Positions 1 through 64,000 of a stretch of 64,000 bases of DNA are shown here, piece by piece; position 1 is the first letter of the stretch; each line of letters opens with the position of its first letter. The stretch comes from Hyphomonadaceae bacterium ML37 (GTDB lineage Bacteria > Pseudomonadota > Alphaproteobacteria > Caulobacterales > Maricaulaceae): NCBI GenBank assembly GCA_027627685.1, contig CP091241.1, positions 1,613,191-1,677,190 on the forward strand, given 5' to 3'. Both the position numbers and the translations under genes were made by a program. Under the pieces are notes generated by a model. The model did not search any database. It saw only the letters and a list, made by a program, of their open reading frames with translations, and was not told where the DNA came from.

Positions 1-116
1 TCGCATTGCAGGCAGTCGCCGCTGATCACCAGCCGGCGATGCGGTTCCTGCGCCGCAGCCTGGGCCGAGGCGAGAAAAAGGGCGCATACGGTGAAAGTGA
101 AAGCACGCACGATCAT
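1..116 (-). CDS. Exported CxxC/pentapeptide-type protein, N-terminal fragment cut by the window edge
   Basis: The first 38 codons of a minus-strand gene start at an ATG at 114-116 and run off the left edge. The visible residues form a signal peptide (basic start, hydrophobic core, AQAAAQ cleavage region) followed by SGDCLQC. This matches the layout of the complete gene immediately upstream (signal peptide, then GADCPGC, then pentapeptide repeats), so I infer a tandem paralogue. The repeats themselves lie outside the window. It is too short for the usual length cut-offs. The 36-bp gap to the upstream gene suggests one transcript. Function is unknown; an exported or periplasmic location is likely. 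Confidence 0.6.
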   Translation of the reverse strand, partial: MIVRAFTFTVCALFLASAQAAAQEPHRRLVISGDCLQC

Positions 117-152
117 GCCCCGACGCTAGCGCGCACAGGCGTGGGACGCGAC

Positions 153-674
153 TTAATTCGCAGTAAGGCCCGCAGGCCGGCAGGCCGGCGCGGTCAGGCC
201 CGGGGGCAGGGTGGTCGAGGCGTCGCCGCACGCGCTGGCGAGTTGAGCCCGGGTGAGGCCGCGCGCATCCGCCATTTCGGCGCCCGACAGATTGGCCCCG
301 TCGAGACGCGCGCCGGTAAAATTGGCGCTGCCGAAATGCGCCCCGACCAGCGTGGCGCGGCTGAGATCGGCATGGGCGAAGTTCGCGCCGGTGAAGCGCG
401 CCGCGAACAGGTTCGCCGTGACCAGGTCTGCACCGTCAAAGCGCGCATGGTTGAAGGTCGAGAGGCTCAAGTCCGTCTGACGTAGCCGGGCGCGCGAGAA
501 ATCGGCCCGGTCGAGCGCCCTGTATGACAAATCGGCCTGAAACAGATTGCAGCCGGGGCAGTCGGCGCCGTTCTGGGCGCGCGCGATCTGGCCGGGGTTT
601 TGCGCGGCGGCGGCTGAACTGACGATGACCGTCAGCGTGATCAGGCCAATGAGATGTTTCATCATGGTGCGCAT
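153..674 (-). CDS. Exported pentapeptide-repeat protein
   Basis: A 173-residue protein with an N-terminal signal peptide (ends near SSAAAAQ), a short CPGC motif near residues 39-42, then about 16 tandem A(D/N)LXX-type pentapeptides from about residue 45 to 140, for example LVTANLFAARFTGANF. Such repeats fold as a right-handed quadrilateral beta helix. They usually act as scaffolds or binding surfaces and show no catalytic residues. Three in-frame ATGs (674, 665, 662) are possible starts; none has a strong ribosome site, so the start is uncertain by up to four residues. The C-terminus has two more cysteines, which suggests disulfides in the periplasm. The next gene downstream starts with the same signal-plus-CxxC layout. 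Confidence 0.75.
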   Translation of the reverse strand: MRTMMKHLIGLITLTVIVSSAAAAQNPGQIARAQNGADCPGCNLFQADLSYRALDRADFSRARLRQTDLSLSTFNHARFDGADLVTANLFAARFTGANFAHADLSRATLVGAHFGSANFTGARLDGANLSGAEMADARGLTRAQLASACGDASTTLPPGLTAPACRPAGLTAN

Positions 675-867
675 TCCCGCATTTGGTCAGGCTGATGCGC
701 CAGCCTGCGCAAGATTCGCGCCGACCGGGCTGACCTGGATGAACGCCCGATGAGCGCAATTTAATCCCGGGGACACACTGCGCCTCGGGCAAAGCGCTGA
801 AACGATGCTATACTGCGGTTTGCGCGACGATGCCTTTGTATCGGCGTGGGCAAACAAGGAGACCGTC

Positions 868-1284
868 ATGATCAAGCAATTCATGGGCGCCGCCGTGATC
901 GCTCTGGGCCTGAGCGGGGCTGTTCACGCCCAGTCCGATGAGGCGCGGGCCGATGCACGCCTCGCGCAATTCGCCGAGACCGGCGAAACGCGCAGCTGCC
1001 TGTCGACAACCCGCATCCGCAACATCACCCCCCTGGACGACAGCCGTTGGCTGGTGACCACACGGGGCGGCGACACCTATCTCAACGAGGTCAGCCGCGG
1101 CTGCTTCGGCGCCGCCAGTCCGTTCAGCTATATCGAGTACCGCGTGCCCGGCGGCCAGCTGTGCCGGGGCGAGATCATCCGCGTGGTCGATCAGTCGGCC
1201 CAGACAGTGCGCGGCGCCTGCGGGCTCGGCGAGTATCAGCGGCTTGAGCCTGTTTCATCCGAGACGGCCGATACGGGCGCTTAG
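868..1284 (+). CDS. DUF6491 family exported protein
   Basis: A 138-residue protein. I chose the ATG at 868, not an upstream in-frame start, because AAGGAG lies at 855-860 and the protein then opens with a clean signal peptide ending at AVHAQS. The mature part has the DUF6491 pattern: CLSTTRI, a DD pair, YLNEVSRGC and an LCRGEIIRV segment. The paired cysteines suggest disulfides. The family has no assigned function; it is a small periplasmic or outer-envelope protein common in Caulobacterales and Sphingomonadales. It stands alone between a divergent pentapeptide gene and the LysM lipoprotein. Confidence 0.7.
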   Translation: MIKQFMGAAVIALGLSGAVHAQSDEARADARLAQFAETGETRSCLSTTRIRNITPLDDSRWLVTTRGGDTYLNEVSRGCFGAASPFSYIEYRVPGGQLCRGEIIRVVDQSAQTVRGACGLGEYQRLEPVSSETADTGA

Positions 1285-1354
1285 TCAACGCGCGGTTAAC
1301 GCTCCCGCGTCATGATCGAGTGTGACTAAGGATCATTGGCGAGGGTTTCCAGCC

Positions 1355-2272
1355 ATGCGTCAGAGCGCCCGGCGCCTGTTGCTTGGAAGTGTGGTGTTGG
1401 CGCTGGGCGCGTGCGGAACTGCGCCGCGCGCGCCAGCGCCCATTGACCATGGCAGCGCCGCCAGCACCCCGGCGGCGGCCTGCGGCCGCACAGTTACAGT
1501 TCAGCGCGGCGACACGCTCAGCGCGATTGCTTTGCGGTGCCGGACCACGATTGAAGCGTTGGCGTCCGAGAACAGCCTGTCGTCTCCCTACACCTTGAGG
1601 GCCGGGCAAAGCCTGCGCATGCCCGGGCCATCGGTCTATACCGTGCGGCGCGGCGATAATCTGTACCGCATTGCGCTCAATCACGGCATGAGCACGCGCG
1701 AGCTCGCCCGGCTCAACGGCATAAGCGAAAACACGACGATTCATCCCGGCCAGGAATTGCGCGTCTCAGGATCGCCGCGCCAGATCGTCGCCGAAGCGCC
1801 GCCGCGTCAAACCACCGGTGGCGGCGCGACGACGCGCCCCCCTGTCACGGCCAGCCCGCCCCCCCCACCACCACCTCCGCCGCCCAGCGCGCCTGCGCCC
1901 GCTTTCCTCTGGCCGCTGCAAGGTCAGGTCGTGGCTCAGTTCGGCAATGTGTCGGGCCGTCGCCTCGATGGCATCCGCATCTCCGCACGGGTCGGCGAAC
2001 CGGTGCGCGCGGCCGCAGCAGGGGAGGTGGTCTACGCGGGTAATGAGTTGCAGGGCTATGGCGAGCTGGTGCTGATCCGCCATGAGGACCGGTGGGTGAC
2101 GGCCTATGGCCTCAACTCGGTCTTGCGCGTCCAGCAGGGTCAGCAGGTCAACGCCGGCGACCATATCGCCGACGCGGGCGGCGCCGGCCCGGGCGAGGGG
2201 CCAGTGCTGCACTTTGAAATTCGCCGCGGCGTGACCCCGGTCAATCCGATTGACCAATTGCCGCGGCGCTAG
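1355..2272 (+). CDS. LysM/M23-like lipoprotein (NlpD/DipM type, degenerate LytM)
   Basis: 305 residues from the ATG at 1355, preceded by GAGGG; a GTG at 1322 is less likely. A lipoprotein signal ends at the lipobox ALGAC (Cys ~20). Two LysM domains follow (about residues 42-85 and 90-132), each with an RGD(T/N)L core, then a proline-rich linker with a ten-proline run, then a LytM/M23 fold (about 190-303). The zinc-site residues are mostly absent: the usual HxGxD region reads RRLDGIRI, the AYxHN motif reads AYGLN, and only the final LHFEIR is kept. It therefore looks like a non-catalytic, peptidoglycan-binding activator of amidases, as in the NlpD/EnvC group. It sits just upstream of yajC-secDF. 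Confidence 0.85.
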   Translation: MRQSARRLLLGSVVLALGACGTAPRAPAPIDHGSAASTPAAACGRTVTVQRGDTLSAIALRCRTTIEALASENSLSSPYTLRAGQSLRMPGPSVYTVRRGDNLYRIALNHGMSTRELARLNGISENTTIHPGQELRVSGSPRQIVAEAPPRQTTGGGATTRPPVTASPPPPPPPPPPSAPAPAFLWPLQGQVVAQFGNVSGRRLDGIRISARVGEPVRAAAAGEVVYAGNELQGYGELVLIRHEDRWVTAYGLNSVLRVQQGQQVNAGDHIADAGGAGPGEGPVLHFEIRRGVTPVNPIDQLPRR

Positions 2273-2358
2273 AAATCAGCCGTCAGGCCTTGTTGCAACG
2301 CGGGCGCACCCCGATATAGTCGCGGCGCAGTTCAATCCCCCTCAACCGTGGAGCGCTT

Positions 2359-2808
2359 ATGACCGTCGCGACCGACACTTTCCTTATTGCCGCCGCCGCC
2401 GGCGGTTCGCAGTTTCTCAGCACGCTCCTGATGATCGTGGCGTTCATCGCCATCTTCTACTTCCTCATCATGCGCCCCCAGCAGCAGCAGGCGAAACGTC
2501 ATCGCGAGATGATCGCCAATCTGCGCCGCGGCGACGAAGTGGTCAGCGGCGGCGGCCTGATCGGCAAGGTCGCGCGTCTGACCGATGACGAGGCCACGCT
2601 GGAATTGTCCGAGGGTGTGCGCGTCAAGGTCATCAAGGCCACGATCACTCAGGTGCGCACCCGCACCGAGCCGGCCAATGATTCCGGCGATGGTGATGAC
2701 GGTGAGCCTGCGCCGGCCGTCAAGCCGGCCGCCAGGAAGCCCGCTGCGCGCAAACCCGCCGCCCGCAAGGCGCCGGCCAAGCCCGCTGGCGATACGCCGA
2801 CAGAATAA
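2359..2808 (+). CDS. yajC: Preprotein translocase subunit YajC
   Basis: 149 residues. One transmembrane helix (about residues 18-38, TLLMIVAFIAIFYFLIMRP) is followed by the family signature RPQQQQAKRH and a cytoplasmic region with RRGDEVVSGGGLIGKV. YajC associates with SecDF in the inner membrane as an accessory of SecYEG. The C-terminus is longer than usual (the core is about 100 residues): an acidic stretch, then a low-complexity Ala-Arg-Lys-Pro tail with repeated ARKPA units, probably disordered and strongly basic. It is the first gene of yajC-secD-secF, 54 bp upstream of secD. Confidence 0.95.
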   Translation: MTVATDTFLIAAAAGGSQFLSTLLMIVAFIAIFYFLIMRPQQQQAKRHREMIANLRRGDEVVSGGGLIGKVARLTDDEATLELSEGVRVKVIKATITQVRTRTEPANDSGDGDDGEPAPAVKPAARKPAARKPAARKAPAKPAGDTPTE

Positions 2809-2862
2809 GCGCGCCGCGCGGGGCTGATCGTCAGTTCCAGCGCCAGTCAGACCGGAACGCCC

Positions 2863-4494
2863 ATGCTCTATTTCGCTCCCTGGAAGACGGTGCTGATCCT
2901 GGCCGTCATTCTGATCGGCTTCGTGTTCACCCTGCCCAATTTCGTGCCGGAATCGGTCCGGTATGATTCGGACGGGCGGGCTAATGCGCCCTGGACTGTT
3001 CTGCCCAACCAGACCATCAATCTGGGGCTTGATCTCCAGGGCGGGTCGCATCTGGTTTTCCAAGTCGATCTTGACGAGGTGCGTCAGGACCGGCTGAGCA
3101 ATCTGCAGGAAGATGTGCGCGCGCTGTTTCGCCGTGCGCCGCCCATCCTGTCGGCCCCGCCTGCGGTGATCGACAATCAGGTGGTGGTCAGACTGTCGGA
3201 CCCGGCGGACATGGAGCGCGCCATTGAGCGCCTGGACGAGATCAACGAGCGCGTGTCCGGCGCAGGCGGTCAGGCCGGGACGGCCCGCACGCTGAATATT
3301 CAGGATGCCGGGGACGGGCGCACCATTGCAGTGGAGATCACCCAGGCGGAGCTTGACTCCATCCGCCAGCGGACGGTGCAGCAATCCATCGAGATCATCC
3401 GGCGGCGTATTGACGGCATGGGCACCACTGAACCGGTCATCGCCCGGCAGGGTGACGACCGGGTGCTGGTCCAGGTGCCCGGCGAGAGCGACCCCCAGCG
3501 CATTATCGAGCTGGTCGGAACCACGGCCCGCATGACCTTCCACATGGTGGAGTCCGGCGTTGATGTCGGTCCAGATTGCCGCGGCCGCACGCCTCCGGGT
3601 GTGGTGGTCTACCCCACTGACGAGCCCACAGAGCCGTGTCTGGCGGTGCAGCGCCGCGCCCTGGTGACCGGCGAGCAGCTCGTGCGCACGGGCCAGAGCT
3701 TTGACGAGAACGGCCAGCCTGTTGTGGCTTTCACGTTCAATCAGTCCGGGGCGCGGGCCTTTGGCGAGGTGACCCAGACCAATATCGGCCGGCGCTTCGC
3801 CGTGGTGCTGGATGATGTGATCATCACCGCCCCGGTCATCCGTTCGGCGATCCTGGGCGGATCGGGCATCATCCAGGGCAATTTCACCGTCGCGTCGGCG
3901 TCCGATCTGGCCACCATGATCGGCGCGGGCGCGCTGCCGGCCCGTCTGGCGCCGATCGAAGAACGCACGGTTGGGGCCAGTCAGGGGCAGGACTCCATCG
4001 AACGCGGCCAGATTGCGATCCTGATCGGCTTCGGTCTGGTGATCGTGTTCATGTGGCTGGCCTATGGTTATTTCGGCGTGGTCTCCACCGCAGCGCTGAT
4101 CACCAATATCTTCTTGCTGCTGGGCGCCCTGTCAGGCCTTCAGGCGACGCTGACCCTGCCGGGCATTGCCGGGATCGTGCTGACCATCGGCATGGCGGTG
4201 GACGCCAACGTGCTGATCTACGAGCGCATACGCGAGGAATGGCAGGCCGGGCGCACGCTCGCGAGCTCCATCGAGAATGGTTACAACCACGCCCTCTCGG
4301 CCATTCTGGACGCCAATATAACCACCTTCATCGCAGCCGCCGTCCTCTACATGCTGGGGGCGGGACCGGTGCGCGGCTTCGCCGTGACGCTGGGCATAGG
4401 GATCATCACGTCGGTGTTTACCGCGTTCGTGCTGTCGCGCCTGCTGATCTCGATCTGGCTGCGGGTTGCGCGGCCCAAGAAATTGGCGATGTAG
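2863..4494 (+). CDS. secD: Protein translocase subunit SecD
   Basis: 543 residues, a normal length for a separate alphaproteobacterial SecD. It has an N-terminal membrane helix (about 8-27), the hallmark GLDLQGGSHLVF near residue 52, a large periplasmic P1 region, and a C-terminal block of five membrane helices. The conserved GMAVDANVLIYERIREE near residue 440 carries the Asp and Arg linked to proton flow. SecD with SecF uses the proton motive force to complete export of SecA/SecYEG substrates. It lies between yajC and secF, 12 bp before secF, clearly one operon. Confidence 0.97.
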   Translation: MLYFAPWKTVLILAVILIGFVFTLPNFVPESVRYDSDGRANAPWTVLPNQTINLGLDLQGGSHLVFQVDLDEVRQDRLSNLQEDVRALFRRAPPILSAPPAVIDNQVVVRLSDPADMERAIERLDEINERVSGAGGQAGTARTLNIQDAGDGRTIAVEITQAELDSIRQRTVQQSIEIIRRRIDGMGTTEPVIARQGDDRVLVQVPGESDPQRIIELVGTTARMTFHMVESGVDVGPDCRGRTPPGVVVYPTDEPTEPCLAVQRRALVTGEQLVRTGQSFDENGQPVVAFTFNQSGARAFGEVTQTNIGRRFAVVLDDVIITAPVIRSAILGGSGIIQGNFTVASASDLATMIGAGALPARLAPIEERTVGASQGQDSIERGQIAILIGFGLVIVFMWLAYGYFGVVSTAALITNIFLLLGALSGLQATLTLPGIAGIVLTIGMAVDANVLIYERIREEWQAGRTLASSIENGYNHALSAILDANITTFIAAAVLYMLGAGPVRGFAVTLGIGIITSVFTAFVLSRLLISIWLRVARPKKLAM

Positions 4495-4506
4495 GAGCTG
4501 CCAGTC

Positions 4507-5490
4507 ATGAACTTCTTCCCCCTGGTGCGCCTGCTTCCCGAGGAAACGCAATTCCGGTTCATCCGGATGCGGGTTGCGGCCTTCGCTCTGTCTCTGGTGA
4601 TGGTGCTGGGCTCGGTCGGCGCCTTCTTCACCCTCGGGCTCAATCTTGGCATTGATTTTCGCGGCGGCACGTCCATCGCGCTGACCACCGCCCCGGAGCC
4701 GGCTGATCTGGCGCAGATCCGCGGCGCGCTGGCCGACCTCGGTCTGGGCGATGTGCAGGTGCAGGAATTTGGCAGCGCGTCGGATGTGCTGGTGCGCATC
4801 GCCATGGTCGATGTTGAGACAGCCGAACGGGTGTCCGGCGCGCCGGTAGAGGACTTCGAGGCGGCCCAGCAAGCGGTGCGCCGTGTGGTTCAGGCCGCGC
4901 TCAACGAAAGCCTGACGTCGGTGGAATATCTCAGCGTCGAGGTGGTGGGCCCCCAGGTGTCCGGCGAGCTGGTCGTCGCGGGCGCGACCGCTGTGATCGT
5001 CGCGCTCTTGCTGATGCTGCTCTACATCTGGTTCCGGTTCGAGTGGCAGTATTCGGTCGGCGCGGTGGTTGCACTGATCCATGACGTGATCCTGACAATC
5101 GGCTTTTTCGCCGTCACCCAGCTTGAATTCAATCTGCCGACCATCGCGGCGATCCTCACCATCGTTGGCTATTCGATGAACGACACGGTGGTGGTGTATG
5201 ACCGCATCCGTGAGATGTTCCGCAAATTCAAGAGCAAGCCGACACCTGACGTGCTGGATATGGCGATCAATGCGACCCTGTCGCGCACCATGCTGACGTC
5301 GGGCACGACGCTGGTGGCGATCGTGGCCATGGCGGTGATCGGCGGTCCGGCGCTGGAAGTCTTTGCGTTCGCGCTGATCTGGGGCGTCACCATCGGGACG
5401 TTCTCGTCCATCTTCGTCGCCGCGCCCTTGCTCACCCTGACCGGGGTCAAGCGCGAGAGCCGTGAAGAGGACGCTGCGCTTGCCCCCTGA
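4507..5490 (+). CDS. secF: Protein translocase subunit SecF
   Basis: 327 residues. A first membrane helix (about 22-42) is followed by GIDFRGGTSIAL near residue 48, a periplasmic domain, and five C-terminal helices containing VGYSMNDTVVVYDRIRE near residue 220, the SecF counterpart of the SecD proton-path motif. It partners SecD in the inner membrane. It begins 12 bp after secD; its last codons overlap the likely start of the Mth938-like gene. No separate promoter is visible, so it is probably cotranscribed with yajC-secD. Confidence 0.97.
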   Translation: MNFFPLVRLLPEETQFRFIRMRVAAFALSLVMVLGSVGAFFTLGLNLGIDFRGGTSIALTTAPEPADLAQIRGALADLGLGDVQVQEFGSASDVLVRIAMVDVETAERVSGAPVEDFEAAQQAVRRVVQAALNESLTSVEYLSVEVVGPQVSGELVVAGATAVIVALLLMLLYIWFRFEWQYSVGAVVALIHDVILTIGFFAVTQLEFNLPTIAAILTIVGYSMNDTVVVYDRIREMFRKFKSKPTPDVLDMAINATLSRTMLTSGTTLVAIVAMAVIGGPALEVFAFALIWGVTIGTFSSIFVAAPLLTLTGVKRESREEDAALAP

Positions 5491-5848
5491 CGTGCGAGCC
5501 CCGGCGATTGACGCCTATGGCGATGGGGGCTTCCGCATTGGCGGCGTGCGCAAGGATGGCGCGACGCTGATCCTCGACGGTGCAGCCCGCGCCTGGCGCG
5601 ATGCGCCGGAAGACGCCGCCGGGCTCACCCCTGGGCATTTCACCGATTTGCTGAATGCGCAGGCGCGCCCTGACATGGTGGTGCTGGGCGCCGGGGAGCG
5701 GCTGATCCATCCGCCCGCCGCTGTGCGCAAGGCGTTCCGCGATGCCGGAATCGGGCTTGAGGTGATGGATACCGGATCGGCCTGCCGCGCCTATAACCTT
5801 CTGGCGGGAGAGGCGCGGCGCGTCTACGCCGCGCTGCTGCCGGTCTAG
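5462..5848 (+). CDS. Mth938-like domain protein (DUF498)
   Basis: 128 residues. The segment [13 protein letters not shown] at the start and the later [13 protein letters not shown] and [14 protein letters not shown] segments mark the Mth938/DUF498 fold (AAMDC/NDUFAF3-like). In alphaproteobacteria this gene usually follows secDF. Eukaryotic relatives help complex I assembly, but the bacterial role is unproven. The GTG start at 5462 overlaps secF by 29 bp; a GTG at 5492, just after the secF stop, is an alternative. The TAG stop overlaps the metG stop on the other strand, so the two genes meet tail to tail with no terminator space. Confidence 0.85.
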
Positions 5849-7581
5849 GCTGTCGGCGCGGCGTTTGGTTCGCCGTCAGCGCCTGCGAACCGGGCGGTCC
5901 ACTCAGCGACCTGCTCATCCTCGATCTTGGCAAACAGAATCGGCGGCGGGGTGAAGGGGAGACCGCGGGGCAGGGCGTCCAGCAGGTCCTTGGCGGGGCC
6001 GCTGGGCCAGGTGCGGTTCTTTTCCGGAACGCCCAGCGCATCGAGGATTTTCGCGGCCGCTTCCGGGATGACCGGCTGCGCCACGATGGCTGCGATGACC
6101 GCCAGATTGATCCCGGTGCGCACGCCCAGGGCCGCGGCGTCCGGGTCGCTCTTGAACTTCACCCACGGTTCGGCGCGGGTGAGATATTCATTGCCAGCCA
6201 CCCACAGAGCGCGGGTTTCTGCGCCGGCCTTGCGGAACTCCATCGCCTCGTAATGGGCGGCGATGGCTTTCAGCCGCGCATCAAGCTCGGCTTCCAGCCA
6301 GGCTTCGTGTTCGCCCGGCTCGCCGCCATCGGGGATTTTCGCGTCAAAGCGTGACGCCCCGAACTTTGTGATCCGGTTGACGAAATTTCCCAGTACATTG
6401 GCCAGATCGGTGTTGATCACGCTCTGGAAATGCTCCCAAGTGAATTGCGCGTCCGCGCCTTCCGGTCCGTAGGCGGTGAGATACCAGCGCCAGTAATCGG
6501 CCGGGAGCAGGTCGAGGGCCTGGTCCATGAACACGCCGCGCTTTGAGCTGGTGGAGAATTTGCCGCCATACCAGGTCAGCCAGTTGAAAGCCTTGAGCTT
6601 GTCCACCGTCTTCCAGGGCTCTTCAGAGCCCAGGATCGTGGCCGGGAAGCTGACCGTGTGGAAGGCGACATTGTCCTTGCCCATGAACTGGACATAGCTG
6701 ACATCGCCCGCGCCCTTGTCCGTGCGCCACCAGCTTTCCCAGTCGCCGCCCGTGGCGTCTGCCCATTCGCGCGTCGCGGCGATATAGCCGATGGGCGCAT
6801 CGAACCAGACATAGAACACCTTGTTCTCAAAGTCCGGGCGCGGCGCGCCGTCCTTGGTGACCGGCACGCCCCAGGCCAGATCCCGGGTGATGGTGCGGTC
6901 GCGCAGGCCTTCATCAAGCCATTTATAGGCGATGGACTTGGCCAGGGACGGCCAGCCTTGCGCGGCGTCGACCCAGGCGCGCAGCCGGTCGGCCATCACG
7001 CTCTGGCGCAGCTGGAGATGGCGGGTGGCGCGCACCTCGATATTACGCGAGCCGGAGATCACCGAATACGGATTGATCAGATCGATCGGATCGAGAAGCT
7101 TGCCGCAATTATCACACTGGTCGCCGCGCGCCTTCTCATATCCGCAATTGGGACAGGTCCCTTCGACGTAGCGGTCGGGCAGGAAGCGCGCATCATCCAC
7201 CGAATACACCTGGCGCTCGGTCACTTCGCTGATTAGGCCCTTGGCCTCCAGCACGGCCGCAAAATGTTGTGTCAGCACCGCGTTCTGGGGCCGCGAGGTG
7301 CGTCCGAACCAGTCCCACTGCAGAGCGAATTTCTCGCCGAGGCCTTTTTGGATCTCGTGCTGCTCGTCGCAATAGGTCCGGACGTCCTGGCCTGCAGCCG
7401 CCGCGGCCAGCTCGGCCGGCGTGCCGTGCTCGTCGGTGGCGCAGATGGCCAGCACCTCATGGCCGCGCATACGCTGGAAACGCGCATAGACGTCAGCGGG
7501 CAGCATGGAGCCGGCCAGATTGCCCAGATGCTTGACGCCATTGATATAGGGCAGGGCGCTGGTGACGAGAATGCGGGCCAT
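5845..7581 (-). CDS. metG: Methionyl-tRNA synthetase
   Basis: 578 residues from the ATG at 7579-7581 ([12 protein letters not shown]); an upstream in-frame ATG at 7623 would add an unconserved leader. Class I aminoacyl-tRNA synthetase charging tRNA-Met in the cytosol. The HIGH element is HLGN near residue 18. A zinc knuckle with two CxxC pairs (CPNC and CDNC) lies at about 138-155. The KMSKS loop is the KFSTSS variant near residue 340. The length fits a form without the C-terminal tRNA-binding dimerisation domain. It is transcribed alone on the minus strand and converges with the secF operon. Confidence 0.96.
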
Positions 7582-7762
7582 GGCAGATGTCCGTTGAAGG
7601 CGGATGGGTGAGCGCGCATGCATAGCGGCGCACTTTCAAAATAGGAACAGGGTGCGCGCACGCCTACCCGGCCAGACGGTGGCGCACACCGCCCCGCCTC
7701 TCGACAAATCGGCCTGATCGCGTAACGGTCTGGAGCTGAAACCGGACCCGGGCCCTCAACTC

Positions 7763-9145
7763 ATGACCACGCCGACGCAACCGCCGCAGACAGAGCCGGA
7801 TTCTGCTCTGGAGGACATCGTCCCGCTGGGCGACATCCAGGCGCGGGTGATGGAGGCGTTCGACTGGTTCGAGCAGACCGTGCTGAACCTGGATAACGGC
7901 ATCCAGATCGTGCTGATCGCCGCGGCGCTGGCGCCCGCCCTGATTTTCGGGCCGCGCCTGCGCCGCCTGGTGGCGCAGGCCACGTCCGGCTTTCTCAAGA
8001 CCGGTCTGCCGCGCCGCCTGATCAACGCGGCATCCATGCTGATGACGCCGCTGGCGCTCCTCCTGGTGCTGACCCTCATCCAGATCCTGCTGGCGGCGCT
8101 GGACCGGCCCTTTGCCATCGTCAATGCGTCCACCAGCCTGATGACCGCCTGGATCGTGATCCGGGCGGTGTCCCTGGTGATCCAGTCGAAATTCTGGTCC
8201 AAAGTGGCCTTCTACATCGCCTGGCCCATCGCCGTGCTGGACGTGTTCGGCCTGCTGGTGCCGGTCATCCAGCAGATGCAGACGCTGGCGGTCCCGCTGG
8301 GCGTGGCTGATGACGGCTCGCCGGTTCAGCTCTCGCTCCTGGATATTTTCCGCACCCTGATCTACTTCGCGGCGCTGTTCTGGCTCGCCTCGCTGGCAGG
8401 GCGCACGATCAACGGCCAGCTGGAAAAAACCGAGGAGCTGTCGCCCGCTTTCAAGGCGATCATCTCCAAAGTGCTGGGCGTGGTTCTGCCGGTCACCGCG
8501 CTGCTGATCGCGTTGCAGATGACCGGGTTCAACCTGGCCACTTTGGCGATCTTCTCCGGCGCGGTGGGCATCGGGGTAGGTCTGGGCCTGCAGAAGACCG
8601 TGTCGAACTTCGCCGCCGGTTTCACCCTGCTGGCGGACAAATCCATCAAGCCTGGCGACGCCATCGAGGTGGACGGCACGTTCGGCTGGGTCACCGGCAT
8701 GCAGTCGCGCTATGTGTCGGTGCGCACCCGTGACGGCACCGAAATGCTGATCCCCAATGAGCATTTCATCATGAACGGGGTGATCAACTGGTCCCACTCC
8801 GACCGGGTCGTCCGCCTGCATGCGCCGTTCGGGGTGTCCTACAAGACCCGCGATCTGCGCGCGGTCCAGGAGCTGGCCCAGAAGGCCGCCGCCACCGTCC
8901 CCCGGGTCGTGTCCGACAAGGATCCTGTCTGCAACGTCATGGAATTTGGCGACAGCGCGGTCAATTTCGATCTGCGTTTCTGGATCGCGGACCCCGAAGC
9001 GGGCCTCTCCAACGTGCGCAGTGATGTCTATCTGGCGGTATGGGACGCCCTGCACGAGGCGGGGGTCGAAATCCCGTTCCCGCAAATGGACCTGCACGTC
9101 AAAGCGCTGCCCGCCGCCGCCCCGGAGCCGCCGGAGCCGGCTTAA
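7763..9145 (+). CDS. MscS-family mechanosensitive channel
   Basis: 460 residues. Several N-terminal hydrophobic segments (about 45-75, 95-120, 130-165, 190-215) precede the MscS core: a pore helix rich in Gly/Ala with GVGIGVGLGLQKTVSNFAAG near residue 270, then the beta domain (KPGDAIEVDGTFGWVTGM, IPNEHFI) and the C-terminal alpha/beta domain. The channel would open under membrane tension to release solutes after hypo-osmotic shock. This is the larger MscS type with extra N-terminal helices. Its stop overlaps the stop of the converging hydrolase gene by 4 bp. Confidence 0.92.
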   Translation: MTTPTQPPQTEPDSALEDIVPLGDIQARVMEAFDWFEQTVLNLDNGIQIVLIAAALAPALIFGPRLRRLVAQATSGFLKTGLPRRLINAASMLMTPLALLLVLTLIQILLAALDRPFAIVNASTSLMTAWIVIRAVSLVIQSKFWSKVAFYIAWPIAVLDVFGLLVPVIQQMQTLAVPLGVADDGSPVQLSLLDIFRTLIYFAALFWLASLAGRTINGQLEKTEELSPAFKAIISKVLGVVLPVTALLIALQMTGFNLATLAIFSGAVGIGVGLGLQKTVSNFAAGFTLLADKSIKPGDAIEVDGTFGWVTGMQSRYVSVRTRDGTEMLIPNEHFIMNGVINWSHSDRVVRLHAPFGVSYKTRDLRAVQELAQKAAATVPRVVSDKDPVCNVMEFGDSAVNFDLRFWIADPEAGLSNVRSDVYLAVWDALHEAGVEIPFPQMDLHVKALPAAAPEPPEPA

Positions 9146-10095
9146 TCGGGCTGATTTTCGCCAAGGCTGGCGAGGAAATTGCGCACCACCATCACGCTGT
9201 CCTGCGGCGCTTCCTCCATGGGCATATGCCCCACATTCTCCAGCACCACGGCGCGCGCGTTGGGCATCGCCGCTTCAAAGCGCGCGGCGTTCTCCACTGG
9301 GATCATCACGTCGGTCGCCCCCCACAGGACGAGGGCCGGCGCCTCGACCCGCGCCAGATCCGGCTCCGGGTCTGGCAGGGTGAACAGATCAAGCCGCGCG
9401 ATCAGCGCTTCAGCGACGCCCGGGCTCTGCATCATGGCGCGGATGCGCGTCACCTGTTCGTCTGTGACCTTGTCGGGATCCGCGTAGAGCATCCGGGTGG
9501 CGCTGCGCACCGCCACTTCAGGCGCGGTGGTCAGGTACAGGCGCACGGGCAGAGGGATCGGCGCCGGTTCATCGCCCACGCCATGCATCGGGTAGCCGCC
9601 GGGGCTGACCAGCACCAGGCCCTCGACCCGGTCCGGATTGTCGGCGGCATAGCGCCACGCCACCAACCCGCCCAGCGACGAGCCGCCCAGCACAAAGCGC
9701 TCCGGGGCGGCCTCATCGAGCAAGGCTGCGACTTGCGCCACCGTGTCCGTCACGCTGTAGGCGCCATCGGCGCGCGCGCCGGTGAGGCCATGGCCGGGCA
9801 GGTCAAAGCGGATCACGCGGTAGTCGCGCGACAAATCCAGCGCCCATGCGTCCCACGTCTCCAGTGAATGGCTGAAGCCATGGATCAGCACCAGCGCCGG
9901 GGCGCCCGCCGGGCCCTCCTCGCGCACGCGCCAGGTCTGGCCGGCGGCCTCGACAAACCGGTCGGTGCCGGTTGGCAGGTCAGCGCGCGGAGCGGACGCC
10001 TGGAACGAGCCGGGCGTCAGGAAGACGAACACGGCGATCACCAGGATCGCAATCAGGATCAGGGCGCCCAGAATGCGCAGCAGCATGGTCTTCAT
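9142..10095 (-). CDS. Membrane-anchored alpha/beta hydrolase
   Basis: 317 residues. An N-terminal hydrophobic segment (about 5-28) looks like a signal anchor, so the enzyme probably faces the periplasm. The catalytic domain has the oxyanion motif HGFSH near residue 72, the nucleophile elbow GSSLG (Ser ~140), an acid in LWGATD and a base in VGHMPMEE. These are all residues of a working Ser-Asp-His triad of the AB_hydrolase_1 family. The substrate is unknown. It lies 15 bp downstream of the second hydrolase on the same strand, probably one unit with it and tetR. Confidence 0.85.
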   Translation of the reverse strand: MKTMLLRILGALILIAILVIAVFVFLTPGSFQASAPRADLPTGTDRFVEAAGQTWRVREEGPAGAPALVLIHGFSHSLETWDAWALDLSRDYRVIRFDLPGHGLTGARADGAYSVTDTVAQVAALLDEAAPERFVLGGSSLGGLVAWRYAADNPDRVEGLVLVSPGGYPMHGVGDEPAPIPLPVRLYLTTAPEVAVRSATRMLYADPDKVTDEQVTRIRAMMQSPGVAEALIARLDLFTLPDPEPDLARVEAPALVLWGATDVMIPVENAARFEAAMPNARAVVLENVGHMPMEEAPQDSVMVVRNFLASLGENQPD

Positions 10096-10110
10096 CCTTG
10101 AAACGCAGGC

Positions 10111-10974
10111 TCAGGCGAGCCCGGCGAGAAACGAATCTATGGCCCGGGCCGCTTCGGGCTCGGTCAGCAGCGGAGCATGGCCCACATCGGGGACTTCGGC
10201 ATAGGCCATATGCGGCGCGCGAGCGCGCATATCGTCCACGCAGGAGGCCGCCAGCAGATCCGTGATCGCGCCGCGCACCAGCAGCAGAGGGGAGGCGGCC
10301 AACGCCTCGAATTGCGGCCAGAGATTCGGCGGGGCCACCGCGCTGGAGCGCGCGAGCTTTGAAATGGCGGGATCATAGTCGAACACCACTTCGCCGGTTT
10401 CCAGCTCGCGGCAGGTGCGCCGGGCGAACGCCTCCCAGAACGCCTGGCCGGTTTCTTTGGGAAAGGCCTCGCCATTGATCGCGCGAACGGCGTCCGCCGC
10501 GGCGGACCAGTCGGCGAAAGGCCCTGAAGCCCCGCCCACATAGCCCTGAATGCGCGTCAGCCCCCTTGGGTCCAGCTCGGGCCCGATATCATTGATGATG
10601 GCGCCGGCGATCAGACCGGGGCGGCTTGCGGCCATGATCATGCTTATCAGCCCGCCCATAGAGGTGCCCAGCGTGATCACCCTGTCCCAACCGGCCTGGG
10701 CGAGGACGCCGAACATGTCCTGAACGTAGACGCCGGGATTGTAGTTTTCCGCGACCGGATCATGGTCCGAGTTTCCACGTCCGCGCACGTCAACCGCGAT
10801 TACCGAACGGCCCGCTGCTGTAATAGCCGGTATCACCGCTTCAAAGTCCCGGCTGTTGCGCGTCAGCCCGTGCATGCACAGGACCGGCAGGTGGTCAGAC
10901 CCCGCATCGTAGTGGCGGTGCCAGGTCTTCACGCCATCGGGCGCTGTGTAGTTGCGGGCAGTGTAGCCTGTCAT
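10111..10974 (-). CDS. Alpha/beta hydrolase, cytoplasmic
   Basis: 287 residues with no signal peptide. The AB_hydrolase_1 fold shows CMHGLTRN (oxyanion), VDVRGRGNSD, the nucleophile elbow GTSMGG (Ser ~105), an acid near GAITD and the base in DVGHAPLL, so the triad is intact. Its start codon overlaps the tetR stop as ATGA, which places it directly under that regulator. Together with the next hydrolase, the divergent TonB receptor and the MFS gene, it suggests processing of an imported ester or lactone-type substrate. The substrate cannot be read from sequence. Confidence 0.85.
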   Translation of the reverse strand: MTGYTARNYTAPDGVKTWHRHYDAGSDHLPVLCMHGLTRNSRDFEAVIPAITAAGRSVIAVDVRGRGNSDHDPVAENYNPGVYVQDMFGVLAQAGWDRVITLGTSMGGLISMIMAASRPGLIAGAIINDIGPELDPRGLTRIQGYVGGASGPFADWSAAADAVRAINGEAFPKETGQAFWEAFARRTCRELETGEVVFDYDPAISKLARSSAVAPPNLWPQFEALAASPLLLVRGAITDLLAASCVDDMRARAPHMAYAEVPDVGHAPLLTEPEAARAIDSFLAGLA

Positions 10975-11681
10975 GTGTTCGGGTTTCCTGCGGTCTGGTT
11001 CTCACGTTCGGCGCGCGCTTCGGCGTCCTTCGCGCACAGACGGCGAAACCCGGCTGCGATGAAGTCTGGCAGCCGGTCGGCGACGGCCTTGATGTCTGTG
11101 GATTTGCACATGCCACCGGACAAGGTATCGATCCGGCCCGTCTCGGCGAAAGTAAGCACCAGCGCGCCGGACAGGAAGTGATAGCTCCAGAACAGCTCTT
11201 CCTCGGGGCAATCGGGCAACGCCTTGCGGATGGACTGAAGGAAGCGGCGCACGATCGGGTCATAATATTTTGACATCACAGCGCCGCCCCAGTCCGGCGC
11301 GTTGGTGATCTGGCCGATCAGGGCGAAATAGCTTTTCCATCCCGGATCCCCGTGGATCGACCGGTCCAGCAGCGGATGGGTGAAGGCGGCGATGATCTGC
11401 TCGACGGTCGGCCCGCCTGGCCCGGCCTCGCGCTCACAGGCTTCCAGCTCCTGCAACCGGACCTGATTGAGCTGTTCGGCGCGGCGCAGCAAAACGTCGT
11501 CGAACAGCTCTCGCTTGCCGCCGAAATAATACGTCACCAGAGCCGGGTCACTCTCGGCTTCGCGCGCGATCTCCCGGACAGTCACGCCGTGGAAGCCCTT
11601 GAGGGCGAACAGTTTCTCGGCTGCGTCGAGCAGCTTCTCGCGGGTGACTTCACCGCGGCCGAGTTTGCGGGCGACTGCCAT
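10971..11681 (-). CDS. TetR-family transcriptional regulator
   Basis: 236 residues from the ATG at 11679-11681 (MAVARKLGRGEV); an upstream frame extension lacks conservation and runs into the promoter region. The N-terminal helix-turn-helix (about residues 15-60) contains LLDAAEKLFALKGFHGVTVREIA and DPALVTYYFGGKRELF, here quoted in pieces, the classic TetR layout. The C-terminal ligand-binding region has the TetR_C form seen near CerR/YbiH-like regulators. It is divergent from the TonB receptor gene and overlaps the hydrolase gene by 4 bp. A 12-bp palindrome between the genes is the likely operator, so I infer ligand-relieved repression of both sides. Confidence 0.88.
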   Translation of the reverse strand: MAVARKLGRGEVTREKLLDAAEKLFALKGFHGVTVREIAREAESDPALVTYYFGGKRELFDDVLLRRAEQLNQVRLQELEACEREAGPGGPTVEQIIAAFTHPLLDRSIHGDPGWKSYFALIGQITNAPDWGGAVMSKYYDPIVRRFLQSIRKALPDCPEEELFWSYHFLSGALVLTFAETGRIDTLSGGMCKSTDIKAVADRLPDFIAAGFRRLCAKDAEARAERENQTAGNPNT

Positions 11682-11801
11682 GCGGCCTCGCTTGTTTTGG
11701 GAGCAGTTGGAACGGTCGCTCCGGGTCCGGACAGTGTGGCGCTCACGCCTCACAGATTTGTCTCAACGTCTGAGGAAAGTCTAATTGCCGTTGACTTTTC
11801 A

Positions 11802-11813
11802 TTCAACGTTGAA
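11802..11813. promoter_or_regulatory. Perfect 12-bp palindrome, likely TetR operator between divergent promoters
   Basis: TTCAACGTTGAA is a perfect inverted repeat. It sits between a plus-strand -35-like TTGACT (11791-11796) and -10-like AATTAT (11813-11818, 4 of 6 matches, spacer 16). On the minus strand a -35-like TTGAAT (11801-11806) and -10-like TAGACT (11778-11783, spacer 17) overlap the same site. A related imperfect repeat, CTCAACGTCTGAG, lies at 11762-11774. This is the geometry expected for a TetR repressor controlling itself and the receptor gene. The promoter boxes are read by eye. Confidence 0.5.
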
Positions 11814-11875
11814 ATTATCGCCGCCGAAGCGCCCCGTCAGTTGGGCGCACGGGCAATACCAGGGAGGGATGCTCA

Positions 11876-14167
11876 ATGACCATGCTCAAGAAAATTACGA
11901 CGGCTGCTGTCCTGTTGACCAGCGCATCGTGCCTGCCGTTCGCTGCTGCGGCGGTCGCTCAGGAAACCAGCGCCAGCGACGCTCCGGCCCGTGACGTGAT
12001 AACGGTCACCGCCCGGCGCCGCGAAGAGTCACTGCAGGACGTCCCGGTCTCGGTGACGGCCTATTCCGGCGCCCAGCTGGAAGCCATCGGCGCCCAGGAC
12101 ATCACCCGAATCGCCCAGACCACGCCGAACGTGACGCTGGAAGTGTCGCGCGGCACCAACTCGACGCTGTCCGCCTTCATCCGCGGCGTCGGCCAGCAGG
12201 ACCCGGTCGCCGGCTTCGAAGCAGGCGTGGGCATCTATATCGACGACGTGTATCTCAACCGTCCCCAGGGCGCCGTTCTGGACATTTTTGACGTCGAGCG
12301 CATCGAAGTGCTGCGCGGCCCGCAAGGCACGCTCTATGGCCGCAACACGGTCGGCGGCGCGGTGAAGTATGTGACCCGCCGTCTCGATGCCGAATCGCCG
12401 ACCTTCTCCGCGCGCCTGAATATCGGCAGCTACGAGCAGCGCGATCTGATCCTGACCGGTTCGGCGCCGCTCACCGACACGTTCCGCGTCGGCGGCGCAA
12501 TTGCGCGTCTGAACCGTGGCGGTTTCGGCACGAACCTGACCAATGGCGAAGACAATTACGACAAGGATGTCTGGGCCGGCCGGATCTCCGCCGAGTTCGA
12601 GCCCACCGACCGCATCTTCATCCGCGCGGTCTATGACCGCACCGAAGACTCGTCCAATCCGCGCGGCGGCCACCGTCTGATCACCTCGCTCCTGACCGGC
12701 GCGCCCGTGCTCGACAACGAGTTCGACACCCGGGCCGGCCTGAACGTCGTCGACCAGAACATCGAAGCGCAGGGCCTGTCGCTGTCGGGTGATTTCCAGA
12801 TCAATGACCAGTGGACCTTCCGCTCCATCACCGCATGGCGCGAAGACAGCTCCGTCACCCCGATTGACTTTGACTCGCTTCCCGCCGCTGACCTCGATGT
12901 GCCGGCGATCTATGAGAACGAGCAGTTCAGCCAGGAATTCCAGCTGGTCTACACCGGCGAGCGCCTGAATGGCATCATCGGCGCTTACTATCTCGACGCG
13001 GAAGCCTCAACGGTGTTCGACGTGGTGCTGGCCAATACCGGCGCGCTGATCGGCCTGCCGGGCCTGAACGCCCAGACCTTCGGCGACGTCAGCACTGAAA
13101 CCTGGTCGATCTTTGGCGACTTCTCCTACGATCTGACCCCCGAATGGTCGGTGTCGCTGGGCGCGCGCTACACCCATGACGAGCGCTCCTCCATCGTTCT
13201 GCGCCGCACCTATATCGGCGGCTTCTCGGAGTTCTTCGGCGGCAATCCGACCCTGATCGCCACCACCTCGGACTTCAACGGCTCGGAAAGCTGGACTGAT
13301 TTCAGCCCGCGCCTGTCGGTCTCCTATCGTCCTGACGACGCGAACAATTTTTACGCCAGCTTCTCCCAGGGCTTCAAAGGCGGCAGCTTCGACCCGCGCG
13401 GCCAGACCTCTGTGGCGATCGGCGCCGGCATTGACGTGTTCGAGTTCATGCGCTTCGAGCCGGAAACCGTGAACGCCTACGAGGCGGGCTGGAAGTTCGC
13501 CGACGGCCCGTACCGTCACTCGCTGGCCTTCTTTTACAATGACTACACCGACGTTCAGGTGCCCGGCTCCATCGGCGTGGACACTGATAATGACGGCGTG
13601 TTCGATACCTTCTCGGGCGTGACCACCAATGCCGGTGCGGCGACCATCTGGGGCTTCGAGTATGAAGGCGCCCTGGGCCTGGCCGAAGACGCCTTCAGAA
13701 CTGGAGACACGCTCGATTTCAACTGGGCTGTGGGTTACCTGAATGGCCAGTATGATCAGTTCATCAACGCCTTCGGCGTGGACGTTTCCGATACGGCGGT
13801 GATCCAGAACACCCCCGAATGGATGGCCGCGGGCACGCTGAACTACACCGTGCCGGTGTCCAACGGCGCCCTGTCGATCATCAACACGCTGGCCTATCGC
13901 GGCGCCTACAGCCAGTTCGAGATCCCCAATGCGACGCTGGATCAGGACGGCTACACCCTGTGGAACGCCTCGGCGGTCTGGAACTCCAATGACGGCCGCT
14001 GGCAGGCGGGCGTTCATGGCCGCAACCTGACCGACGAGCGCTACAAGGTGTCGGGCTATAACTTCATGAACGCCAACGGCACGCCGAACCTTGGTCTCGA
14101 AGGCACGCTGACCGCCTTCTACGGCGATCCGCGCACCGTCACCGCCACTATCGCATTCCGCTACTAG
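11876..14167 (+). CDS. TonB-dependent outer-membrane receptor
   Basis: 763 residues. The signal peptide ends near AAAVAQE. A TonB-box-like segment DVITVTARRREESLQ follows, then the plug domain (about 50-165, with YGRNTVGGAVKYVT) and a 22-strand beta barrel ending in an aromatic residue (AFRY), as needed for outer-membrane insertion. The type is the TBDR subgroup abundant in Caulobacterales and sphingomonads that takes up unknown carbon compounds, not a recognisable siderophore receptor. It is divergent from tetR, followed by a strong terminator and then the MFS gene, so uptake across both membranes is encoded side by side. Confidence 0.93.
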   Translation: MTMLKKITTAAVLLTSASCLPFAAAAVAQETSASDAPARDVITVTARRREESLQDVPVSVTAYSGAQLEAIGAQDITRIAQTTPNVTLEVSRGTNSTLSAFIRGVGQQDPVAGFEAGVGIYIDDVYLNRPQGAVLDIFDVERIEVLRGPQGTLYGRNTVGGAVKYVTRRLDAESPTFSARLNIGSYEQRDLILTGSAPLTDTFRVGGAIARLNRGGFGTNLTNGEDNYDKDVWAGRISAEFEPTDRIFIRAVYDRTEDSSNPRGGHRLITSLLTGAPVLDNEFDTRAGLNVVDQNIEAQGLSLSGDFQINDQWTFRSITAWREDSSVTPIDFDSLPAADLDVPAIYENEQFSQEFQLVYTGERLNGIIGAYYLDAEASTVFDVVLANTGALIGLPGLNAQTFGDVSTETWSIFGDFSYDLTPEWSVSLGARYTHDERSSIVLRRTYIGGFSEFFGGNPTLIATTSDFNGSESWTDFSPRLSVSYRPDDANNFYASFSQGFKGGSFDPRGQTSVAIGAGIDVFEFMRFEPETVNAYEAGWKFADGPYRHSLAFFYNDYTDVQVPGSIGVDTDNDGVFDTFSGVTTNAGAATIWGFEYEGALGLAEDAFRTGDTLDFNWAVGYLNGQYDQFINAFGVDVSDTAVIQNTPEWMAAGTLNYTVPVSNGALSIINTLAYRGAYSQFEIPNATLDQDGYTLWNASAVWNSNDGRWQAGVHGRNLTDERYKVSGYNFMNANGTPNLGLEGTLTAFYGDPRTVTATIAFRY

Positions 14168-14186
14168 GGGGGCAGGCGAGGGGGAC

Positions 14187-14230
14187 AAGCGCCGCTGCGC
14201 CCGGAACCGGGCCAGCGGCGCTTTTTCTTT
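14187..14230 (+). terminator. Rho-independent terminator after the TonB receptor gene
   Basis: AAGCGCCGCTG (14187-14197) pairs perfectly with CAGCGGCGCTT (14213-14223). The loop contains a further CCCGG/CCGGG pairing, and TTTTTCTTT follows. It lies 20 bp after the receptor stop and separates it from the MFS gene. Confidence 0.9.
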
Positions 14231-14305
14231 GCAGTGACGGATACTTCGGTTCCATCATGACGCCTGCGCCCTGGAGCGCCAAAAAGACAGACCATGGGGA
14301 GCGAC

Positions 14306-16138
14306 ATGACCACCGCCAGCCAGTCTCCGGGGGCCGCCGAGCCCGCGCCGCCCACGACGCGCTATCGCGCGTGGGTCCTGTTCATGCTCTTCATCGTTTA
14401 CGCGTTCAATTTCCTGGACCGGCAGATCATCTCGATCCTGGCGATTCCGATCCGCGAGGATTTGGGGCTGGATGACCGCCAGCTCGGCCTTTTGGGCGGC
14501 ATCGCGTTTGCCGCGCTCTATTCCACGCTGGGCGTGCCCATCGCGTGGTTGGCCGACCGGTCCAATCGAACCTGGATCATCACGATTTCGCTTACTGTCT
14601 GGAGCGGCTTCACGGCTGTGTGCGGCTTTGCTCAGAATTTCTGGCAGCTGTTCGCCGCCCGGGTCGGCGTCGGGGTGGGCGAGGCCGGCGGCGTCGCCCC
14701 GTCCTATTCCCTGATCGCAGACTATTTTCCGCCGGACGCCCGTGCGCGCGCGCTGGCGATATACTCGCTGGGCATTCCCATCGGCAGCGCCTTCGGCGTG
14801 GTGGCCGGGGCGCAAATTGCGGGCGGAGCCATTGGCGAGGATCTCGACTGGCGCGCCGCCTTCATCATTGTGGGTCTGGCCGGCGTGCTGATCGCGCCCA
14901 TTTTCAAACTCACCATGCGCGAACCCAAGCGCGGCGGGCTGGACGTCAAGGCCGGCGCCGCTGCGGCCAAGCTCCAGCCCGAGCCGGGTGAGGCGGCGAG
15001 CGTTGGCGTGCCGGGCGAAATGGGCGCGCGGATCGTGGGCGCGCCGATGCGGCCAGGCGTCATGGCCTCGATCACCCAGGCCCTCGGATCCATCGCGGCG
15101 TTCTCCGGACGCGCCCGGCGGTCAATCTTCTGGTGGCCGTATCTGTTTGTGTTCTTCGCACAGCTGGTCGTCACGACCGTCCACCTGTTCACGCAGCTCC
15201 CCTTCATCTTGCTGCTCGTTTCGGCCTGCCTGCCGGCCCTGCTGCTGGCGACAGCAGTGCGCCGCATGAACGATTGCGGCCGGTCGCCGCTATGGCTGGT
15301 TGTGCCGATCGCGGTCCAGGCTGCGGGGCAGTATCTGTTCGTCACCGGCATGGCCCCGGCGGGGGTTCTTCTCGGCCTGGCCGGGTTCATGACGCTGGTC
15401 GGTTTCCTGGCCGCGCCGTCAGCGCCGGACAATGCGCACGGGCCGTCACCGGTCCCGGCCGACTATCTCGAGCGGCTGTACAAGCTCGCTAACCCGGGCA
15501 TTCCTGATGTTCTGGCGGTGCTGATCCCCAAGCGGTCCTTCTGGCTTCTGGTGCTCGGCGCGTCCTGTTCGTCCATGATGGGATATGGCGTGTTTTTCTG
15601 GGTGCCCAGCTTCTTCGCCCGCAGTTTCCAGCTCGACATCATCTCCACCGGCTGGCTGTTTGGCGGCATATTGTTCGTCGGCGGCACGCTAGGCATCTTG
15701 CTGGGCGGCGTGCTCGGGGACCTGATGGGGAAGGGCTCCAAGAAAATGTATGCGATCGTGCCTGCGGTCGCCTTCTTCCTGGCCTTCCCGATGTATGTGG
15801 CTGGAACCCTCGCGCCGACGCCGTTGATCGGCGCCTTGATCTTCATCATCCCCACAGGTCTCGGCCTCGCCTGGCTTGGCCCGACATTGTCTGCGTTCCA
15901 ACATCTGGCGCCTTCGAATATGCGCTCCATGGCCTCGGCGGTGTTCCTGCTGATCAACAATCTGCTCGGCATCGGCGTCGGCGTTTATGTGCTGGGCGAG
16001 ATCTCCACCCTGCTCACGCCGGTCTTCCAGCAGGAAGCGCTGCGCTATTCGATCATGGTCGGCGCCTCGCTCTACGCGGTGGCCGGCGTGCTGTTCCTGG
16101 TGGCCTCGCGCACCATTGTGCGCGACTGGGAAAAGTAG
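14306..16138 (+). CDS. MFS transporter (spinster-like) with inserted DUF805 domain
   Basis: 610 residues from the ATG at 14306, which has GGGGAG five bases upstream; the ATG at 14294 lacks a ribosome site. The N-terminal half is a normal MFS six-helix bundle with FNFLDRQIISIL and the loop motif WLADRSNR. The C-terminal half (from about residue 395) has the second bundle. Between them, at about 255-385, lies a complete DUF805-like domain: FSGRARRSIFWW, VRRMNDCGRSPLW and APDNAHGPSP match the family's three landmarks. DUF805 proteins are normally small separate membrane proteins, so this is a domain insertion in the helix 6-7 loop. The substrate is unknown; the neighbouring TonB receptor suggests the same cargo. 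Confidence 0.85.
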   Translation: MTTASQSPGAAEPAPPTTRYRAWVLFMLFIVYAFNFLDRQIISILAIPIREDLGLDDRQLGLLGGIAFAALYSTLGVPIAWLADRSNRTWIITISLTVWSGFTAVCGFAQNFWQLFAARVGVGVGEAGGVAPSYSLIADYFPPDARARALAIYSLGIPIGSAFGVVAGAQIAGGAIGEDLDWRAAFIIVGLAGVLIAPIFKLTMREPKRGGLDVKAGAAAAKLQPEPGEAASVGVPGEMGARIVGAPMRPGVMASITQALGSIAAFSGRARRSIFWWPYLFVFFAQLVVTTVHLFTQLPFILLLVSACLPALLLATAVRRMNDCGRSPLWLVVPIAVQAAGQYLFVTGMAPAGVLLGLAGFMTLVGFLAAPSAPDNAHGPSPVPADYLERLYKLANPGIPDVLAVLIPKRSFWLLVLGASCSSMMGYGVFFWVPSFFARSFQLDIISTGWLFGGILFVGGTLGILLGGVLGDLMGKGSKKMYAIVPAVAFFLAFPMYVAGTLAPTPLIGALIFIIPTGLGLAWLGPTLSAFQHLAPSNMRSMASAVFLLINNLLGIGVGVYVLGEISTLLTPVFQQEALRYSIMVGASLYAVAGVLFLVASRTIVRDWEK

Positions 16139-16177
16139 CGGTCCCACCGCCCGGCGTCCGCGCCGGCACATCAAACG

Positions 16178-16211
16178 CAAAAAGGGCGGCTGTGGGTGCA
16201 CAGCCGCCCTT
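16178..16211 (-). terminator. Terminator for the DJ-1/PfpI-like gene, probably bidirectional
   Basis: A perfect 13-bp stem (16182-16194 with 16199-16211, AAGGGCGGCTGTG and its complement) has a 4-nt loop. On the minus strand it is followed by TTTTTGCG. It lies 26 bp past the minus-strand gene end and 44 bp past the MFS stop, so it may also stop MFS transcription, although the plus-strand side lacks a good T tract. Confidence 0.85.
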
Positions 16212-16236
16212 CCTGTCTGGATGCGTCGAACCGGCG

Positions 16237-16782
16237 TCAGGCCGCCGCTTCCACCATGCTCAGCGTCTTGACGAAGGTGGAGATGGCGTCGGTGCGCCCG
16301 TCTTCACCGCTGGCCGCGAACAGATCGCCACGCAGCGCCAGCACGGCGTCGCCGCTGTCATTGGGCGTCTTGCCTGCCGCTTCGGTGACCCAGGCGGCCG
16401 CTTCGCCCATCGCCAGCACAGGCTTGCCCGCCGACAGGAAAGCCTGGATGAACAGGCGCGATTCCTGATCCTCGATCAGGCGCGCAATGCCGCGTTCGCC
16501 GCCGGGAACCAGCAGTCCGGCATAGGCGCTGGCGGGCTGTTCGCCGGGATGGCTGTCCACCACGAAATTCATTTCCTCATTGGCCGCAGACCGTCCGCTC
16601 ACCAGCGACTTGTTCGGGCTGACGATGACGGTGCGGTAGCTGCCGCGCTCGGCGGCGGTCGCCACTTCGGTCAGGTCTGACGCATCAAATCCGTCAGCCA
16701 GCAGTACGGCGATGTCTCCGGCCTCGCCAATCTGGGCAAGGTCGATACGGTCGGGACGGTTGGACGGTCGAGTAAAAGCCAC
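16237..16782 (-). CDS. DJ-1/PfpI-fold protein lacking the nucleophile cysteine
   Basis: 181 residues with no cysteine at all. The fold is suggested by DIAVLLADGFDASDL near residue 23, an EEMNFVVDSHPGEQ region, LLVPGG near 91 and AGKPVLAMGEAAAW near 119. In active DJ-1/PfpI proteins the last motif is a nucleophile elbow with Cys (AxCHG); here it is AMGEA, so protease, glyoxalase or peroxidase chemistry is not expected. The closest layout I know is the catalytically silent DJ-1-like C-terminal domain of large-subunit catalases, here as a free protein. It is divergent from the osmolyte operon and carries its own terminator. A stress role is a guess from context. Confidence 0.65.
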   Translation of the reverse strand: MAFTRPSNRPDRIDLAQIGEAGDIAVLLADGFDASDLTEVATAAERGSYRTVIVSPNKSLVSGRSAANEEMNFVVDSHPGEQPASAYAGLLVPGGERGIARLIEDQESRLFIQAFLSAGKPVLAMGEAAAWVTEAAGKTPNDSGDAVLALRGDLFAASGEDGRTDAISTFVKTLSMVEAAA

Positions 16783-17048
16783 ATTTCCTCCTGGCGCCTC
16801 TGATGGCGCTCCACAAACTTTGACAAATGTCGTGACAGGGTGAACGTAGGAAGAAGCTGAGCAACGTCAACATCGCGCAGTGTAATATCAGGCGAAAATC
16901 GGCGTTAACGCCCGCAATTGCCGTGCAAAACTTGCAATCCCGCTCGAATTTCACGACATAGAGCCCGCGCAAAGCCCTGAGGGGCTGCGGAAATTCACAA
17001 GCCATTTGTATGGCCCGTGGCAGGAAAATCCGGGAAAGGAAGACGTGC

Positions 17049-18824
17049 ATGTGCGGTATCGCCGGTGAAGTGCGATTTGATGACCAGCAGCCGGATCTGG
17101 CGGCGCTTGAGCGCGCGACCGCGTCCATGGACCGGCGCGGGCCGGACGCTTCCGGTCTGCACGCGCAGGGGCATGTCGCGTTCGGCCACCGGCGCCTGAA
17201 AATCATTGACCTCACCGACGCGGCCCAGCAGCCGCTGGTGGATTCCCAGCTCGGCCTGACCGTGGTGTTCAACGGCTGCATCTATAATCACCGCGAACTG
17301 CGCGCCGAGCTGGAAGACAAGGGCTATCGCTTCTTCTCCACGGGCGACACCGAAGTGATCGTCAAGGCCTATCACGCCTGGGGTGAGGACTTCGTCCACC
17401 GCATGAACGGCATGTTCGCCTTCGCGATCGCCGAGCGCGACACGGGCCGCGTCCTGATCGGGCGCGACCGGCTGGGGATCAAGCCGCTCTATTACGCCGA
17501 GACACCCGGCGCGATACGCTTTGCCTCCACCCTGCAGGCGCTGCTGGCCTACAAGGATGTGGACCGGTCGCTCGATTCGGACGCGTTGAACTTCTATTTC
17601 AGCTTCCACGCCGTGGTGCCCGCGCCCTGGACCATGGTGCGCGGCGTGCGCAAACTGCCGCCCGCGACCCTGATGCGCATCGAACCGGACGGGCGGCGCA
17701 CGACGCGCCAGTACTGGGATGTCAGCTTCGGTCCGCGCGATGACGAGCGCGGCTATACCCGCGCCGACTGGAAAGAGGTGGTTGCCGATTCCTTGCGCGT
17801 TGCCGTCAAGCGCCGCCTGGTGGCCGATGTGCCGGTGGGCGTGTTGCTCTCGGGCGGGCTCGACAGCTCGCTGATCGTGGGGCTGCTGGCGGAAGCGGGC
17901 CAGACCGGCCTGTCCACTTTCTCCATCGGATTTGAGAGCGTGGGCGAGGAGAAGGGCGACGAGTTCCAGTATTCCGACATCATCGCCAAACGCTTTGAGA
18001 CCGACCACCACCAGATCCGCATCGACACCGACCGCGCGCTGCCGGCGCTGGAAGAGGCCATCGCCGCCATGAGCGAGCCGATGACCAGCCATGACTGCGT
18101 GGGCTTCTACCTGCTCAGCCAGGAAGTTTCGCGCCATGTCAAAGTGGTGCAGTCGGGGCAGGGCGCTGACGAGATTTTCGCCGGCTATCACTGGTACCCG
18201 CCCATGCTGGATACCAATGATCCGCTGGACACCTACGCCAAGGCCTTCTTCGACCGGGACCGCGCCGAGATGGGCAACCTTCTGCAGGACCGCTGGCTGA
18301 ACGGCGACACGCCGCGCGATTTCGTCGCTGAGCATTTCGCCCGTCCCGGTGCGGACCGGCCCATCGACAAGGCGCTGCGCATCGATACCCAGATCATGCT
18401 GACCGATGACCCGGTCAAGCGGGTCGACAACATGACCATGGCCTGGGGCCTGGAAGCGCGTACGCCCTTTCTGGACTATGAGGTGGTTGAAGCTGCCGCG
18501 CGGGTGCCGGGCGAGTTCAAGACGGCCGAGGGCGGCAAGGGCATCCTGAAAGATGTCGGGCGTGATGTGATCCCCCACGAGGTCATTGACCGGCCCAAGG
18601 GCTATTTCCCGGTGCCGGCGCTCAAATATCTGCGCGGGCCCTATCTGGAGCGAGTGCGCGACGCGGTGACGTCGCAGCGCTTTTCAGACGCCGGCATTGT
18701 GCAGCGCGGCTATGTCGATACCCTGCTGGCGGACCCGGAAGCCCATATCACGCCGCTGCGCGCCTCCAAGCTCTACCAGATCGGCTTGCTGGCGATGTGG
18801 CTGGAGGCTCACGATCTTGGCTGA
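17049..18824 (+). CDS. asnO: N-acetylglutaminylglutamine amidotransferase (asparagine-synthase family)
   Basis: 591 residues starting MCGIAGE at the ATG at 17049 (AAAGGAAGA upstream), which puts the class II glutaminase nucleophile at Cys2; longer starts would bury it. The N-terminal Ntn glutaminase domain spans about 1-215. The synthetase domain has the PP-loop SGGLDSS near residue 267. In the NAGGN pathway it converts N-acetylglutaminylglutamine to its amide, a compatible solute made at high salinity. I call this subtype and not asnB because the next genes are ngg and the matching M42 peptidase, a gene trio diagnostic for this pathway. Expression is probably osmotically induced, but no recognisable signal is visible upstream. 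Confidence 0.9.
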   Translation: MCGIAGEVRFDDQQPDLAALERATASMDRRGPDASGLHAQGHVAFGHRRLKIIDLTDAAQQPLVDSQLGLTVVFNGCIYNHRELRAELEDKGYRFFSTGDTEVIVKAYHAWGEDFVHRMNGMFAFAIAERDTGRVLIGRDRLGIKPLYYAETPGAIRFASTLQALLAYKDVDRSLDSDALNFYFSFHAVVPAPWTMVRGVRKLPPATLMRIEPDGRRTTRQYWDVSFGPRDDERGYTRADWKEVVADSLRVAVKRRLVADVPVGVLLSGGLDSSLIVGLLAEAGQTGLSTFSIGFESVGEEKGDEFQYSDIIAKRFETDHHQIRIDTDRALPALEEAIAAMSEPMTSHDCVGFYLLSQEVSRHVKVVQSGQGADEIFAGYHWYPPMLDTNDPLDTYAKAFFDRDRAEMGNLLQDRWLNGDTPRDFVAEHFARPGADRPIDKALRIDTQIMLTDDPVKRVDNMTMAWGLEARTPFLDYEVVEAAARVPGEFKTAEGGKGILKDVGRDVIPHEVIDRPKGYFPVPALKYLRGPYLERVRDAVTSQRFSDAGIVQRGYVDTLLADPEAHITPLRASKLYQIGLLAMWLEAHDLG

Positions 18825-18843
18825 CTCTCTCAAAGGAGGGCGC

Positions 18844-20613
18844 ATGGCCGGACGCAATGCCGACACGCCGCGCAGCGCGCTCAGCCACCGGCTGAAGCGG
18901 ATGCGCGAACATGGCCTGAAGCAGCCGATCAGCGGTCAGGACCGCGGCCAGCCCGACCGGGACGCCGTGGTGGATGCCGGCTGGGGCCGCCTGATCTTCG
19001 CCCAGACCTTTGACGGCGCCGAACCGGTCATCAAAGCGCTGCGCGAGGAGCAGAGCGGCAAGCGCGACATCGCCGTGTATATACGCGACCCCCATGTGGC
19101 GATGGCGGCCGCACCCCAGGAGGTCTTCCTGGACCCGTCCCATACCTTCCGGCTGGATCTATCCACCTATCGCGCCTCGCGCCGCCAGCTGAAGGGCTTT
19201 TTCGTGCGGCGGCTATGCTCCGAAGCCGACGCGCGCGCCGTGAACGTCATCTATGCGGGACGCGGCATGGTGGCGGTGGACCCGGACTTTTTCTGGCGCC
19301 AGCGCGACAGCCGCAGCCAGACCTATCTGGTCGCCGAAGACACTGAAACGGGTGAGGTGCTGGGCGCCGTCACAGGCATCGATCACGGACGCGCCTTCGC
19401 CGATCCCGAGCATGGCAGCTCGCTATGGTGCCTGGCGGTGGATTCGCGCGCGCCCCATGCCGGCATTGGCGAAGCGCTGGTGCGCCGCCTGGCCGAGCTG
19501 TTCCTTGCGCGCGGCTGCGCGTTCATGGATTTGTCGGTCCTGCACGACAATGAGTCTGCCATTGCGCTCTATGAAAAGCTCGGCTTCCGGCGCGCGCCGT
19601 ATTTCACGCTGAAGCGCAAGAACACCATCAATGAGAAGCTCTTCATCGCGCCTGCGCCCGAGCAGGGGCTGAACCCCTATGCGCGCATCATTGTGGATGA
19701 AGCCCGCCGCCGCGGCATTGGCGTGGACGTGCTGGACGCCGAGGGCGGGTTCTTCAAGCTGACCCATGGCGGACGCTCGGTGGTCTGCCGGGAGTCGCTG
19801 AGCGAACTGACCCACGCCGTCGCCATGAGCCGCTGCGACGATAAATCCGTAACCCGGCGCCTGATGATCGAGGCCGGCGTGCCGACGCCCGAACAGCTCA
19901 GCCTGTCGCCCAAGACGGATGATCTGTCAGAGGCCGAAGCCTTTCTGCAAAAGCACGGCTCCATCGTGGTGAAACCAGCGCGCGGCGAACAGGGGCGGGG
20001 CGTGTCGGTTGGCATTGAAACGCGCGAAGACCTGAAGGCCGCGTTCGAGGACGCCCGCGCCCATGGCGGCGCGGTGCTGGTGGAGCAATGCGTGGCCGGG
20101 GATGATTTGCGCGTTCTGGTGATCAATGACGCGGTGGTGGCGGCCGCCTTGCGCAAGCCGCCTCAAATCCGCGGTGATGGGGTAAAGACCGCCCGCCAGC
20201 TGATCGAGGGCCTGTCGCGCCGCCGCGCCGCCGCTACAGGGGGCGAATCCACCGTGCCGCTGGACGCCGAAACCGAGCGCAATGTCGCGCGCGCCGGCTA
20301 TCAGCTGGACGATATTCCCAAGGCTGGCGAGGTCATCCGCGTACGGCGCACCGCCAATCTGCACACAGGGGGCGCGCTTCACGACGTCACCGACAAGCTC
20401 CATCCCGCCATCGAGCGCAGCGCCCTGGCCGCGGCGCGCGCCATCGAGATTCCGGTGGTCGGCGTGGACTTCATCGTCACCGCGCCCGATGCGCCCGACC
20501 ATGTCTTCATTGAAGCCAATGAGCGCCCGGGCCTGGCCAATCACGAACCCCAGCCGACAGCTGAACGCTTCATCGATCTGTTGTTTCCGCTATCGGCCCC
20601 GCGCAAGACCTGA
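18844..20613 (+). CDS. ngg: N-acetylglutaminylglutamine synthetase (GNAT plus ATP-grasp)
   Basis: 589 residues from the ATG at 18844, directly behind AAAGGAGGG. Two catalytic modules are fused. A GNAT acetyltransferase lies at about 110-265, with an LAVDSRAPHAGIGEAL acetyl-CoA loop and NESAIALYEKLGFRRAP. An ATP-grasp ligase occupies about 300-585, with SIVVKPARGEQGRGVS and the metal-binding IEANERPGL. This pair acetylates glutamine and joins it to a second glutamine. It begins 19 bp after asnO and is followed after 12 bp by the peptidase, so the three form one transcript. Confidence 0.93.
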   Translation: MAGRNADTPRSALSHRLKRMREHGLKQPISGQDRGQPDRDAVVDAGWGRLIFAQTFDGAEPVIKALREEQSGKRDIAVYIRDPHVAMAAAPQEVFLDPSHTFRLDLSTYRASRRQLKGFFVRRLCSEADARAVNVIYAGRGMVAVDPDFFWRQRDSRSQTYLVAEDTETGEVLGAVTGIDHGRAFADPEHGSSLWCLAVDSRAPHAGIGEALVRRLAELFLARGCAFMDLSVLHDNESAIALYEKLGFRRAPYFTLKRKNTINEKLFIAPAPEQGLNPYARIIVDEARRRGIGVDVLDAEGGFFKLTHGGRSVVCRESLSELTHAVAMSRCDDKSVTRRLMIEAGVPTPEQLSLSPKTDDLSEAEAFLQKHGSIVVKPARGEQGRGVSVGIETREDLKAAFEDARAHGGAVLVEQCVAGDDLRVLVINDAVVAAALRKPPQIRGDGVKTARQLIEGLSRRRAAATGGESTVPLDAETERNVARAGYQLDDIPKAGEVIRVRRTANLHTGGALHDVTDKLHPAIERSALAAARAIEIPVVGVDFIVTAPDAPDHVFIEANERPGLANHEPQPTAERFIDLLFPLSAPRKT

Positions 20614-20625
20614 GGACGCCTGTTC

Positions 20626-21798
20626 ATGCCTGTCATCGACGACGCCTATCTCAAGGAATGCCTCGCCCGCCTGCTCGATACGCCGAGCCCGTCAGGCTAT
20701 ACCGATGCGGTCACACGGGTGTGCTGCGAGGAGCTCAACGCGCTGGGCGTGCCGTATGAGATCACGCGGCGCGGCGCGATCCGGGCCCGCATCCAGGGCG
20801 GACGGCGCAAGCCGGCGCGCGCCATTGTCGGCCATATCGACACGCTCGGCGCCCAGATCAAATCCATCAAGGATAATGGCCGTATGGAGGTCGTGCCCAT
20901 CGGTCACTGGTCATCGCGGTTTGCCGAAGGCGCGCGCTGCACGGTCTTCACCGCCGAGCATGGCGCGTTCCGCGGGTCGATCCTGCCACTGAAAGCCTCA
21001 GGGCATACGTTCAACAAGGAGATTGATTCCCAGCCCGTGGCCTGGACCCATGTGGAGCTGCGGCCTGATGTTGTGGCAAGCAACCGGGCCGACCTCGAAG
21101 CCCTGGGCTTCAATATCGGCGACATCATCGCCATCGATCCGCAGCCGGAATTTCTCGATAACGGCTTCATCGTCTCTCGCCATCTGGACGACAAGGCCGG
21201 TGTGGCCGCGATGCTGGCGGCGCTCAAGTCGATCGTGGAAGGTGATGAGAAGCTGGCGGTGGACACATATTTCCTGTTCACCATCACCGAGGAGATCGGC
21301 CACGGCGCCAGTTCCATCCTGTCACAGGACATCGCGTCCATGGTGACCATCGATAACGGCACCACGGCGCCGGGACAGAACAGCCGCGAGTTTGGCGTGA
21401 CCATCTCCATGGCCGACCAGACCGGGCCGTTTGACTATCACCTGACCCAGAAATTGCTGCGCCTGTGCCGGGACGAAGGGATCGAGCACCAGCGCGACGT
21501 GTTCCGCTATTACCGCTCAGACAGCGCCAGCGCCATCGAGGCGGGGGCCGATGTGCGCACAGCGCTCGTCACCTTCGGGATCGATGCATCTCACGGCTAT
21601 GAGCGCATCCACATCCACGCCCTGCATTCGGTGGCGCGCCTGATCCGGGCCTATGCGCTGAGCCGCGTCGAGATCGGCCGCGACAGCTTTGAGCTCTCCG
21701 ATCTGTCGGGCTTCACCAAGCTGCCCATGGAGCCGGCCGATGAAGCCGAATGGGATGGCCGCGATGAAGCGCCGGAAACGCCGTCGGGGAAGCCCTAG
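20626..21798 (+). CDS. M42-family peptidase of the NAGGN osmolyte system
   Basis: 390 residues of the M42 glutamyl/deblocking aminopeptidase fold. Metal ligands are visible in GHIDTLG, SRHLDDKAG, TEEIGHG and DNGTTAPG. In NAGGN operons this conserved third gene is thought to act on the dipeptide or its amide, perhaps for turnover; its exact reaction is unproven. It ends with a short acidic tail. Its last four bases overlap the end of the converging EAL-domain pseudogene, so no terminator separates them. Confidence 0.88.
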   Translation: MPVIDDAYLKECLARLLDTPSPSGYTDAVTRVCCEELNALGVPYEITRRGAIRARIQGGRRKPARAIVGHIDTLGAQIKSIKDNGRMEVVPIGHWSSRFAEGARCTVFTAEHGAFRGSILPLKASGHTFNKEIDSQPVAWTHVELRPDVVASNRADLEALGFNIGDIIAIDPQPEFLDNGFIVSRHLDDKAGVAAMLAALKSIVEGDEKLAVDTYFLFTITEEIGHGASSILSQDIASMVTIDNGTTAPGQNSREFGVTISMADQTGPFDYHLTQKLLRLCRDEGIEHQRDVFRYYRSDSASAIEAGADVRTALVTFGIDASHGYERIHIHALHSVARLIRAYALSRVEIGRDSFELSDLSGFTKLPMEPADEAEWDGRDEAPETPSGKP

Positions 21799-22568
21799 GC
21801 GCGCAGCGCAGTCCGGGCCGTGACTGCCACCGGCCAGTTGATTGCGGGCACGGACTGCACGGCCGGGCGGGCGAACAGATAGCCCTGCATCAGGTCAATG
21901 CCGAAGCCTTCGAGGGTCTGCATCTCCTGCACGGTTTCAATGCCTTCGGCGATGACATTGACGCCCAGCAATTTGCAGGTCGAAACAATCCCGCTGACTA
22001 TCGCCTGGCGTCCGGAATCCTGGTCAATGCCGCGGATCAGCCCCATGTCGAGCTTGATCACATCCGGCCGGAAATCGGCCAGCAGGCCGAGGCCGGAGAA
22101 GCCCGCGCCAAAGTCATCAATGGCGGTGATCAGATTGCGCGCCTTGTATTCAGTGATGATGGCCTTGACGTGCGCCACATCGGTGATGCGCTCGCCTTCG
22201 GTGAATTCCAGCATGATCCGGTCGGCGGCGAAGCCAGTGCGGTCAGCCGCTTCCATGGTCGTGCGGATGCAAGCCGCAGGGACATAGACCGCGTTGGGCA
22301 GGAAGTTGATGGACAGGATCGGGCCATCGGGAGCGTTGAACAGCTCAGCCGCTAGTTCAATGGCTTTGACCCGGCAGGCCTAGTCAAACGCGTATTTGTT
22401 GTCATCGGTGACTTGGTCGAGCACCCACAGCGCGCCCTGGCCTTCAGGCCCGCGCACCAGCGCCTCATAGGCCCAGGCCTTGCGTTGCGACACGCTCACG
22501 ATGGGCTGAAACGCCATGGTGAACTCGAACGGGGCCGTCACGCCGTCGCGGCAAGCGGAGCATTTCAT
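21795..22568 (-). pseudogene. EAL-domain c-di-GMP phosphodiesterase interrupted by an in-frame amber codon
   Basis: One frame from the ATG at 22566-22568 to the stop at 21795 encodes a single EAL domain of 257 residues. It is broken only by TAG at 22380-22382 (codon 63). Before the stop: YEALVRG (the EAL motif) and DDNKYAFD. After it: ACRVKAIELAA, ILSINFLP, LEFTEGE, DDFGAGFSG, IKLDMGLIR, AEGIET and MQGYLFARP, so all catalytic signatures are present. Related proteins have Gln at the stop position (FDQACR), so CAG to TAG is the likely change. The N-terminus has a CSAC motif. Either the gene is dead, the stop is suppressed, or it is a sequence error. It converges with the NAGGN operon. Confidence 0.85.
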
Positions 22569-22670
22569 GACGATATCCTTGTAAGTTGCGAAGAATATTG
22601 CCGTTTCGCGTAAAGTTAGGATTAATCAACTGATCAAGCTGCGCTGCGCGCTTGTGTTATCACGATGTCA

Positions 22671-22690
22671 CGCTAGAACGCCCTCGAGCG
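22671..22690. promoter_or_regulatory. Imperfect palindrome overlapping a candidate his-operon promoter
   Basis: CGCTAGAACGCCCTCGAGCG is a 20-bp imperfect palindrome (14 of 20 positions symmetric, CGCT/AGCG at the ends). It overlaps a -10-like TAGAAC (22674-22679) that has a -35-like TTGTGT at 22652-22657 (spacer 16). It lies 18 bp before the TrpR-like gene start, so it is a plausible autoregulatory site for that protein. This is read by eye only. Confidence 0.35.
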
Positions 22691-22708
22691 GATGCGGAGC
22701 CTTGCGTG

Positions 22709-23026
22709 ATGAACCGGCCAGACGATGTCAGAACGGACACAGCCGACGACGCCGGCGCGCTGTGCCGCGCGCTGCTGACGCTGCGCACTGAAGCCGAAAT
22801 GCGCCGCTTTCTGCGCGATCTCACAACGCCGGGCGAGATGCAGGCCCTGGCCGAGCGCTGGCGCGTCGCGCGCATGCTGGATGAGGGCGCCAAATCCTAC
22901 CGCGATATCAGCGCCGAAACCGGCGTCAGCACGACGACGGTCACCCGCGTCGCGCGTTTTCTGACCCAGGAAGATCATCAGGGGTACCGGCTCGTGCTGG
23001 ACCGGACCCGGGAGACCCAAGCATGA
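22709..23026 (+). CDS. TrpR-like YerC/YecD family regulator, likely of the his operon
   Basis: 105 residues from the ATG at 22709 (a GTG at 22706 is an alternative). The TrpR-superfamily fold is shown by FLRDLTTPGEMQALAERW and the helix-turn-helix SYRDISAETGVSTTTVTRV, which carry the LTxxE and T-x-T-x-V-x-R features of the family. TrpR-like proteins located before his genes are proposed to repress histidine synthesis. Here the stop overlaps the hisG start as ATGA, making it the first gene of the his operon. The ligand (probably histidine) is inferred from position, not seen. Confidence 0.82.
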   Translation: MNRPDDVRTDTADDAGALCRALLTLRTEAEMRRFLRDLTTPGEMQALAERWRVARMLDEGAKSYRDISAETGVSTTTVTRVARFLTQEDHQGYRLVLDRTRETQA

Positions 23027-23907
23027 CCGACCGCCTCACACTCGCCGTGCAGAAAAAGGGCCGCCTGGCCGAGGGCGGGTTCGAGCTGCTGGCCAAGGCC
23101 GGGGTCAAGCTCGCCTATGGGCGTGATGAGCTGCTGCGCCGGGCGGAAAACCTGCCGCTGGACCTCATGCTGATCCGCGATGATGACATCCCGAACTTCG
23201 TCGCCTCGGGCGCGTGCGATTACGGGATTGTGGGCGAGAACGTGCTGTATGAGGCGCAGGCGCGTCACACGCGTCTGAAGGGTCTCGAGGTCGCGCTGCG
23301 TCTGGGCTTTGCGCGCTGCTCGCTCAAGCTGGCGGCGCCGAAATCCGGTGAAATCTCCAAGATCGAGGATCTGGAGGGGCGCACCGTCGCCACCAGCTAT
23401 CCCGGCCTGACCGCGCAATTTCTCAAGGCCCGCGGGGTCACCGTGGACATTGTGGAGATGGGCGGCAGCGTGGAGCTGGCCCCGCGCATGGGCGTGGCCG
23501 ACGCCATTTGCGATCTGGTCTCCACCGGTGCGACGCTGGAAGCCAACGGACTGACCGCGTTTGAAACCGTGCTGGACAGCGAAGCGGTGCTGGTGCGCGG
23601 GTCCCGCCCGCGCGCGGCGGCGGCCGATGACACCGCCAATCTGCTGATCGAACGGTTCAAGGGCGTCATCGCCTCGCGCCAGACCAAATACATATTGCTC
23701 AACGCGCCGCGTGACCGGCTGGACGAGGTGCGGGCCGTGCTGCCCGGTTCGGAATCGCCCACCGTTGCGCCGGTGGTCGGACGCGATGATCTGGTGGCCG
23801 TCCATGCCGTGTGCCGCGAGGAGGTGTTCTGGTCGACGCTGGAGAAGCTCAAAGCCGCCGGCGCGCGCTCCATTCTGGTGATGCCCATTGAAAAGATGAT
23901 GGCCTGA
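23023..23907 (+). CDS. hisG: ATP phosphoribosyltransferase (HisG, long form)
   Basis: 294 residues, the long single-chain form with the C-terminal ACT-like regulatory domain (about 220-294), so no hisZ partner is needed. It catalyses the first committed step, ATP plus PRPP to phosphoribosyl-ATP. Visible motifs: LAVQKKGRLAEGGFELL at the start, GIVGENVL near residue 71, and the PRPP loop DLVSTGATLEANGL near 168. It is expected to be feedback-inhibited by histidine. The start overlaps the TrpR-like gene by 4 bp and hisD follows after one base. Confidence 0.96.
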   Translation: MTDRLTLAVQKKGRLAEGGFELLAKAGVKLAYGRDELLRRAENLPLDLMLIRDDDIPNFVASGACDYGIVGENVLYEAQARHTRLKGLEVALRLGFARCSLKLAAPKSGEISKIEDLEGRTVATSYPGLTAQFLKARGVTVDIVEMGGSVELAPRMGVADAICDLVSTGATLEANGLTAFETVLDSEAVLVRGSRPRAAAADDTANLLIERFKGVIASRQTKYILLNAPRDRLDEVRAVLPGSESPTVAPVVGRDDLVAVHAVCREEVFWSTLEKLKAAGARSILVMPIEKMMA

Positions 23908-23908
23908 C

Positions 23909-25207
23909 ATGTTGCTGAGATCGATCTGGAGCGCGATGAGCGCCGGTGAGCGCGAGCGGTTCACGCAGCGCCCGTCGGCGGGCTCTGACGCCATGGGGAC
24001 CGCGCGCGCCATCCTCGACGACGTGCGCACGCGCGGCGAGGCGGCGGTGCGTGATTATGCGCAGCGTTTCGACCAGTGGGCCCCCGCAGAAGGATTTCGC
24101 GTGCCGGCGAGCGAGCTTGCAGCCGCCGCCAATGCGCTGCCGCAAGAGGACGCGGACGCCATTCTGGCCGCGGCGCGCGCCGTGCGGGTGTTCCATGAGG
24201 CGCAGGGCTACCGGCCCGTCAGCGTAGAGACCTGGCCCGGGGCCCGCGCCGAGCGGCGCGCCACGCCCATTGATGTGGCGGGGCTCTATGTGCCTGCCGG
24301 CACTGCGCCGCTGGTCTCCACCCTGATCATGCTGGCGGTCCCGGCGAAGATTGCAGGTGTGCCCCGGACCGCCGTCATCGCGCCGCCGCGCAAAGGGCAG
24401 GGGGTGGACCCCGCCATTCTGGCCGCCGCCCAGCTTCTGGGCCTCGACGAAGTCTACGCCATCGGCGGCGCCCACGGCGTGGCCGCGCTGGGATACGGGC
24501 TGGCGGGGCTTCCCAAGGCAGACAAGATATTCGGGCCGGGCAATGCCTACGTGGCCGCAGCCAAGGCGCTGCTCGCCCATTCGGCTGGCGGCGCGGCGAC
24601 CGATCTGCCCGCCGGGCCCAGTGAGGTGATGGTGGTCGCCGATGATGACGCCGATCCTGATTTCGTGGCCATCGATCTGTTGAGCCAGGCCGAGCACGAT
24701 CGCCTCGCGCAGGTGATGCTGGTGGCCTGGTCAGGCGGTTTTGTGGATCGGGTCGAGGCGTCGATTGCCCGCTGGCTGGAGCGCCTGCCGCGCGCCGACA
24801 CCGCCCGCGCCGCCTTGGCTGCCTCCCGCGCGATCATCGTTTCAAATGAGGCCGAGGCGGTGGACGTCGCCAACGCCTATGCCAGCGAGCATCTGATTGT
24901 GCAGACGCGGGAACCGCGCGCGCTCGCCGAAAAGGTCCGCCACGCGGGATCGATCTTCATCGGCCCCTGGACGCCCGAAGCCGCGGGCGACTATGCGGGC
25001 GGCCCCAATCACGCCCTGCCCACCTCCGGCGCGGCGCGCGCCTATGGCGGCGTGTCGGTGGAGATGTTCCAGAAAACCACCACCGTCCTCGAGCTTGACC
25101 GCTCGGGCGCGCAAGCCATCGCGCCAACCGTGGAGCGTCTCGCAGCGCTGGAAGGATTGGACGCCCACCGCCTCGCCATGGCCATCCGCCGGGAGCGCGC
25201 ATCATGA
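23909..25207 (+). CDS. hisD: Histidinol dehydrogenase
   Basis: 432 residues. This zinc enzyme performs the last two oxidations of histidinol to histidine with NAD. Signatures include IDVAGLYVPAGTAPL, VDKIFGPGNAYV-like KADKIFGPGNAYVAAAK, DLPAGPSEVMVVAD, LLSQAEHD and NHALPTSGAARAYGG, which cover the zinc- and NAD-binding residues and the catalytic Glu/His pair. It begins one base after hisG and overlaps hisB as ATGA. Length is normal for the family. Confidence 0.96.
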   Translation: MLLRSIWSAMSAGERERFTQRPSAGSDAMGTARAILDDVRTRGEAAVRDYAQRFDQWAPAEGFRVPASELAAAANALPQEDADAILAAARAVRVFHEAQGYRPVSVETWPGARAERRATPIDVAGLYVPAGTAPLVSTLIMLAVPAKIAGVPRTAVIAPPRKGQGVDPAILAAAQLLGLDEVYAIGGAHGVAALGYGLAGLPKADKIFGPGNAYVAAAKALLAHSAGGAATDLPAGPSEVMVVADDDADPDFVAIDLLSQAEHDRLAQVMLVAWSGGFVDRVEASIARWLERLPRADTARAALAASRAIIVSNEAEAVDVANAYASEHLIVQTREPRALAEKVRHAGSIFIGPWTPEAAGDYAGGPNHALPTSGAARAYGGVSVEMFQKTTTVLELDRSGAQAIAPTVERLAALEGLDAHRLAMAIRRERAS

Positions 25208-26346
25208 TCGGTTGGCTCGATTTATCCAATTCCATCAGTGACAAAGCTGCCAAAGCTGAGGCGACGCTGAAGGTGCAGATGGCGGGCATTCTGTCGGTTC
25301 CAGCCGACACGATTGTGCTGGCGGCGTCGCCGCAGGACGCCCTGCGCGCCGACCCGTCGCTGGCGCAAGCCCCGCGGCTCGACGCTTCGCAGATCGAGGA
25401 TGCGGTGATCGCGCCAGTCGTGATCCAGCTGGGTCCGGACAAGGCGCCGCTGACCGCCGTGATCCTCAAGGACGAGATGCTGGCGGCGGCACTGTCGCAG
25501 GCACTGGCCGCGCCGCCTATGGCCCTGATCGAGGCCGGGTTTGACGCCCTGCGCCCGGCGGCGCGCACGGCGGCGCGCGCCGATGGCGCGGAGACACGGC
25601 GGATACTGGCGGATCTGGCCGCACTGACCGGCGGCGAGATTGCGCCGGGAGGTTTGCGCATTGATCCGGCCAAAGCCGCATCGCTGGCGCTGACCTGCGC
25701 CGCGGACGGCGTGCTGTATGTCCCCGACGCCGCTACGGCCCGCGCGCTGGCCCGGCATCTGGGGGCGAATGCGTCCGGGCGGCGCGCCAGCGTGCGCCGC
25801 ACCACCAAGGAAACCGACATCGCGCTCAACGTCGATCTCGACGGCGAGGGCGCGCGTGTGGATACCGGCGTGAAGTTTTTCGATCACATGCTCGAACAGA
25901 TCGCCCGCCATGGCGGCATCGGCCTGGATGTTACCTGTGAAGGCGATGTGGAGGTGGACGCTCACCACACCATCGAGGATGTGTGCCTGGCGCTGGGCGA
26001 AGCGCTGCGCGAGGCGCTGGGCGACAAGCGCGGCATTGCCCGCTTCGGCTTTGAAACCCCCATGGACGAGACCCGCGCCGGCGTATGGATCGACCTGTCA
26101 GGCCGTCCCTTCGCCCGGTTTGACGGCGTAATTCCGGGCGAGCGGGTCGGGGACTTCCCGGTGGAGATGTGCCCCCACGCCTTCCGCTCGCTGGCTGAAT
26201 CCATGAAGGCGGCGATCCATGTCTCGGTGGACGGGGGCAATGCCCACCACATGATAGAATCCTGTTTCAAGGCCTTTGGCCGGGCGCTGCGCATGGCGGC
26301 GCGGATCGAGGGCGACGCCCTGCCGTCCACCAAAGGCGTGCTCTAG
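25204..26346 (+). CDS. hisB: Imidazoleglycerol-phosphate dehydratase with unusual N-terminal domain
   Basis: 380 residues. The C-terminal half (about 193-380) is a complete IGPD: FFDHMLEQIARHGG, DAHHTIEDVC, FPVEMCPHAFRSL and DGGNAHHMIESCFKAFGR give the manganese-binding histidines. A standalone IGPD is about 190-200 residues, so about 190 extra residues precede it. They are not the HAD phosphatase of enterobacterial HisB (no DxDxT). Segments such as GWLDLSNSIS and VPADTIVLAASPQDAL recall the start of HisC/CobC-type aminotransferases, but no PLP lysine motif is present, so a decayed or remodelled HisC relative is only a hypothesis. The gene sits where hisC-hisB often occur and overlaps hisD by 4 bp. 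Confidence 0.9.
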   Translation: MIGWLDLSNSISDKAAKAEATLKVQMAGILSVPADTIVLAASPQDALRADPSLAQAPRLDASQIEDAVIAPVVIQLGPDKAPLTAVILKDEMLAAALSQALAAPPMALIEAGFDALRPAARTAARADGAETRRILADLAALTGGEIAPGGLRIDPAKAASLALTCAADGVLYVPDAATARALARHLGANASGRRASVRRTTKETDIALNVDLDGEGARVDTGVKFFDHMLEQIARHGGIGLDVTCEGDVEVDAHHTIEDVCLALGEALREALGDKRGIARFGFETPMDETRAGVWIDLSGRPFARFDGVIPGERVGDFPVEMCPHAFRSLAESMKAAIHVSVDGGNAHHMIESCFKAFGRALRMAARIEGDALPSTKGVL

Positions 26347-26943
26347 ATGACGCTCGCCATCATCGACACGTCCACGGCGAATATCGCCTCTGTGCGGTTT
26401 GCCCTGGAGCGGCTGGGCATCGAACCCGTACTCGCGCGTGAACCGGGCGAGGCCGCAGACGCGACGCGCCTGATCCTGCCCGGCGTCGGGGCGGCAGGCC
26501 CTGCCATGGCGAGCCTTGAAGCGTCAGGCTGGGCAGAGGCCCTGCGCCGTGAGACGCGGCCTGTGCTGGGCGTGTGCCTCGGCATGCAGCTATTGTTCGA
26601 ATACTCCGAAGAGAGCGATTGCGCGGGGCTGGGCCTGATCCCGGGCCGGGTGGTGCGTCTGGATCCGGGCGCAGACGGCCCCTGGCCCCACATGGGCTGG
26701 AACACGCTGGAGACTGTGCGCGGCGAGCCGCTGATGGCGGGTGTGGCCGAGGGCTCCCATGCCTATTTCGTTCACGGGTTCTACGTGCCGGACGGGCCGC
26801 ATACGAGTGTGCGCACCCGCTATGGCGGACCGGTCACGGCCATCGCCCGGCGCGGCCACATCGCCGGCTGCCAGTTTCACCCTGAACGCTCCGGCGCGGT
26901 CGGCGCGCAGATTTTGCGCAATTTTCTGGAGGCGCGCCCATGA
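26347..26943 (+). CDS. hisH: Imidazole glycerol phosphate synthase subunit HisH (glutamine amidotransferase)
   Basis: 198 residues, class I glutaminase. The nucleophile elbow GVCLGMQLLF carries the catalytic Cys (~77); the His/Glu pair is in GCQFHPERSG near the C-terminus. It supplies ammonia through a tunnel to HisF. It starts on the base after the hisB stop and overlaps hisA by 4 bp (ATGA). Length is typical. Confidence 0.96.
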   Translation: MTLAIIDTSTANIASVRFALERLGIEPVLAREPGEAADATRLILPGVGAAGPAMASLEASGWAEALRRETRPVLGVCLGMQLLFEYSEESDCAGLGLIPGRVVRLDPGADGPWPHMGWNTLETVRGEPLMAGVAEGSHAYFVHGFYVPDGPHTSVRTRYGGPVTAIARRGHIAGCQFHPERSGAVGAQILRNFLEARP

Positions 26944-27662
26944 TCCTCTATCCCGCGATCGATGTTCTGGACGGCCGCGTGGTGCGTCTGGCCAAGGGCG
27001 ATTTCAATGCCGTCACCGATTATGGCGGCGACCCGCTGGCTGTCGCGAACGCCTGGCAGGCCGCAGGCGCAGATTGGCTGCACCTGGTCGATCTGTCCGG
27101 CGCCCGCGACGGCGCCCGGCGCCAGACCGGCCTGGTCGCCGCCGCGGCGTCGGCGGGCCTGCACATCCAGACCGGCGGCGGCGTGCGCACGGCGGACGAT
27201 GTGGAGGCGCTGCTCGGCGCCGGCGCCTCGCGCGTGGTGGTGGGCAGCCTTGCGGTCAGCGACCCCCAGACCGTCATCGGCTGGATCGCCCGCTTCGGGC
27301 CTGAGCGCATCGCCGCCGCCTTCGACGTGAAGACGGAGAGCGGGGCGGTGTATCCCACCCTGAAGGGCTGGACCGAGCGCGCGGAGCGCACCTTGGCCGA
27401 GCTTTTGTCCGACTATCGCCGCGCCGGGCTCGCCCACGCCCTGGTCACCGATGTGGCGCGTGACGGCATGCTGTCAGGGCCCAACACCGCGCTCTACACA
27501 GACCTCATCGCCGCCCGGCCCGACATTGCCTGGCAGGCCTCGGGCGGCGTGTCCTCGCTGGACGATGTGCGCACGCTCAAAGCCGCCGGGCTCTCCGGCG
27601 CCATCATGGGCCGCGCCCTGTTCGAGGGCCGGTTCAGGCTGGAAGAGGCGCTGGCATGCTAG
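26940..27662 (+). CDS. hisA: ProFAR isomerase HisA
   Basis: 240 residues, a (beta/alpha)8 barrel that isomerises ProFAR to PRFAR. Catalytic Asp8 is in [14 protein letters not shown] and the second acid in the [14 protein letters not shown] segment. The phosphate-binding half-barrel motifs TGGGVRT and [10 protein letters not shown] are present. It is paralogous to HisF, which follows with a 7-bp overlap. Cytosolic. Confidence 0.95.
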
Positions 27663-28423
27663 CGCGGCGCATCATCCCCTGCCTCGACGTCAAGGATGGC
27701 CGCGTGGTCAAGGGCGTCCGCTTCCGCGATCACGAGGATGTGGGCGATATCACCGGTCTGGCCGCGCGCTACGCGGCGGAGGGCGCGGATGAGCTCGTAT
27801 TCTACGACATCGCCGCCAGCCCGCAGGCGCGCACGGTGGAACCTGAATGGGTGTCGAGGGTGGCGCGCGAGATTGATATTCCCTTCTGCGTGGCCGGGGG
27901 TATCCGCAGCGTCGATGATGCGCGCGCGCGCCTGTTCGCGGGGGCTGACAAGATATCGGTCAATTCGCCGGCCCTCGAAAATCCGGGCCTGATCGACCAG
28001 CTGGCGCGCGAGTTCGGCAGCCAGTGCGTGGTGGTCGGGATCGACAGCCGCAAGATCGGCGGGACCTGGCGGGTCCACCGCAATACCGGTGATCCGGACA
28101 AGACGGTTCAGGAAACCCGCGCCACGCTGGACTGGATCAATGAGGCGGTGGATCGCGGAGCTGGCGAGATCGTCTTGAACTGCATGGATCAGGACGGGGT
28201 GCGCGAGGGCTATGACATCGCCCAGCTCGCCGCGGCGCGTGCGCTGTGCCCCGTGCCGCTGATCGCATCAGGCGGGGCAGGCGCGCGCGAACACTTCGCC
28301 GCTGTGTTTGCGCAGGCCCATGTGGATGGCGCTTTGGCCGCCAGCGTATTCCACAGGGGCGTGATCGCCATTCCAGACCTGAAAGCCTGGCTCGCAAGCC
28401 AGGGCGTGGAGATACGGCCATGA
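27656..28423 (+). CDS. hisF: Imidazole glycerol phosphate synthase subunit HisF (cyclase)
   Basis: 255 residues, a (beta/alpha)8 barrel that with HisH forms imidazole glycerol phosphate and AICAR from PRFAR. Catalytic acids are in [16 protein letters not shown] (Asp ~11) and [13 protein letters not shown] (Asp ~130). Phosphate loops are [12 protein letters not shown] and [12 protein letters not shown]. It overlaps hisA by 7 bp and hisIE by 4 bp, so the block is probably translationally coupled. Confidence 0.96.
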
Positions 28424-29025
28424 GCCTTGAAGTGGATTGGGAGAAGGGTGGCGGTCTCGCCCCCGCAATCGTGCAGGACGCTGATACCGGCGCGGTGCTG
28501 ATGCTGGGCTATATGAATCCGGACAGTCTTGCCACGACGCAGGAAACAGACCTCGTAACCTTCTGGTCGCGTTCAAAAAACCGCCTTTGGACCAAGGGCG
28601 AAACCAGCGGCGATATGCTGCATCTCGTCTCGCTGGCGCTGGACTGTGACCGCGACGCCATCCTCGTCCAGGCCCGGCCCGCCGGCCCGACCTGCCACCT
28701 CGGGACAGTCACGTGCTGGGGCGATGATCCAGGTTCCGATCTCGCCTTTCTGGGCCAGCTCGGCCGGATCATCGACCAGCGCGCCAGCGCGGCGGATGAG
28801 GCCAGCTACACCGCCAAGCTCCTGGCCAAAGGCATCGCCAGGATCGCCCAGAAAGTCGGCGAGGAGGGCGTAGAGACCGCACTCGCCGCCGTCGGCGAAA
28901 GCGACGAGGCGCTGCTGGGCGAGGCGGCAGATCTGATCTTCCACCTGATGGTGCTTCTAAAGGCGCGCGGGCTGAGTCTGAGCGACGCTGCCAATGTACT
29001 GAAGGCGCGGCACGCTCAATCTTGA
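28420..29025 (+). CDS. hisI: Bifunctional PR-AMP cyclohydrolase/PR-ATP pyrophosphatase HisIE
   Basis: 201 residues from the ATG at 28420 that overlaps the hisF stop. The N-terminal HisI half (about 1-110) has [29 protein letters not shown] and metal-binding DCDRDAI with a Cys in GPTCH. The C-terminal HisE half (about 115-195) has [13 protein letters not shown] and [13 protein letters not shown], the MazG-like metal site. Together they perform steps two and three of the pathway. It is the last his gene; 63 bp separate it from the next reading frame. Confidence 0.95.
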
Positions 29026-29088
29026 GCCTTGACAGCATAGAATATTGAAGAGCCAGCTTAGCCAGCTACCAGCTGGAGGGCTTCTGTC

Positions 29089-30390
29089 ATGACCCGCTTT
29101 GCACTCATGTGCGCGCTCACCGTGTTCATACTGCTTTTCTCTGCACCAGAATCGGCGAGCGCCTCCGACCCGGTCCCGCCGCCATCCTTGGCCGCGGATA
29201 CCGGGCAGGAGGCGCTTCTGGATGCGCTTATCGTTCATTCGCGCAGCGTCATGCAGATCGGGCTTGATGGTCTGGATGGGGAGGGCGCGGACCTGATCCG
29301 CACCCTGGCCGGACCGTCTCAGTTTGTTGTTTTCGGCGAGGCCCACGGCAATGCCGGAATTGCCCACTTTGCCACGGCGCTCTGGCAGGAGCTGCGCCGT
29401 GATGGCTTCAGATACGCCGTTGTTGAAGCAGATCCGTGGACCGCGTCGGCACTGGAGCGAGAGTTGCGCCTCGGCGGGATTGACGGGTGGGCGCAGTTTG
29501 CTGAAGACAGCGGCGGCGCGCTGTCCGCGCCGTTCTTCACCTGGCGCGAGGAAGCGGCCTGGGCCGACGCCATCGTGTCGAGCGCAGGCGCTGATGCTTC
29601 CCCGTCTCTGTGGGGCGTAGACCAGGTATTTGTGGGGTCCGCGCCAGCCTTGCTCGCCCACGTCGCGCAGGCGGCGTCCGGCTCGCAGGCGTCCCAGATC
29701 GCTGGCGAGCTTGCCTCGGCGGCTCGTGGCGACCCGTTCTGGCTTGCGCAAGCTGATGACGGCGCGCTGAGCCGTCTCGAGGCCGCTCTGGACCAGCAGC
29801 CTGCGCTCCGGTCAATCATATCGGCGGTCCGTGAGTCCCGCGAAATCTATGCACCTTTCATCGGTCAGGGCGGCGAGCCTTACCTGTCCAATGACCGCAG
29901 AGAACGCCTGATGCGCCGCCTTTTCCTGCAGCATTACCGCGCCGCCCAGGCAGCCGGAGACCCCTTGCCGCGCGTCGTCGCCAGGCTTGGAGGAAGCCAC
30001 GCTCATCGCGGTGCATCCCCCCTGACCCAGGTGCAGGGCATCGGCGGTTTCTTGACCGAGCTGGCTCTGTCAAATGAGCAAGAGGCCCTGACACTGCTGG
30101 TCCTTTGTGGACCGGGCGCGGAGGCCGCTCAGGCGCTTGGCCCTCCAGTCCCGTGCGACGCGGGCGACTACATGGAGGGCTGGTCCTTTATCTATCCCTA
30201 TCTGGATCAGAACGACGCCACAGTCTTCGACTTGCGCGCCTGGCGCTTGCGCCCCGGGCGCTGGTCGCATCTGTCCGCCCACGTGCAGCGCCTCATCGCT
30301 TCGTTTGACCTACTGATTTTTCCTGCGCCCGCGCCGGCGGCAGAGCTGTTGCCCGGGTTGTCCACGCCGTCTGCTCCAGAGGGGCGCTGA
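29089..30390 (+). CDS. Exported erythromycin-esterase/ChaN-like family protein
   Basis: 433 residues with a signal peptide (cleavage near ASASD). The EreA/ChaN-type core is marked by FVVFGEAHGNAGIAHF near residue 79, YAVVEADPW near 112, LWGVDQVF near 180 and LGGSHAHRG near 298. In this superfamily the paired His and Glu residues form a hydrolytic or metal/haem-binding centre. The real substrate is unknown; macrolide resistance should not be assumed from the family name. The ribosome site GGAGGG lies in a short hairpin (CCAGCT/AGCTGG). It follows hisIE by 63 bp and may be read from the his promoter. Confidence 0.7.
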   Translation: MTRFALMCALTVFILLFSAPESASASDPVPPPSLAADTGQEALLDALIVHSRSVMQIGLDGLDGEGADLIRTLAGPSQFVVFGEAHGNAGIAHFATALWQELRRDGFRYAVVEADPWTASALERELRLGGIDGWAQFAEDSGGALSAPFFTWREEAAWADAIVSSAGADASPSLWGVDQVFVGSAPALLAHVAQAASGSQASQIAGELASAARGDPFWLAQADDGALSRLEAALDQQPALRSIISAVRESREIYAPFIGQGGEPYLSNDRRERLMRRLFLQHYRAAQAAGDPLPRVVARLGGSHAHRGASPLTQVQGIGGFLTELALSNEQEALTLLVLCGPGAEAAQALGPPVPCDAGDYMEGWSFIYPYLDQNDATVFDLRAWRLRPGRWSHLSAHVQRLIASFDLLIFPAPAPAAELLPGLSTPSAPEGR

Positions 30391-30456
30391 ACACCCGGCG
30401 TCATGCTTCAAAGCCGCCGCCTCCTGGCGCGCGGCTCGCGCCGCTGGCTATTGGGC

Positions 30457-30840
30457 TCAGCGGCAGTCAGCCATCGCCACGGTGCACTCACAGCGCGGCT
30501 CGCTGCTCGCGGCGAAGCGTCCCATGGGCGGCGTCTCCAGTTCGCAGCGCGCCGGACACGTCTGTACCTGCGCCCGCCCTGGCACGCGCCACTCCACCCG
30601 CGCCGGGCAGTAGGCACTCCCTTCCGGCGCACAGCTGGGCGCGGCGGCATTGATGTTCGACGGGGTCACGCAGGATATCTGCCGGGGCGCCACAAAGGAC
30701 ACGCGGTGCGTGATGGCGCGGGCCGGGGGCTGGACGGCCTGGATCTGGGCGCCCGGCTGGGTGGGCGTGGGCTGGCCATGGGCGGCTCCGGTGAGGCCTG
30801 ACAGCACAAGCATTGCAGTCAAGATCAAGGATCGGATCAT
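30457..30840 (-). CDS. Small exported cysteine-rich protein, unknown
   Basis: 127 residues. A clear signal peptide ends at AAHGQP, and AAGGAGAC stands just upstream of the ATG at 30838-30840, so translation is credible. The mature part has eight cysteines (C57, C70, C78 and five in the last third, including CEC), an even number that fits disulfides in the periplasm. A proline-rich stretch follows the signal. I do not recognise the family. It converges with the EreA/ChaN-like gene. Confidence 0.55.
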   Translation of the reverse strand: MIRSLILTAMLVLSGLTGAAHGQPTPTQPGAQIQAVQPPARAITHRVSFVAPRQISCVTPSNINAAAPSCAPEGSAYCPARVEWRVPGRAQVQTCPARCELETPPMGRFAASSEPRCECTVAMADCR

Positions 30841-31255
30841 CTGACGTCTCCTTCTTGAAGGGGCGCAAGCTGGGTGCGCCGGAACAAAAATTGAGCGTGA
30901 ATTCTCCGCGCCGCTTGTGCAAGCTCGTATTTTTCAGAGCGCAAACGCCCGTATCCGAAAGACAATGCCTCCGGCGCCAAATCGCGCAGCACCATTCAGG
31001 CATCAAGGTAGCAAGCAGCTCCGAGTCATTCCGGCGCCATCCTTTATATTGACGCTATCAATAGCTTGTTCAGCATGCTATAAAGTCTTTCGATCCGTCC
31101 GAAGGCGCAAACATGCGCCAAGGTCCGGATCCGAAACCCTGCATTCCATTCAATCGCCGCCAGCCTTTCCGGGCTTGCGCCGCCTGCCGCCGCGTCTTCC
31201 AGACCGGTGACAGGCCGACGATTGTCCGGGGTCAAAGTCCTTGGAAGGACCCGAT
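30841..31255. other. 415-bp intergenic stretch, AT-richer than its surroundings
   Basis: No credible gene. It holds the upstream regions of the divergent cysteine-rich protein and the GlsB-like gene. An inverted repeat TATTGA-N5-TCAATA at 31047-31063 and a TATAAA box at 31079-31084 suggest a promoter about 170 bp before the GlsB-like start, but no well-spaced -35 is visible. Composition is clearly less GC-rich than nearby genes. Confidence 0.4.
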
Positions 31256-31507
31256 ATGACGCTTGAAAGTCTCCTTATCATCCTGTTGGTCGGCGCCATC
31301 GCCGGCTGGCTCGCCGGGGTTCTCGTGAAGGGTTATGGCTTCGGCCTGATCGGCAATATCGTGGTGGGCATTGTCGGCGCTCTGCTCGCCGGCCTGCTGC
31401 TGCCGCAACTGGGTGTCTCCATCGGCGCCGGTATTGTCGGGTCCATCATTCACGCCACCATCGGCGCGATCATCCTGCTATTGCTCCTGCGCCTCATCCG
31501 GCGCTGA
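31256..31507 (+). CDS. GlsB/YeaQ/YmgE family small membrane protein
   Basis: 83 residues from the ATG at 31256, with GGAAGGA at 31243-31249. Three hydrophobic segments carry the family glycine pattern: AIAGWLAGVLVKGYGFGLIGN and VVGIVGALLAGLLLPQLG (quoted in parts), ending LLLRLIRR. The family is often stress-induced and of unknown molecular function, sometimes called transglycosylase-associated without proof. It stands alone ahead of the APC permease gene. Confidence 0.85.
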   Translation: MTLESLLIILLVGAIAGWLAGVLVKGYGFGLIGNIVVGIVGALLAGLLLPQLGVSIGAGIVGSIIHATIGAIILLLLLRLIRR

Positions 31508-31587
31508 AGTCGCGCCTCGCCCGGCGGGCTTGCCTATCGCCGCGCAGCAGACAAGTCTGAGCCCCTGACAATGTGAGGGGTGAGGGC

Positions 31588-32883
31588 ATGGCGGGCGAAG
31601 AACAGCTGGAGCGCCAGATCACGGCCCGGGGCATCTGGCTCCTGGCCGTGAACGGCATGATCGGGGCGGGGATTTTCGCCGTGCCCGGCGGCGCAGCGGC
31701 GCTGATGGGGGCGTGGAGCCCGCTGGTCTATGTGGTTTGCGCCATTCTGCTGGGTCTGATCGTGGCCTGCTATGCCGAGCTCGCCAGCCGGTTCAATTCC
31801 ACAGGCGGGCCGGTGCTCTACATGCGCACGGCGTTTGGCAAGTTCGCCGGGTTCGAAACGGGTCTCGCCGTCTACGCCACCCGCATCACGGCGTTCGCCG
31901 CCAATGTGAACCTGATGGTGGCGTCCATCGCCTTCTTCGTGCCGGCGCTGAGCGACGGGCCTTTGCGCATCCTCACCATCCTCGCCATCATCGCCGTGCT
32001 GGCGGGAATAAATATGGCGGGCGCCAGACCGGCCATGCGCGCCATGGGCCTGCTGACCATTCTCAAATTCCTGCCGCTGCTGGCCATTGCGATGGTGGGC
32101 CTGTTCCACATCAACCCGTCGCTCTTTCCGGACAACTCGCTGGGCTTCCCTGAGAGCGCGCAATGGAGCGCGGCGATCCTGCTGGTCATCTACGCCTTTG
32201 TGGGCTGGGAATCCGCCGTGATCCCGGCGGGCGAGACGCGCGAGCCGGGCCGGGCCATGCCGCTGGGCCTGTTCGGCGCACTGGCCGTGGTGGCCTTGCT
32301 CTATGTGGTGATCCAGATCGTGTGCGTGGCGGTGGTGCCCGATCTCGCCAATTCCCAGCGCGCCCTGGTGGATGCCGGGTCGATCCTGTTCGGCCCCGCA
32401 GGCGCGCTTTTCATCACGCTGGGCGTCATCGTCTCGGTGGGCGGCAACGCCACCGGCACGGTGGTGACCACGCCGCGCCTGACCTATGCGCTGGCGCTGG
32501 AAAAGACGCTGCCGCACTGGTTCGGCAAGGTCGACCCGCGCACCCATGTCCCGGTCAACTCCATCGCCTTCTTCGCCGTGCTGGCGGCCATTCTGGCGAT
32601 TGTCGGGGATTTCTTTGCGCTGGCGGCGATGAGCGCGTTCGTGCGCGTGATCATCTATGTCGGCTGCATCCTGGCCATGCCGCGCGTGAGGGCGATCCCG
32701 GCGGAGACCGACCGCCCCATGCGCCTGCCGCTGGGCTGGACGATTCCCGTGCTGGCGGTGCTGGGCTCGCTGGTGCTGTTAAGCCAAGTGCCCCTGCGCT
32801 CCATGGCGATCACGGGCGCATTCCTGTTGGCGGGCGCGGTGCTGTATCTGGCGATGCAAATGATCAACCGGCGCGGGGTCTGA
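31588..32883 (+). CDS. APC-family amino acid permease
   Basis: 431 residues from the ATG at 31588 behind GGTGAGGG; a GTG at 31573 is an alternative. About twelve membrane helices. The first has the APC signature AVNGMIGAGIFAVPGG with the unwound GxG substrate-binding stretch, and helix 6 contains AFVGWESAVIPAGE. It probably imports an amino acid by proton symport. Specificity cannot be told; relatives are annotated from arginine/agmatine to broad amino acid transporters. No operon partner. Confidence 0.88.
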   Translation: MAGEEQLERQITARGIWLLAVNGMIGAGIFAVPGGAAALMGAWSPLVYVVCAILLGLIVACYAELASRFNSTGGPVLYMRTAFGKFAGFETGLAVYATRITAFAANVNLMVASIAFFVPALSDGPLRILTILAIIAVLAGINMAGARPAMRAMGLLTILKFLPLLAIAMVGLFHINPSLFPDNSLGFPESAQWSAAILLVIYAFVGWESAVIPAGETREPGRAMPLGLFGALAVVALLYVVIQIVCVAVVPDLANSQRALVDAGSILFGPAGALFITLGVIVSVGGNATGTVVTTPRLTYALALEKTLPHWFGKVDPRTHVPVNSIAFFAVLAAILAIVGDFFALAAMSAFVRVIIYVGCILAMPRVRAIPAETDRPMRLPLGWTIPVLAVLGSLVLLSQVPLRSMAITGAFLLAGAVLYLAMQMINRRGV

Positions 32884-33001
32884 AGGCGGAGACGGTCGTG
32901 AATGCCCTGGCATTGTGGGTGTCGTAGAGGGGAGGCCCTGCCAGCCATCTCCACCACGCGCACCCCGGCCGGTCCTGGCCGATAACACGGGTTTCAATGG
33001 C

Positions 33002-33313
33002 TTATGAGAGATCGTCGTCCTTGAACCACGCCATCTGATGAATGCGCGCGTGCAGGATGGTGACGATGCCGATATCGCCATTGCCAAGCCGGCGCCAGTA
33101 CACGAAATGGCGCTCGTAGCGAAAAACATACCCCTCCACCGCGAACTCGGCCGGCACGGGCCTCGATATGACGCCACGCGTCTCAATCTGCTCGAAGGCG
33201 GCGAACAGCCCGGTGATGTAGCGATCGGCCTGCGCCTCGCCCCACCGCTTGCGGGTGTAGCGGTAAATCTCGTCTAGGCGGATCGAGGCCGCCTCCTGGA
33301 TGCGGACGGCCAC
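33002..33313 (-). CDS. parE: ParE/RelE-superfamily toxin
   Basis: 103 residues with the ParE fold pattern: RLDEIYRYTRKRWGEAQADRYI (quoted partly), the central FEQIETRGVISRPV, the RYERHFVYWRR strand, and ILHARIHQMAWF near the end. ParE toxins inhibit DNA gyrase; RelE relatives cut mRNA, and the sequence alone favours ParE. It is 4 bp downstream of the antitoxin on the same strand. The pair lies 3-prime of tRNA-Ser(GCT). Confidence 0.88.
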   Translation of the reverse strand: MAVRIQEAASIRLDEIYRYTRKRWGEAQADRYITGLFAAFEQIETRGVISRPVPAEFAVEGYVFRYERHFVYWRRLGNGDIGIVTILHARIHQMAWFKDDDLS

Positions 33314-33317
33314 AGGA

Positions 33318-33575
33318 TCAGGTCCGGTTGCGGGCGATCACCTCGGCGGCCGTCAGGGGCGTGTAGCTGTCCTCGGACGCAGCGAAGGCTTGGTTCAGTT
33401 CGGCCTTCAGACGATCAAAAGCCGCGCGATCTGCGCGCTCCTTGTCGCGGCGGATCAGGTCGCGGATGTATTCGCTGACGTTCTCGTAAGCGCCGTCTTC
33501 GCCGACATTGCTGGCGACGAATTCGCTGAGCGCGCCGCTTACGCGGACCGTCATGGTGGTGGTGCGGGACATCAT
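33318..33575 (-). CDS. parD: ParD-type ribbon-helix-helix antitoxin
   Basis: 85 residues. The N-terminal ribbon-helix-helix (about 5-50) has TMTVRVSGALSEFVA and YENVSEYIRDLIRRDKE; the C-terminal tail (TPLTAAEVIARNR) would wrap the toxin. It should bind its own promoter as dimers, and two copies of the palindrome CAAGCTTG lie just upstream. The start may be the first or second ATG (33575 or 33572); AGGAAAG precedes both. Confidence 0.9.
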   Translation of the reverse strand: MMSRTTTMTVRVSGALSEFVASNVGEDGAYENVSEYIRDLIRRDKERADRAAFDRLKAELNQAFAASEDSYTPLTAAEVIARNRT

Positions 33576-33588
33576 GCGCGCTTTCCTG

Positions 33589-33635
33589 CAAGCTTGTAAT
33601 CAAGATAATTAAAATTGAATACGCCAGCAAGCTTG
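33589..33635 (-). promoter_or_regulatory. Paired CAAGCTTG palindromes upstream of parD
   Basis: The self-complementary CAAGCTTG occurs at 33589-33596 and 33628-33635 (each preceded by G), 39 bp centre to centre, flanking an AT-rich stretch where the parD promoter should lie. Paired sites of this kind suit cooperative ribbon-helix-helix binding and autoregulation. Confidence 0.5.
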
Positions 33636-33777
33636 GCGGATCGCGGCGCTCCGCGGTCGCGAGCCGTGCTTGGTAAACCAGTGTCCCGGGATGCCCGGGC
33701 TGTCACAGGCGAAGGGATTGAATCAGTGGGAGGGACTTAAACTATCAAATATAAATCAATATCTTAATGCCAAAAAG

Positions 33778-33868
33778 TGGCGGAGACGATGGGATTCGAA
33801 CCCACGATACCCTTTTGAGGTATACTCCCTTAGCAGGGGAGCGCCTTCGACCACTCGGCCACGTCTCC
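33778..33868 (-). tRNA. tRNA-Ser (anticodon GCT)
   Basis: A 91-nt class II tRNA with encoded CCA (TGG at 33778-33780 on the plus strand). The acceptor GGAGACG pairs with CGTCTCC, discriminator G. The anticodon stem CTCCC/GGGAG encloses CTGCTAA, anticodon GCT for AGC/AGU codons. A long variable arm (TATACC...GGGTAT) and the T-loop GGTTCGAATCC follow. Confidence 0.97.
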
Positions 33869-33969
33869 ACTGACCGGTTTAGCCGCCTTTGTGAAGCGCG
33901 ATCAAGCCGCGCGTGCGCACGCGGCTGCAGTTTGCATTCAGGGGCTTGCTGACCCGGCGCCTGTGGCCG

Positions 33970-34005
33970 GGCATGCGGGCCCGGTTTGATCCGGACCCGC
34001 ATGCC
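33970..34005. repeat. Strong hairpin downstream of the S9 peptidase gene
   Basis: A 15-bp stem with one C-A mismatch (33970-33984 with 33991-34005, arms starting GGCATGCGGG) has a 6-nt loop. It lies 15 bp beyond the peptidase stop on the minus strand. There is no T tract on either side, so it is an RNA-stabilising or termination-assisting hairpin and not a canonical terminator. Confidence 0.6.
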
Positions 34006-34019
34006 GCGGCGCAGCGCGT

Positions 34020-36023
34020 TTACATGCCGCAGGGACCGGAGAGGAATTGCTCGATCTCGGGCATCATCACCCGGTAATGCGAGGGATACCACGGCATCTG
34101 GTGGGGCATGTCGGGGATGACCACCATGCGCGCTTCCACCTGGCCACGCACGGCGTTGTAGAAGTCCGTTCCGTGGAACAGCGGCACGCGCACGTCCCGG
34201 TCGCCGTGGAACACCAGAACCGGCAGGCGGGCGTCGCTGGTGTTGCGCGCCGGATCAAGCCCGGTCACGGTCTGGCCCTGGCGCAGGCGCTGGATGCGGT
34301 TCTCGCTCCAGGTATTGCCCAGCCGGGCGAGATTGGTCACCGGCGCCCCGGCGATGGCGCATTGATAGGGCGCATCGTCGCGCACCACGGCGGCGGCGGC
34401 GGCGAACCCGCCATAGGAATAGCCGAAGATGGCGAGACGGTCCGCGTCGGCGATGCCCTGCTCGACCAGCCAGGCCATGCCGTCATCCTTGTCGTCCTGC
34501 ATGGTCAGGCCCCACTGGGCGTCACCGGCCAGCCAGAGCGCCCGGCCATGACCGGTGGAGCCGCGGAAGTTCGGGCGCAGCACGGCATAGCCGCGCGAGG
34601 TCAGGAACTGCGTCCAGCCCGACGTGTCCCAGCCGGTATAGTCGCGCACCCAGGGTCCGCCATGGGGCATGACGATGGCGGGCAGGGGGGCGTCGCCCTC
34701 GGTCCAGCCCGGCGGCAGGTCAAGGATCGCCGGAATCTCCAGCCCGTCGCGGGCGGTGTAGCTGACAAAGCGCTGCTCGCCCAACTGTTCCGGGCTGATC
34801 CACGGGCGCGACACGCCCAGCGTCTGCACCCGGCTGCGCTCGTGCAGGAGGTGATAGGCGGGCGCATGCTGTGCGCTTTCGGTGGTGAACAGGACGCGGG
34901 TGCGGCCATCATTGTAGTCTTCGATGGTCACGTGCTGACCGGGGAACGCGGCTTCAAGCCCTTCCTGGATGGCCCGCATTTCCGGATCGATCCAAAAAAT
35001 CTCGTTGCGCGGTCCCGAATAGGCGAAGCCGAGCAGCTGGTTGAAGTCGCCGGGGCGGGTTCCGAGCACCACCCCCAGAGCGCTGAAGTCGGGATGCGCC
35101 AGGATCGGCTCGTCACTGAACTGCCGCGCGACTGGGTCATACCAGTAGATCGCCGCCAGATCGGAAAACAGGTCGGTGGTGACGTAGAACCGGCCGCTGG
35201 CCTCGTCATAGCCTGTGATGTTGACGTTATACCGGTCGGAGATGCGTGTGGTCAGCGCGTCATGGATCTCGAACGCGCCGGTTTGCGGGTCGGCGATCAG
35301 GATGCGCTGTTCATAGTCGCCGCCGTCAATGCCCTGGAACTGAACCTGGGTCATCGGCGCGCCGGTGCGCGGGTTGAACAGGCCGGGCGACGCGCCGCCG
35401 GACGTGCGCAGCGTCAGCTCGGTCGCGCCGGTGCGCAAATTGTAGCGATAGATGTCGGCCGCCAGCGTGAGCGAGTTGATTCGCTGGATCAGCACGTTTT
35501 CGGGATCCAGCGGAAGGGTGCTCAGCAAGGACGCCGAGCCTGCAATTTCAAGGCAGCGCTGGACCTGCGGGCTGACGCCGAGGCGCCGGGAGGAGCCGGC
35601 GAACGCCTCGTCAAATCGCGAATGGCTCACATCGGTCAGGTAGGGGCGGAACAGGAAGGTGCGGGTCGTGCCCGTGGTGCGGCCTTCGCCGCAGCCTTCA
35701 AGCGCGCCGGTAAATTCCTGCCGTCCGAAGACCAGCACGCGCTCGGCCTTCAGCGCGAAGGCGGCGATGAATTTCATCCGGTCGCCGCTGGGCGTGATGA
35801 TCGGGCCGGTCTCGGGCGCATCAAGATCCCAGGTCGCCAGCGCCGTGTCTTCGTTATTGCTGCCGGGCGCGGCGATGATGGCGGCGAGCGTGCTGCCGTC
35901 AGCGCTGAGCGAGGCGGACTGGATGTTCGGGACGCGGGCGATGTCCTCGACACTGATGGGCTGGGCGCCGGCGGCGGCCGCCAGCAGGCCGCACGCTGCC
36001 GCGGCGGCGAATAGATGTTTCAT
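34020..36023 (-). CDS. S9-family (prolyl oligopeptidase-like) exported peptidase
   Basis: 667 residues from the ATG at 36021-36023, where a signal peptide (ends AAGAQP) begins; the open frame continues far upstream but without conserved sequence. An N-terminal beta-propeller region (about 25-400) precedes the alpha/beta hydrolase domain. Catalytic Ser is in FGYSYGGFAAA, Asp in VFHGDRDVRVP, and His in MPHQMPWYPSHY. Such enzymes cleave peptides in the periplasm, usually as acyl-aminoacyl or dipeptidyl peptidases. It is monocistronic with a strong hairpin downstream. Confidence 0.92.
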   Translation of the reverse strand: MKHLFAAAAACGLLAAAAGAQPISVEDIARVPNIQSASLSADGSTLAAIIAAPGSNNEDTALATWDLDAPETGPIITPSGDRMKFIAAFALKAERVLVFGRQEFTGALEGCGEGRTTGTTRTFLFRPYLTDVSHSRFDEAFAGSSRRLGVSPQVQRCLEIAGSASLLSTLPLDPENVLIQRINSLTLAADIYRYNLRTGATELTLRTSGGASPGLFNPRTGAPMTQVQFQGIDGGDYEQRILIADPQTGAFEIHDALTTRISDRYNVNITGYDEASGRFYVTTDLFSDLAAIYWYDPVARQFSDEPILAHPDFSALGVVLGTRPGDFNQLLGFAYSGPRNEIFWIDPEMRAIQEGLEAAFPGQHVTIEDYNDGRTRVLFTTESAQHAPAYHLLHERSRVQTLGVSRPWISPEQLGEQRFVSYTARDGLEIPAILDLPPGWTEGDAPLPAIVMPHGGPWVRDYTGWDTSGWTQFLTSRGYAVLRPNFRGSTGHGRALWLAGDAQWGLTMQDDKDDGMAWLVEQGIADADRLAIFGYSYGGFAAAAAVVRDDAPYQCAIAGAPVTNLARLGNTWSENRIQRLRQGQTVTGLDPARNTSDARLPVLVFHGDRDVRVPLFHGTDFYNAVRGQVEARMVVIPDMPHQMPWYPSHYRVMMPEIEQFLSGPCGM

Positions 36024-36356
36024 GTCCTGTAGTCTCCCCAATAAGGCGTTTGCCGCCTGATGATGCAGCGCGGCAAGGCGGAAGTGCATTCCCTGCGGCC
36101 CCCGGATTCGCCAGTTACAGAATGGAAAGGCGGCCGCGCCGCACTCTGGTTTTAATAAAGGTCCGGACATGGGCGCGTGCGCGAATCTCCAATCGGGCGA
36201 GCCGGTTTGCGCCTGCAGCCGGCGCACCGTGTTTGGCCCGAATATTTCCATACAATGACGAAGATTTAAGGCCGGGACGGCGCGCTCCGCGCCGCGTCTG
36301 CAGCCAAACGCGTCTCTGCGCTTCCCCCACGCGTGCTGCAGGCTTATCTCACGCCC
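36024..36356. other. 333-bp divergent intergenic region between S9 peptidase and mrp
   Basis: No credible gene. It must hold promoters for both genes, but no clear -35/-10 pair stands out. A short GC hairpin (CGGCGCG-CTC-CGCGCCG, 36278-36294) without a T tract lies about 60 bp before mrp. Confidence 0.4.
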
Positions 36357-37427
36357 ATGACCGACGCCCTGTCCAAAGCCCTGAGTGACGTCATCGACCC
36401 GGCGACCGGCGCTACGCTGGGCGCTGCAGACCGCGTCGGCGGTCTCGACCTGCGTGACGGCGTGGCCACCATCGTCCTGCGGCCCGGGCCTCAGGGCGAA
36501 GACATCAACGCCCTGCGCGCCGCTGTGGCGTCCGCCCTGGAGGGCCGGGACGGCGTCACGCGCACGCGGGTGATCATCGAGACCCAGTTGTCCGCTGGCC
36601 CGAAAGCCAAACCCAAAGCGGCCCCTACCCCGGCGCGCGCCCCGGCCCGGCGCATCATCGCCGTGGCGTCGGGCAAGGGCGGTGTGGGCAAGTCCACGGT
36701 GGCGGCCAATCTGGCCGGCGCCTGCGTCAAGCTGGGGCTCAAGACCGGGCTGATGGACGCCGATATCTATGGCCCCAGCGCGCCACGCATCTTCGGCCTG
36801 TCCGACGCCCCGGGCCTGCGCAAGACCGATGCCGGCATCCAGCCGCTGGAGGCGCATGGCGTGAAGCTGGTCTCCATGGGATTTCTGGTGGGCGAACGCG
36901 ATCCCGTCGTCTGGCGCGGCCCCATGGTGACCGGCGCGATCCGGCAATTCCTCAACGAGGTGGACTGGGGCGATCTCGACGTCCTGATCATCGACATGCC
37001 GCCGGGCACGGGCGACGCCCAGCTCGCGATCGCGCAAGGTACGCCCATTTCCGGCGTGGTGATCGTCTCCACGCCCCAGACGCTGGCGCTGGATGATGCG
37101 CGCAAGGCGGTGGCGCTGTTTGACCGCACCGAGATTCCGATTCTCGGGATCATCGAGAATATGAGCTTCTTCCTTTGCCCCCATTGCGGCGAGGGCACCG
37201 AGATATTCGGGCGCGGCGGCGCGCGCGCCGAAGCCGAGCTGATCGGCGCGCCCTTCCTGGGTGAAATCCCGCTGCATCCCGAACTGCGCGAAGCGTCGGA
37301 CGCCGGGCGTCTGGTGGCCAGCGGCGACGGGCCAGTGGCCAAGGCGTTTCTGCGCGCGGCCGAGGCGATGTTGCTGAATGTGGATGCAGCGCATCGTCCG
37401 GCGCCGGACATTGTCTTCGTGTCCTGA
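36357..37427 (+). CDS. mrp: Mrp/NBP35-family Fe-S carrier ATPase
   Basis: 356 residues from the ATG at 36357 (MTDALSKAL). An N-terminal DUF59/MIP18-like domain (about 1-80) precedes the P-loop ATPase: the deviant Walker A ASGKGGVGKSTVAANL near residue 101, MDADIYGPS, DMPPGTGDAQL and the C-terminal Cys pair in LCPHCGEG that binds a bridging cluster in the dimer. Mrp (ApbC) loads Fe-S clusters onto target proteins. Followed after 61 bp by the dehydrogenase gene; operon membership is uncertain. Confidence 0.94.
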   Translation: MTDALSKALSDVIDPATGATLGAADRVGGLDLRDGVATIVLRPGPQGEDINALRAAVASALEGRDGVTRTRVIIETQLSAGPKAKPKAAPTPARAPARRIIAVASGKGGVGKSTVAANLAGACVKLGLKTGLMDADIYGPSAPRIFGLSDAPGLRKTDAGIQPLEAHGVKLVSMGFLVGERDPVVWRGPMVTGAIRQFLNEVDWGDLDVLIIDMPPGTGDAQLAIAQGTPISGVVIVSTPQTLALDDARKAVALFDRTEIPILGIIENMSFFLCPHCGEGTEIFGRGGARAEAELIGAPFLGEIPLHPELREASDAGRLVASGDGPVAKAFLRAAEAMLLNVDAAHRPAPDIVFVS

Positions 37428-37488
37428 GCCGGTCGACAAATCCGCGCGCTGCGTTAGAACACCCGCCACGCTGACCAGGGAGACCGCC

Positions 37489-38385
37489 ATGGCGGAGATC
37501 GCGTTTATCGGGCTTGGCAATATGGGTGGCGGCATGGCCTCCAACCTGGTCAAGGCGGGCCACCGCGTGCGCGCCTTTGACCTTAATCCGGCCGCGGTGG
37601 CGCATCTGGCCACCAAAGGCGCCCATCCGACCGGCTCGCTGGCCGAGGCGGTGTCGGGGGCCGACGCGGTGGTGACCATGCTTCCCGCCGGTCAGCATGT
37701 GCGCAAGGTCTATACTGGCGAAGACGGCGTATTGGCCCATGCCTCCGCGAAGGCGGTCCTGATGGACTGCTCCACCATCGACGTGGAAAGCGCGGCCGAC
37801 GTGGGCAAGATCGCCACTGCACAAGGCTTCGCCTTTGTCGACGCGCCGGTCTCCGGCGGCATGGCTGCGGCGGATGCCGGTACGCTGACCTTCATGGTTG
37901 GCGGGCCGGAAGCGGCCTTCGCGAAAGCCGAACCCTATCTGGGCGATATGGGCAAGGCGGTGATCCGCGCCGGGGACGCCGGAGCCGGGCAGGCGGCCAA
38001 GATCTGCAACAACATGCTGCTGGCCATTCATATGATCGGCACGTGCGAAGCCATGAACATGGCGATCCGCCTGGGCCTTGATCCGCAGAGCTTCTTTGAT
38101 ATCGCCTCCAGATCGTCGGGCCAGAACTGGTCGCTCACCAGCTATTGCCCGGTGCCGGGCATCGTGCCGGCCGCGCCGTCGAACCGGGACTACCAGCCCG
38201 GCTTCGCCGCGCCGATGATGCTCAAGGATCTGATGCTCGCCATGGAAGCGGCGCGCACAGCTGACGCCCACACGCCGCTGGGGGCCCATGCAGCCGAGAT
38301 TTATCAGCGCTTTGTGGATATGGGCGGCGACCGGCTTGATTTTTCCGGCGTGATCAAAATGATCGCAGGCGAGAATCTGCTCTGA
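37489..38385 (+). CDS. mmsB: 3-hydroxyisobutyrate dehydrogenase
   Basis: 298 residues from the ATG at 37489 (AGGGAGA upstream). The beta-hydroxyacid dehydrogenase family is shown by the NAD-binding [15 protein letters not shown], the substrate loop [16 protein letters not shown], and the catalytic Lys in [12 protein letters not shown]. This enzyme oxidises 3-hydroxyisobutyrate to methylmalonate semialdehyde in valine breakdown. The other valine genes are not in this window, so a related hydroxyacid substrate remains possible. Confidence 0.88.
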
Positions 38386-38456
38386 GCGGAATGCGTTTGC
38401 GAGGCGTTTTCAAATAGAAAGCGCGACATTACGCCCCTGCTTGAAGGCAGGACGCG

Positions 38457-38485
38457 CTGTCCGGATTATGTCATTTTCCGGACAG
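38457..38485. promoter_or_regulatory. 29-bp interrupted palindrome upstream of hemA
   Basis: CTGTCCGGA (38457-38465) and TCCGGACAG (38477-38485) are perfect 9-bp inverted arms with an 11-bp AT-rich spacer, arm centres 20 bp apart, that is, two helical turns. It ends 54 bp before the hemA ATG. This is a good layout for a dimeric regulator of haem synthesis. It does not match FNR (TTGAT-N4-ATCAA) or CRP sites. Confidence 0.55.
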
Positions 38486-38539
38486 TTGAGGTCAGCAAAG
38501 GAGAGCCGCCATTCCCCTTGCGGGCATGGCGCAGACCCG

Positions 38540-39754
38540 ATGGATTATCGCAACGCCTTCAAAGCCTCTGTCGCACGGGTTCGCGCCGAGGGCCGTTACC
38601 GGGTCTTCGCTAATCTGCGCCGGGTGCGCGGACAATTCCCGCGCGCGCACTGGCGCACGCCCGAGGGCGATGTGCGCGACGTGGTGGTGTGGTGCTCGAA
38701 CGATTATCTTGGCATGGGCCAGAGCCCGTGCGTCACCGGCGCCATGAAGCAGGCCATCGACGATGTCGGCGCTGGCGCGGGCGGCACGCGCAATATCTCG
38801 GGCACGACAAATTACCATGTCGAACTGGAGCAATCGCTGGCCGATCTGCACCATAAGGAATCAGCGCTCCTTTTCACCTCCGGCTATATCTCCAACCAGG
38901 CGACGCTCTCCACCCTGGGCAAGATCTTGCCCGGGCTGATCATGTTCTCTGACGCGCTCAACCACGCCTCCATGATCGAGGGCGTGCGCCAGTCGGGGTG
39001 CGAGAAGCATGTCTGGCGTCACAATGATGTCGCGCATCTCGAAGCGCTGCTTAAGGCCGCCCCGGCCGATGCCCCGAAATTGATCGCTCTTGAGTCGGTC
39101 TATTCCATGGACGGCGATATCGGCCCGCTCGAAGCGGTCTGTGATCTGGCCGACAAATACAATGCGCTCACCTATCTCGATGAAGTGCACGCGGTCGGCC
39201 TCTACGGCCTGCGCGGAGGCGGCATCGCCGAGCGCGACGGCCTGCTCGACCGCTTTGACATCATCGAGGGCACGCTGGGCAAGGCGTTCGGCCTGATGGG
39301 CGGCTATATCGCGGCGGACTCGGTGATCATCGACGCCGTGCGCTCCATGGCGCCCGGCTTCATCTTCACCACCTCGCTGGCGCCGGCCATTGCGGCGGGC
39401 GCCCGGGCGAGCGTGGAATATCTCAAGAGCGCCTATCGCCTGCGCGAGGCGCACCAGGAACGCGCTGCGCAGCTGAAGCGCCGTCTGTCCGACGCCGGCA
39501 TCCCGGTCATGGCCAATGAGACCCATATCGTGCCGGTGCATGTCGGCGATCCGGTGCTGTGCAAGCGCATGACCGACGCGCTGCTGGAAGATCACGGCAT
39601 CTACGTCCAGCCCATCAACTATCCCACCGTCCCGCGGGGCGGGGAGCGCATGCGCTTCACGCCGACCCCCATGCACGATGATGCGATGCTGGATGCGCTG
39701 GTTGAGGCGTTGCGCGATGTCTATGCGCGCCACGCCGGGGTCAAAGTGGCCTGA
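38540..39754 (+). CDS. hemA: 5-aminolevulinate synthase
   Basis: 404 residues from the ATG at 38540 (MDYRNAF), the length usual for the alphaproteobacterial (Shemin pathway) enzyme; upstream extension is unconserved. It condenses glycine and succinyl-CoA with PLP to begin haem synthesis. Motifs: [35 protein letters not shown], the PLP-binding [13 protein letters not shown], and the YPTVPRG segment. It overlaps the DUF6898 gene by one base. A 29-bp palindrome upstream suggests specific control. Confidence 0.96.
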
Positions 39755-40002
39755 TGGCGGCCCGCGGGCGTTCCGGCGGCCGTGAAGTGATCTTCGAATT
39801 CACCACGCTTGGACAAAGCACGCGCGTCGCGGCCGTCGATGTGGCGACCGGCGAGGAAGTGGTGATTTCCGGCCCCGCCGGCGCGTCACGCGGCGATCTG
39901 GAACGGGTCGCTTTGCGCAAGCTGCTGCGCCGCCTGGCCCTTGCTCAAAGCGCAGACCCAAAAAAAACGCCCCGGTGCGGCGGCCGGGGCGTCATCGTCT
40001 GA
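39754..40002 (+). CDS. DUF6898 family small protein
   Basis: 82 residues. The core REVIFEFTTLGQSTRVAAVD and the later ERVALRKLLRRLAL match a small alphaproteobacterial family of unknown function (DUF6898). The ATG shares its A with the last base of the hemA stop (TGATG), so the two are coupled. The last ~14 codons lie on the terminator of the converging mucR gene, which gives an odd tail KKTPRCGGRG unlike the family core. A shorter ancestral protein extended into the terminator is my reading. Confidence 0.75.
   Translation: MAARGRSGGREVIFEFTTLGQSTRVAAVDVATGEEVVISGPAGASRGDLERVALRKLLRRLALAQSADPKKTPRCGGRGVIV
39960..39992 (-). terminator. Rho-independent terminator of mucR, inside the 3-prime end of the DUF6898 gene
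   Basis: On the minus strand ACGCCCCGG (39984-39992) pairs with CCGGGGCGT (39967-39975) around an 8-nt loop, followed by eight T. It lies 29 bp past the mucR stop and within the coding sequence of the opposite gene. Confidence 0.9.
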
Positions 40003-40020
40003 ACCAGATAGGATCTGGCG

Positions 40021-40443
40021 TTACTTCTTGCGGCCGCCGCGGCCCAGACCGATTTCCTTGGCGAATTCGGACCGGCGCTTGGAGTAGTTCGGCGCGACCA
40101 TCGGATAATCGGCCGGCAGACCCCATTTGCGGCGATAATCGTCCGGGCTCATATCATACTGCGAGCGCAGGTAGCGCTTGAGCATCTTGAGCTTCTTGCC
40201 GTCTTCCAGGCAGACGATGTAGTCGTCAGTGACAGACTTCGAGATCGGAACAGCGGGCTTCGCCTTCGGCTCGGGCTTGGCTTCGCCGCCGGAAATTTCT
40301 TTCATGGTGGCGTGAACCGACTTGATCATCTCGGGCACGCTTTCGGCGGGCACCGAATTGTGGGTCAGGAAAGACGCCACAATGTCGGTCGTCATCCGCA
40401 TCAGCTCTTCATTGTCGACGGCGGGGAATGTGTCTTCGCTCAC
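40021..40443 (-). CDS. mucR: MucR/Ros-family transcriptional regulator
   Basis: 140 residues. The DNA-binding C-terminal region has VCLEDGKKLKMLKRYLRSQYD and KWGLPADYPMVAPNYSKRRSEFAKEIGLG (quoted partly), the family hallmark. In classic Ros/MucR zinc fingers two Cys and two His bind zinc; here only Cys78 remains, with Asp, Tyr91 and Gln95 at the other positions, so a zinc-free variant is likely. MucR proteins silence AT-rich promoters and control motility, envelope and cell-cycle genes. It is divergent from glyA; a nested palindrome lies in between. Confidence 0.93.
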   Translation of the reverse strand: MSEDTFPAVDNEELMRMTTDIVASFLTHNSVPAESVPEMIKSVHATMKEISGGEAKPEPKAKPAVPISKSVTDDYIVCLEDGKKLKMLKRYLRSQYDMSPDDYRRKWGLPADYPMVAPNYSKRRSEFAKEIGLGRGGRKK

Positions 40444-40502
40444 TGGGAGGATCCTTTTTCTGAGACAGGGATAAGCGAGGGGAATCGCTGCGATCCACTC
40501 GC

Positions 40503-40531
40503 TGTATAATTCTCCAGAGGCCTCAGGGCAA
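40503..40531 (-). promoter_or_regulatory. Candidate mucR promoter
   Basis: On the minus strand TTGCCC (40526-40531) and TATACA (40503-40508) are separated by 17 bp. The -35 lies in the left arm of the large palindrome, so a protein bound there would affect mucR. Read by eye. Confidence 0.45.
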
Positions 40532-40568
40532 GTAATCTGGTGATTATATTCACAGAGAGATTACTTGC
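40528..40568. promoter_or_regulatory. Nested palindromes with a CRP-like core between mucR and glyA
   Basis: Outer arms GCAAGTAATCT (40528-40538) and AGATTACTTGC (40558-40568) are perfect 11-bp inverted repeats. Between them GTGA-N6-TCAC (40540-40553) forms a second palindrome that, with flanking bases GGTGA-N6-TCACA, matches nine of ten consensus positions of a CRP-type site. The stretch is markedly AT-rich, as MucR targets are. Confidence 0.55.
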
Positions 40569-40706
40569 GCCTCAGCTATATTGAGTAACGCATGCAACCC
40601 AGCATTAAGGTGCTCATGTGCGTCATCGCGTCCGCCATGGTTGTCGGGCGCCTGCGCGCGGCCTATGACTACCCGCGACACAGTGTTGCTCTAGAAGGAA
40701 CCTCCC

Positions 40707-42011
40707 ATGGCTGACGCGCACGCGAGCGATACAACGACCTCGTTTTTCACCACGCCTCTGAACGCCGCTGATCCCGAGCTCGCCGATGCGATTTCGCGCG
40801 AGATTCGCCGCCAGCAAGAGCAGGTCGAGCTGATTGCGTCAGAGAACATTGTCAGCCGTGCGGTCCTTGAGGCGCAGGGTTCGCCGCTGACCAACAAGTA
40901 TGCCGAGGGCTATCCGGGCAAGCGCTATTATGGCGGCTGTGAGTTTGTCGACATCGCCGAAGAGCTGGCAATCTCGCGCGCCAAACAGCTGTTCAACTGC
41001 GCTTACGTGAACGTGCAGCCCAATTCGGGCAGCCAGGCCAATCAGGCGGTGTTTCTGGCGCTGCTGAAGCCCGGCGACAAGATTCTGGGCCTGGATCTGG
41101 CAGCCGGCGGTCATTTGACCCATGGCGCGCGTCCGAACATGTCCGGCAAGTGGTTTGAAGCCCATGCCTATGGCGTGCGCGAGGACAATGCGCTGATCGA
41201 CTACGACGCCCTGCGCGAGACGGCCCGCCAGGTGCGGCCCCAGATGATCATTGCGGGCGGCTCGGCCTATCCGCGCATCATCGACTTCAAGGCCTTCCGC
41301 GAGATCGCCGACGAGGTCGGCGCCTACCTGCTGGTGGACATGGCCCACTTCGCCGGTCTGGTCGCGGGCGGCGCCTATCCAAGCCCGCTTGAGCACGCCC
41401 ATGTGTGCACCACGACCACCCACAAGACCCTGCGCGGCCCGCGCGGCGGCATGATCCTGTCCAATGACCTGGATCTCGGCAAAAAGTTCAACTCGGCCGT
41501 CTTCCCGGGCATGCAGGGCGGGCCGCTCATGCATGTCATCGCCGCCAAGGCGGTGGCGTTCGGCGAGGCGCTGCGCCCTGAGTTCAAAGCCTATGCCCGC
41601 GACGTCATCGACAACTGCCGCGCCATGGGCGGCGCGCTGACCGAGGCCGGTTTTGCTCTGGTCTCAGGCGGGACGGACAGCCATCTCGTGCTGGTCGATC
41701 TGCGGCCCAAATCGCTGACCGGCGATATCTCCGAAGCTGCGCTGGAGCGCGCCCACATCACCTGCAACAAAAACGGCGTGCCGTTCGACCCGGCCAAGCC
41801 CACCGTGACCTCAGGTCTGCGAATCGGCTCGCCCGCCGGCACGACGCGCGGCTTTGGCGCGGCGGAGTTCCGCCGCATCGGCGAGATGATGGCCGAAGTG
41901 CTTGACGCTCTGAGCGCCTCCAATGACGGTGACGCCGCCGTCGAAGCGCGCGTGCGTGACGAGGTGATCGCCCTGTGCCGGCGCTTCCCGATCTATCCCG
42001 AGCTGGGTTGA
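40707..42011 (+). CDS. glyA: Serine hydroxymethyltransferase
   Basis: 434 residues. This PLP enzyme interconverts serine and glycine with tetrahydrofolate. Motifs: [34 protein letters not shown], the PLP lysine in [14 protein letters not shown], and [11 protein letters not shown]. Length is typical. It leads the glyA-nrdR-rib-nusB-thiL series (16 bp before nrdR). Glycine made here can feed hemA nearby, but the two are not in one transcript. Confidence 0.97.
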
Positions 42012-42027
42012 GAGCGGAGGCTGATCC

Positions 42028-42543
42028 GTGCGCTGCCCGTTTTGCGGTCATCATGACACCCAGGTGAAGGATTCGCGTCCGGCGGAGGATGGCGGGTCCA
42101 TCCGCCGCCGGCGCCAGTGCCCGTCCTGCGGCGCACGCTTTACCACGTTCGAGCGGGTGCAGCTGCGCGATCTGCACGTGATCAAGTCCGACGGAAAGCG
42201 CGAGGCGTTCGAGCGCGACAAGCTGATGAAATCGGTGCTGCTGGCCACCCAGAAGCGCTCCATTGACCGCGACCGGATCGAGCAGATGATCTCAGGCATT
42301 GTCCGCCGGCTGGAAAGCGGCGGCGATCCGGATGTGCCGTCCAAGCAGATCGGCCGGCTGGTCATGGACGGGCTGCGCGCCCTCGATACCGTGGCCTATG
42401 TGCGCTACGCCTCGGTCTACAAAGACTTCCGCGAAGTCGAGGATTTCGCCACCTTCATCAAGGGTGAGCGCCTGATGGGCAAGGAGGCTCCGGCCTCTGA
42501 TGCGGCTGCGCCGGACGAGTCCCGGGACGAGGACAGCGCATGA
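42028..42543 (+). CDS. nrdR: Transcriptional repressor NrdR
   Basis: 171 residues. An N-terminal zinc ribbon ([15 protein letters not shown] and CPSCGARF) precedes an ATP-cone (about 48-138, [16 protein letters not shown]). NrdR senses ATP/dATP and represses ribonucleotide reductase genes; none is in this window. The C-terminal tail is acidic and longer than the ~150-residue norm. It overlaps the ribD-reductase gene by 4 bp (ATGA). Confidence 0.97.
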
Positions 42544-43199
42544 ACGCGCCCGTGCGCGTCACGCTGAAGCTCGCCACCAGCTTGGACGCCCGGATCGCTC
42601 TGTCCAGCGGCCAATCCAAATGGATCACCGGGCCTCAGGCGCGCGAGGCCGTGCATCAGCTGCGCGCGGACCACGACGTAGTGTTGACCGGGGTAGGGAC
42701 AATTCTCGCCGACAATCCGCAGATGACCGCCCGGCCCGGCGGCACGCTTGCGGCGCGTCAGCCGTTGCGCGCGGTGCTCGACACACATCTGCGCACGCCG
42801 CCGGACTGCGCTTTGCTGACGCAGGGATCGGCTGTCATTTTCCATGGCGAGGCCGCGCCGGCGGCGGCGATCAGGGAGCTGGAAGCGGCTGGCGCACGCT
42901 GTATCCAGCGGAGCATGGTCCAGTCCGGAGTTGATATTGCCTATGTTCTGGAATGGTTTGTGGCAGAAAGCTCGTCCAGTGTGTTCATTGAGGCGGGCGG
43001 CCGTGTGGCTGCGTCCGCGATCCAGGCCGGGATCGTGGAGCGTATCGAATGGTTCCGCGCGCCGGTGCTTCTGGGTGGCGACGGACTGCCAGCGATAGCG
43101 GCGCTCGGCCTTGAGACGCTGGACGGCGCCCCCATGTTCCGCCGCACACATCTGCGCGAATGCGGCGCGGATACATGGGAAACGTGGGAGCGCGATTGA
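42540..43199 (+). CDS. RibD reductase domain as a separate protein
   Basis: 219 residues comprising only the C-terminal RibD reductase (DHFR-like) domain: [38 protein letters not shown] and the late [12 protein letters not shown] with VLLGGDG. The N-terminal zinc deaminase domain (HAE and PCxxxGxTPPC motifs) of the usual ~360-residue RibD is absent. No deaminase gene lies nearby, so step two of riboflavin synthesis must be encoded elsewhere or the protein works with another partner. The gene keeps the normal ribD position between nrdR and ribE, which suggests domain loss in place. Confidence 0.85.
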
Positions 43200-43202
43200 G
43201 CG

Positions 43203-43820
43203 ATGTTCACCGGGATCGTCACCGAGATCGGGCGCGTCGTCGCCCTTGAGGATGGCCCGGTGCGCCGCGCGACCATCGCCAGCGCCTATGCGCCGGACGG
43301 GATCGCGCTTGGCGCTTCGATCAGCCATGACGGCGCCTGCCTGACCGTGGTGTCGGTGGAGCCACACGGCGCCGGCGCGCGCCACGTGGTGGAGATCTCG
43401 CCGGAGACCCTGGCCCGCACCACACTGGGCGGCTGGCAGGCCGGGACAAAGATCAATCTCGAGCGCGCCCTGAAAATGGGCGACGAGCTGGGCGGACATA
43501 TCGTCCAGGGCCATGTGGACGGGGTGGGCGAGGTGCTCGAGCGTACCGACGAGGATGGCTGGATGCGCCTGCGTATCGCTGCGCCCGAGGCTGTGGCGGG
43601 TTTCATCGCGGAGAAGGGCTCCATCGCCGTGGATGGCGTCTCGCTGACGGTCAACGCCGTCGACGGTGCAGCCTTCGATCTCATGATTATTCCGCACACT
43701 TCTCAGGTCACTACCCTGTCCCGCCTGCAGAAGGGAGCGCATGTGAACCTTGAGGTCGATGTGATGGCGCGCTACGCCGCTCGCCTGATTGAATTCCGCC
43801 CGTCAGGAAATGTGTCGTGA
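43203..43820 (+). CDS. ribE: Riboflavin synthase alpha chain
   Basis: 205 residues built of two lumazine-binding repeats: MFTGIVTEIGRV with ISHDGACLTVV, and GHVDGVGEV with SIAVDGVSLTVNAV. It dismutates two lumazines to riboflavin as a trimer. It begins 3 bp after the ribD-type gene and overlaps ribBX by 4 bp. Some groups call it ribC. Confidence 0.96.
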   Translation: MFTGIVTEIGRVVALEDGPVRRATIASAYAPDGIALGASISHDGACLTVVSVEPHGAGARHVVEISPETLARTTLGGWQAGTKINLERALKMGDELGGHIVQGHVDGVGEVLERTDEDGWMRLRIAAPEAVAGFIAEKGSIAVDGVSLTVNAVDGAAFDLMIIPHTSQVTTLSRLQKGAHVNLEVDVMARYAARLIEFRPSGNVS

Positions 43821-44953
43821 GCGAGCTGTCCGCATCATCGCCGCTATCGCCCATCACCGACATCATCGAGGATGCGCGCCAGGGGCGCATGTTCATCCTG
43901 GTGGATGCCGAGGACCGGGAGAATGAGGGCGATCTCGTCATCCCGGCCCAGTTCGCCGGGCCTGAAGCGGTCAATTTCATGGCTAAGCATGGCCGCGGCC
44001 TGATCTGCCTGACGCTCACCAGGGCAAGGGCCGACCAACTCAAGCTGCCGCTGATGAGCGCGCGCAACCAGCCTCGCCACACCACCAATTTCACTGTGTC
44101 GATCGAAGCGCGCGAGGGCGTCTCGACGGGTATCTCGGCCCATGACCGCGCCCTGACCATCGCCACGGCGGTCAATCCGGCCAGGGACGCTGAAGACATC
44201 GTGTCGCCCGGCCACGTGTTTCCGCTGGTGGCGCGCGACGGCGGCGTGCTGGTGCGGGCAGGGCATACCGAGGCGGCGGTCGACATAGCCCGCCTCGCAG
44301 GCTGCAACCCGTCCGGCGTGATCTGCGAGATCATGAATGAAGACGGCACCATGGCGCGCCTGCCCGATCTGGTGGCGTTCGCCCAGTTTCACGGCCTCAA
44401 GATCGGCGCCATCGCCGACCTCATCGCCTATCGCCGCCAGCATGACCGCTTTGTCGAGCGCCGGCTCGACACCGAAGTCACAACGCGCTGGGGCGGGCCG
44501 TTCCGCCTGACGGTCTTCCGCTCCCTCGTCGATGATGTGGAGCACGTGGCGATCTCGCGCGGTGAAATGCGCGCCGACCAGCCGGTTCTGGTGCGCATGC
44601 ACAAGGTCAGCTTCGCCGAGGATGTTCTGGGCGCCGTGGGCGGCCGCAGTGGCCTCGTCGAAGAAAGCATCGCCGCGCTGGAAGCTCATGACGGCCCGAG
44701 CGTCATGGTGTTCATCCGCGAGACCCACCGCTCGGCGATTACAGAACGTTTCGGCGCCGCGCCCGCCGACGCGCCTGATCAGCGCGAGGCGCGGCGGCTG
44801 CGCGAATATGGCGTGGGCGCGCAGATCCTGCTGGATCTCGGAGTGCGGCAGATGATCCTTCTGACCACTGCGCCGCAAACCATCGTCGGACTTGACGGAT
44901 ACGGCCTGCAGGTCGTTGAACAGCGCGATCTTGAAGGAGCCCGCCATGACTGA
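43817..44953 (+). CDS. ribB: DHBP synthase fused to a cysteine-less RibA-like domain (RibBX type)
   Basis: 378 residues. The N-terminal domain (about 1-205) is a complete 3,4-dihydroxy-2-butanone-4-phosphate synthase with DAEDRENEGDLVIPAQ, GHVFPLVARDGGVLVRAGHTEA and MNEDGTMARLPDL. The C-terminal half resembles GTP cyclohydrolase II in layout but has no cysteine: the zinc and HSEC region reads MHKVSFAEDVLG. This is the RibBX arrangement known in Proteobacteria, in which RibX lacks cyclohydrolase activity, so a separate RibA must exist elsewhere. It overlaps ribE by 4 bp; ribH begins 8 bp before its end. Confidence 0.92.
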   Translation: MSELSASSPLSPITDIIEDARQGRMFILVDAEDRENEGDLVIPAQFAGPEAVNFMAKHGRGLICLTLTRARADQLKLPLMSARNQPRHTTNFTVSIEAREGVSTGISAHDRALTIATAVNPARDAEDIVSPGHVFPLVARDGGVLVRAGHTEAAVDIARLAGCNPSGVICEIMNEDGTMARLPDLVAFAQFHGLKIGAIADLIAYRRQHDRFVERRLDTEVTTRWGGPFRLTVFRSLVDDVEHVAISRGEMRADQPVLVRMHKVSFAEDVLGAVGGRSGLVEESIAALEAHDGPSVMVFIRETHRSAITERFGAAPADAPDQREARRLREYGVGAQILLDLGVRQMILLTTAPQTIVGLDGYGLQVVEQRDLEGARHD

Positions 44954-45383
44954 CACTCCCCGCGTCCTGATCGTGGCCGCGCCGTTCTATGAAGACATCA
45001 CCGAACAGCTGCTGGAGGGCGCGCGCGCCGCGCTGGACGCCGCCGGCGCGTCTCATGACACCATCATGGTGCCCGGCGCGTTCGAGATTCCCGGCGCCAT
45101 CGCCATGTCGTGGCTCGGTGACGAGCCCTATGACGCCTATGTGGCGCTGGGCTGCGTGATCCGTGGCGAGACCAGCCATTATGATTACGTGTGCGGTGAA
45201 AGCGCGCGCGGCCTTATGGATCTCAGCCTGTCCGGCGTGGCGCTGGGCTATGGCGTTTTGACGGTGGAGAATATCCGCCAGGCCCGCGATCGCGCCCATG
45301 TGGACCAGAAGAACAAGGGCAAGGACGCGGCTGAAGCCGCGCTTGCAATGTCTGCGCTCAAGCAGAAGTTCTCGCCGCAATGA
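44946..45383 (+). CDS. ribH: 6,7-dimethyl-8-ribityllumazine synthase
   Basis: 145 residues from the ATG at 44946 behind GAAGGAGCC. It condenses the RibD product with DHBP to lumazine, the substrate of RibE. Motifs: VPGAFEIPGAIA, ALGCVIRGETSHYDYVC with the catalytic His, and GVLTVENIRQARDRA. Overlaps ribBX by 8 bp and nusB by 4 bp. Confidence 0.96.
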   Translation: MTDTPRVLIVAAPFYEDITEQLLEGARAALDAAGASHDTIMVPGAFEIPGAIAMSWLGDEPYDAYVALGCVIRGETSHYDYVCGESARGLMDLSLSGVALGYGVLTVENIRQARDRAHVDQKNKGKDAAEAALAMSALKQKFSPQ

Positions 45384-45859
45384 CCACCGACGCCGCCAGC
45401 CGGTCGGACACCCGCGCCCGCCAGCGCCGCGCGGCGCGGCTGAGCGCAGTTCAGGCGCTGTACCAGATGGAGATCAGCGGGCAGGGCGCCAGCACTGTCG
45501 TGCGCCAGTTCCGCGATCACCGCTTTGGTCATGACGGCGAGCCGGGCGAGTATCTGGAAGTCGATGAAGACTTCTTTGAAAACCTCCTCATCGGCATCGT
45601 CGAGCGCCAGGACGAGGTGGACGGCCACATCTCCGGCACCCTCAAGGAAGGCTGGCGTCTGTCCCGCCTCGACGCCACCTTGCGCGCGATCCTGCGGGCG
45701 GGCGGGTTTGAGCTGCTGGCCCGCCACGACGTGCCGTCTTCCGTTGTCATCAACGAATATGTCGACGTGGCCCATGCCTTCTTCGAAGGCACGGAGCCCG
45801 GCGTGGTGAATGGCGCTCTGGACTCGCTGGCGCGCACCTTGCGCCCGGCGGACGCGTGA
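45380..45859 (+). CDS. nusB: Transcription antitermination factor NusB
   Basis: 159 residues, the all-helical NusB fold: RRAARLSAVQALYQMEI at the start and LDATLRAILRAGGFELL with VVINEYVDVAHAFF in the C-terminal half. With NusE(S10) it binds boxA RNA for rRNA antitermination. It overlaps ribH and thiL by 4 bp each, the usual alphaproteobacterial order. Confidence 0.96.
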   Translation: MTTDAASRSDTRARQRRAARLSAVQALYQMEISGQGASTVVRQFRDHRFGHDGEPGEYLEVDEDFFENLLIGIVERQDEVDGHISGTLKEGWRLSRLDATLRAILRAGGFELLARHDVPSSVVINEYVDVAHAFFEGTEPGVVNGALDSLARTLRPADA

Positions 45860-46839
45860 GCGGCGGCGGCGAGTTTGACTATATCGCGCGGCGCCTCGCG
45901 CCGCTGAGCGCCGGATGTCCCGGCGCCGCCGGCCTCAAGGACGATGGCGCGGTCATCGCGCCCGCGCCGGGCCATGAGCTTGCCGTCACGTCGGACACCC
46001 TGATCAGCGGCGTGCATTTCCCCGCCGATGAAGACCCGGCCCTGGTCGCCGCCAAAGCGCTGCGCGTCAATCTGTCCGACCTCGCCGCCATGGGCGCGCG
46101 CGCGCGGGCCTACATGCTGAATGTGTCTTGGCCCGATGGCGCGGATGATGCCTTGCGTGAACGGTTCGCCGATGGCCTCGCCGCCGAGCAGGCCCTGTTC
46201 GGCGTGCATCTTATAGGCGGCGACACGACGGCGTCGCTGGGTCCCTGGATGATCACCATCACGGCATTTGGCGAGCTTCCAATTGGTTCGGCCGTGCGGC
46301 GCAGGGGCGCGCAGGCGGGCGATCTGGCCGTGGTGACCGGGACCATTGGAGACGCCTGGCTGGGCCTGCAGGCCCGCCTCGGAACACGCGAGCGGCTCGA
46401 TGCGCCGCATGAGGATTATCTGGCGCAGCGTTTCACCCGTCCCGAGCCGAGGCTGTCGCTGGTGGCGGCGATCCGACAGCACGCCCATGGCGCCATTGAT
46501 GTGAGTGACGGTTTGCTCGCGGACTTCGAGCATATCGCGCAGGAGAGCCGTCTGAGCTTGACGCTGGCGCTGGAGGACATCCCGCTCTCTCCCGCCGCTT
46601 TGGCCTGGCTGGAGGATCAGCCGGACGCCAAGCAGGCCCGCCTCGAGCTCGCGGCAGGTGGGGATGATTACGAGTTGGCGCTGGCGGTGGCGCCGCCGGA
46701 GCTGGAGGCGCTGCGCGCGGCCGCTGAACCACTGGCCCTTACAGTGGTGGGGCGGTTCTCCGCAGGTCCCCCCGATCTCCACGTGACATGGGAGGGTGAA
46801 CCGGTCGCACTGACCAAAACGGGATTCACCCATTTTTGA
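45856..46839 (+). CDS. thiL: Thiamine-monophosphate kinase
   Basis: 327 residues from a GTG at 45856 that overlaps the nusB stop. PurM-like ATP-binding fold: GLKDDGAVI, VTSDTLISGVHFPAD, VNLSDLAAMGA with the metal-binding Asp, GGDTTAS, and DVSDGLLADFEH. It phosphorylates TMP to the cofactor TPP. A short exported-protein gene follows 23 bp later. Confidence 0.95.
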   Translation: MSGGGEFDYIARRLAPLSAGCPGAAGLKDDGAVIAPAPGHELAVTSDTLISGVHFPADEDPALVAAKALRVNLSDLAAMGARARAYMLNVSWPDGADDALRERFADGLAAEQALFGVHLIGGDTTASLGPWMITITAFGELPIGSAVRRRGAQAGDLAVVTGTIGDAWLGLQARLGTRERLDAPHEDYLAQRFTRPEPRLSLVAAIRQHAHGAIDVSDGLLADFEHIAQESRLSLTLALEDIPLSPAALAWLEDQPDAKQARLELAAGGDDYELALAVAPPELEALRAAAEPLALTVVGRFSAGPPDLHVTWEGEPVALTKTGFTHF

Positions 46840-46862
46840 CGGGCTGCGCGGATACTGGCGTC

Positions 46863-47264
46863 ATGAAAGCTGCCGTTTTCGCCCTTGCACTCGCCCTGAT
46901 CGCCGCGCCGTCCGCTTTTGCGGATGAGGAGGCTTGCGCGGAGAATCAGGCTGCCGGTGTGAACAAGCTGGTGGCCCCGGTTGTGGCCGAGGAGGGCCGG
47001 CTGGCCGGCTATGCCTTCGTCACGCCCCGGGTTTGCCTGGCGCGCGGATACTCCGCGCTGGATTTTCGCGAGCGGGAACATTTCCTGATGGACGCCATGG
47101 TGCGCGCCGTCCAGCACAGCCCGTTCCGCCTGCTGCCCGATGACAGCGTGGACCGCAGCGACGCCGAAGCGGCGTTCCGAACGGCTCTGGCGCAGGTCTA
47201 TAGCCCCGGTCAGGTCACCGCGATCGGGCTTGAAGGCGATGACATCCGGCTCATGCGGCCTTAG
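46863..47264 (+). CDS. Small exported protein, unknown
   Basis: 133 residues from the ATG at 46863. The signal peptide ends at SAFADE. The mature part has two cysteines, a segment YAFVTPRVCLARGYSALDF and the C-terminal QVTAIGLEGDDIRLM. I do not recognise the family. It follows thiL closely and may be cotranscribed. Start choice rests on the signal peptide; an upstream in-frame start at 46836 is possible. Confidence 0.6.
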   Translation: MKAAVFALALALIAAPSAFADEEACAENQAAGVNKLVAPVVAEEGRLAGYAFVTPRVCLARGYSALDFREREHFLMDAMVRAVQHSPFRLLPDDSVDRSDAEAAFRTALAQVYSPGQVTAIGLEGDDIRLMRP

Positions 47265-47452
47265 TGAGCGCCGGTCGTTACGCGCGGTTCTTCAGGCCGT
47301 TAGCCCCCGGTCAACCTCGTATTGCGTGTCCGCTCGGACATGGTCCATAGTCCCGCCCATCGGGGAGGGCCTGACGGCGCGACTGATTCTGTCTCCAACG
47401 TGCCGCCGGCGTTCAAGATGACAATCAACGCCTCGTTCAAGGGGAATATCAC

Positions 47453-49627
47453 ATGGCTATGGATGATCTTTGGCTCTGGCTGGCGGTCGCCGCCGGCTTT
47501 ATCGCAATCGCATACGGCGTCATTCAGGTGCGCTCGATCCTGGCGGCCAGTCCGGGGTCGGAGCGGATGCAGGAAATCGCCGCCGCCATTCAGGAAGGCG
47601 CCAACGCCTATCTGCGTCGGCAATACACCACCATCGCCATTGTGGGCGTCGTCATCTTCGTCCTGGTCTGGCTTCTGCTGGGCCTGGTCGTGGCGATCGG
47701 CTTCCTGATCGGCGCGCTTCTGTCGGGCGCGGCCGGTTTCATCGGCATGCTGGTCTCGGTGCGGGCCAATGTGCGCACCACTGAAGCCTCCAAGACCTCC
47801 CTTCAGGCAGGCCTGTCCATGGCGTTCCGCGCGGGCGCGGTGACGGGCATGCTCGTGGCTGGCCTCGCGCTTTTGTCCGTGACCGTCTACTTCCTGGTGC
47901 TGACGGGGGGCGAAGGCTTCGCCGCCTCCGAAACCCAGCGCACCATCATTGACGGGCTTGTGGCGCTGGGCTTTGGCGCCTCGCTCATCTCCATCTTCGC
48001 CCGTCTGGGCGGGGGCATTTTCACCAAGGGCGCTGACGTGGGCGGCGACATGGTGGGCAAGGTGGAAGCGGGCATCCCCGAGGATGATCCGCGCAACCCG
48101 GCCACCATCGCGGACAATGTGGGCGACAATGTCGGCGACTGCGCGGGCATGGCGGCTGACCTGTTCGAGACCTATGCGGTGACGGTGGTCGCCACCATGG
48201 TGCTGGCGTCCATCTTCTTCCGCGGCGATGCGGGCCTCGACGCCATGATGGTCTATCCGCTGGCCATCGGCGCGGTGTGCATCATCGCCTCGATCATCGG
48301 GGCGTTCTTCGTGCGTCTCTCCAAAGGCTCCACCAATGTCATGGGCGCACTGTACAAGGGCTTCATCGCCTCGGCGGTGCTCTCGCTGGGCGGCGTGGCG
48401 CTGGCGACCCATTTCCTGATCGGTTTTGACACGGCCTTCACCGCCAGCAGCGGGCTGGTCATGAGCGGCGGATCGCTGTTCGTGTGCGGCGTGGTGGGTC
48501 TGGCCGTGACCGGCCTGATCATCTGGATCACGGAGTACTATACCGGCACCAATTACCGGCCCGTGAGGTCGGTGGCCAAGGCGTCAGAGTCCGGACACGG
48601 CACAAACGTGATCCAGGGTCTCGCGGTATCGATGGAATCCACGGCGCTGCCCGCCCTGGTGATCATCATCGCCATTCTGGTGACGTTCAATCTGGCGGGC
48701 CTGTTCGGCATCGCCATCGCCGTGACCACGATGCTGGCGCTGGCCGGCATGGTTGTCGCGCTGGATGCGTTTGGTCCGGTGACGGACAATGCAGGCGGCA
48801 TCGCGGAGATGGCCGGCCTCGAAGGCGAGGTGCGCGACACCACCGATGCGCTTGACGCAGTGGGCAACACCACCAAGGCGGTGACCAAGGGCTACGCCAT
48901 CGGGTCTGCGGGCCTGGGCGCGCTGGTGCTGTTTGCGGCCTATACCGAGGACATCAAGTATTTCGCCTCCAACCCGTCGAGCTATCCGTTCTTCGCCGAT
49001 ACCGGCAATCTGAACTTCGACCTGTCCAACCCGTACGTGGTGGTCGGCCTGTTGTTCGGCGGTCTTCTGCCCTTCCTGTTCGCGGGCATGTCCATGACCG
49101 CGGTGGGCCGCGCCGCCCAGGCGGTGGTGGAGGAGGTGCGCCGTCAGTTCCGTGAGAAGCCGGGCATCATGCGCGGCGAGGAGAAGCCCGATTATGGCCG
49201 GGCCGTGGACATGCTGACCACGGCGGCGATCCGCGAAATGATCGTGCCGTCCATGCTGCCCGTTCTGTCACCCATCGTGCTGTTCGCCGTGATCTGGTTC
49301 GTTGGCGGCGGGGCGCTCGGCTTCAATGAAGCGGGCAAGGGCGATGCGCTCGTCGCCGTTGGCGCCATGCTGCTGGGCGTGATCGTCACGGGCCTGTTCG
49401 TCGCCATCTCCATGACGTCAGGCGGCGGGGCGTGGGACAATGCCAAGAAGTATATCGAGGACGGCCATCACGGCGGGAAGGGCTCCGAGGCCCACAAAGC
49501 CGCGGTGACCGGCGATACGGTGGGCGATCCCTACAAGGACACGGCCGGTCCGGCTGTGAACCCGATGATCAAGATCACCAATATCGTGGCGCTCTTGATG
49601 CTGGCGGTGCTGGCGACGCGTTTCTGA
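47453..49627 (+). CDS. hppA: Membrane-bound proton-translocating pyrophosphatase, potassium-independent type
   Basis: 724 residues, about 16 membrane helices. The PPi site shows [57 protein letters not shown] and [19 protein letters not shown]. The sequence [15 protein letters not shown] has Lys where potassium-dependent enzymes have Ala, which marks the potassium-independent class. It couples PPi hydrolysis to proton pumping across the inner membrane. The gene has its own upstream region (a TGTCCG-CT-CGGACA palindrome at 47325-47338) and a strong terminator. A second, exported soluble PPase lies near 58 kb. Confidence 0.96.
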
Positions 49628-49650
49628 CGCGCTGATTAGCCGCCAAAACA

Positions 49651-49690
49651 AAACCCCGGCCTGCGGATGTGCAGGCCGGGGTTTTTCTTT
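49651..49690. terminator. Bidirectional rho-independent terminator between hppA and the slipin gene
   Basis: A 14-bp perfect stem (49651-49664 with 49671-49684; AAACCCCGGCCTGC and complement) has a 6-nt loop. TTTTTCTTT follows on the plus strand, and A-rich sequence on the left gives Ts on the minus strand. It serves hppA and the converging slipin gene. Confidence 0.92.
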
Positions 49691-49716
49691 GCCCGGACGT
49701 TCGAGAGACCGGACGA

Positions 49717-50490
49717 CTAGCCCTTGTCCTTGGTGAAGCCGGATAGCTGGGCCAGCAGATCAATCGGCATCGGGAAGATGATGGTGGAGTTGTTGTCGCC
49801 GCCGATCTCGGTGAGAGTGCTGAGATAGCGCAGCTGCAGCGCCCCGTCCTGACCGCCCAGGATCTGGGCGGCTTCGGCCAGCTTTGTGGCTGCCTGCTGT
49901 TCGCCTTCGGCCGAGATGATCTTGGCGCGCCGCTCGCGTTCGGCCTCGGCCTGTTTGGCGATGGCGCGGATCATGGACGGGTCGAGATCGACATGCTTGA
50001 TCTCCACATTGGCCACCTTGATGCCCCAGGCCTCGGTCTGGGCGTCCAGGATGGACTGAATGTCGTCATTGAGCTTGTCGCGCTCGGACAGCATTTCGTC
50101 GAGATCGTGCTTGCCCAGCACCGAGCGCAGCGTCGTCTGCGCCAGCTGGCTGGTGGCCATCCGGAAATCCTCCACCTGGTTGATCGCGCGGGCCGCATCG
50201 ACGATCCGGTAGTAGATCACCGCGTTGACCTTCACCGAGACGTTGTCCTGGCTGATCACGTCCTGGCTGGGCACGTCCTCGGCCACGGTGCGGATATCCA
50301 CGCGCACCATTTGCTGGATGAAGGGGATCAGGATGATCAGGCCTGGCCCGGACGTGCCCGTATATCGGCCGAGCGTATAGACCACGGCGCGCTCATACTC
50401 GCGCAGAATCTTGATCGCTGACGATATGATGGTGAATGCGACCACCACGATCGCAACCCAGAACCCGATATTGACGCCGATTTCGGCCAT
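49717..50490 (-). CDS. SPFH/Band 7 slipin-family protein
   Basis: 257 residues. One N-terminal membrane helix (about 10-28) is followed by the SPFH domain: [40 protein letters not shown] and a coiled-coil region with [20 protein letters not shown]. Slipins form ring assemblies on the inner membrane and typically pair with NfeD-type proteases. The NfeD gene is directly upstream (41 bp) on the same strand, supporting one operon. Confidence 0.93.
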
Positions 50491-50531
50491 GGCCGAGTCT
50501 CCTTTCGAGGGGTGGCTTGTCCGTCAAAAAC

Positions 50532-51947
50532 TTACTTGATCAGCCTGACTTTCAAAGTGAGCCCGTCAAGGCTGACCACCTTGATCGCGTCGCCCGCCTT
50601 GAGGGCGTCCTGTGACACGGCGCGCCAGCGTTCGCCGTCGACCATGACGTAGCCGGCCGCGCCCTCCCATGAAATCACCTGACCGGTCATGCCGATCAGG
50701 CCTTTTTCGCCTGTGGTCACCTTGCGCGCCTGGGCCGCAAGGCCATAGCTGACCAGCAGGAATGTGGCGCCGGCCAGCGCGACCGTGGTCACGGCGATGA
50801 GGCGCCAGTCGATGCGCAGGCCATCCACCTCGGTATCCATCAGCATGAGCGAGCCGATGGCGAAGGCGGCCAGCCCGCCGAGCGCCAGCAGGCCCGAGGA
50901 GGCGAGGAAGGCCTCGGCCACCAGCAGGATCAGCCCCAGTATGATCAGCGCCGCCCCGGCATAATTCACCGGCAGGGTGTTGAGGGCGTAGAAGCCGACG
51001 ATGATGAAGATCACGCCCGCAATCGCGGTCACGGGTTCGAGCCCGTTATAGAACGACACCAGAAGGCCGATAAAGCCGAGATTGAGCAGAAGGAAGGCGA
51101 TGTTGGGATCGGTGATCACCGCCAGAATGTTTTCGGAAACCGTCTTGTCGACGGCCTCGAAGCGCGCGCCGTCCAGCGCCAGCACCAGGGTCTCACCGCC
51201 GCGCATCGTCACCTCGCGGCCATCGGCTTGCGCGGCGAAATCCTCGAGGCTGGCGGCGACGATCTCCACCACGCCCAAGCCCAGAGCTTCGGAGTAGGAC
51301 GCGCTGACGCCCTCGCGCACCGCCTCTTCGGCCCAGTCGGCATTGCGCCCGCGCATTTCGGCGAGCGAGCGGATATAGGCGACAGAATCATTGACCACCT
51401 TGTTGCGCATGGCCTGCGTATTGGAGGGGGCGGATCGCTCCCGGCTGGCCGCCCCCTCGGCAGCCTCACCGCTGTCTTCGCCCGATCCGGGCGTCTCGCC
51501 CGGCGCGGCCGGCTGGTCTTCCCCGCCGCCCATCTGCACCGGCGTGGCGGCGCCGATGCTGGTGCCCGGCGCCATGCCGGCGATATGGCTGGCGTAAAGG
51601 ATGTAGGCGCCCGCGCTGGTGGCCCGCGCGCCCGACGGGTGGACGAACACCGCCACCGGCACGTCCGAGGCGATGATGGCGCGGTTGATGTCGCGCATCG
51701 CGGTGTCGAGCCCGCCGGGCGTATCCATCTCGATGATCAGAAGAGCCGCGCCCTCGGTCTGCGCGGTTCTGATCGCGCGGCTGATATAGCCGGTATTGGC
51801 CGGCCCGATGACGCCGGTCAGCGCCGCCGTCTTGACCAGAGGGCCGTCCGCATGCTCCTGGGTCAGCGCGCCTCCCGCCAGGACCACCGCGCCGAGCAGC
51901 ATGGCCAGACCTGACAAAACCCGCGCACCTTGCTTCCACGCGAACAT
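50532..51947 (-). CDS. nfeD: NfeD-family membrane serine protease (long form)
   Basis: 471 residues. Signal sequence (about 1-32), then a ClpP/SppA-like protease domain: ALLIIEMDTPGGLDTAMRDI, VFVHPSGARATSAGAYIL with the nucleophile Ser, and a later Lys in NKVVNDSVAYIRSLA as the likely dyad partner. The domain is interrupted by a Ser/Gly/Glu-rich insert near 155-185. Four or five membrane helices and a C-terminal OB-fold NfeD domain (GLIGMTGQVISWEGAAG onward) follow. Relatives cleave stomatin/slipin partners, here the next gene. Confidence 0.93.
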   Translation of the reverse strand: MFAWKQGARVLSGLAMLLGAVVLAGGALTQEHADGPLVKTAALTGVIGPANTGYISRAIRTAQTEGAALLIIEMDTPGGLDTAMRDINRAIIASDVPVAVFVHPSGARATSAGAYILYASHIAGMAPGTSIGAATPVQMGGGEDQPAAPGETPGSGEDSGEAAEGAASRERSAPSNTQAMRNKVVNDSVAYIRSLAEMRGRNADWAEEAVREGVSASYSEALGLGVVEIVAASLEDFAAQADGREVTMRGGETLVLALDGARFEAVDKTVSENILAVITDPNIAFLLLNLGFIGLLVSFYNGLEPVTAIAGVIFIIVGFYALNTLPVNYAGAALIILGLILLVAEAFLASSGLLALGGLAAFAIGSLMLMDTEVDGLRIDWRLIAVTTVALAGATFLLVSYGLAAQARKVTTGEKGLIGMTGQVISWEGAAGYVMVDGERWRAVSQDALKAGDAIKVVSLDGLTLKVRLIK

Positions 51948-52116
51948 CCTGCAGCCTCCCGTCGCTTTTCCGGTTTCTCACAGGGTAGCGCATGAGCGCG
52001 CCTTTCCAATGGAGAAACAACGAAAGCCTTGCCGCGCGCAATCTTCTCGCAGTGCGTCACTGGCGCCGCCGGTCGGTGCGTCTATCGTATGACCGGTCTG
52101 CAGGGGAGATTTCGCA

Positions 52117-53658
52117 ATGACACACGCCCGTCCAAGCGCGCCCGCGCCCGTCCGCAAACTCGTGATTGTCGGCGGCGGCTCAGCCGGCTGGATGACCGCG
52201 GCTGCGGCCTCCGCAGCGCTGCACCGCGATTGCGAGATCGTGCTGGTGGAGTCAGAAGAGATCGGCATTGTCGGCGTCGGCGAGGCGACCATCCCGGCCA
52301 TACGCTCCTTCAACCAGTTCGTCGGCATCGACGAGGCCGATTTCATGCGGGCGACCCAGGGCTCGTTCAAGCTCGGCATCGAGTTTGTAAACTGGCTGCG
52401 CGACGGCCACGCCTATTTCCACCCGTTCGGCGCCTATGGGCGCAATTTCGACTGGGTGCCGCTGTATCAGTATTATCTCGAAGCGCGCGCCAACGGAGAC
52501 GAGACGCCGCTTCAGGATTATTCGCTGGCCTGGCTGGCCGCGCGCGAGAACAAATTCGCCCATCCGGCTGGCGACCAGGGCGCCGCCCTGTCGACGCTGG
52601 AATACGCCTTCCACTTTGACGCCAGCCTGTATGGCCGATATCTGCGCCGCATCGCCGAGGGGCGCGGCGTGACGCGTCTTGAAGGCAAGGTGTCGAACGT
52701 GCGGTTGCGGCCCGGAGATGGCGGCATTCAGGGTCTGGACCTGTCAGACGGGCGGACGGTGGACGGCGACTTCTTCGTAGACTGCACCGGGTTTCGCGGT
52801 CTCCTGATCGAGGAGGCGCTCAAAACGGGCTATGAAGACTGGACCCACTGGCTGCCCTGCGATCGCGCCGTAGCTGCGCCATCTGCGTCAGGGGATGATT
52901 TCACGCCCTACACCCGGTCCACGGCGCGTCAGGCTGGCTGGCAATGGCGCATCCCGCTCCAGCACCGCACCGGCAATGGCTATGTCCACGCCAGCCACTT
53001 TATCAGCGAGCAAGACGCGACCGACACTCTGGTGCGCCACCTGGACGGCGCGCTGCTGGCCGAACCCCGCCTGCTCAAATTCGTTACGGGCCGCCGCCGC
53101 AAGGCCTGGAACAAGAACTGCGTTGCGATCGGCCTGTCCGCCGGCTTCATGGAGCCGCTGGAGTCTACCTCCCTGCACCTCATCCAGACCGGGGTGGTGC
53201 GCTTCCTGGCCCTGTTCCCGGGCCGAGATCCCGAGCCCTGGAGCGAGATGGAGTACAACAAGCTGGTGCGCGAGGAATGGGAGCCGATCCGCGACTTCCT
53301 GATCCTGCATTACCACGCCAATCAGCGCGAAGACGGCGAGCTGTGGCGCTATTGCCGCGAGATGGCGATCCCCGAGACGCTGGCCTACCGGATTGAGCAG
53401 TTCCGGCGCTGCGGGCGGCTGGTCTCGCCGGGGCTGGAACTCTTCCTCAACGCCAACTGGATCAGCGTGCTGATGGGGCAGGGGATCATGCCCGAACGCT
53501 ATGAAGCCCTGGTCCATCACCGCCAGGTGGATGGCCGGGCCATGCTCGCCCAGGTCCGCTCGGCGATCACCGCCGCCGCCGCCCGCCTGCCCAGCCACCG
53601 CACCTATATCAACCGGTTCTGCAAGGCGCCCGATGAGGCGCTCAAGCCGATCGCCTGA
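52117..53658 (+). CDS. Tryptophan-halogenase-family FAD-dependent enzyme
   Basis: 513 residues. The FAD-binding VIVGGGSAGWMTA (about 17-29), the family GWQWRIP motif near residue 272, the essential Lys in GSFKLGIEF (Lys85) and the Glu in MEPLESTS (Glu350) match the active-site residues of PrnA-type halogenases, so flavin-dependent halogenation is chemically possible. The substrate is unknown. No flavin reductase or biosynthetic cluster adjoins it, and many family members in Caulobacterales are orphans near TonB receptors. It is single, in front of the DUF305 gene. Confidence 0.9.
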   Translation: MTHARPSAPAPVRKLVIVGGGSAGWMTAAAASAALHRDCEIVLVESEEIGIVGVGEATIPAIRSFNQFVGIDEADFMRATQGSFKLGIEFVNWLRDGHAYFHPFGAYGRNFDWVPLYQYYLEARANGDETPLQDYSLAWLAARENKFAHPAGDQGAALSTLEYAFHFDASLYGRYLRRIAEGRGVTRLEGKVSNVRLRPGDGGIQGLDLSDGRTVDGDFFVDCTGFRGLLIEEALKTGYEDWTHWLPCDRAVAAPSASGDDFTPYTRSTARQAGWQWRIPLQHRTGNGYVHASHFISEQDATDTLVRHLDGALLAEPRLLKFVTGRRRKAWNKNCVAIGLSAGFMEPLESTSLHLIQTGVVRFLALFPGRDPEPWSEMEYNKLVREEWEPIRDFLILHYHANQREDGELWRYCREMAIPETLAYRIEQFRRCGRLVSPGLELFLNANWISVLMGQGIMPERYEALVHHRQVDGRAMLAQVRSAITAAAARLPSHRTYINRFCKAPDEALKPIA

Positions 53659-53741
53659 AGACACGGGTGCTGATTCGCGCTTGCCCTCAGGCGTTGCGGC
53701 GCCCACGCTCTGACCGGATTATGCCGAGGGAGGCCTCTGAA

Positions 53742-54560
53742 ATGGTTCGTCTTCTCCTGCTTCTGGCTGGCGTTGCAGCTGTGTGCGCACCCAGTGAAGC
53801 GACCCCGATCTTTCAGCCAGGCGCTCCGGGACAGCCCTCGCGCGAAATTGCGGCGGACGAAGCGGTGGCGCTCAGCCGGTCGAGCTTCGTGGAGGCGGAC
53901 GTCATCTTCATGCAGCACATGATCGTCCACCACGCCCAGGCGGTGGAGATGGTCGCTTTGCTGGAGACGCGCGGCGCCCATGACGGCGTGCGCCGGCTGG
54001 GCGAGCGGATCGCCTCCAACCAGGCTGCTGAAATGGAGATGATGCGCACCTGGCTGGAGCAGCGCGGACAGGCGGCGGACGATCCGAATCTGTCCCATGG
54101 CCATCATCATGGGGCGCATGCCGGTCTTGAAGATCACACCGATCACGCCGCGCACCACGGCCATGACGGTCACGGGGCCCGCCACAGCAATCACAGCGAT
54201 CATGCCGGACACGGCTCACATCCCGCTCACGGCGCCCATGGCGGCGCGGGCGAGCACGCCCATCACGGCCACCAGACCCCCGCGCCCGTTGCGCCCGATC
54301 CCGGCGACACGCCGCTCATGCCGGGCATGCTGTCGCCCAACCAGATGGCCGCGCTCGCCGCCGCATACGGGTCTGAGTTTGACCGCCTGTTTCTGGAGGG
54401 CATGATCGTGCACCACCAGGGCGCGCTGGACATGGTCGATGATCTCATCGCCCGGCCGGGCAGCGCTCAGGATCCGCAATTGTCCGACTTTCTGTCCCAC
54501 GTGGTCTCTGACCAGTCCGCCGAAATCCTGCGCATGCAGTCGCTATTGTCCGACGTCTGA
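53742..54560 (+). CDS. Exported protein with two DUF305 domains and a His-rich linker
   Basis: 272 residues from the ATG at 53742 (AGGGAGG upstream; an ATG at 53721 is possible). Signal peptide, then a DUF305 ferritin-like four-helix unit (about 40-108, DVIFMQHMIVHHAQAVEM). A linker of about 70 residues with over 20 histidines (HHHGAH, HGHDGHGARH) follows, then a second DUF305 unit (about 195-270, LEGMIVHHQGALDM). Paired His-Met helices and the His-rich linker suggest binding of copper or another metal in the periplasm. Followed after 40 bp by the LVIVD-repeat gene, probably one operon. Confidence 0.85.
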   Translation: MVRLLLLLAGVAAVCAPSEATPIFQPGAPGQPSREIAADEAVALSRSSFVEADVIFMQHMIVHHAQAVEMVALLETRGAHDGVRRLGERIASNQAAEMEMMRTWLEQRGQAADDPNLSHGHHHGAHAGLEDHTDHAAHHGHDGHGARHSNHSDHAGHGSHPAHGAHGGAGEHAHHGHQTPAPVAPDPGDTPLMPGMLSPNQMAALAAAYGSEFDRLFLEGMIVHHQGALDMVDDLIARPGSAQDPQLSDFLSHVVSDQSAEILRMQSLLSDV

Positions 54561-54600
54561 TCCCTGAAATCCCGTTCCCAGCCTTGGAGCCGACCCTGTC

Positions 54601-56448
54601 ATGACCCTGCGTTCCACCATGCTCTCCTCCGCCGCCGCCATGGCGGTCCTGTTCACCGGCGCCAGCGCCCACGCCCAGCAGCCGCGCGCCTTCGAGCCGG
54701 ACGCCCGCACCGCGCTGGCCGGCGGGCTGCATGACGCCGAACAGGCGGCCTGGAACCTTCAGCTGGAACACGCCATCACCCCGCCGCCGGGCTTTTTCGA
54801 TCCCGACGCCCTGTTCTATCCGCGCGCCTTTCGTGAGGCCATGGAAGCGGCCGCAGCCGCCCGCGAGCGCGGCGAGGAGCCGCCCGCGCCCGCCTTCACC
54901 CCGCTGGCTCTGTCCAATACCGATCTCGCCTTCGCTGGAGGGCGGGTGATTGTCGGCAATTACAACGGCTTCAACATTTATGACGCGACTGTCGATGGGG
55001 CGCCCGAGCTGGCCTTGTCCGTCGTCTGCCCGGGCGGGCAGGGCGATGTGTCGGTCCATGGCGATCTGTTGTTTGTGTCGGTGGAGCAAAACCGCGGCCG
55101 TCTCGATTGCGGCACGTCCGGCGCCGAGGGCGATGTGAACCCGGAGCGCTTCCGCGGGATCCGTATTTTCGACATTTCCGACTTCAACGCCCCGCGCCAG
55201 GTCGCCGCGGTCCAGACCTGCCGCGGCTCGCACACCCACACCCTGCTGCCCCATCCGTCCGATCCGGACGTGCTCTATATCTACAACTCGGGCACATCCT
55301 TCGTGCGCGAGGGCGATGAGCTGGACATCTGCTCGGCCGGTCAGCCCGAAGAGAACCCGGAAACGGCGCTCTACTCCATCGACGTGATCAAGGTGCAGCT
55401 CAGCGCGCCGGAAGAGGCCGCCATCGTCAACCGGCCGCGCATTTTCGCTGATCGCGACACCGGCGAGGTCGCCGGCCTGTGGCGCGGCGGCCGGTTCGGC
55501 GTGGCCACCCAGCGCACCGCCCAGACCAATCACTGCCACGACATCACGGTCTACCCCGAGCTGAACCTTGCGGCCGGCGCCTGCAGCGGCAACGGGATCC
55601 TTCTGGACATCTCTGATCCCGAAAACCCCCAGCGCCTGTCCGACCTGTTTGATCCGGATATGGCCTACTGGCACTCGGCGACCTTTAACAATACCGGTGA
55701 TGTTGTTGTATTTACAGACGAATGGGGCGGCGGCACAGCGCCGCGCTGCCAGGCGGACGACCCGGTCACCTGGGGCGCCAATCTGATCGCGACGGTCGAA
55801 GACGGCGAACTGACCGGCCAGAGCTTCTTCAAACTGCCCACCGTCCAGGGCGCGACCGAGAACTGCGTGGCCCATAACGGCTCGCTCATCCCGGTGCCGG
55901 GGCGCGATATCATGGTCCAGTCCTGGTACCAGGGCGGCATCACGGTGATGGACTTCACCGACCCCGAGAACCCCTTCGAGATCGCCTATTTCGACCGCGG
56001 CCCGGTGGATCCCGAAGGCCTGGTGGTGGCCGGATACTGGTCGGCCTACTGGTATAATGGCCGCATCTATGGGGCCGAGATCGCCCGCGGGCTCGACGTG
56101 CTCCGCTTGGCCCCCAGCGAGCATCTCTCCCCGTCCGAAATCGCCGCCGCCGAGCGCGTGATCGAGGACCAGGTCAATCCCCAGACACAGACCCGCATCA
56201 CATGGGAGGACCACCCCGACGTGGCCCGGTCCTATCTCGACCAGTTGGCGCGATCTGAAGGTCTTGATGCGGATATCGCCGGCCGCGCGCGCGAAGCGGT
56301 GGACCAGTGGGCCCAGGGCCGTGTCAACGCCCGGATCATGGACCGCCTGACGCGCGACATCGCCCGCGCGGCTGAAAGCGCTGAAGGGCGTGACCATGCG
56401 CGCCTGACCGCCCTGTCCGAAGTGCTGCGTCAGGCACGGGCCGGGTAG
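54601..56448 (+). CDS. Exported LVIVD-repeat beta-propeller protein
   Basis: 615 residues. The signal peptide ends at AHAQQP. A region of LVIVD-type repeats (for example IRIFDISDFNAPRQVAAV, ILLDISDPENPQRLSD, ITVMDFTDPENPFEIAYF) builds a beta-propeller from about residue 100 to 500. The C-terminal ~110 residues are helical and charged. A conserved SHTHTLLPHP and NHCHDITVYPE suggest metal or haem contact on the propeller. Such proteins often neighbour DUF305 genes, as here. Function is unassigned. Confidence 0.8.
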   Translation: MTLRSTMLSSAAAMAVLFTGASAHAQQPRAFEPDARTALAGGLHDAEQAAWNLQLEHAITPPPGFFDPDALFYPRAFREAMEAAAAARERGEEPPAPAFTPLALSNTDLAFAGGRVIVGNYNGFNIYDATVDGAPELALSVVCPGGQGDVSVHGDLLFVSVEQNRGRLDCGTSGAEGDVNPERFRGIRIFDISDFNAPRQVAAVQTCRGSHTHTLLPHPSDPDVLYIYNSGTSFVREGDELDICSAGQPEENPETALYSIDVIKVQLSAPEEAAIVNRPRIFADRDTGEVAGLWRGGRFGVATQRTAQTNHCHDITVYPELNLAAGACSGNGILLDISDPENPQRLSDLFDPDMAYWHSATFNNTGDVVVFTDEWGGGTAPRCQADDPVTWGANLIATVEDGELTGQSFFKLPTVQGATENCVAHNGSLIPVPGRDIMVQSWYQGGITVMDFTDPENPFEIAYFDRGPVDPEGLVVAGYWSAYWYNGRIYGAEIARGLDVLRLAPSEHLSPSEIAAAERVIEDQVNPQTQTRITWEDHPDVARSYLDQLARSEGLDADIAGRAREAVDQWAQGRVNARIMDRLTRDIARAAESAEGRDHARLTALSEVLRQARAG

Positions 56449-56489
56449 GGCGGCTCACGCCGTCTGCGCGCCGGCACGCGGCGGCCGAT

Positions 56490-56533
56490 CCCGCAAAGGC
56501 CTGCACTGCAAGCCGCAGTCGTGCCTTTGCGGG
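56490..56533. repeat. Hairpin between the LVIVD gene and pyrC
   Basis: CCCGCAAAGGC (56490-56500) pairs perfectly with GCCTTTGCGGG (56523-56533); the 22-nt loop has a further CTGC/GCAG pairing. There is no T tract, so it is a possible weak terminator for the LVIVD gene or a leader structure for pyrC. Confidence 0.5.
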
Positions 56534-56722
56534 CGGGCGCCAGGCGTCCGTCCAGGCCTTCGCAGATCAATGGGGCTGTGCCGACCTTGCGGACCCTGCA
56601 GCGGACCGTTTAAGCGAACTCTGCAACCGGAATTTGTATAGGGCGGCAGGCGTCTTGACAGGCACCGGTGCTTGTAACCTTGTTCGCCAAACCTGTAACC
56701 GCACGATCCTCCGGAGCCTGGC

Positions 56723-57763
56723 ATGGCCGATACCCTTACCATACGACGGCCAGATGACTGGCACCTGCATCTGCGCGACGGGGAGATGCTCAAGCTGGTG
56801 GCGCCCTACACCGCGCGCCAGTTCCGCCGCGCCATCGTCATGCCCAATCTCGTGCCGCCGGTCACGACTGCGGCTGCCGCCGACGCCTATCGCCAGCGCA
56901 TCCGCGAGGCGGTGGGCCCGGACAGTGATTTCGAGCCGTTGATGACGGCCTATCTCACCGACACCATCGATCCGCAGGAGATTGCCCGCGGCTTCGAGGC
57001 CGGCATCCTGACCGCGTGCAAGCTGTATCCGGCCGGGGCGACCACCAATTCGCAGTCGGGCGTCACCGATATTCGCAAGATTGACGCGGTGCTGGCTGTC
57101 ATGGCCGACATCGGCATGCCGCTGCTCATTCATGGCGAGGTGACCACCGCCGACATCGATATTTTCGACCGGGAGCGAGTCTTTCTGGAGCGCATTCTCG
57201 GCCCCACCATGGACCGGTTTCCCGGTCTCAGGGTCGTGCTGGAGCACATCACCACCTCAGACTCGGTGCAATTCGTGCGGGCCGGTGGCGAGAACATCGC
57301 CGCCACCATCACCGCCCACCATTTGCGCATCGACCGCAACGACATGCTGGCCGGCGGCATCCGGCCCCATCTCTACTGCCTGCCGGTGGCCAAGCGCCGC
57401 CAGCACAAGGAGGCGCTGCGCGAGATCGTCGCCACCGGTCATCCCAAATTCTTCCTCGGCACCGATTCTGCGCCCCATGCCCGGTGCGACAAGGAGAGCG
57501 CCTGTGGCTGCGCGGGCATTTTCTCCGCCCCGGTGGCGCTGGAAAGCTATGCTGAGACCTTTGAGGAGCTGGGCTGTCTTGAGCATCTGTCCGCCTTCGC
57601 CGGCGAGCACGGCCCGCGTTTTTACCGCCTGCCCCTCAATGACGGTTCGGTGACGCTGGAGCGCACCGGGCTGGACGTCCCGTCCCGCATCGATCCCGAC
57701 GGCCAGCAGCTCACCCCCTTCCACGCGGGCGAACGCCTGCACTGGCGTCTGACGGATCGATAA
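56723..57763 (+). CDS. pyrC: Dihydroorotase (class II, PyrC type)
   Basis: 346 residues. Zinc enzyme of pyrimidine synthesis closing carbamoyl aspartate to dihydroorotate. Motifs: DDWHLHLRDG (metal His pair), the carboxylated Lys in ACKLYPAGATTNS near residue 100, IHGEVT, LEHITT, TAHHL and GTDSAPH. This is the E. coli-like short form. The gene is single; a 274-bp upstream region contains a hairpin without T tract. Confidence 0.96.
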   Translation: MADTLTIRRPDDWHLHLRDGEMLKLVAPYTARQFRRAIVMPNLVPPVTTAAAADAYRQRIREAVGPDSDFEPLMTAYLTDTIDPQEIARGFEAGILTACKLYPAGATTNSQSGVTDIRKIDAVLAVMADIGMPLLIHGEVTTADIDIFDRERVFLERILGPTMDRFPGLRVVLEHITTSDSVQFVRAGGENIAATITAHHLRIDRNDMLAGGIRPHLYCLPVAKRRQHKEALREIVATGHPKFFLGTDSAPHARCDKESACGCAGIFSAPVALESYAETFEELGCLEHLSAFAGEHGPRFYRLPLNDGSVTLERTGLDVPSRIDPDGQQLTPFHAGERLHWRLTDR

Positions 57764-57823
57764 AGGACCCCGCAGGGCCGGGAGGTGCGTCTCCCTCCGA
57801 ACCTGCGGAAGGCGCGGAAGGCT

Positions 57824-58444
57824 CTATTGCCCCTGCGCCGCTCTGGCGGCCTCAATCGCGGCGCGCACTTGCGCCGCCGCGTCGGATGCACTGCGATAAC
57901 CGCCCAGCTCCACGCCCTCGGCATCGGCCGGATCGGGCAGCTGCTTGTAGACCCGGAAAAACGCCTCGATCCGGCTGCGCTCCATGACAGGCAGGCCATC
58001 AATGGACCGGATCTCGTCATAGGCCGGATCAATGTCCGACGCCGGCACGGCGATGATCTTGTCGTCGATCTCGCCATCATCAAGCATGATCAGCGCGCCA
58101 ATCGCCCGCACCCGGATCAGCGCGCCCGGCACAATCGGCTCGCGTGTCAGCACCAGCGCATCCAGCGGATCGCCGTCCTCGCCCATGGAGGACGGGATCG
58201 ATCCGTAATTGGCCGGATACACCACCGGCATCGACAGGAACCGGTCCACAAACACAAGCCCGGTCTGCGCATCGATCTCATACTTGGTCGCTGACCCGGC
58301 CGGGATTTCGATCACCACAAAGAATTCGTCGCCCTCAGCCGGCTGGGTGACGGCGAACGGGTGAGTGGTCTGGGCCTGGGCGAGCGCGGGGGCTGCGAGG
58401 AGGGCGGCGAGGGTGAGGGCGGCGACGGTGAGGGTGCGGATCAT
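57824..58444 (-). CDS. Exported family I inorganic pyrophosphatase
   Basis: 206 residues from the ATG at 58442-58444. The first ~23 residues form a textbook signal peptide (MIRTLT, hydrophobic core, APALAQAQ), unexpected for a normally cytosolic enzyme. The mature part is a full family I PPase: EIPAGSATKYEID, YPANYGSIPSS, the metal cluster EDGDPLDALVL and DDKIIAVPA. It would hydrolyse PPi in the periplasm. The 14-bp palindrome CTTATCCGGATAAG at 58490-58503 lies 46 bp upstream. The usual cytosolic housekeeping enzyme is not in the window. Confidence 0.9.
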   Translation of the reverse strand: MIRTLTVAALTLAALLAAPALAQAQTTHPFAVTQPAEGDEFFVVIEIPAGSATKYEIDAQTGLVFVDRFLSMPVVYPANYGSIPSSMGEDGDPLDALVLTREPIVPGALIRVRAIGALIMLDDGEIDDKIIAVPASDIDPAYDEIRSIDGLPVMERSRIEAFFRVYKQLPDPADAEGVELGGYRSASDAAAQVRAAIEAARAAQGQ

Positions 58445-58489
58445 CAGCGGGTTCCATGAGGCGTGCCTGCAGAAAACGCAGTCGTATTC

Positions 58490-58503
58490 CTTATCCGGAT
58501 AAG
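58490..58503. promoter_or_regulatory. Perfect 14-bp palindrome upstream of the exported pyrophosphatase
   Basis: CTTATCCGGATAAG is fully self-complementary and ends 46 bp before the pyrophosphatase ATG, where its promoter should lie. No known regulator is assigned. Confidence 0.45.
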
Positions 58504-58629
58504 ACCATAGGAGCCTATTGCGGAAAGAAATCTTGCAAACGAACTCTCTCGCCAAAGGGCGTCCAGGCGGACAGCGAGTCTGCAAAAGGTTTTGGTCAGC
58601 GATTGAGGATAATCAATTACAACAGGATC

Positions 58630-59052
58630 TTATGCAGTTTCCTTCCGGTGCGCCCGCTGTTTTAGGACAGAGAGCCCGGATGGATCCCTGTCGAGCAGCA
58701 GCAGGGCGCTCATCACCCCATGGCTGACAACCACGTCTCCGCTCTCGTATTTCTGAAAGGCATTTGGCCCGCCACCGATCAGGTGGCCAGCCTCCTTTTG
58801 GGTGAGATCCAGGCGCTTCCTGATGCGTCGCACCGCTTCTGGCGCAAGCAGGCCCTCGACTTGCGCCTTAAGCCGGTTCAGGGCCCGATCCGACATCTTC
58901 ATGTCTTCGCCGGTGTGAATGCTCTCGTCGCTCACATCGCAATACCAGCCGGGCATGTCTAAGGTGGCTTCGTGTCCCTTGTAGGCGATGGTCATCGGAC
59001 GAACGTCACGGAACATCGGCTGGCCCGTCTGCGGGCAGGTGGGGCTAGTCAT
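58630..59052 (-). CDS. MqsA-like antitoxin with a half-lost zinc site
   Basis: 140 residues. N-terminal MqsA-type domain (about 1-50): the two CxxC pairs of the family read CPQT (Cys6, Thr9) and CDVS (Cys38, Ser41), so only one Cys of each pair remains. The C-terminal HTH_Xre-type domain (about 68-135) has LDLTQKEAGHLIGGGPNAFQKYESG, quoted in part, which binds DNA. It overlaps the toxin gene by 8 bp, downstream of it, as in mqsRA. It should neutralise the toxin and repress the operon. Confidence 0.85.
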   Translation of the reverse strand: MTSPTCPQTGQPMFRDVRPMTIAYKGHEATLDMPGWYCDVSDESIHTGEDMKMSDRALNRLKAQVEGLLAPEAVRRIRKRLDLTQKEAGHLIGGGPNAFQKYESGDVVVSHGVMSALLLLDRDPSGLSVLKQRAHRKETA

Positions 59053-59362
59053 TGTCTTTCTCCTTGAACGACAGAAGCAAAAACTCGGTCACGGCATCGG
59101 CCGTGAATTTGACATACAAAACCCCCTGCTCCGAAGGGACGTGGTAGACGTCCTGCCAGACCCGATGATCAGAAAAGGACGTCATGGACTTATAAAAATG
59201 GCGTCGCTCGATTGTCTGTATGGCTGCAACAATCTCGCTTCGGCCAAAGCCAAGCGAGGCAGCCCCTCTCAGAGCGGACCCTGTTACATTGAGCTTCTCG
59301 ACCGTCGAGAAAATCGCTTTGACCGCTTCAATGTCATAGGTCGGCTTTCGCTTCTCAGCCAT
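59045..59362 (-). CDS. MqsR-like mRNA interferase toxin
   Basis: 105 residues from the ATG at 59360-59362. The RelE-type MqsR fold is indicated by TYDIEAVKAIFSTVEKLNVT, the helix AASLGFGRSEIVAAIQTIERRHFYKSMTS (quoted partly), DHRVWQDVYHV and VLYVKFTADAVTEFLLLSFKE near the C-terminus. MqsR toxins cleave mRNA at GC-containing sites. Toxin-before-antitoxin order matches the family. A perfect palindrome lies just upstream, and tRNA-Ser(TGA) about 300 bp further. Confidence 0.85.
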   Translation of the reverse strand: MAEKRKPTYDIEAVKAIFSTVEKLNVTGSALRGAASLGFGRSEIVAAIQTIERRHFYKSMTSFSDHRVWQDVYHVPSEQGVLYVKFTADAVTEFLLLSFKEKDND

Positions 59363-59372
59363 AGGCCTTGAT

Positions 59373-59389
59373 AACACCACTGTGGTGTT
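59373..59389 (-). promoter_or_regulatory. Palindrome upstream of the mqsR-like gene, likely antitoxin operator
   Basis: AACACCAC-T-GTGGTGTT is a perfect inverted repeat with a one-base centre, ending 11 bp before the toxin ATG and flanked by a T-rich run. It should overlap the transcription start, which fits MqsA-type autorepression. Confidence 0.65.
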
Positions 59390-59658
59390 TTTTCAAGCTG
59401 CCGATTCCGTCAGCCAATCGATGGTCACACGCGACCGGGTATGGTGGCTTGCCATATGGAATCCGCGCCGATGGCGGCCCAGACATCGGGGACGAGAACT
59501 TTAGGAGCGAGGTTTAGGCACGAAGCGACAAAAGCCGCATAGAGGCCACACATGGCATGTCGGGCTGTCTTAGGATTTTATCTGCTATCGGCAGAACCGA
59601 ACAGAAGCTGAGGATTCTTGCCCTTCAGCGCGCTGTCTCATTGAATGACTTTTAGTGT

Positions 59659-59749
<91 letters not shown>

Positions 59750-59824
59750 GGCGGGTCCGGTTTAGCGGCGGGGCGGGGGGTGCGCAAGATCGATGGGCTT
59801 GCGCCGGTGCGCGCAGCGGCTAGG

Positions 59825-60427
59825 GTGTCGCGCCTGTCCGCCAGCGGGAGCCGCTCGCCCTTGCCTTTGCGATCCAGACACGCCGTGATCCCTGCGCTTG
59901 TCGCCGCCCTTGCGGTCCTGCAGGCCTGCGCGTCGCCGCAGGGCGATGAGGCCGCCAGCGCGGCGGCGGCGCCCGCGTCCGCGTCACCGGGCAGCGCCTG
60001 GACGCCTCCGCCGAACGTCCCCGTTGTCGAAATCGCCGGCGAACGCCTGCCTGTGCGCGGGGCGGAGGAGGGCGTGGCGTCCTGGTATGGCGACCCGTTC
60101 CATGGCCGCCAGACGGCCAGCGGCGAGATTTTTGATCAGCATGCAATGACGGCCGCGCACCCCACCATGCCCCTGCCGTCTCTGGCGCGGGTCACGCGCC
60201 TCGACACCGGCGACAGCGTCATCGTGCGCATCAATGATCGCGGGCCGTTCACCGGCGGACGGGTGATTGATCTCAGCCGGGCCGCCGCCGAGGCCATCGG
60301 CATGATCGATCTGGGCGTCGCCGAGGTGCGGGTGGAGGCCCTCGGCCCGGCCGACCCTGAAGATCGCGCCGCCGTGTCGCGCATCGTGCGCGGGCCCGGA
60401 ATCACCCGGCACGCCAGCCGGCAGTAG
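59825..60427 (+). CDS. rlpA: RlpA-family septal-ring lipoprotein
   Basis: About 200 residues from a GTG at 59825; a GTG at 59780 is also in frame, and the start is uncertain because the reading frame stays open through the tRNA. A lipobox LQAC ends the signal. The double-psi beta-barrel domain (about 75-180) has GVASWYGDPFHGRQTASGE and the catalytic Asp in RINDRGPFTGGRVIDLS. RlpA proteins cleave stem-less glycan or act at the septum. The SPOR domain common at the C-terminus is absent. Followed 88 bp later by the carboxypeptidase gene, a common pairing. Confidence 0.88.
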   Translation: MSRLSASGSRSPLPLRSRHAVIPALVAALAVLQACASPQGDEAASAAAAPASASPGSAWTPPPNVPVVEIAGERLPVRGAEEGVASWYGDPFHGRQTASGEIFDQHAMTAAHPTMPLPSLARVTRLDTGDSVIVRINDRGPFTGGRVIDLSRAAAEAIGMIDLGVAEVRVEALGPADPEDRAAVSRIVRGPGITRHASRQ

Positions 60428-60515
60428 CCCAAGCTGGCGCGCAGCCTTTCGGCGCGGGGCGGGCGGGGTTAGTCTGCCTGTTGCTTCGTTCCAGCCGCCG
60501 GAGACGCGCCGCGCC

Positions 60516-61676
60516 ATGCCCGCATTCATCGTGAAATTCGCATTCGTCCTCGCCGTGTTCGGGTCGTTTGCAGCCGCGCCCGCCTTGGCGCAGGACAGCG
60601 CCTTCGACACGCGCGCCAGCCACGCCGTGATCCTCGATTATGAAACCGGCGCGATCCTGTTCTCCAAGAACGGCGATGCGCCCATGCCGCCGGCGTCCAT
60701 GTCGAAACTGATGACCGCGCTGATGGTGTTCGAGGCGCTGGAGGACGGCCGCCTGACCCTGGATGACGAATTGCCGGTGAGCGAAACCGCGTGGCGCCGG
60801 GGCGGGGCGGCCTCGGGATCGTCCACCATGTTCCTCGAGCTCAACTCGCGCGCCACGGTACGCGATCTTCTGCAGGGCATCATCGTCCAGTCGGGCAATG
60901 ACGCCTGCATCGTGGTGGCCGAGGCGCTGGGTGGCACCGAAGAGAATTTCGCCCTGATGATGACCGAGCGGGCGAGGGAGCTGGGTCTGGACACGGCCAA
61001 TTTCGCCAACTCCACCGGCTGGCCCCATCCCGAGCACCGCATTTCGGCCCGGGATCTGGCCCGCCTGGCCCAGATCATCATCCGCGACTACCCGCAATAT
61101 TATGAATTCTACGCCCAGCCGGTGTTCACCTATAACGGCATCCGCCAGTTCAACCGCAACCCGCTGATCGGGTCCATGACCGGCGCCGATGGGCTGAAGA
61201 CCGGGCGCACGGACGAGGCGGGGTTTGGCCTGACCGCGTCGGCGGTTCGCGACGGCCAGCGCCGCATCGTGGTGTTCAACGGCATGGAGAGCGAGCGCGC
61301 CCGCGCCGACGAGGCCGAGCGCCTGATGCGCGCCGCCTTCACCGAGTTCGAGCTGGTCAATCTGGTCGAAGCGGGCGGTGAAGCCGGCCGCGCCGATGTC
61401 TATATGGGCCGCACGCCGGATGTAACATTGCGCGCCACGCAAAGCCTGAGCTTCGGCGTTCACCGCCGCGACCGGGCCGATGTGCGCGCCGAGATCGTCT
61501 ATCAGGGCCCGCTGCGCGCGCCGATTGCCGAGGGTGACGAGGTGGCGCGCCTTGAAGTCACCACCCCGGACGGTCGCGTGTTCTCCGTGCCGCTGGAGGC
61601 CGCCGCTGATGTGCCGCGCAAGGGAATGTTCGGCCGGGCCGGAGACGGGCTGGTGCGCATCATCCGGGGCGGCTGA
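60516..61676 (+). CDS. D-alanyl-D-alanine carboxypeptidase (S11, PBP5 type)
   Basis: 386 residues. The signal peptide ends at ALAQDS. The penicillin-binding active site has SMSK (Ser61, Lys64), SGND near residue 128 and KTGRTDE near 229. A C-terminal PBP5_C beta domain (about 285-375) follows. It trims the terminal D-Ala of peptidoglycan pentapeptides in the periplasm. It is followed 5 bp later by tmk. Confidence 0.94.
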   Translation: MPAFIVKFAFVLAVFGSFAAAPALAQDSAFDTRASHAVILDYETGAILFSKNGDAPMPPASMSKLMTALMVFEALEDGRLTLDDELPVSETAWRRGGAASGSSTMFLELNSRATVRDLLQGIIVQSGNDACIVVAEALGGTEENFALMMTERARELGLDTANFANSTGWPHPEHRISARDLARLAQIIIRDYPQYYEFYAQPVFTYNGIRQFNRNPLIGSMTGADGLKTGRTDEAGFGLTASAVRDGQRRIVVFNGMESERARADEAERLMRAAFTEFELVNLVEAGGEAGRADVYMGRTPDVTLRATQSLSFGVHRRDRADVRAEIVYQGPLRAPIAEGDEVARLEVTTPDGRVFSVPLEAAADVPRKGMFGRAGDGLVRIIRGG

Positions 61677-61681
61677 CCCGC

Positions 61682-62314
61682 GTGCCTCGGGGATGCTTCA
61701 TCACGCTGGAAGGCGGCGAGGGCGCGGGCAAGACCACGCTGGCGCGCGCCCTGAGCCAGGCGCTGACCGCACGCGGGCTGGAGATCGTGCTGACCCGCGA
61801 GCCCGGCGGCACGCCCAATGCCGAGGCGCTGCGCACGCTTCTGGTGGAGGGCGATGCCGGCCGGTGGTCGCCGGTGAGCGAGACCCTGCTTTTATACGCC
61901 GCGCGCGAGGATCATGTGCGCCGCCTGATCGCGCCCGCTTTGGAGCGCGGCGCGTGGGTGATCTGTGACCGGTTTTCCGATTCCACCCGCGCCTATCAGG
62001 GCGTGGCGGGCGGCCTCGACGCCGCGCGCATCGACGCCATCGAGACGGCGGCGCTGGGCCATTTCAAACCCGACCTGACCCTGATCGCCGATCTGGCGCC
62101 GGAGGCCGGGCTGGCGCGCGCGGCGGCCCGGGGCGAAGCGGTGACGCGCTTTGAGGCGAAGGATGCGGCGTTTCACGCCCGCCTGCGCGACGCGTTCCTG
62201 GCCATCGCATCCGCCGAGCCGGAACGCTGCGCCGTACTGGACGCCAGCCTCGCCCCGCAGGAATTGGCGCAGGCGGCGCTGGCGGTGATCGCCGAGCGGC
62301 TCGTCCTGCCATGA
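61682..62314 (+). CDS. tmk: Thymidylate kinase
   Basis: 210 residues from a GTG at 61682. The P-loop FITLEGGEGAGKTTLAR, the DRx motif CDRFSDSTRAYQG and the LID region near ARGEAVTRFEAK are present. It makes dTDP from dTMP. It overlaps holB by 4 bp (ATGA), the conserved tmk-holB pair. Confidence 0.96.
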   Translation: MPRGCFITLEGGEGAGKTTLARALSQALTARGLEIVLTREPGGTPNAEALRTLLVEGDAGRWSPVSETLLLYAAREDHVRRLIAPALERGAWVICDRFSDSTRAYQGVAGGLDAARIDAIETAALGHFKPDLTLIADLAPEAGLARAAARGEAVTRFEAKDAAFHARLRDAFLAIASAEPERCAVLDASLAPQELAQAALAVIAERLVLP

Positions 62315-63339
62315 GCGAGACGCCGGAAGCCGATCGCGAAGGCGAGCTGCCTCATCCGCGCACGGTCTATGACCTATTCGGCCAGGACGCCGCCGCGGCG
62401 GCCATGGAGGACGCGCTGGCGCGCGGGCGCATGCATCACGCCTGGATGATCACCGGCCCCAAGGGCGTGGGCAAGGCGACGCTGGCCTGGCGCCTCGCCC
62501 GGCGCATGCTGGGCGCGCCGGCGGCGGGGCCGCAGCCTCTGTCCGCCGACCCGGCCCATCCGGCCTGCCGGCGCATCGAGGCGCTGTCGAGCTCCGATCT
62601 CCTGCTTATCCGCCGCCCCTACAATGACAAGACCGGCAAACTGAAATCGGAGATTCCGGTCGAAGAAACAAGGCGTGCGCCGGACTTCTTCTCCAAGAGC
62701 GCAGGCGAGGGCGGCTGGCGGGTCTGCCTCATCGACAGCGCCGATGAGCTCAACACCAACTCGGCCAACGCGCTTCTGAAAACGCTGGAAGAGCCGCCGC
62801 GCCGGGGCCTCCTCCTGCTGATCGTCAATGCGCCGGGGCGTCTTCTGCCGACCATCCGTTCACGCTGCCGGACGCTCGCCCTGCGCCCGCCGCCGGTGGA
62901 CGCCACCACGCGATGGCTGACGGACATGCATGCCATAGACCCGGCGGAAGCCGCGCGGGCCGCGTCACTCGCCAATGGCGCGCCGGGCCGGGCGCTGGCG
63001 CTGGCCGCGTCGGGCGCAGCCGCGCTGAAAGATGTCATCGACAAAGCGCTGGGCCAGCTGCCCGAGATTGATCCGGCCGCCGCGCGCAAGCTCGCCGACA
63101 GCGCCGCCCGCAAGGACGGCGAGGCGGTGCGCCGCACGCTGATGGACTTCCTGATCGTCTATGTGCGCGACCGGGCGCGCCGCGCGGCGCTGGCGGGGCC
63201 GGGCGGGGCGGATGCCTGGATCGAGGCGGGCGATCAACTTACCCGGCTGGCCAGCGATACCGAAACGCTCTATCTCGACCCGCGCCAGTCCATTCACTAC
63301 GCCCTCAGCCTCGTGCGCACCGCGGCCGCCAGCGGATAA
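62311..63339 (+). CDS. holB: DNA polymerase III delta-prime subunit
   Basis: 342 residues, AAA+ clamp-loader fold: the P-loop ITGPKGVGKATLAWRLA, NTNSANALLKTLEEPPRRG and the SRC-type arginine in TIRSRCRTLAL. Part of the clamp loader with DnaX and HolA. Between tmk and tatD; tatD begins 7 bp later. Confidence 0.96.
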   Translation: MSETPEADREGELPHPRTVYDLFGQDAAAAAMEDALARGRMHHAWMITGPKGVGKATLAWRLARRMLGAPAAGPQPLSADPAHPACRRIEALSSSDLLLIRRPYNDKTGKLKSEIPVEETRRAPDFFSKSAGEGGWRVCLIDSADELNTNSANALLKTLEEPPRRGLLLLIVNAPGRLLPTIRSRCRTLALRPPPVDATTRWLTDMHAIDPAEAARAASLANGAPGRALALAASGAAALKDVIDKALGQLPEIDPAAARKLADSAARKDGEAVRRTLMDFLIVYVRDRARRAALAGPGGADAWIEAGDQLTRLASDTETLYLDPRQSIHYALSLVRTAAASG

Positions 63340-63346
63340 CCACGCC

Positions 63347-64000
63347 ATGCTCATCGACACCCACGTCAACCTGCACGGGCCGGACTATGCCGGCGATCTG
63401 GACGCGGTGCTGGAGCGCGCGCGAGACGCGGGCGTGTCGCCCATGATCGCGATCTGCTGCAAGCTGAGTGATTTCAACGCCGTGTCGGCCATTGCTGACG
63501 CGCATGATGATGTGTGGTGCACGATCGGCGCCCATCCCCATCACGCCAAGGACCGGCCCGATATCTCGGCTGCTGAACTGGCGGAGATCGCGCGCCATCC
63601 AAAAGTCGTGGCGATTGGCGAGACGGGGCTGGATTTCCATTACAATTATTCAGCCGCCGAGGATCAGTACGCCAGCCTGCGCGCCCACATCGAGGCGGCG
63701 CGGATCACGGGCCTGCCGATCATTCTCCATTGCCGCGAGGCCGATACGCAGATGGCCGATCTTCTGGAGGCGGAGATGGAGCAGGGGGCGTTCAGCGCTC
63801 TCCTTCATTGCTATACGGGCGGCGAGGAACTGGCCCGGCGCGCGGCCGCGCTGGGCGTCTGGTTCTCCGCCTCGGGTATTATCAGCTTCAAGAATGCTGA
63901 CGATGTGCGGGCGGTGTTTCGCGACGTGGTGCCGGACGACCGGGTGATCATCGAAACCGATTGCCCGTATCTGTCGCCGGTCCCCAAACGCGGCCAGCGC
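63347..64000 (+). CDS. tatD: TatD-family metal-dependent hydrolase, C-terminus beyond the window
   Basis: 218 residues are visible; the frame is open at the right edge. TIM-barrel TatD signatures: GAHPHHA, AIGETGLDFHYNYS, ILHCREAD, LLHCYTGG and ETDCPYLSPVP. The first metal motif reads DTHVNLH, so the usual second His of HxH is Asn. Family members are 3-prime exonuclease/DNase or D-aminoacyl hydrolases. It follows holB by 7 bp in the conserved tmk-holB-metG/tatD neighbourhood. Confidence 0.93.
   Translation, partial: MLIDTHVNLHGPDYAGDLDAVLERARDAGVSPMIAICCKLSDFNAVSAIADAHDDVWCTIGAHPHHAKDRPDISAAELAEIARHPKVVAIGETGLDFHYNYSAAEDQYASLRAHIEAARITGLPIILHCREADTQMADLLEAEMEQGAFSALLHCYTGGEELARRAAALGVWFSASGIISFKNADDVRAVFRDVVPDDRVIIETDCPYLSPVPKRGQR

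What the first reader, a model, noticed from the sequence alone, without database searches (positions are those of the whole stretch)
14306..16138. MFS transporter with a whole DUF805 membrane domain inserted between its two six-helix halves
Residues about 255-385 hold the three DUF805 landmarks (FSGRARRSIFWW, VRRMNDCGRSPLW, APDNAHGPSP) in order, between clear MFS N- and C-terminal bundles and with no frame break. DUF805 is normally a small stand-alone protein. The insertion would add about four helices in the loop where MFS proteins are often regulated. It may gate the transporter or bring in a partner.
Basis: partly seen in the sequence, partly recalled or inferred. Interest (0 to 1): 0.7.

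Follow-up and report, generated by a model that had tools for sequence, protein, structure and literature searches.

The report
Transporter with a DUF805 domain inside
A marine bacterium carries a membrane transporter of a well-known type that has a second, unrelated membrane domain built into the loop between its two halves; related transporters carry other membrane inserts in the same loop, so the loop seems to accept new parts, but what the added part does is unknown.

Summary
One intact ORF (likely start 14306) has MFS_1 matches on both sides of a DUF805 match at residues 268-382 (E 4.2e-11, 43.7 bits, cut-off 25.7), on a single-contig genome. A second genome of the same genus (G188, Oceanicaulis sp. 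MMSF_3324) has the same layout, so two genes or an assembly error are very unlikely.

The host protein is a Spinster-like MFS transporter next to a TonB receptor and a TetR regulator; the HnSpns proton-switch residues are conserved. AlphaFold gives confident MFS bundles and four insert helices at low to moderate confidence.

The insert is rare: 2 of 15 genus genomes, and no further long frame among the matches listed for 398 order, 385 class and 398 phylum genomes. Codon positions show purifying selection. Four-fold sites hint that the two inserts are older than their flanks (7 of 28 same against 99 of 197). Eleven Maricaulis-group relatives hold an unrelated four-helix insert in the same loop, and G168 a two-helix one.

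The insert's job is not shown. A membrane strap or docking module is my best guess; a tolerated passenger is almost as likely.

The parts
14306..16138 (+). MFS transporter ORF with DUF805 insert (610 codons from Met5; the ORF listing gives 14294 as first ATG)
14366..14938 (+). MFS N-terminal bundle (residues 25-215 of the 614-codon frame), with D42, R43, R123, E130, D143 = HnSpns D41, R42, R122, E129, D142
14939..15058 (+). 5' linker (residues 216-255), low-confidence in the model
15059..15469 (+). insert (residues 256-392): helix 256-276 plus four predicted membrane helices 280-299, 303-327, 332-350, 354-372
15095..15439 (+). Pfam DUF805 match (residues 268-382)
15500..16129 (+). MFS C-terminal bundle (residues 403-612), Y431 = HnSpns Y277
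11876..14167 (+). TonB-dependent receptor next to the transporter, conserved neighbour
10971..11753 (-). TetR-type regulator (TetR_N, TetR_C_30), divergent from the receptor

Best explanation
The gene makes a Spinster-like, probably proton-coupled MFS transporter that works with the neighbouring TonB receptor (inferred from the locus). In its cytoplasmic loop between TM6 and TM7 sits a DUF805 domain of the extended, four-segment subtype, giving about 16 membrane helices. An even number of added helices leaves the second bundle in its normal orientation, so transport chemistry is kept. The insert most likely lies beside the MFS core as a membrane-embedded strap or docking module between the two bundles, as TMA/TMB do in EmrB and HA/HB in peptide transporters. 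Shown: the architecture, its second occurrence, the conserved switch residues, purifying selection on the insert. Inferred: membrane placement, topology, substrate and strap or docking function. Odds: architecture as described 0.95; Spinster-like working transporter 0.85; strap or docking role for the insert 0.4.
For: Domain matches; same layout in L023; HnSpns 6e8j the nearest solved chain, E 1.5e-51, with D42, R43, R123, E130, D143 and Y431 aligned to the residues discussed in PMC9440201; Foldseek best matches are Spinster structures. Model: bundles mostly above 85 pLDDT, insert helices 51-78, mean 82.0, pTM 0.73. Purifying selection: codon positions 1+2 more alike than position 3 between the two inserts, p 4e-7. 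Other inserts at this site also add an even number of helices: four in L055 (mean pLDDT 90, pTM 0.87), two hydrophobic segments in G168. Known precedent for helices in this loop (passages). TonB receptor plus MFS plus regulator as an uptake locus is known for sucrose in Xanthomonas (passages).
Against: The insert helices are only low to moderate confidence, with two sequences covering them in the alignment; a hydropathy scan at a fixed cut-off finds three segments in the window's insert and four in G188's (the same scan undercounts MFS helices too). Most orthologs work without any insert. Each insert keeps only 14 of 24 DUF805-conserved positions, and identity between inserts is not clearly higher at those positions than elsewhere (13 of 24 against 38 of 110, p 0.06). 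No substrate or phenotype is known.
Confidence: 0.5

Rival explanations
1. Tolerated passenger: the long, fast-changing linker accepts membrane domains with an even number of helices, and the DUF805 copy does nothing important for transport.
For: Sporadic presence (2 of 15 genus genomes; 1 of 103 distinct relatives besides the window has DUF805, 11 have another insert, 91 have a short linker). Three unrelated inserts at one site. Divergent DUF805 positions (14 of 24 kept). Both insert-bearers have insert-free nearest kin.
Against: Codon positions 1+2 are conserved over position 3 between the inserts (p 4e-7) and the GR-RR-W, RR-D and N-G-P signature residues are kept in both, so the insert has been under selection, at least for being a membrane-compatible fold.
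Confidence: 0.4
2. The insert keeps a DUF805 function of its own (for instance as a surface or entry factor for phages or toxins, or a partner-binding protein) and the fusion simply couples its amount to the transporter.
For: E. coli YhaH is a DUF805 protein (E 4.5e-35) and a yhaH mutant was resistant to two phages, with sensitivity restored by complementation (PMC12548472, passages). A second, separate DUF805-MFS fusion exists: DUF805 in front of an AmpG-family transporter in G061.
Against: Function of DUF805 is otherwise unknown; the inserts have lost 10 of 24 conserved positions.
Confidence: 0.12
3. Two genes or an assembly or frame error.
For: None found.
Against: Single-contig genome, no stop inside, same layout in an independent genome, selection across the insert.
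Confidence: 0.02

Closest known systems
Spinster (Spns) MFS transporters, e.g. HnSpns (PDB 6e8j, 6e9c) and SPNS2
   Same: Both bundles, the NF-D-R, R, G-E and D switch residues; best sequence and fold matches.
   Different: HnSpns has no such insert in the matched sequence; substrate and direction unknown for both; the TonB-receptor neighbour is a feature of this group's loci.
14-helix DHA2 transporters (EmrB, QacA) and POT transporters (PepTSo) with TMA/TMB or HA/HB
   Different: Two helices there, about four here; here the insert is a recognisable member of another protein family and sporadic among close relatives.
Standalone DUF805 proteins (PF05656), e.g. E. coli YhaH and YhaI
   Same: Pfam match over cut-off; profile comparison with five standalone DUF805 gives 99.4% and E 7e-22.
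   Different: Built into a transporter; 55-57 residues between the RR-D and N-G motifs against a median of 38 in 45 standalone rows, though longer standalone forms of 59-61 exist; 10 of 24 conserved positions changed.
DUF805-AmpG fusion in G061 (L184)
   Same: DUF805 joined to an MFS transporter in one frame.
   Different: DUF805 is at the N terminus, the transporter is AmpG family; in G116 and G233 the upstream match runs on in frame across one TGA.

Membership tests
MFS / Spinster-like transporter | MFS_1 profile over both bundles above cut-off | tested here: met
   148.2 bits against 33.4, two stretches
MFS / Spinster-like transporter | HnSpns proton-switch and binding residues (D41, R42, R122, E129, D142, Y277) | tested here: met
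   D42, R43, R123, E130, D143 invariant and Y431 nearly invariant in A5
MFS / Spinster-like transporter | proton-coupled transport | not testable with these tools
   needs an assay
MFS / Spinster-like transporter | NCBIfam equivalog or subfamily model above its cut-off | tested here: not met
   best TIGR00893 117.7 bits against 395; no specific model fits, so no substrate is assigned
DUF805 (PF05656) | profile match above gathering score over nearly the full model | tested here: met
   43.7 bits against 25.7, model 2-109 of 111; for L023
DUF805 (PF05656) | family-conserved positions | tested here: inconclusive
   14 of 24 kept in each insert, standalone rows median 24, minimum 16
MFS with extra helices in the central loop (DHA2 / POT type) | membrane helices between TM6 and TM7 | tested here: inconclusive
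   four insert helices, pLDDT 51-78; three hydrophobic segments in the window insert, four in G188
DHA2 or POT family | two extra helices and family sequence signature | tested here: not met
   about four extra helices; best relatives are Spinster chains

The most novel reading that the evidence does not exclude
The TM6-TM7 loop of this Spinster-like group is a capture site for whole membrane modules: DUF805 (at least two lineages, possibly captured more than once), an orphan four-helix domain in the Maricaulis group and a two-helix insert in G168 arose separately, always with an even number of helices, and make 14- to 16-helix transporters whose added modules are kept by selection and tune transport or bind partners.
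Probability: 0.25. Interest if true: 0.65.

Novelty: new variant of a known kind. Interest (0 to 1): 0.45.

Why it matters
Extra helices between the MFS bundles are known in DHA2 and peptide transporters, but there they are old and family-wide. Here near-identical transporters with and without the insert exist in sister species, and one site carries different membrane modules in different relatives. That gives a natural experiment on what an extra membrane module does to an MFS transporter and on how such modules are gained, and it offers a handle on DUF805, whose function is unknown apart from one link to phage sensitivity in E. coli.

Tried and rejected
Two genes or frame error: rejected. 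Maricaulis insert as a decayed DUF805: profile comparison gives 0.1% probability, so not supported; it has no solved relative at better than E 0.25, and Pfam gave only weak matches in one of three (HisKA_4TM E 0.006 below cut-off). Extension of the insert as a mark unique to the fused form: my first reading, withdrawn after searches showed standalone DUF805 of the same length class (59-61). Import of the window's DUF805 plus C half from a donor: my first reading (note), replaced, where window and G196 are evenly 84-87% alike in TetR, MFS halves, DJ-1 and asnB while G221 and G220 resemble G173 more in the C half (84-86%) than in DJ-1 (75-76%); so the sisters more likely imported their C half. 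The AU test does not reject window + G221 + G220 + G138 + G173 on the C half (p 0.18), nor window + G196 on the N half (p 0.073). Alignment A3 with viral DUF805 pieces misaligned them and was not used. Viral scans gave few DUF805 (7, 1 and 1 loci). Foldseek on whole models returned only MFS structures in the rows shown, so nothing on the inserts. Plasmid search: 40 records, none covering 80% of the protein in one place. PMC9427106 was opened for DUF805 and held no mention in its main text.

Full report
What is there. The frame 14294-16138 (+) is open for 614 codons; the likely start is the second ATG at 14306, which has GGGGAG just before it and where relatives also have a Met. Pfam finds MFS_1 in two stretches (E 3.8e-43) and DUF805 at residues 268-382 (E 4.2e-11, 43.7 bits, cut-off 25.7). 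The window lies in a one-contig genome of 3.04 Mb; DUF805 occurs there at two places, this one and one in a separate 193-codon frame.

The host transporter. The nearest solved chain is the bacterial Spinster homologue HnSpns, 6e8j, E 1.5e-51. In its alignment HnSpns D41, R42, R122, E129, D142 and Y277, which passages of PMC9440201 treat as proton switches or binding-site residues, face D42, R43, R123, E130, D143 and Y431. Foldseek puts Spinster structures at the top. No NCBIfam model reaches its cut-off, so no substrate is assigned. Upstream lie a TonB-dependent receptor and a divergent TetR-type regulator; the regulator's best NCBIfam match, PsrA, is far below its cut-off (98 against 300 bits). 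The three stand together in many Maricaulaceae loci. A TonB receptor, an MFS transporter and a regulator form the sucrose uptake locus of Xanthomonas (PMC1790865, passages); an uptake role here is inference.

The insert. Profile comparison of the two known inserts with five standalone DUF805 gives 99.4% probability, E 7e-22. AlphaFold (47 sequences, of which two cover the insert) gives mean pLDDT 82.0 and pTM 0.73, MFS helices mostly above 85, and four insert helices, 280-299, 303-327, 332-350 and 354-372, with block pLDDT of 51-78. A fixed-cut-off hydropathy scan finds three segments in the window's insert and four in G188's; it finds only 9 in an ordinary 12-helix relative, so it undercounts. 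Four added helices would leave the second bundle in its usual orientation; that is inference.

Who has it. In the genus, 14 of 15 genomes have a match at E 1e-80 or better, and two, the window's and G188, span the insert. With the insert as query, 27 of 398 order genomes match at 1e-5, and only these two lie in frames over 600 codons; the other 25 lie in frames of 126-434. With a profile of both inserts, 52 of 385 class genomes and 75 of 398 phylum genomes match at 1e-6; apart from the window's own, no listed match lies in a frame over 359 codons. The samples overlap in part, and more diverged DUF805 inserts could be missed. A plain DUF805 search of 150 order genomes was listed only in part; it brought up one other DUF805-MFS fusion, G061, described below. 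Of 103 distinct relatives compared (the window excluded), one (G188) has a 185-residue gap between the bundles, 11 have 136-139 residues and 91 have at most 41.

Other inserts at the same site. The 11 are Maricaulis or of its genus code. Their insert has no DUF805 signal (hhalign 0.1%), was found only inside such frames (7 of 249 order genomes, all one genus, frames of 568-613 codons), and is predicted as four helices with high confidence (whole model mean pLDDT 90.0, pTM 0.87). These carriers form one clade in both half-trees (100/98) and the two neighbours TetR and TonB receptor were not found beside them, so they may be a paralogous group. G168 has a two-segment insert in the loop.

History. 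Trees were made of 45 of the 103 relatives plus the window (those at least 68% identical in the N half and 44% in the C half; 58 rows dropped). In the N half the window sits with G221 and G220 (96/89); in the C half with G196 (85/81), in a 13-row group (97/96) that leaves out G221, G220, G173 and G138 (100/97). On the C half the AU test rejects window + G221 + G220 (p 3e-27), but not that trio with G138 and G173 added (p 0.18); on the N half it does not reject window + G196 (p 0.073). It rejects the two insert-bearers as sisters on both halves (C p 1e-5, N p 4e-4). DNA identity between window and G221 is 85-95% on both sides but 68-77% over most of the C half. Window and G196 are evenly alike, while G221 and G220 are closer to G173 in the C half than in DJ-1, so the sisters probably took in a foreign C half and the window's is native. 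G196 in turn has a receptor unlike the window's (63%) and like that of G202 (81%). The locus is a mosaic.

One capture or more? The two inserts are sisters among DUF805 (99/94; 100/98), on long branches. Their hosts' nearest kin lack the insert. At four-fold sites in codons for the same residue the inserts agree at 7 of 28, the MFS halves at 99 of 197 (one-sided p 0.0096), TetR at 46 of 93, the receptor at 167 of 296, DJ-1 at 28 of 64. So the inserts seem older than their surroundings: either two captures from one DUF805 subtype, or one old insert-bearing allele whose flanks were exchanged. The sample is small. I first took the 55-57 residue spacing between motifs (standalone median 38, 45 rows) as unique to the fused form, but standalone proteins with 59-61 exist, so it marks a subtype only.

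Selection. Between the inserts, codon positions 1, 2 and 3 agree at 0.44, 0.61 and 0.27 over 135 codons (1+2 against 3, p 4e-7); shuffled codons give 0.26, 0.31 and 0.25. The insert is thus kept as a protein. Against a fully working DUF805: each insert keeps 14 of 24 positions conserved in 48 standalone rows (median 24, minimum 16), and the two inserts are not clearly more alike there (13 of 24) than elsewhere (38 of 110; p 0.06).

How it may work. Extra helices between MFS bundles are known: TMA and TMB of EmrB lie against the periphery of the core and their counterparts in QacA and Tet(L) matter for function (PMC13139468, passages); HA and HB of PepTSo are thought to give rigidity (PMC5599477, passages). 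By analogy the DUF805 module is most likely a membrane strap or docking part; that step is inference, and a tolerated passenger is nearly as likely. DUF805 has one phenotype in the papers seen: a yhaH deletion allele in E. coli gave resistance to two phages, reversed by complementation (PMC12548472, passages), and YhaH is DUF805.

Print record. The word DUF805 occurs in 8 papers of the library searched, in no title or abstract (listing only; one opened); searches for MFS with domain fusion, 16 transmembrane or DUF805 and for DUF805 with YhaH or bacteriocin listed nothing about a DUF805-MFS fusion. The library lacks most subscription journals, so absence from print is not shown.

Noticed in passing
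L184:402-3317 (-), G061: A second DUF805-MFS fusion: DUF805 (residues 300-415, E 8e-22) in front of an AmpG-family muropeptide transporter (TIGR00901, 455.6 bits, cut-off 350). Among 49 of 200 order genomes that match, G116 and G233 match from residue 71 across one TGA, as if the two were neighbouring genes there.
   Followed up: partly
L043-L045, L047, L053-L055, L057-L059, L127-L130: Orphan four-helix domain in the same MFS loop in the Maricaulis group, predicted with high confidence, no Pfam family.
   Followed up: partly
L183:1628-3223 (+), G168: Relative with a two-segment hydrophobic insert in the same loop, a possible 14-helix form.
   Followed up: partly
window 10500-20600 against L150 and L152: Mosaic locus: the MFS C half is exchanged in G221 and G220, the TonB receptor in G196, with conserved neighbours on both sides.
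   Followed up: partly
window 17010-18824 and 18697-20613 (+): N-acetylglutaminylglutamine amidotransferase and synthetase (TIGR03104, TIGR03103, both above cut-off), genes named for a dipeptide known (recalled) as an osmolyte, next to the transporter locus.
   Followed up: no
window 16237-16782 (-): DJ-1/PfpI family protein between transporter and amidotransferase, 100% identical in G221.
   Followed up: no
L232-L237 (G1024, G949, G804, G881, G1046, G1021): Standalone DUF805 of an extended form with a PS-DN-YG tail like that of the inserts, in a genus of another class of the phylum.
   Followed up: partly
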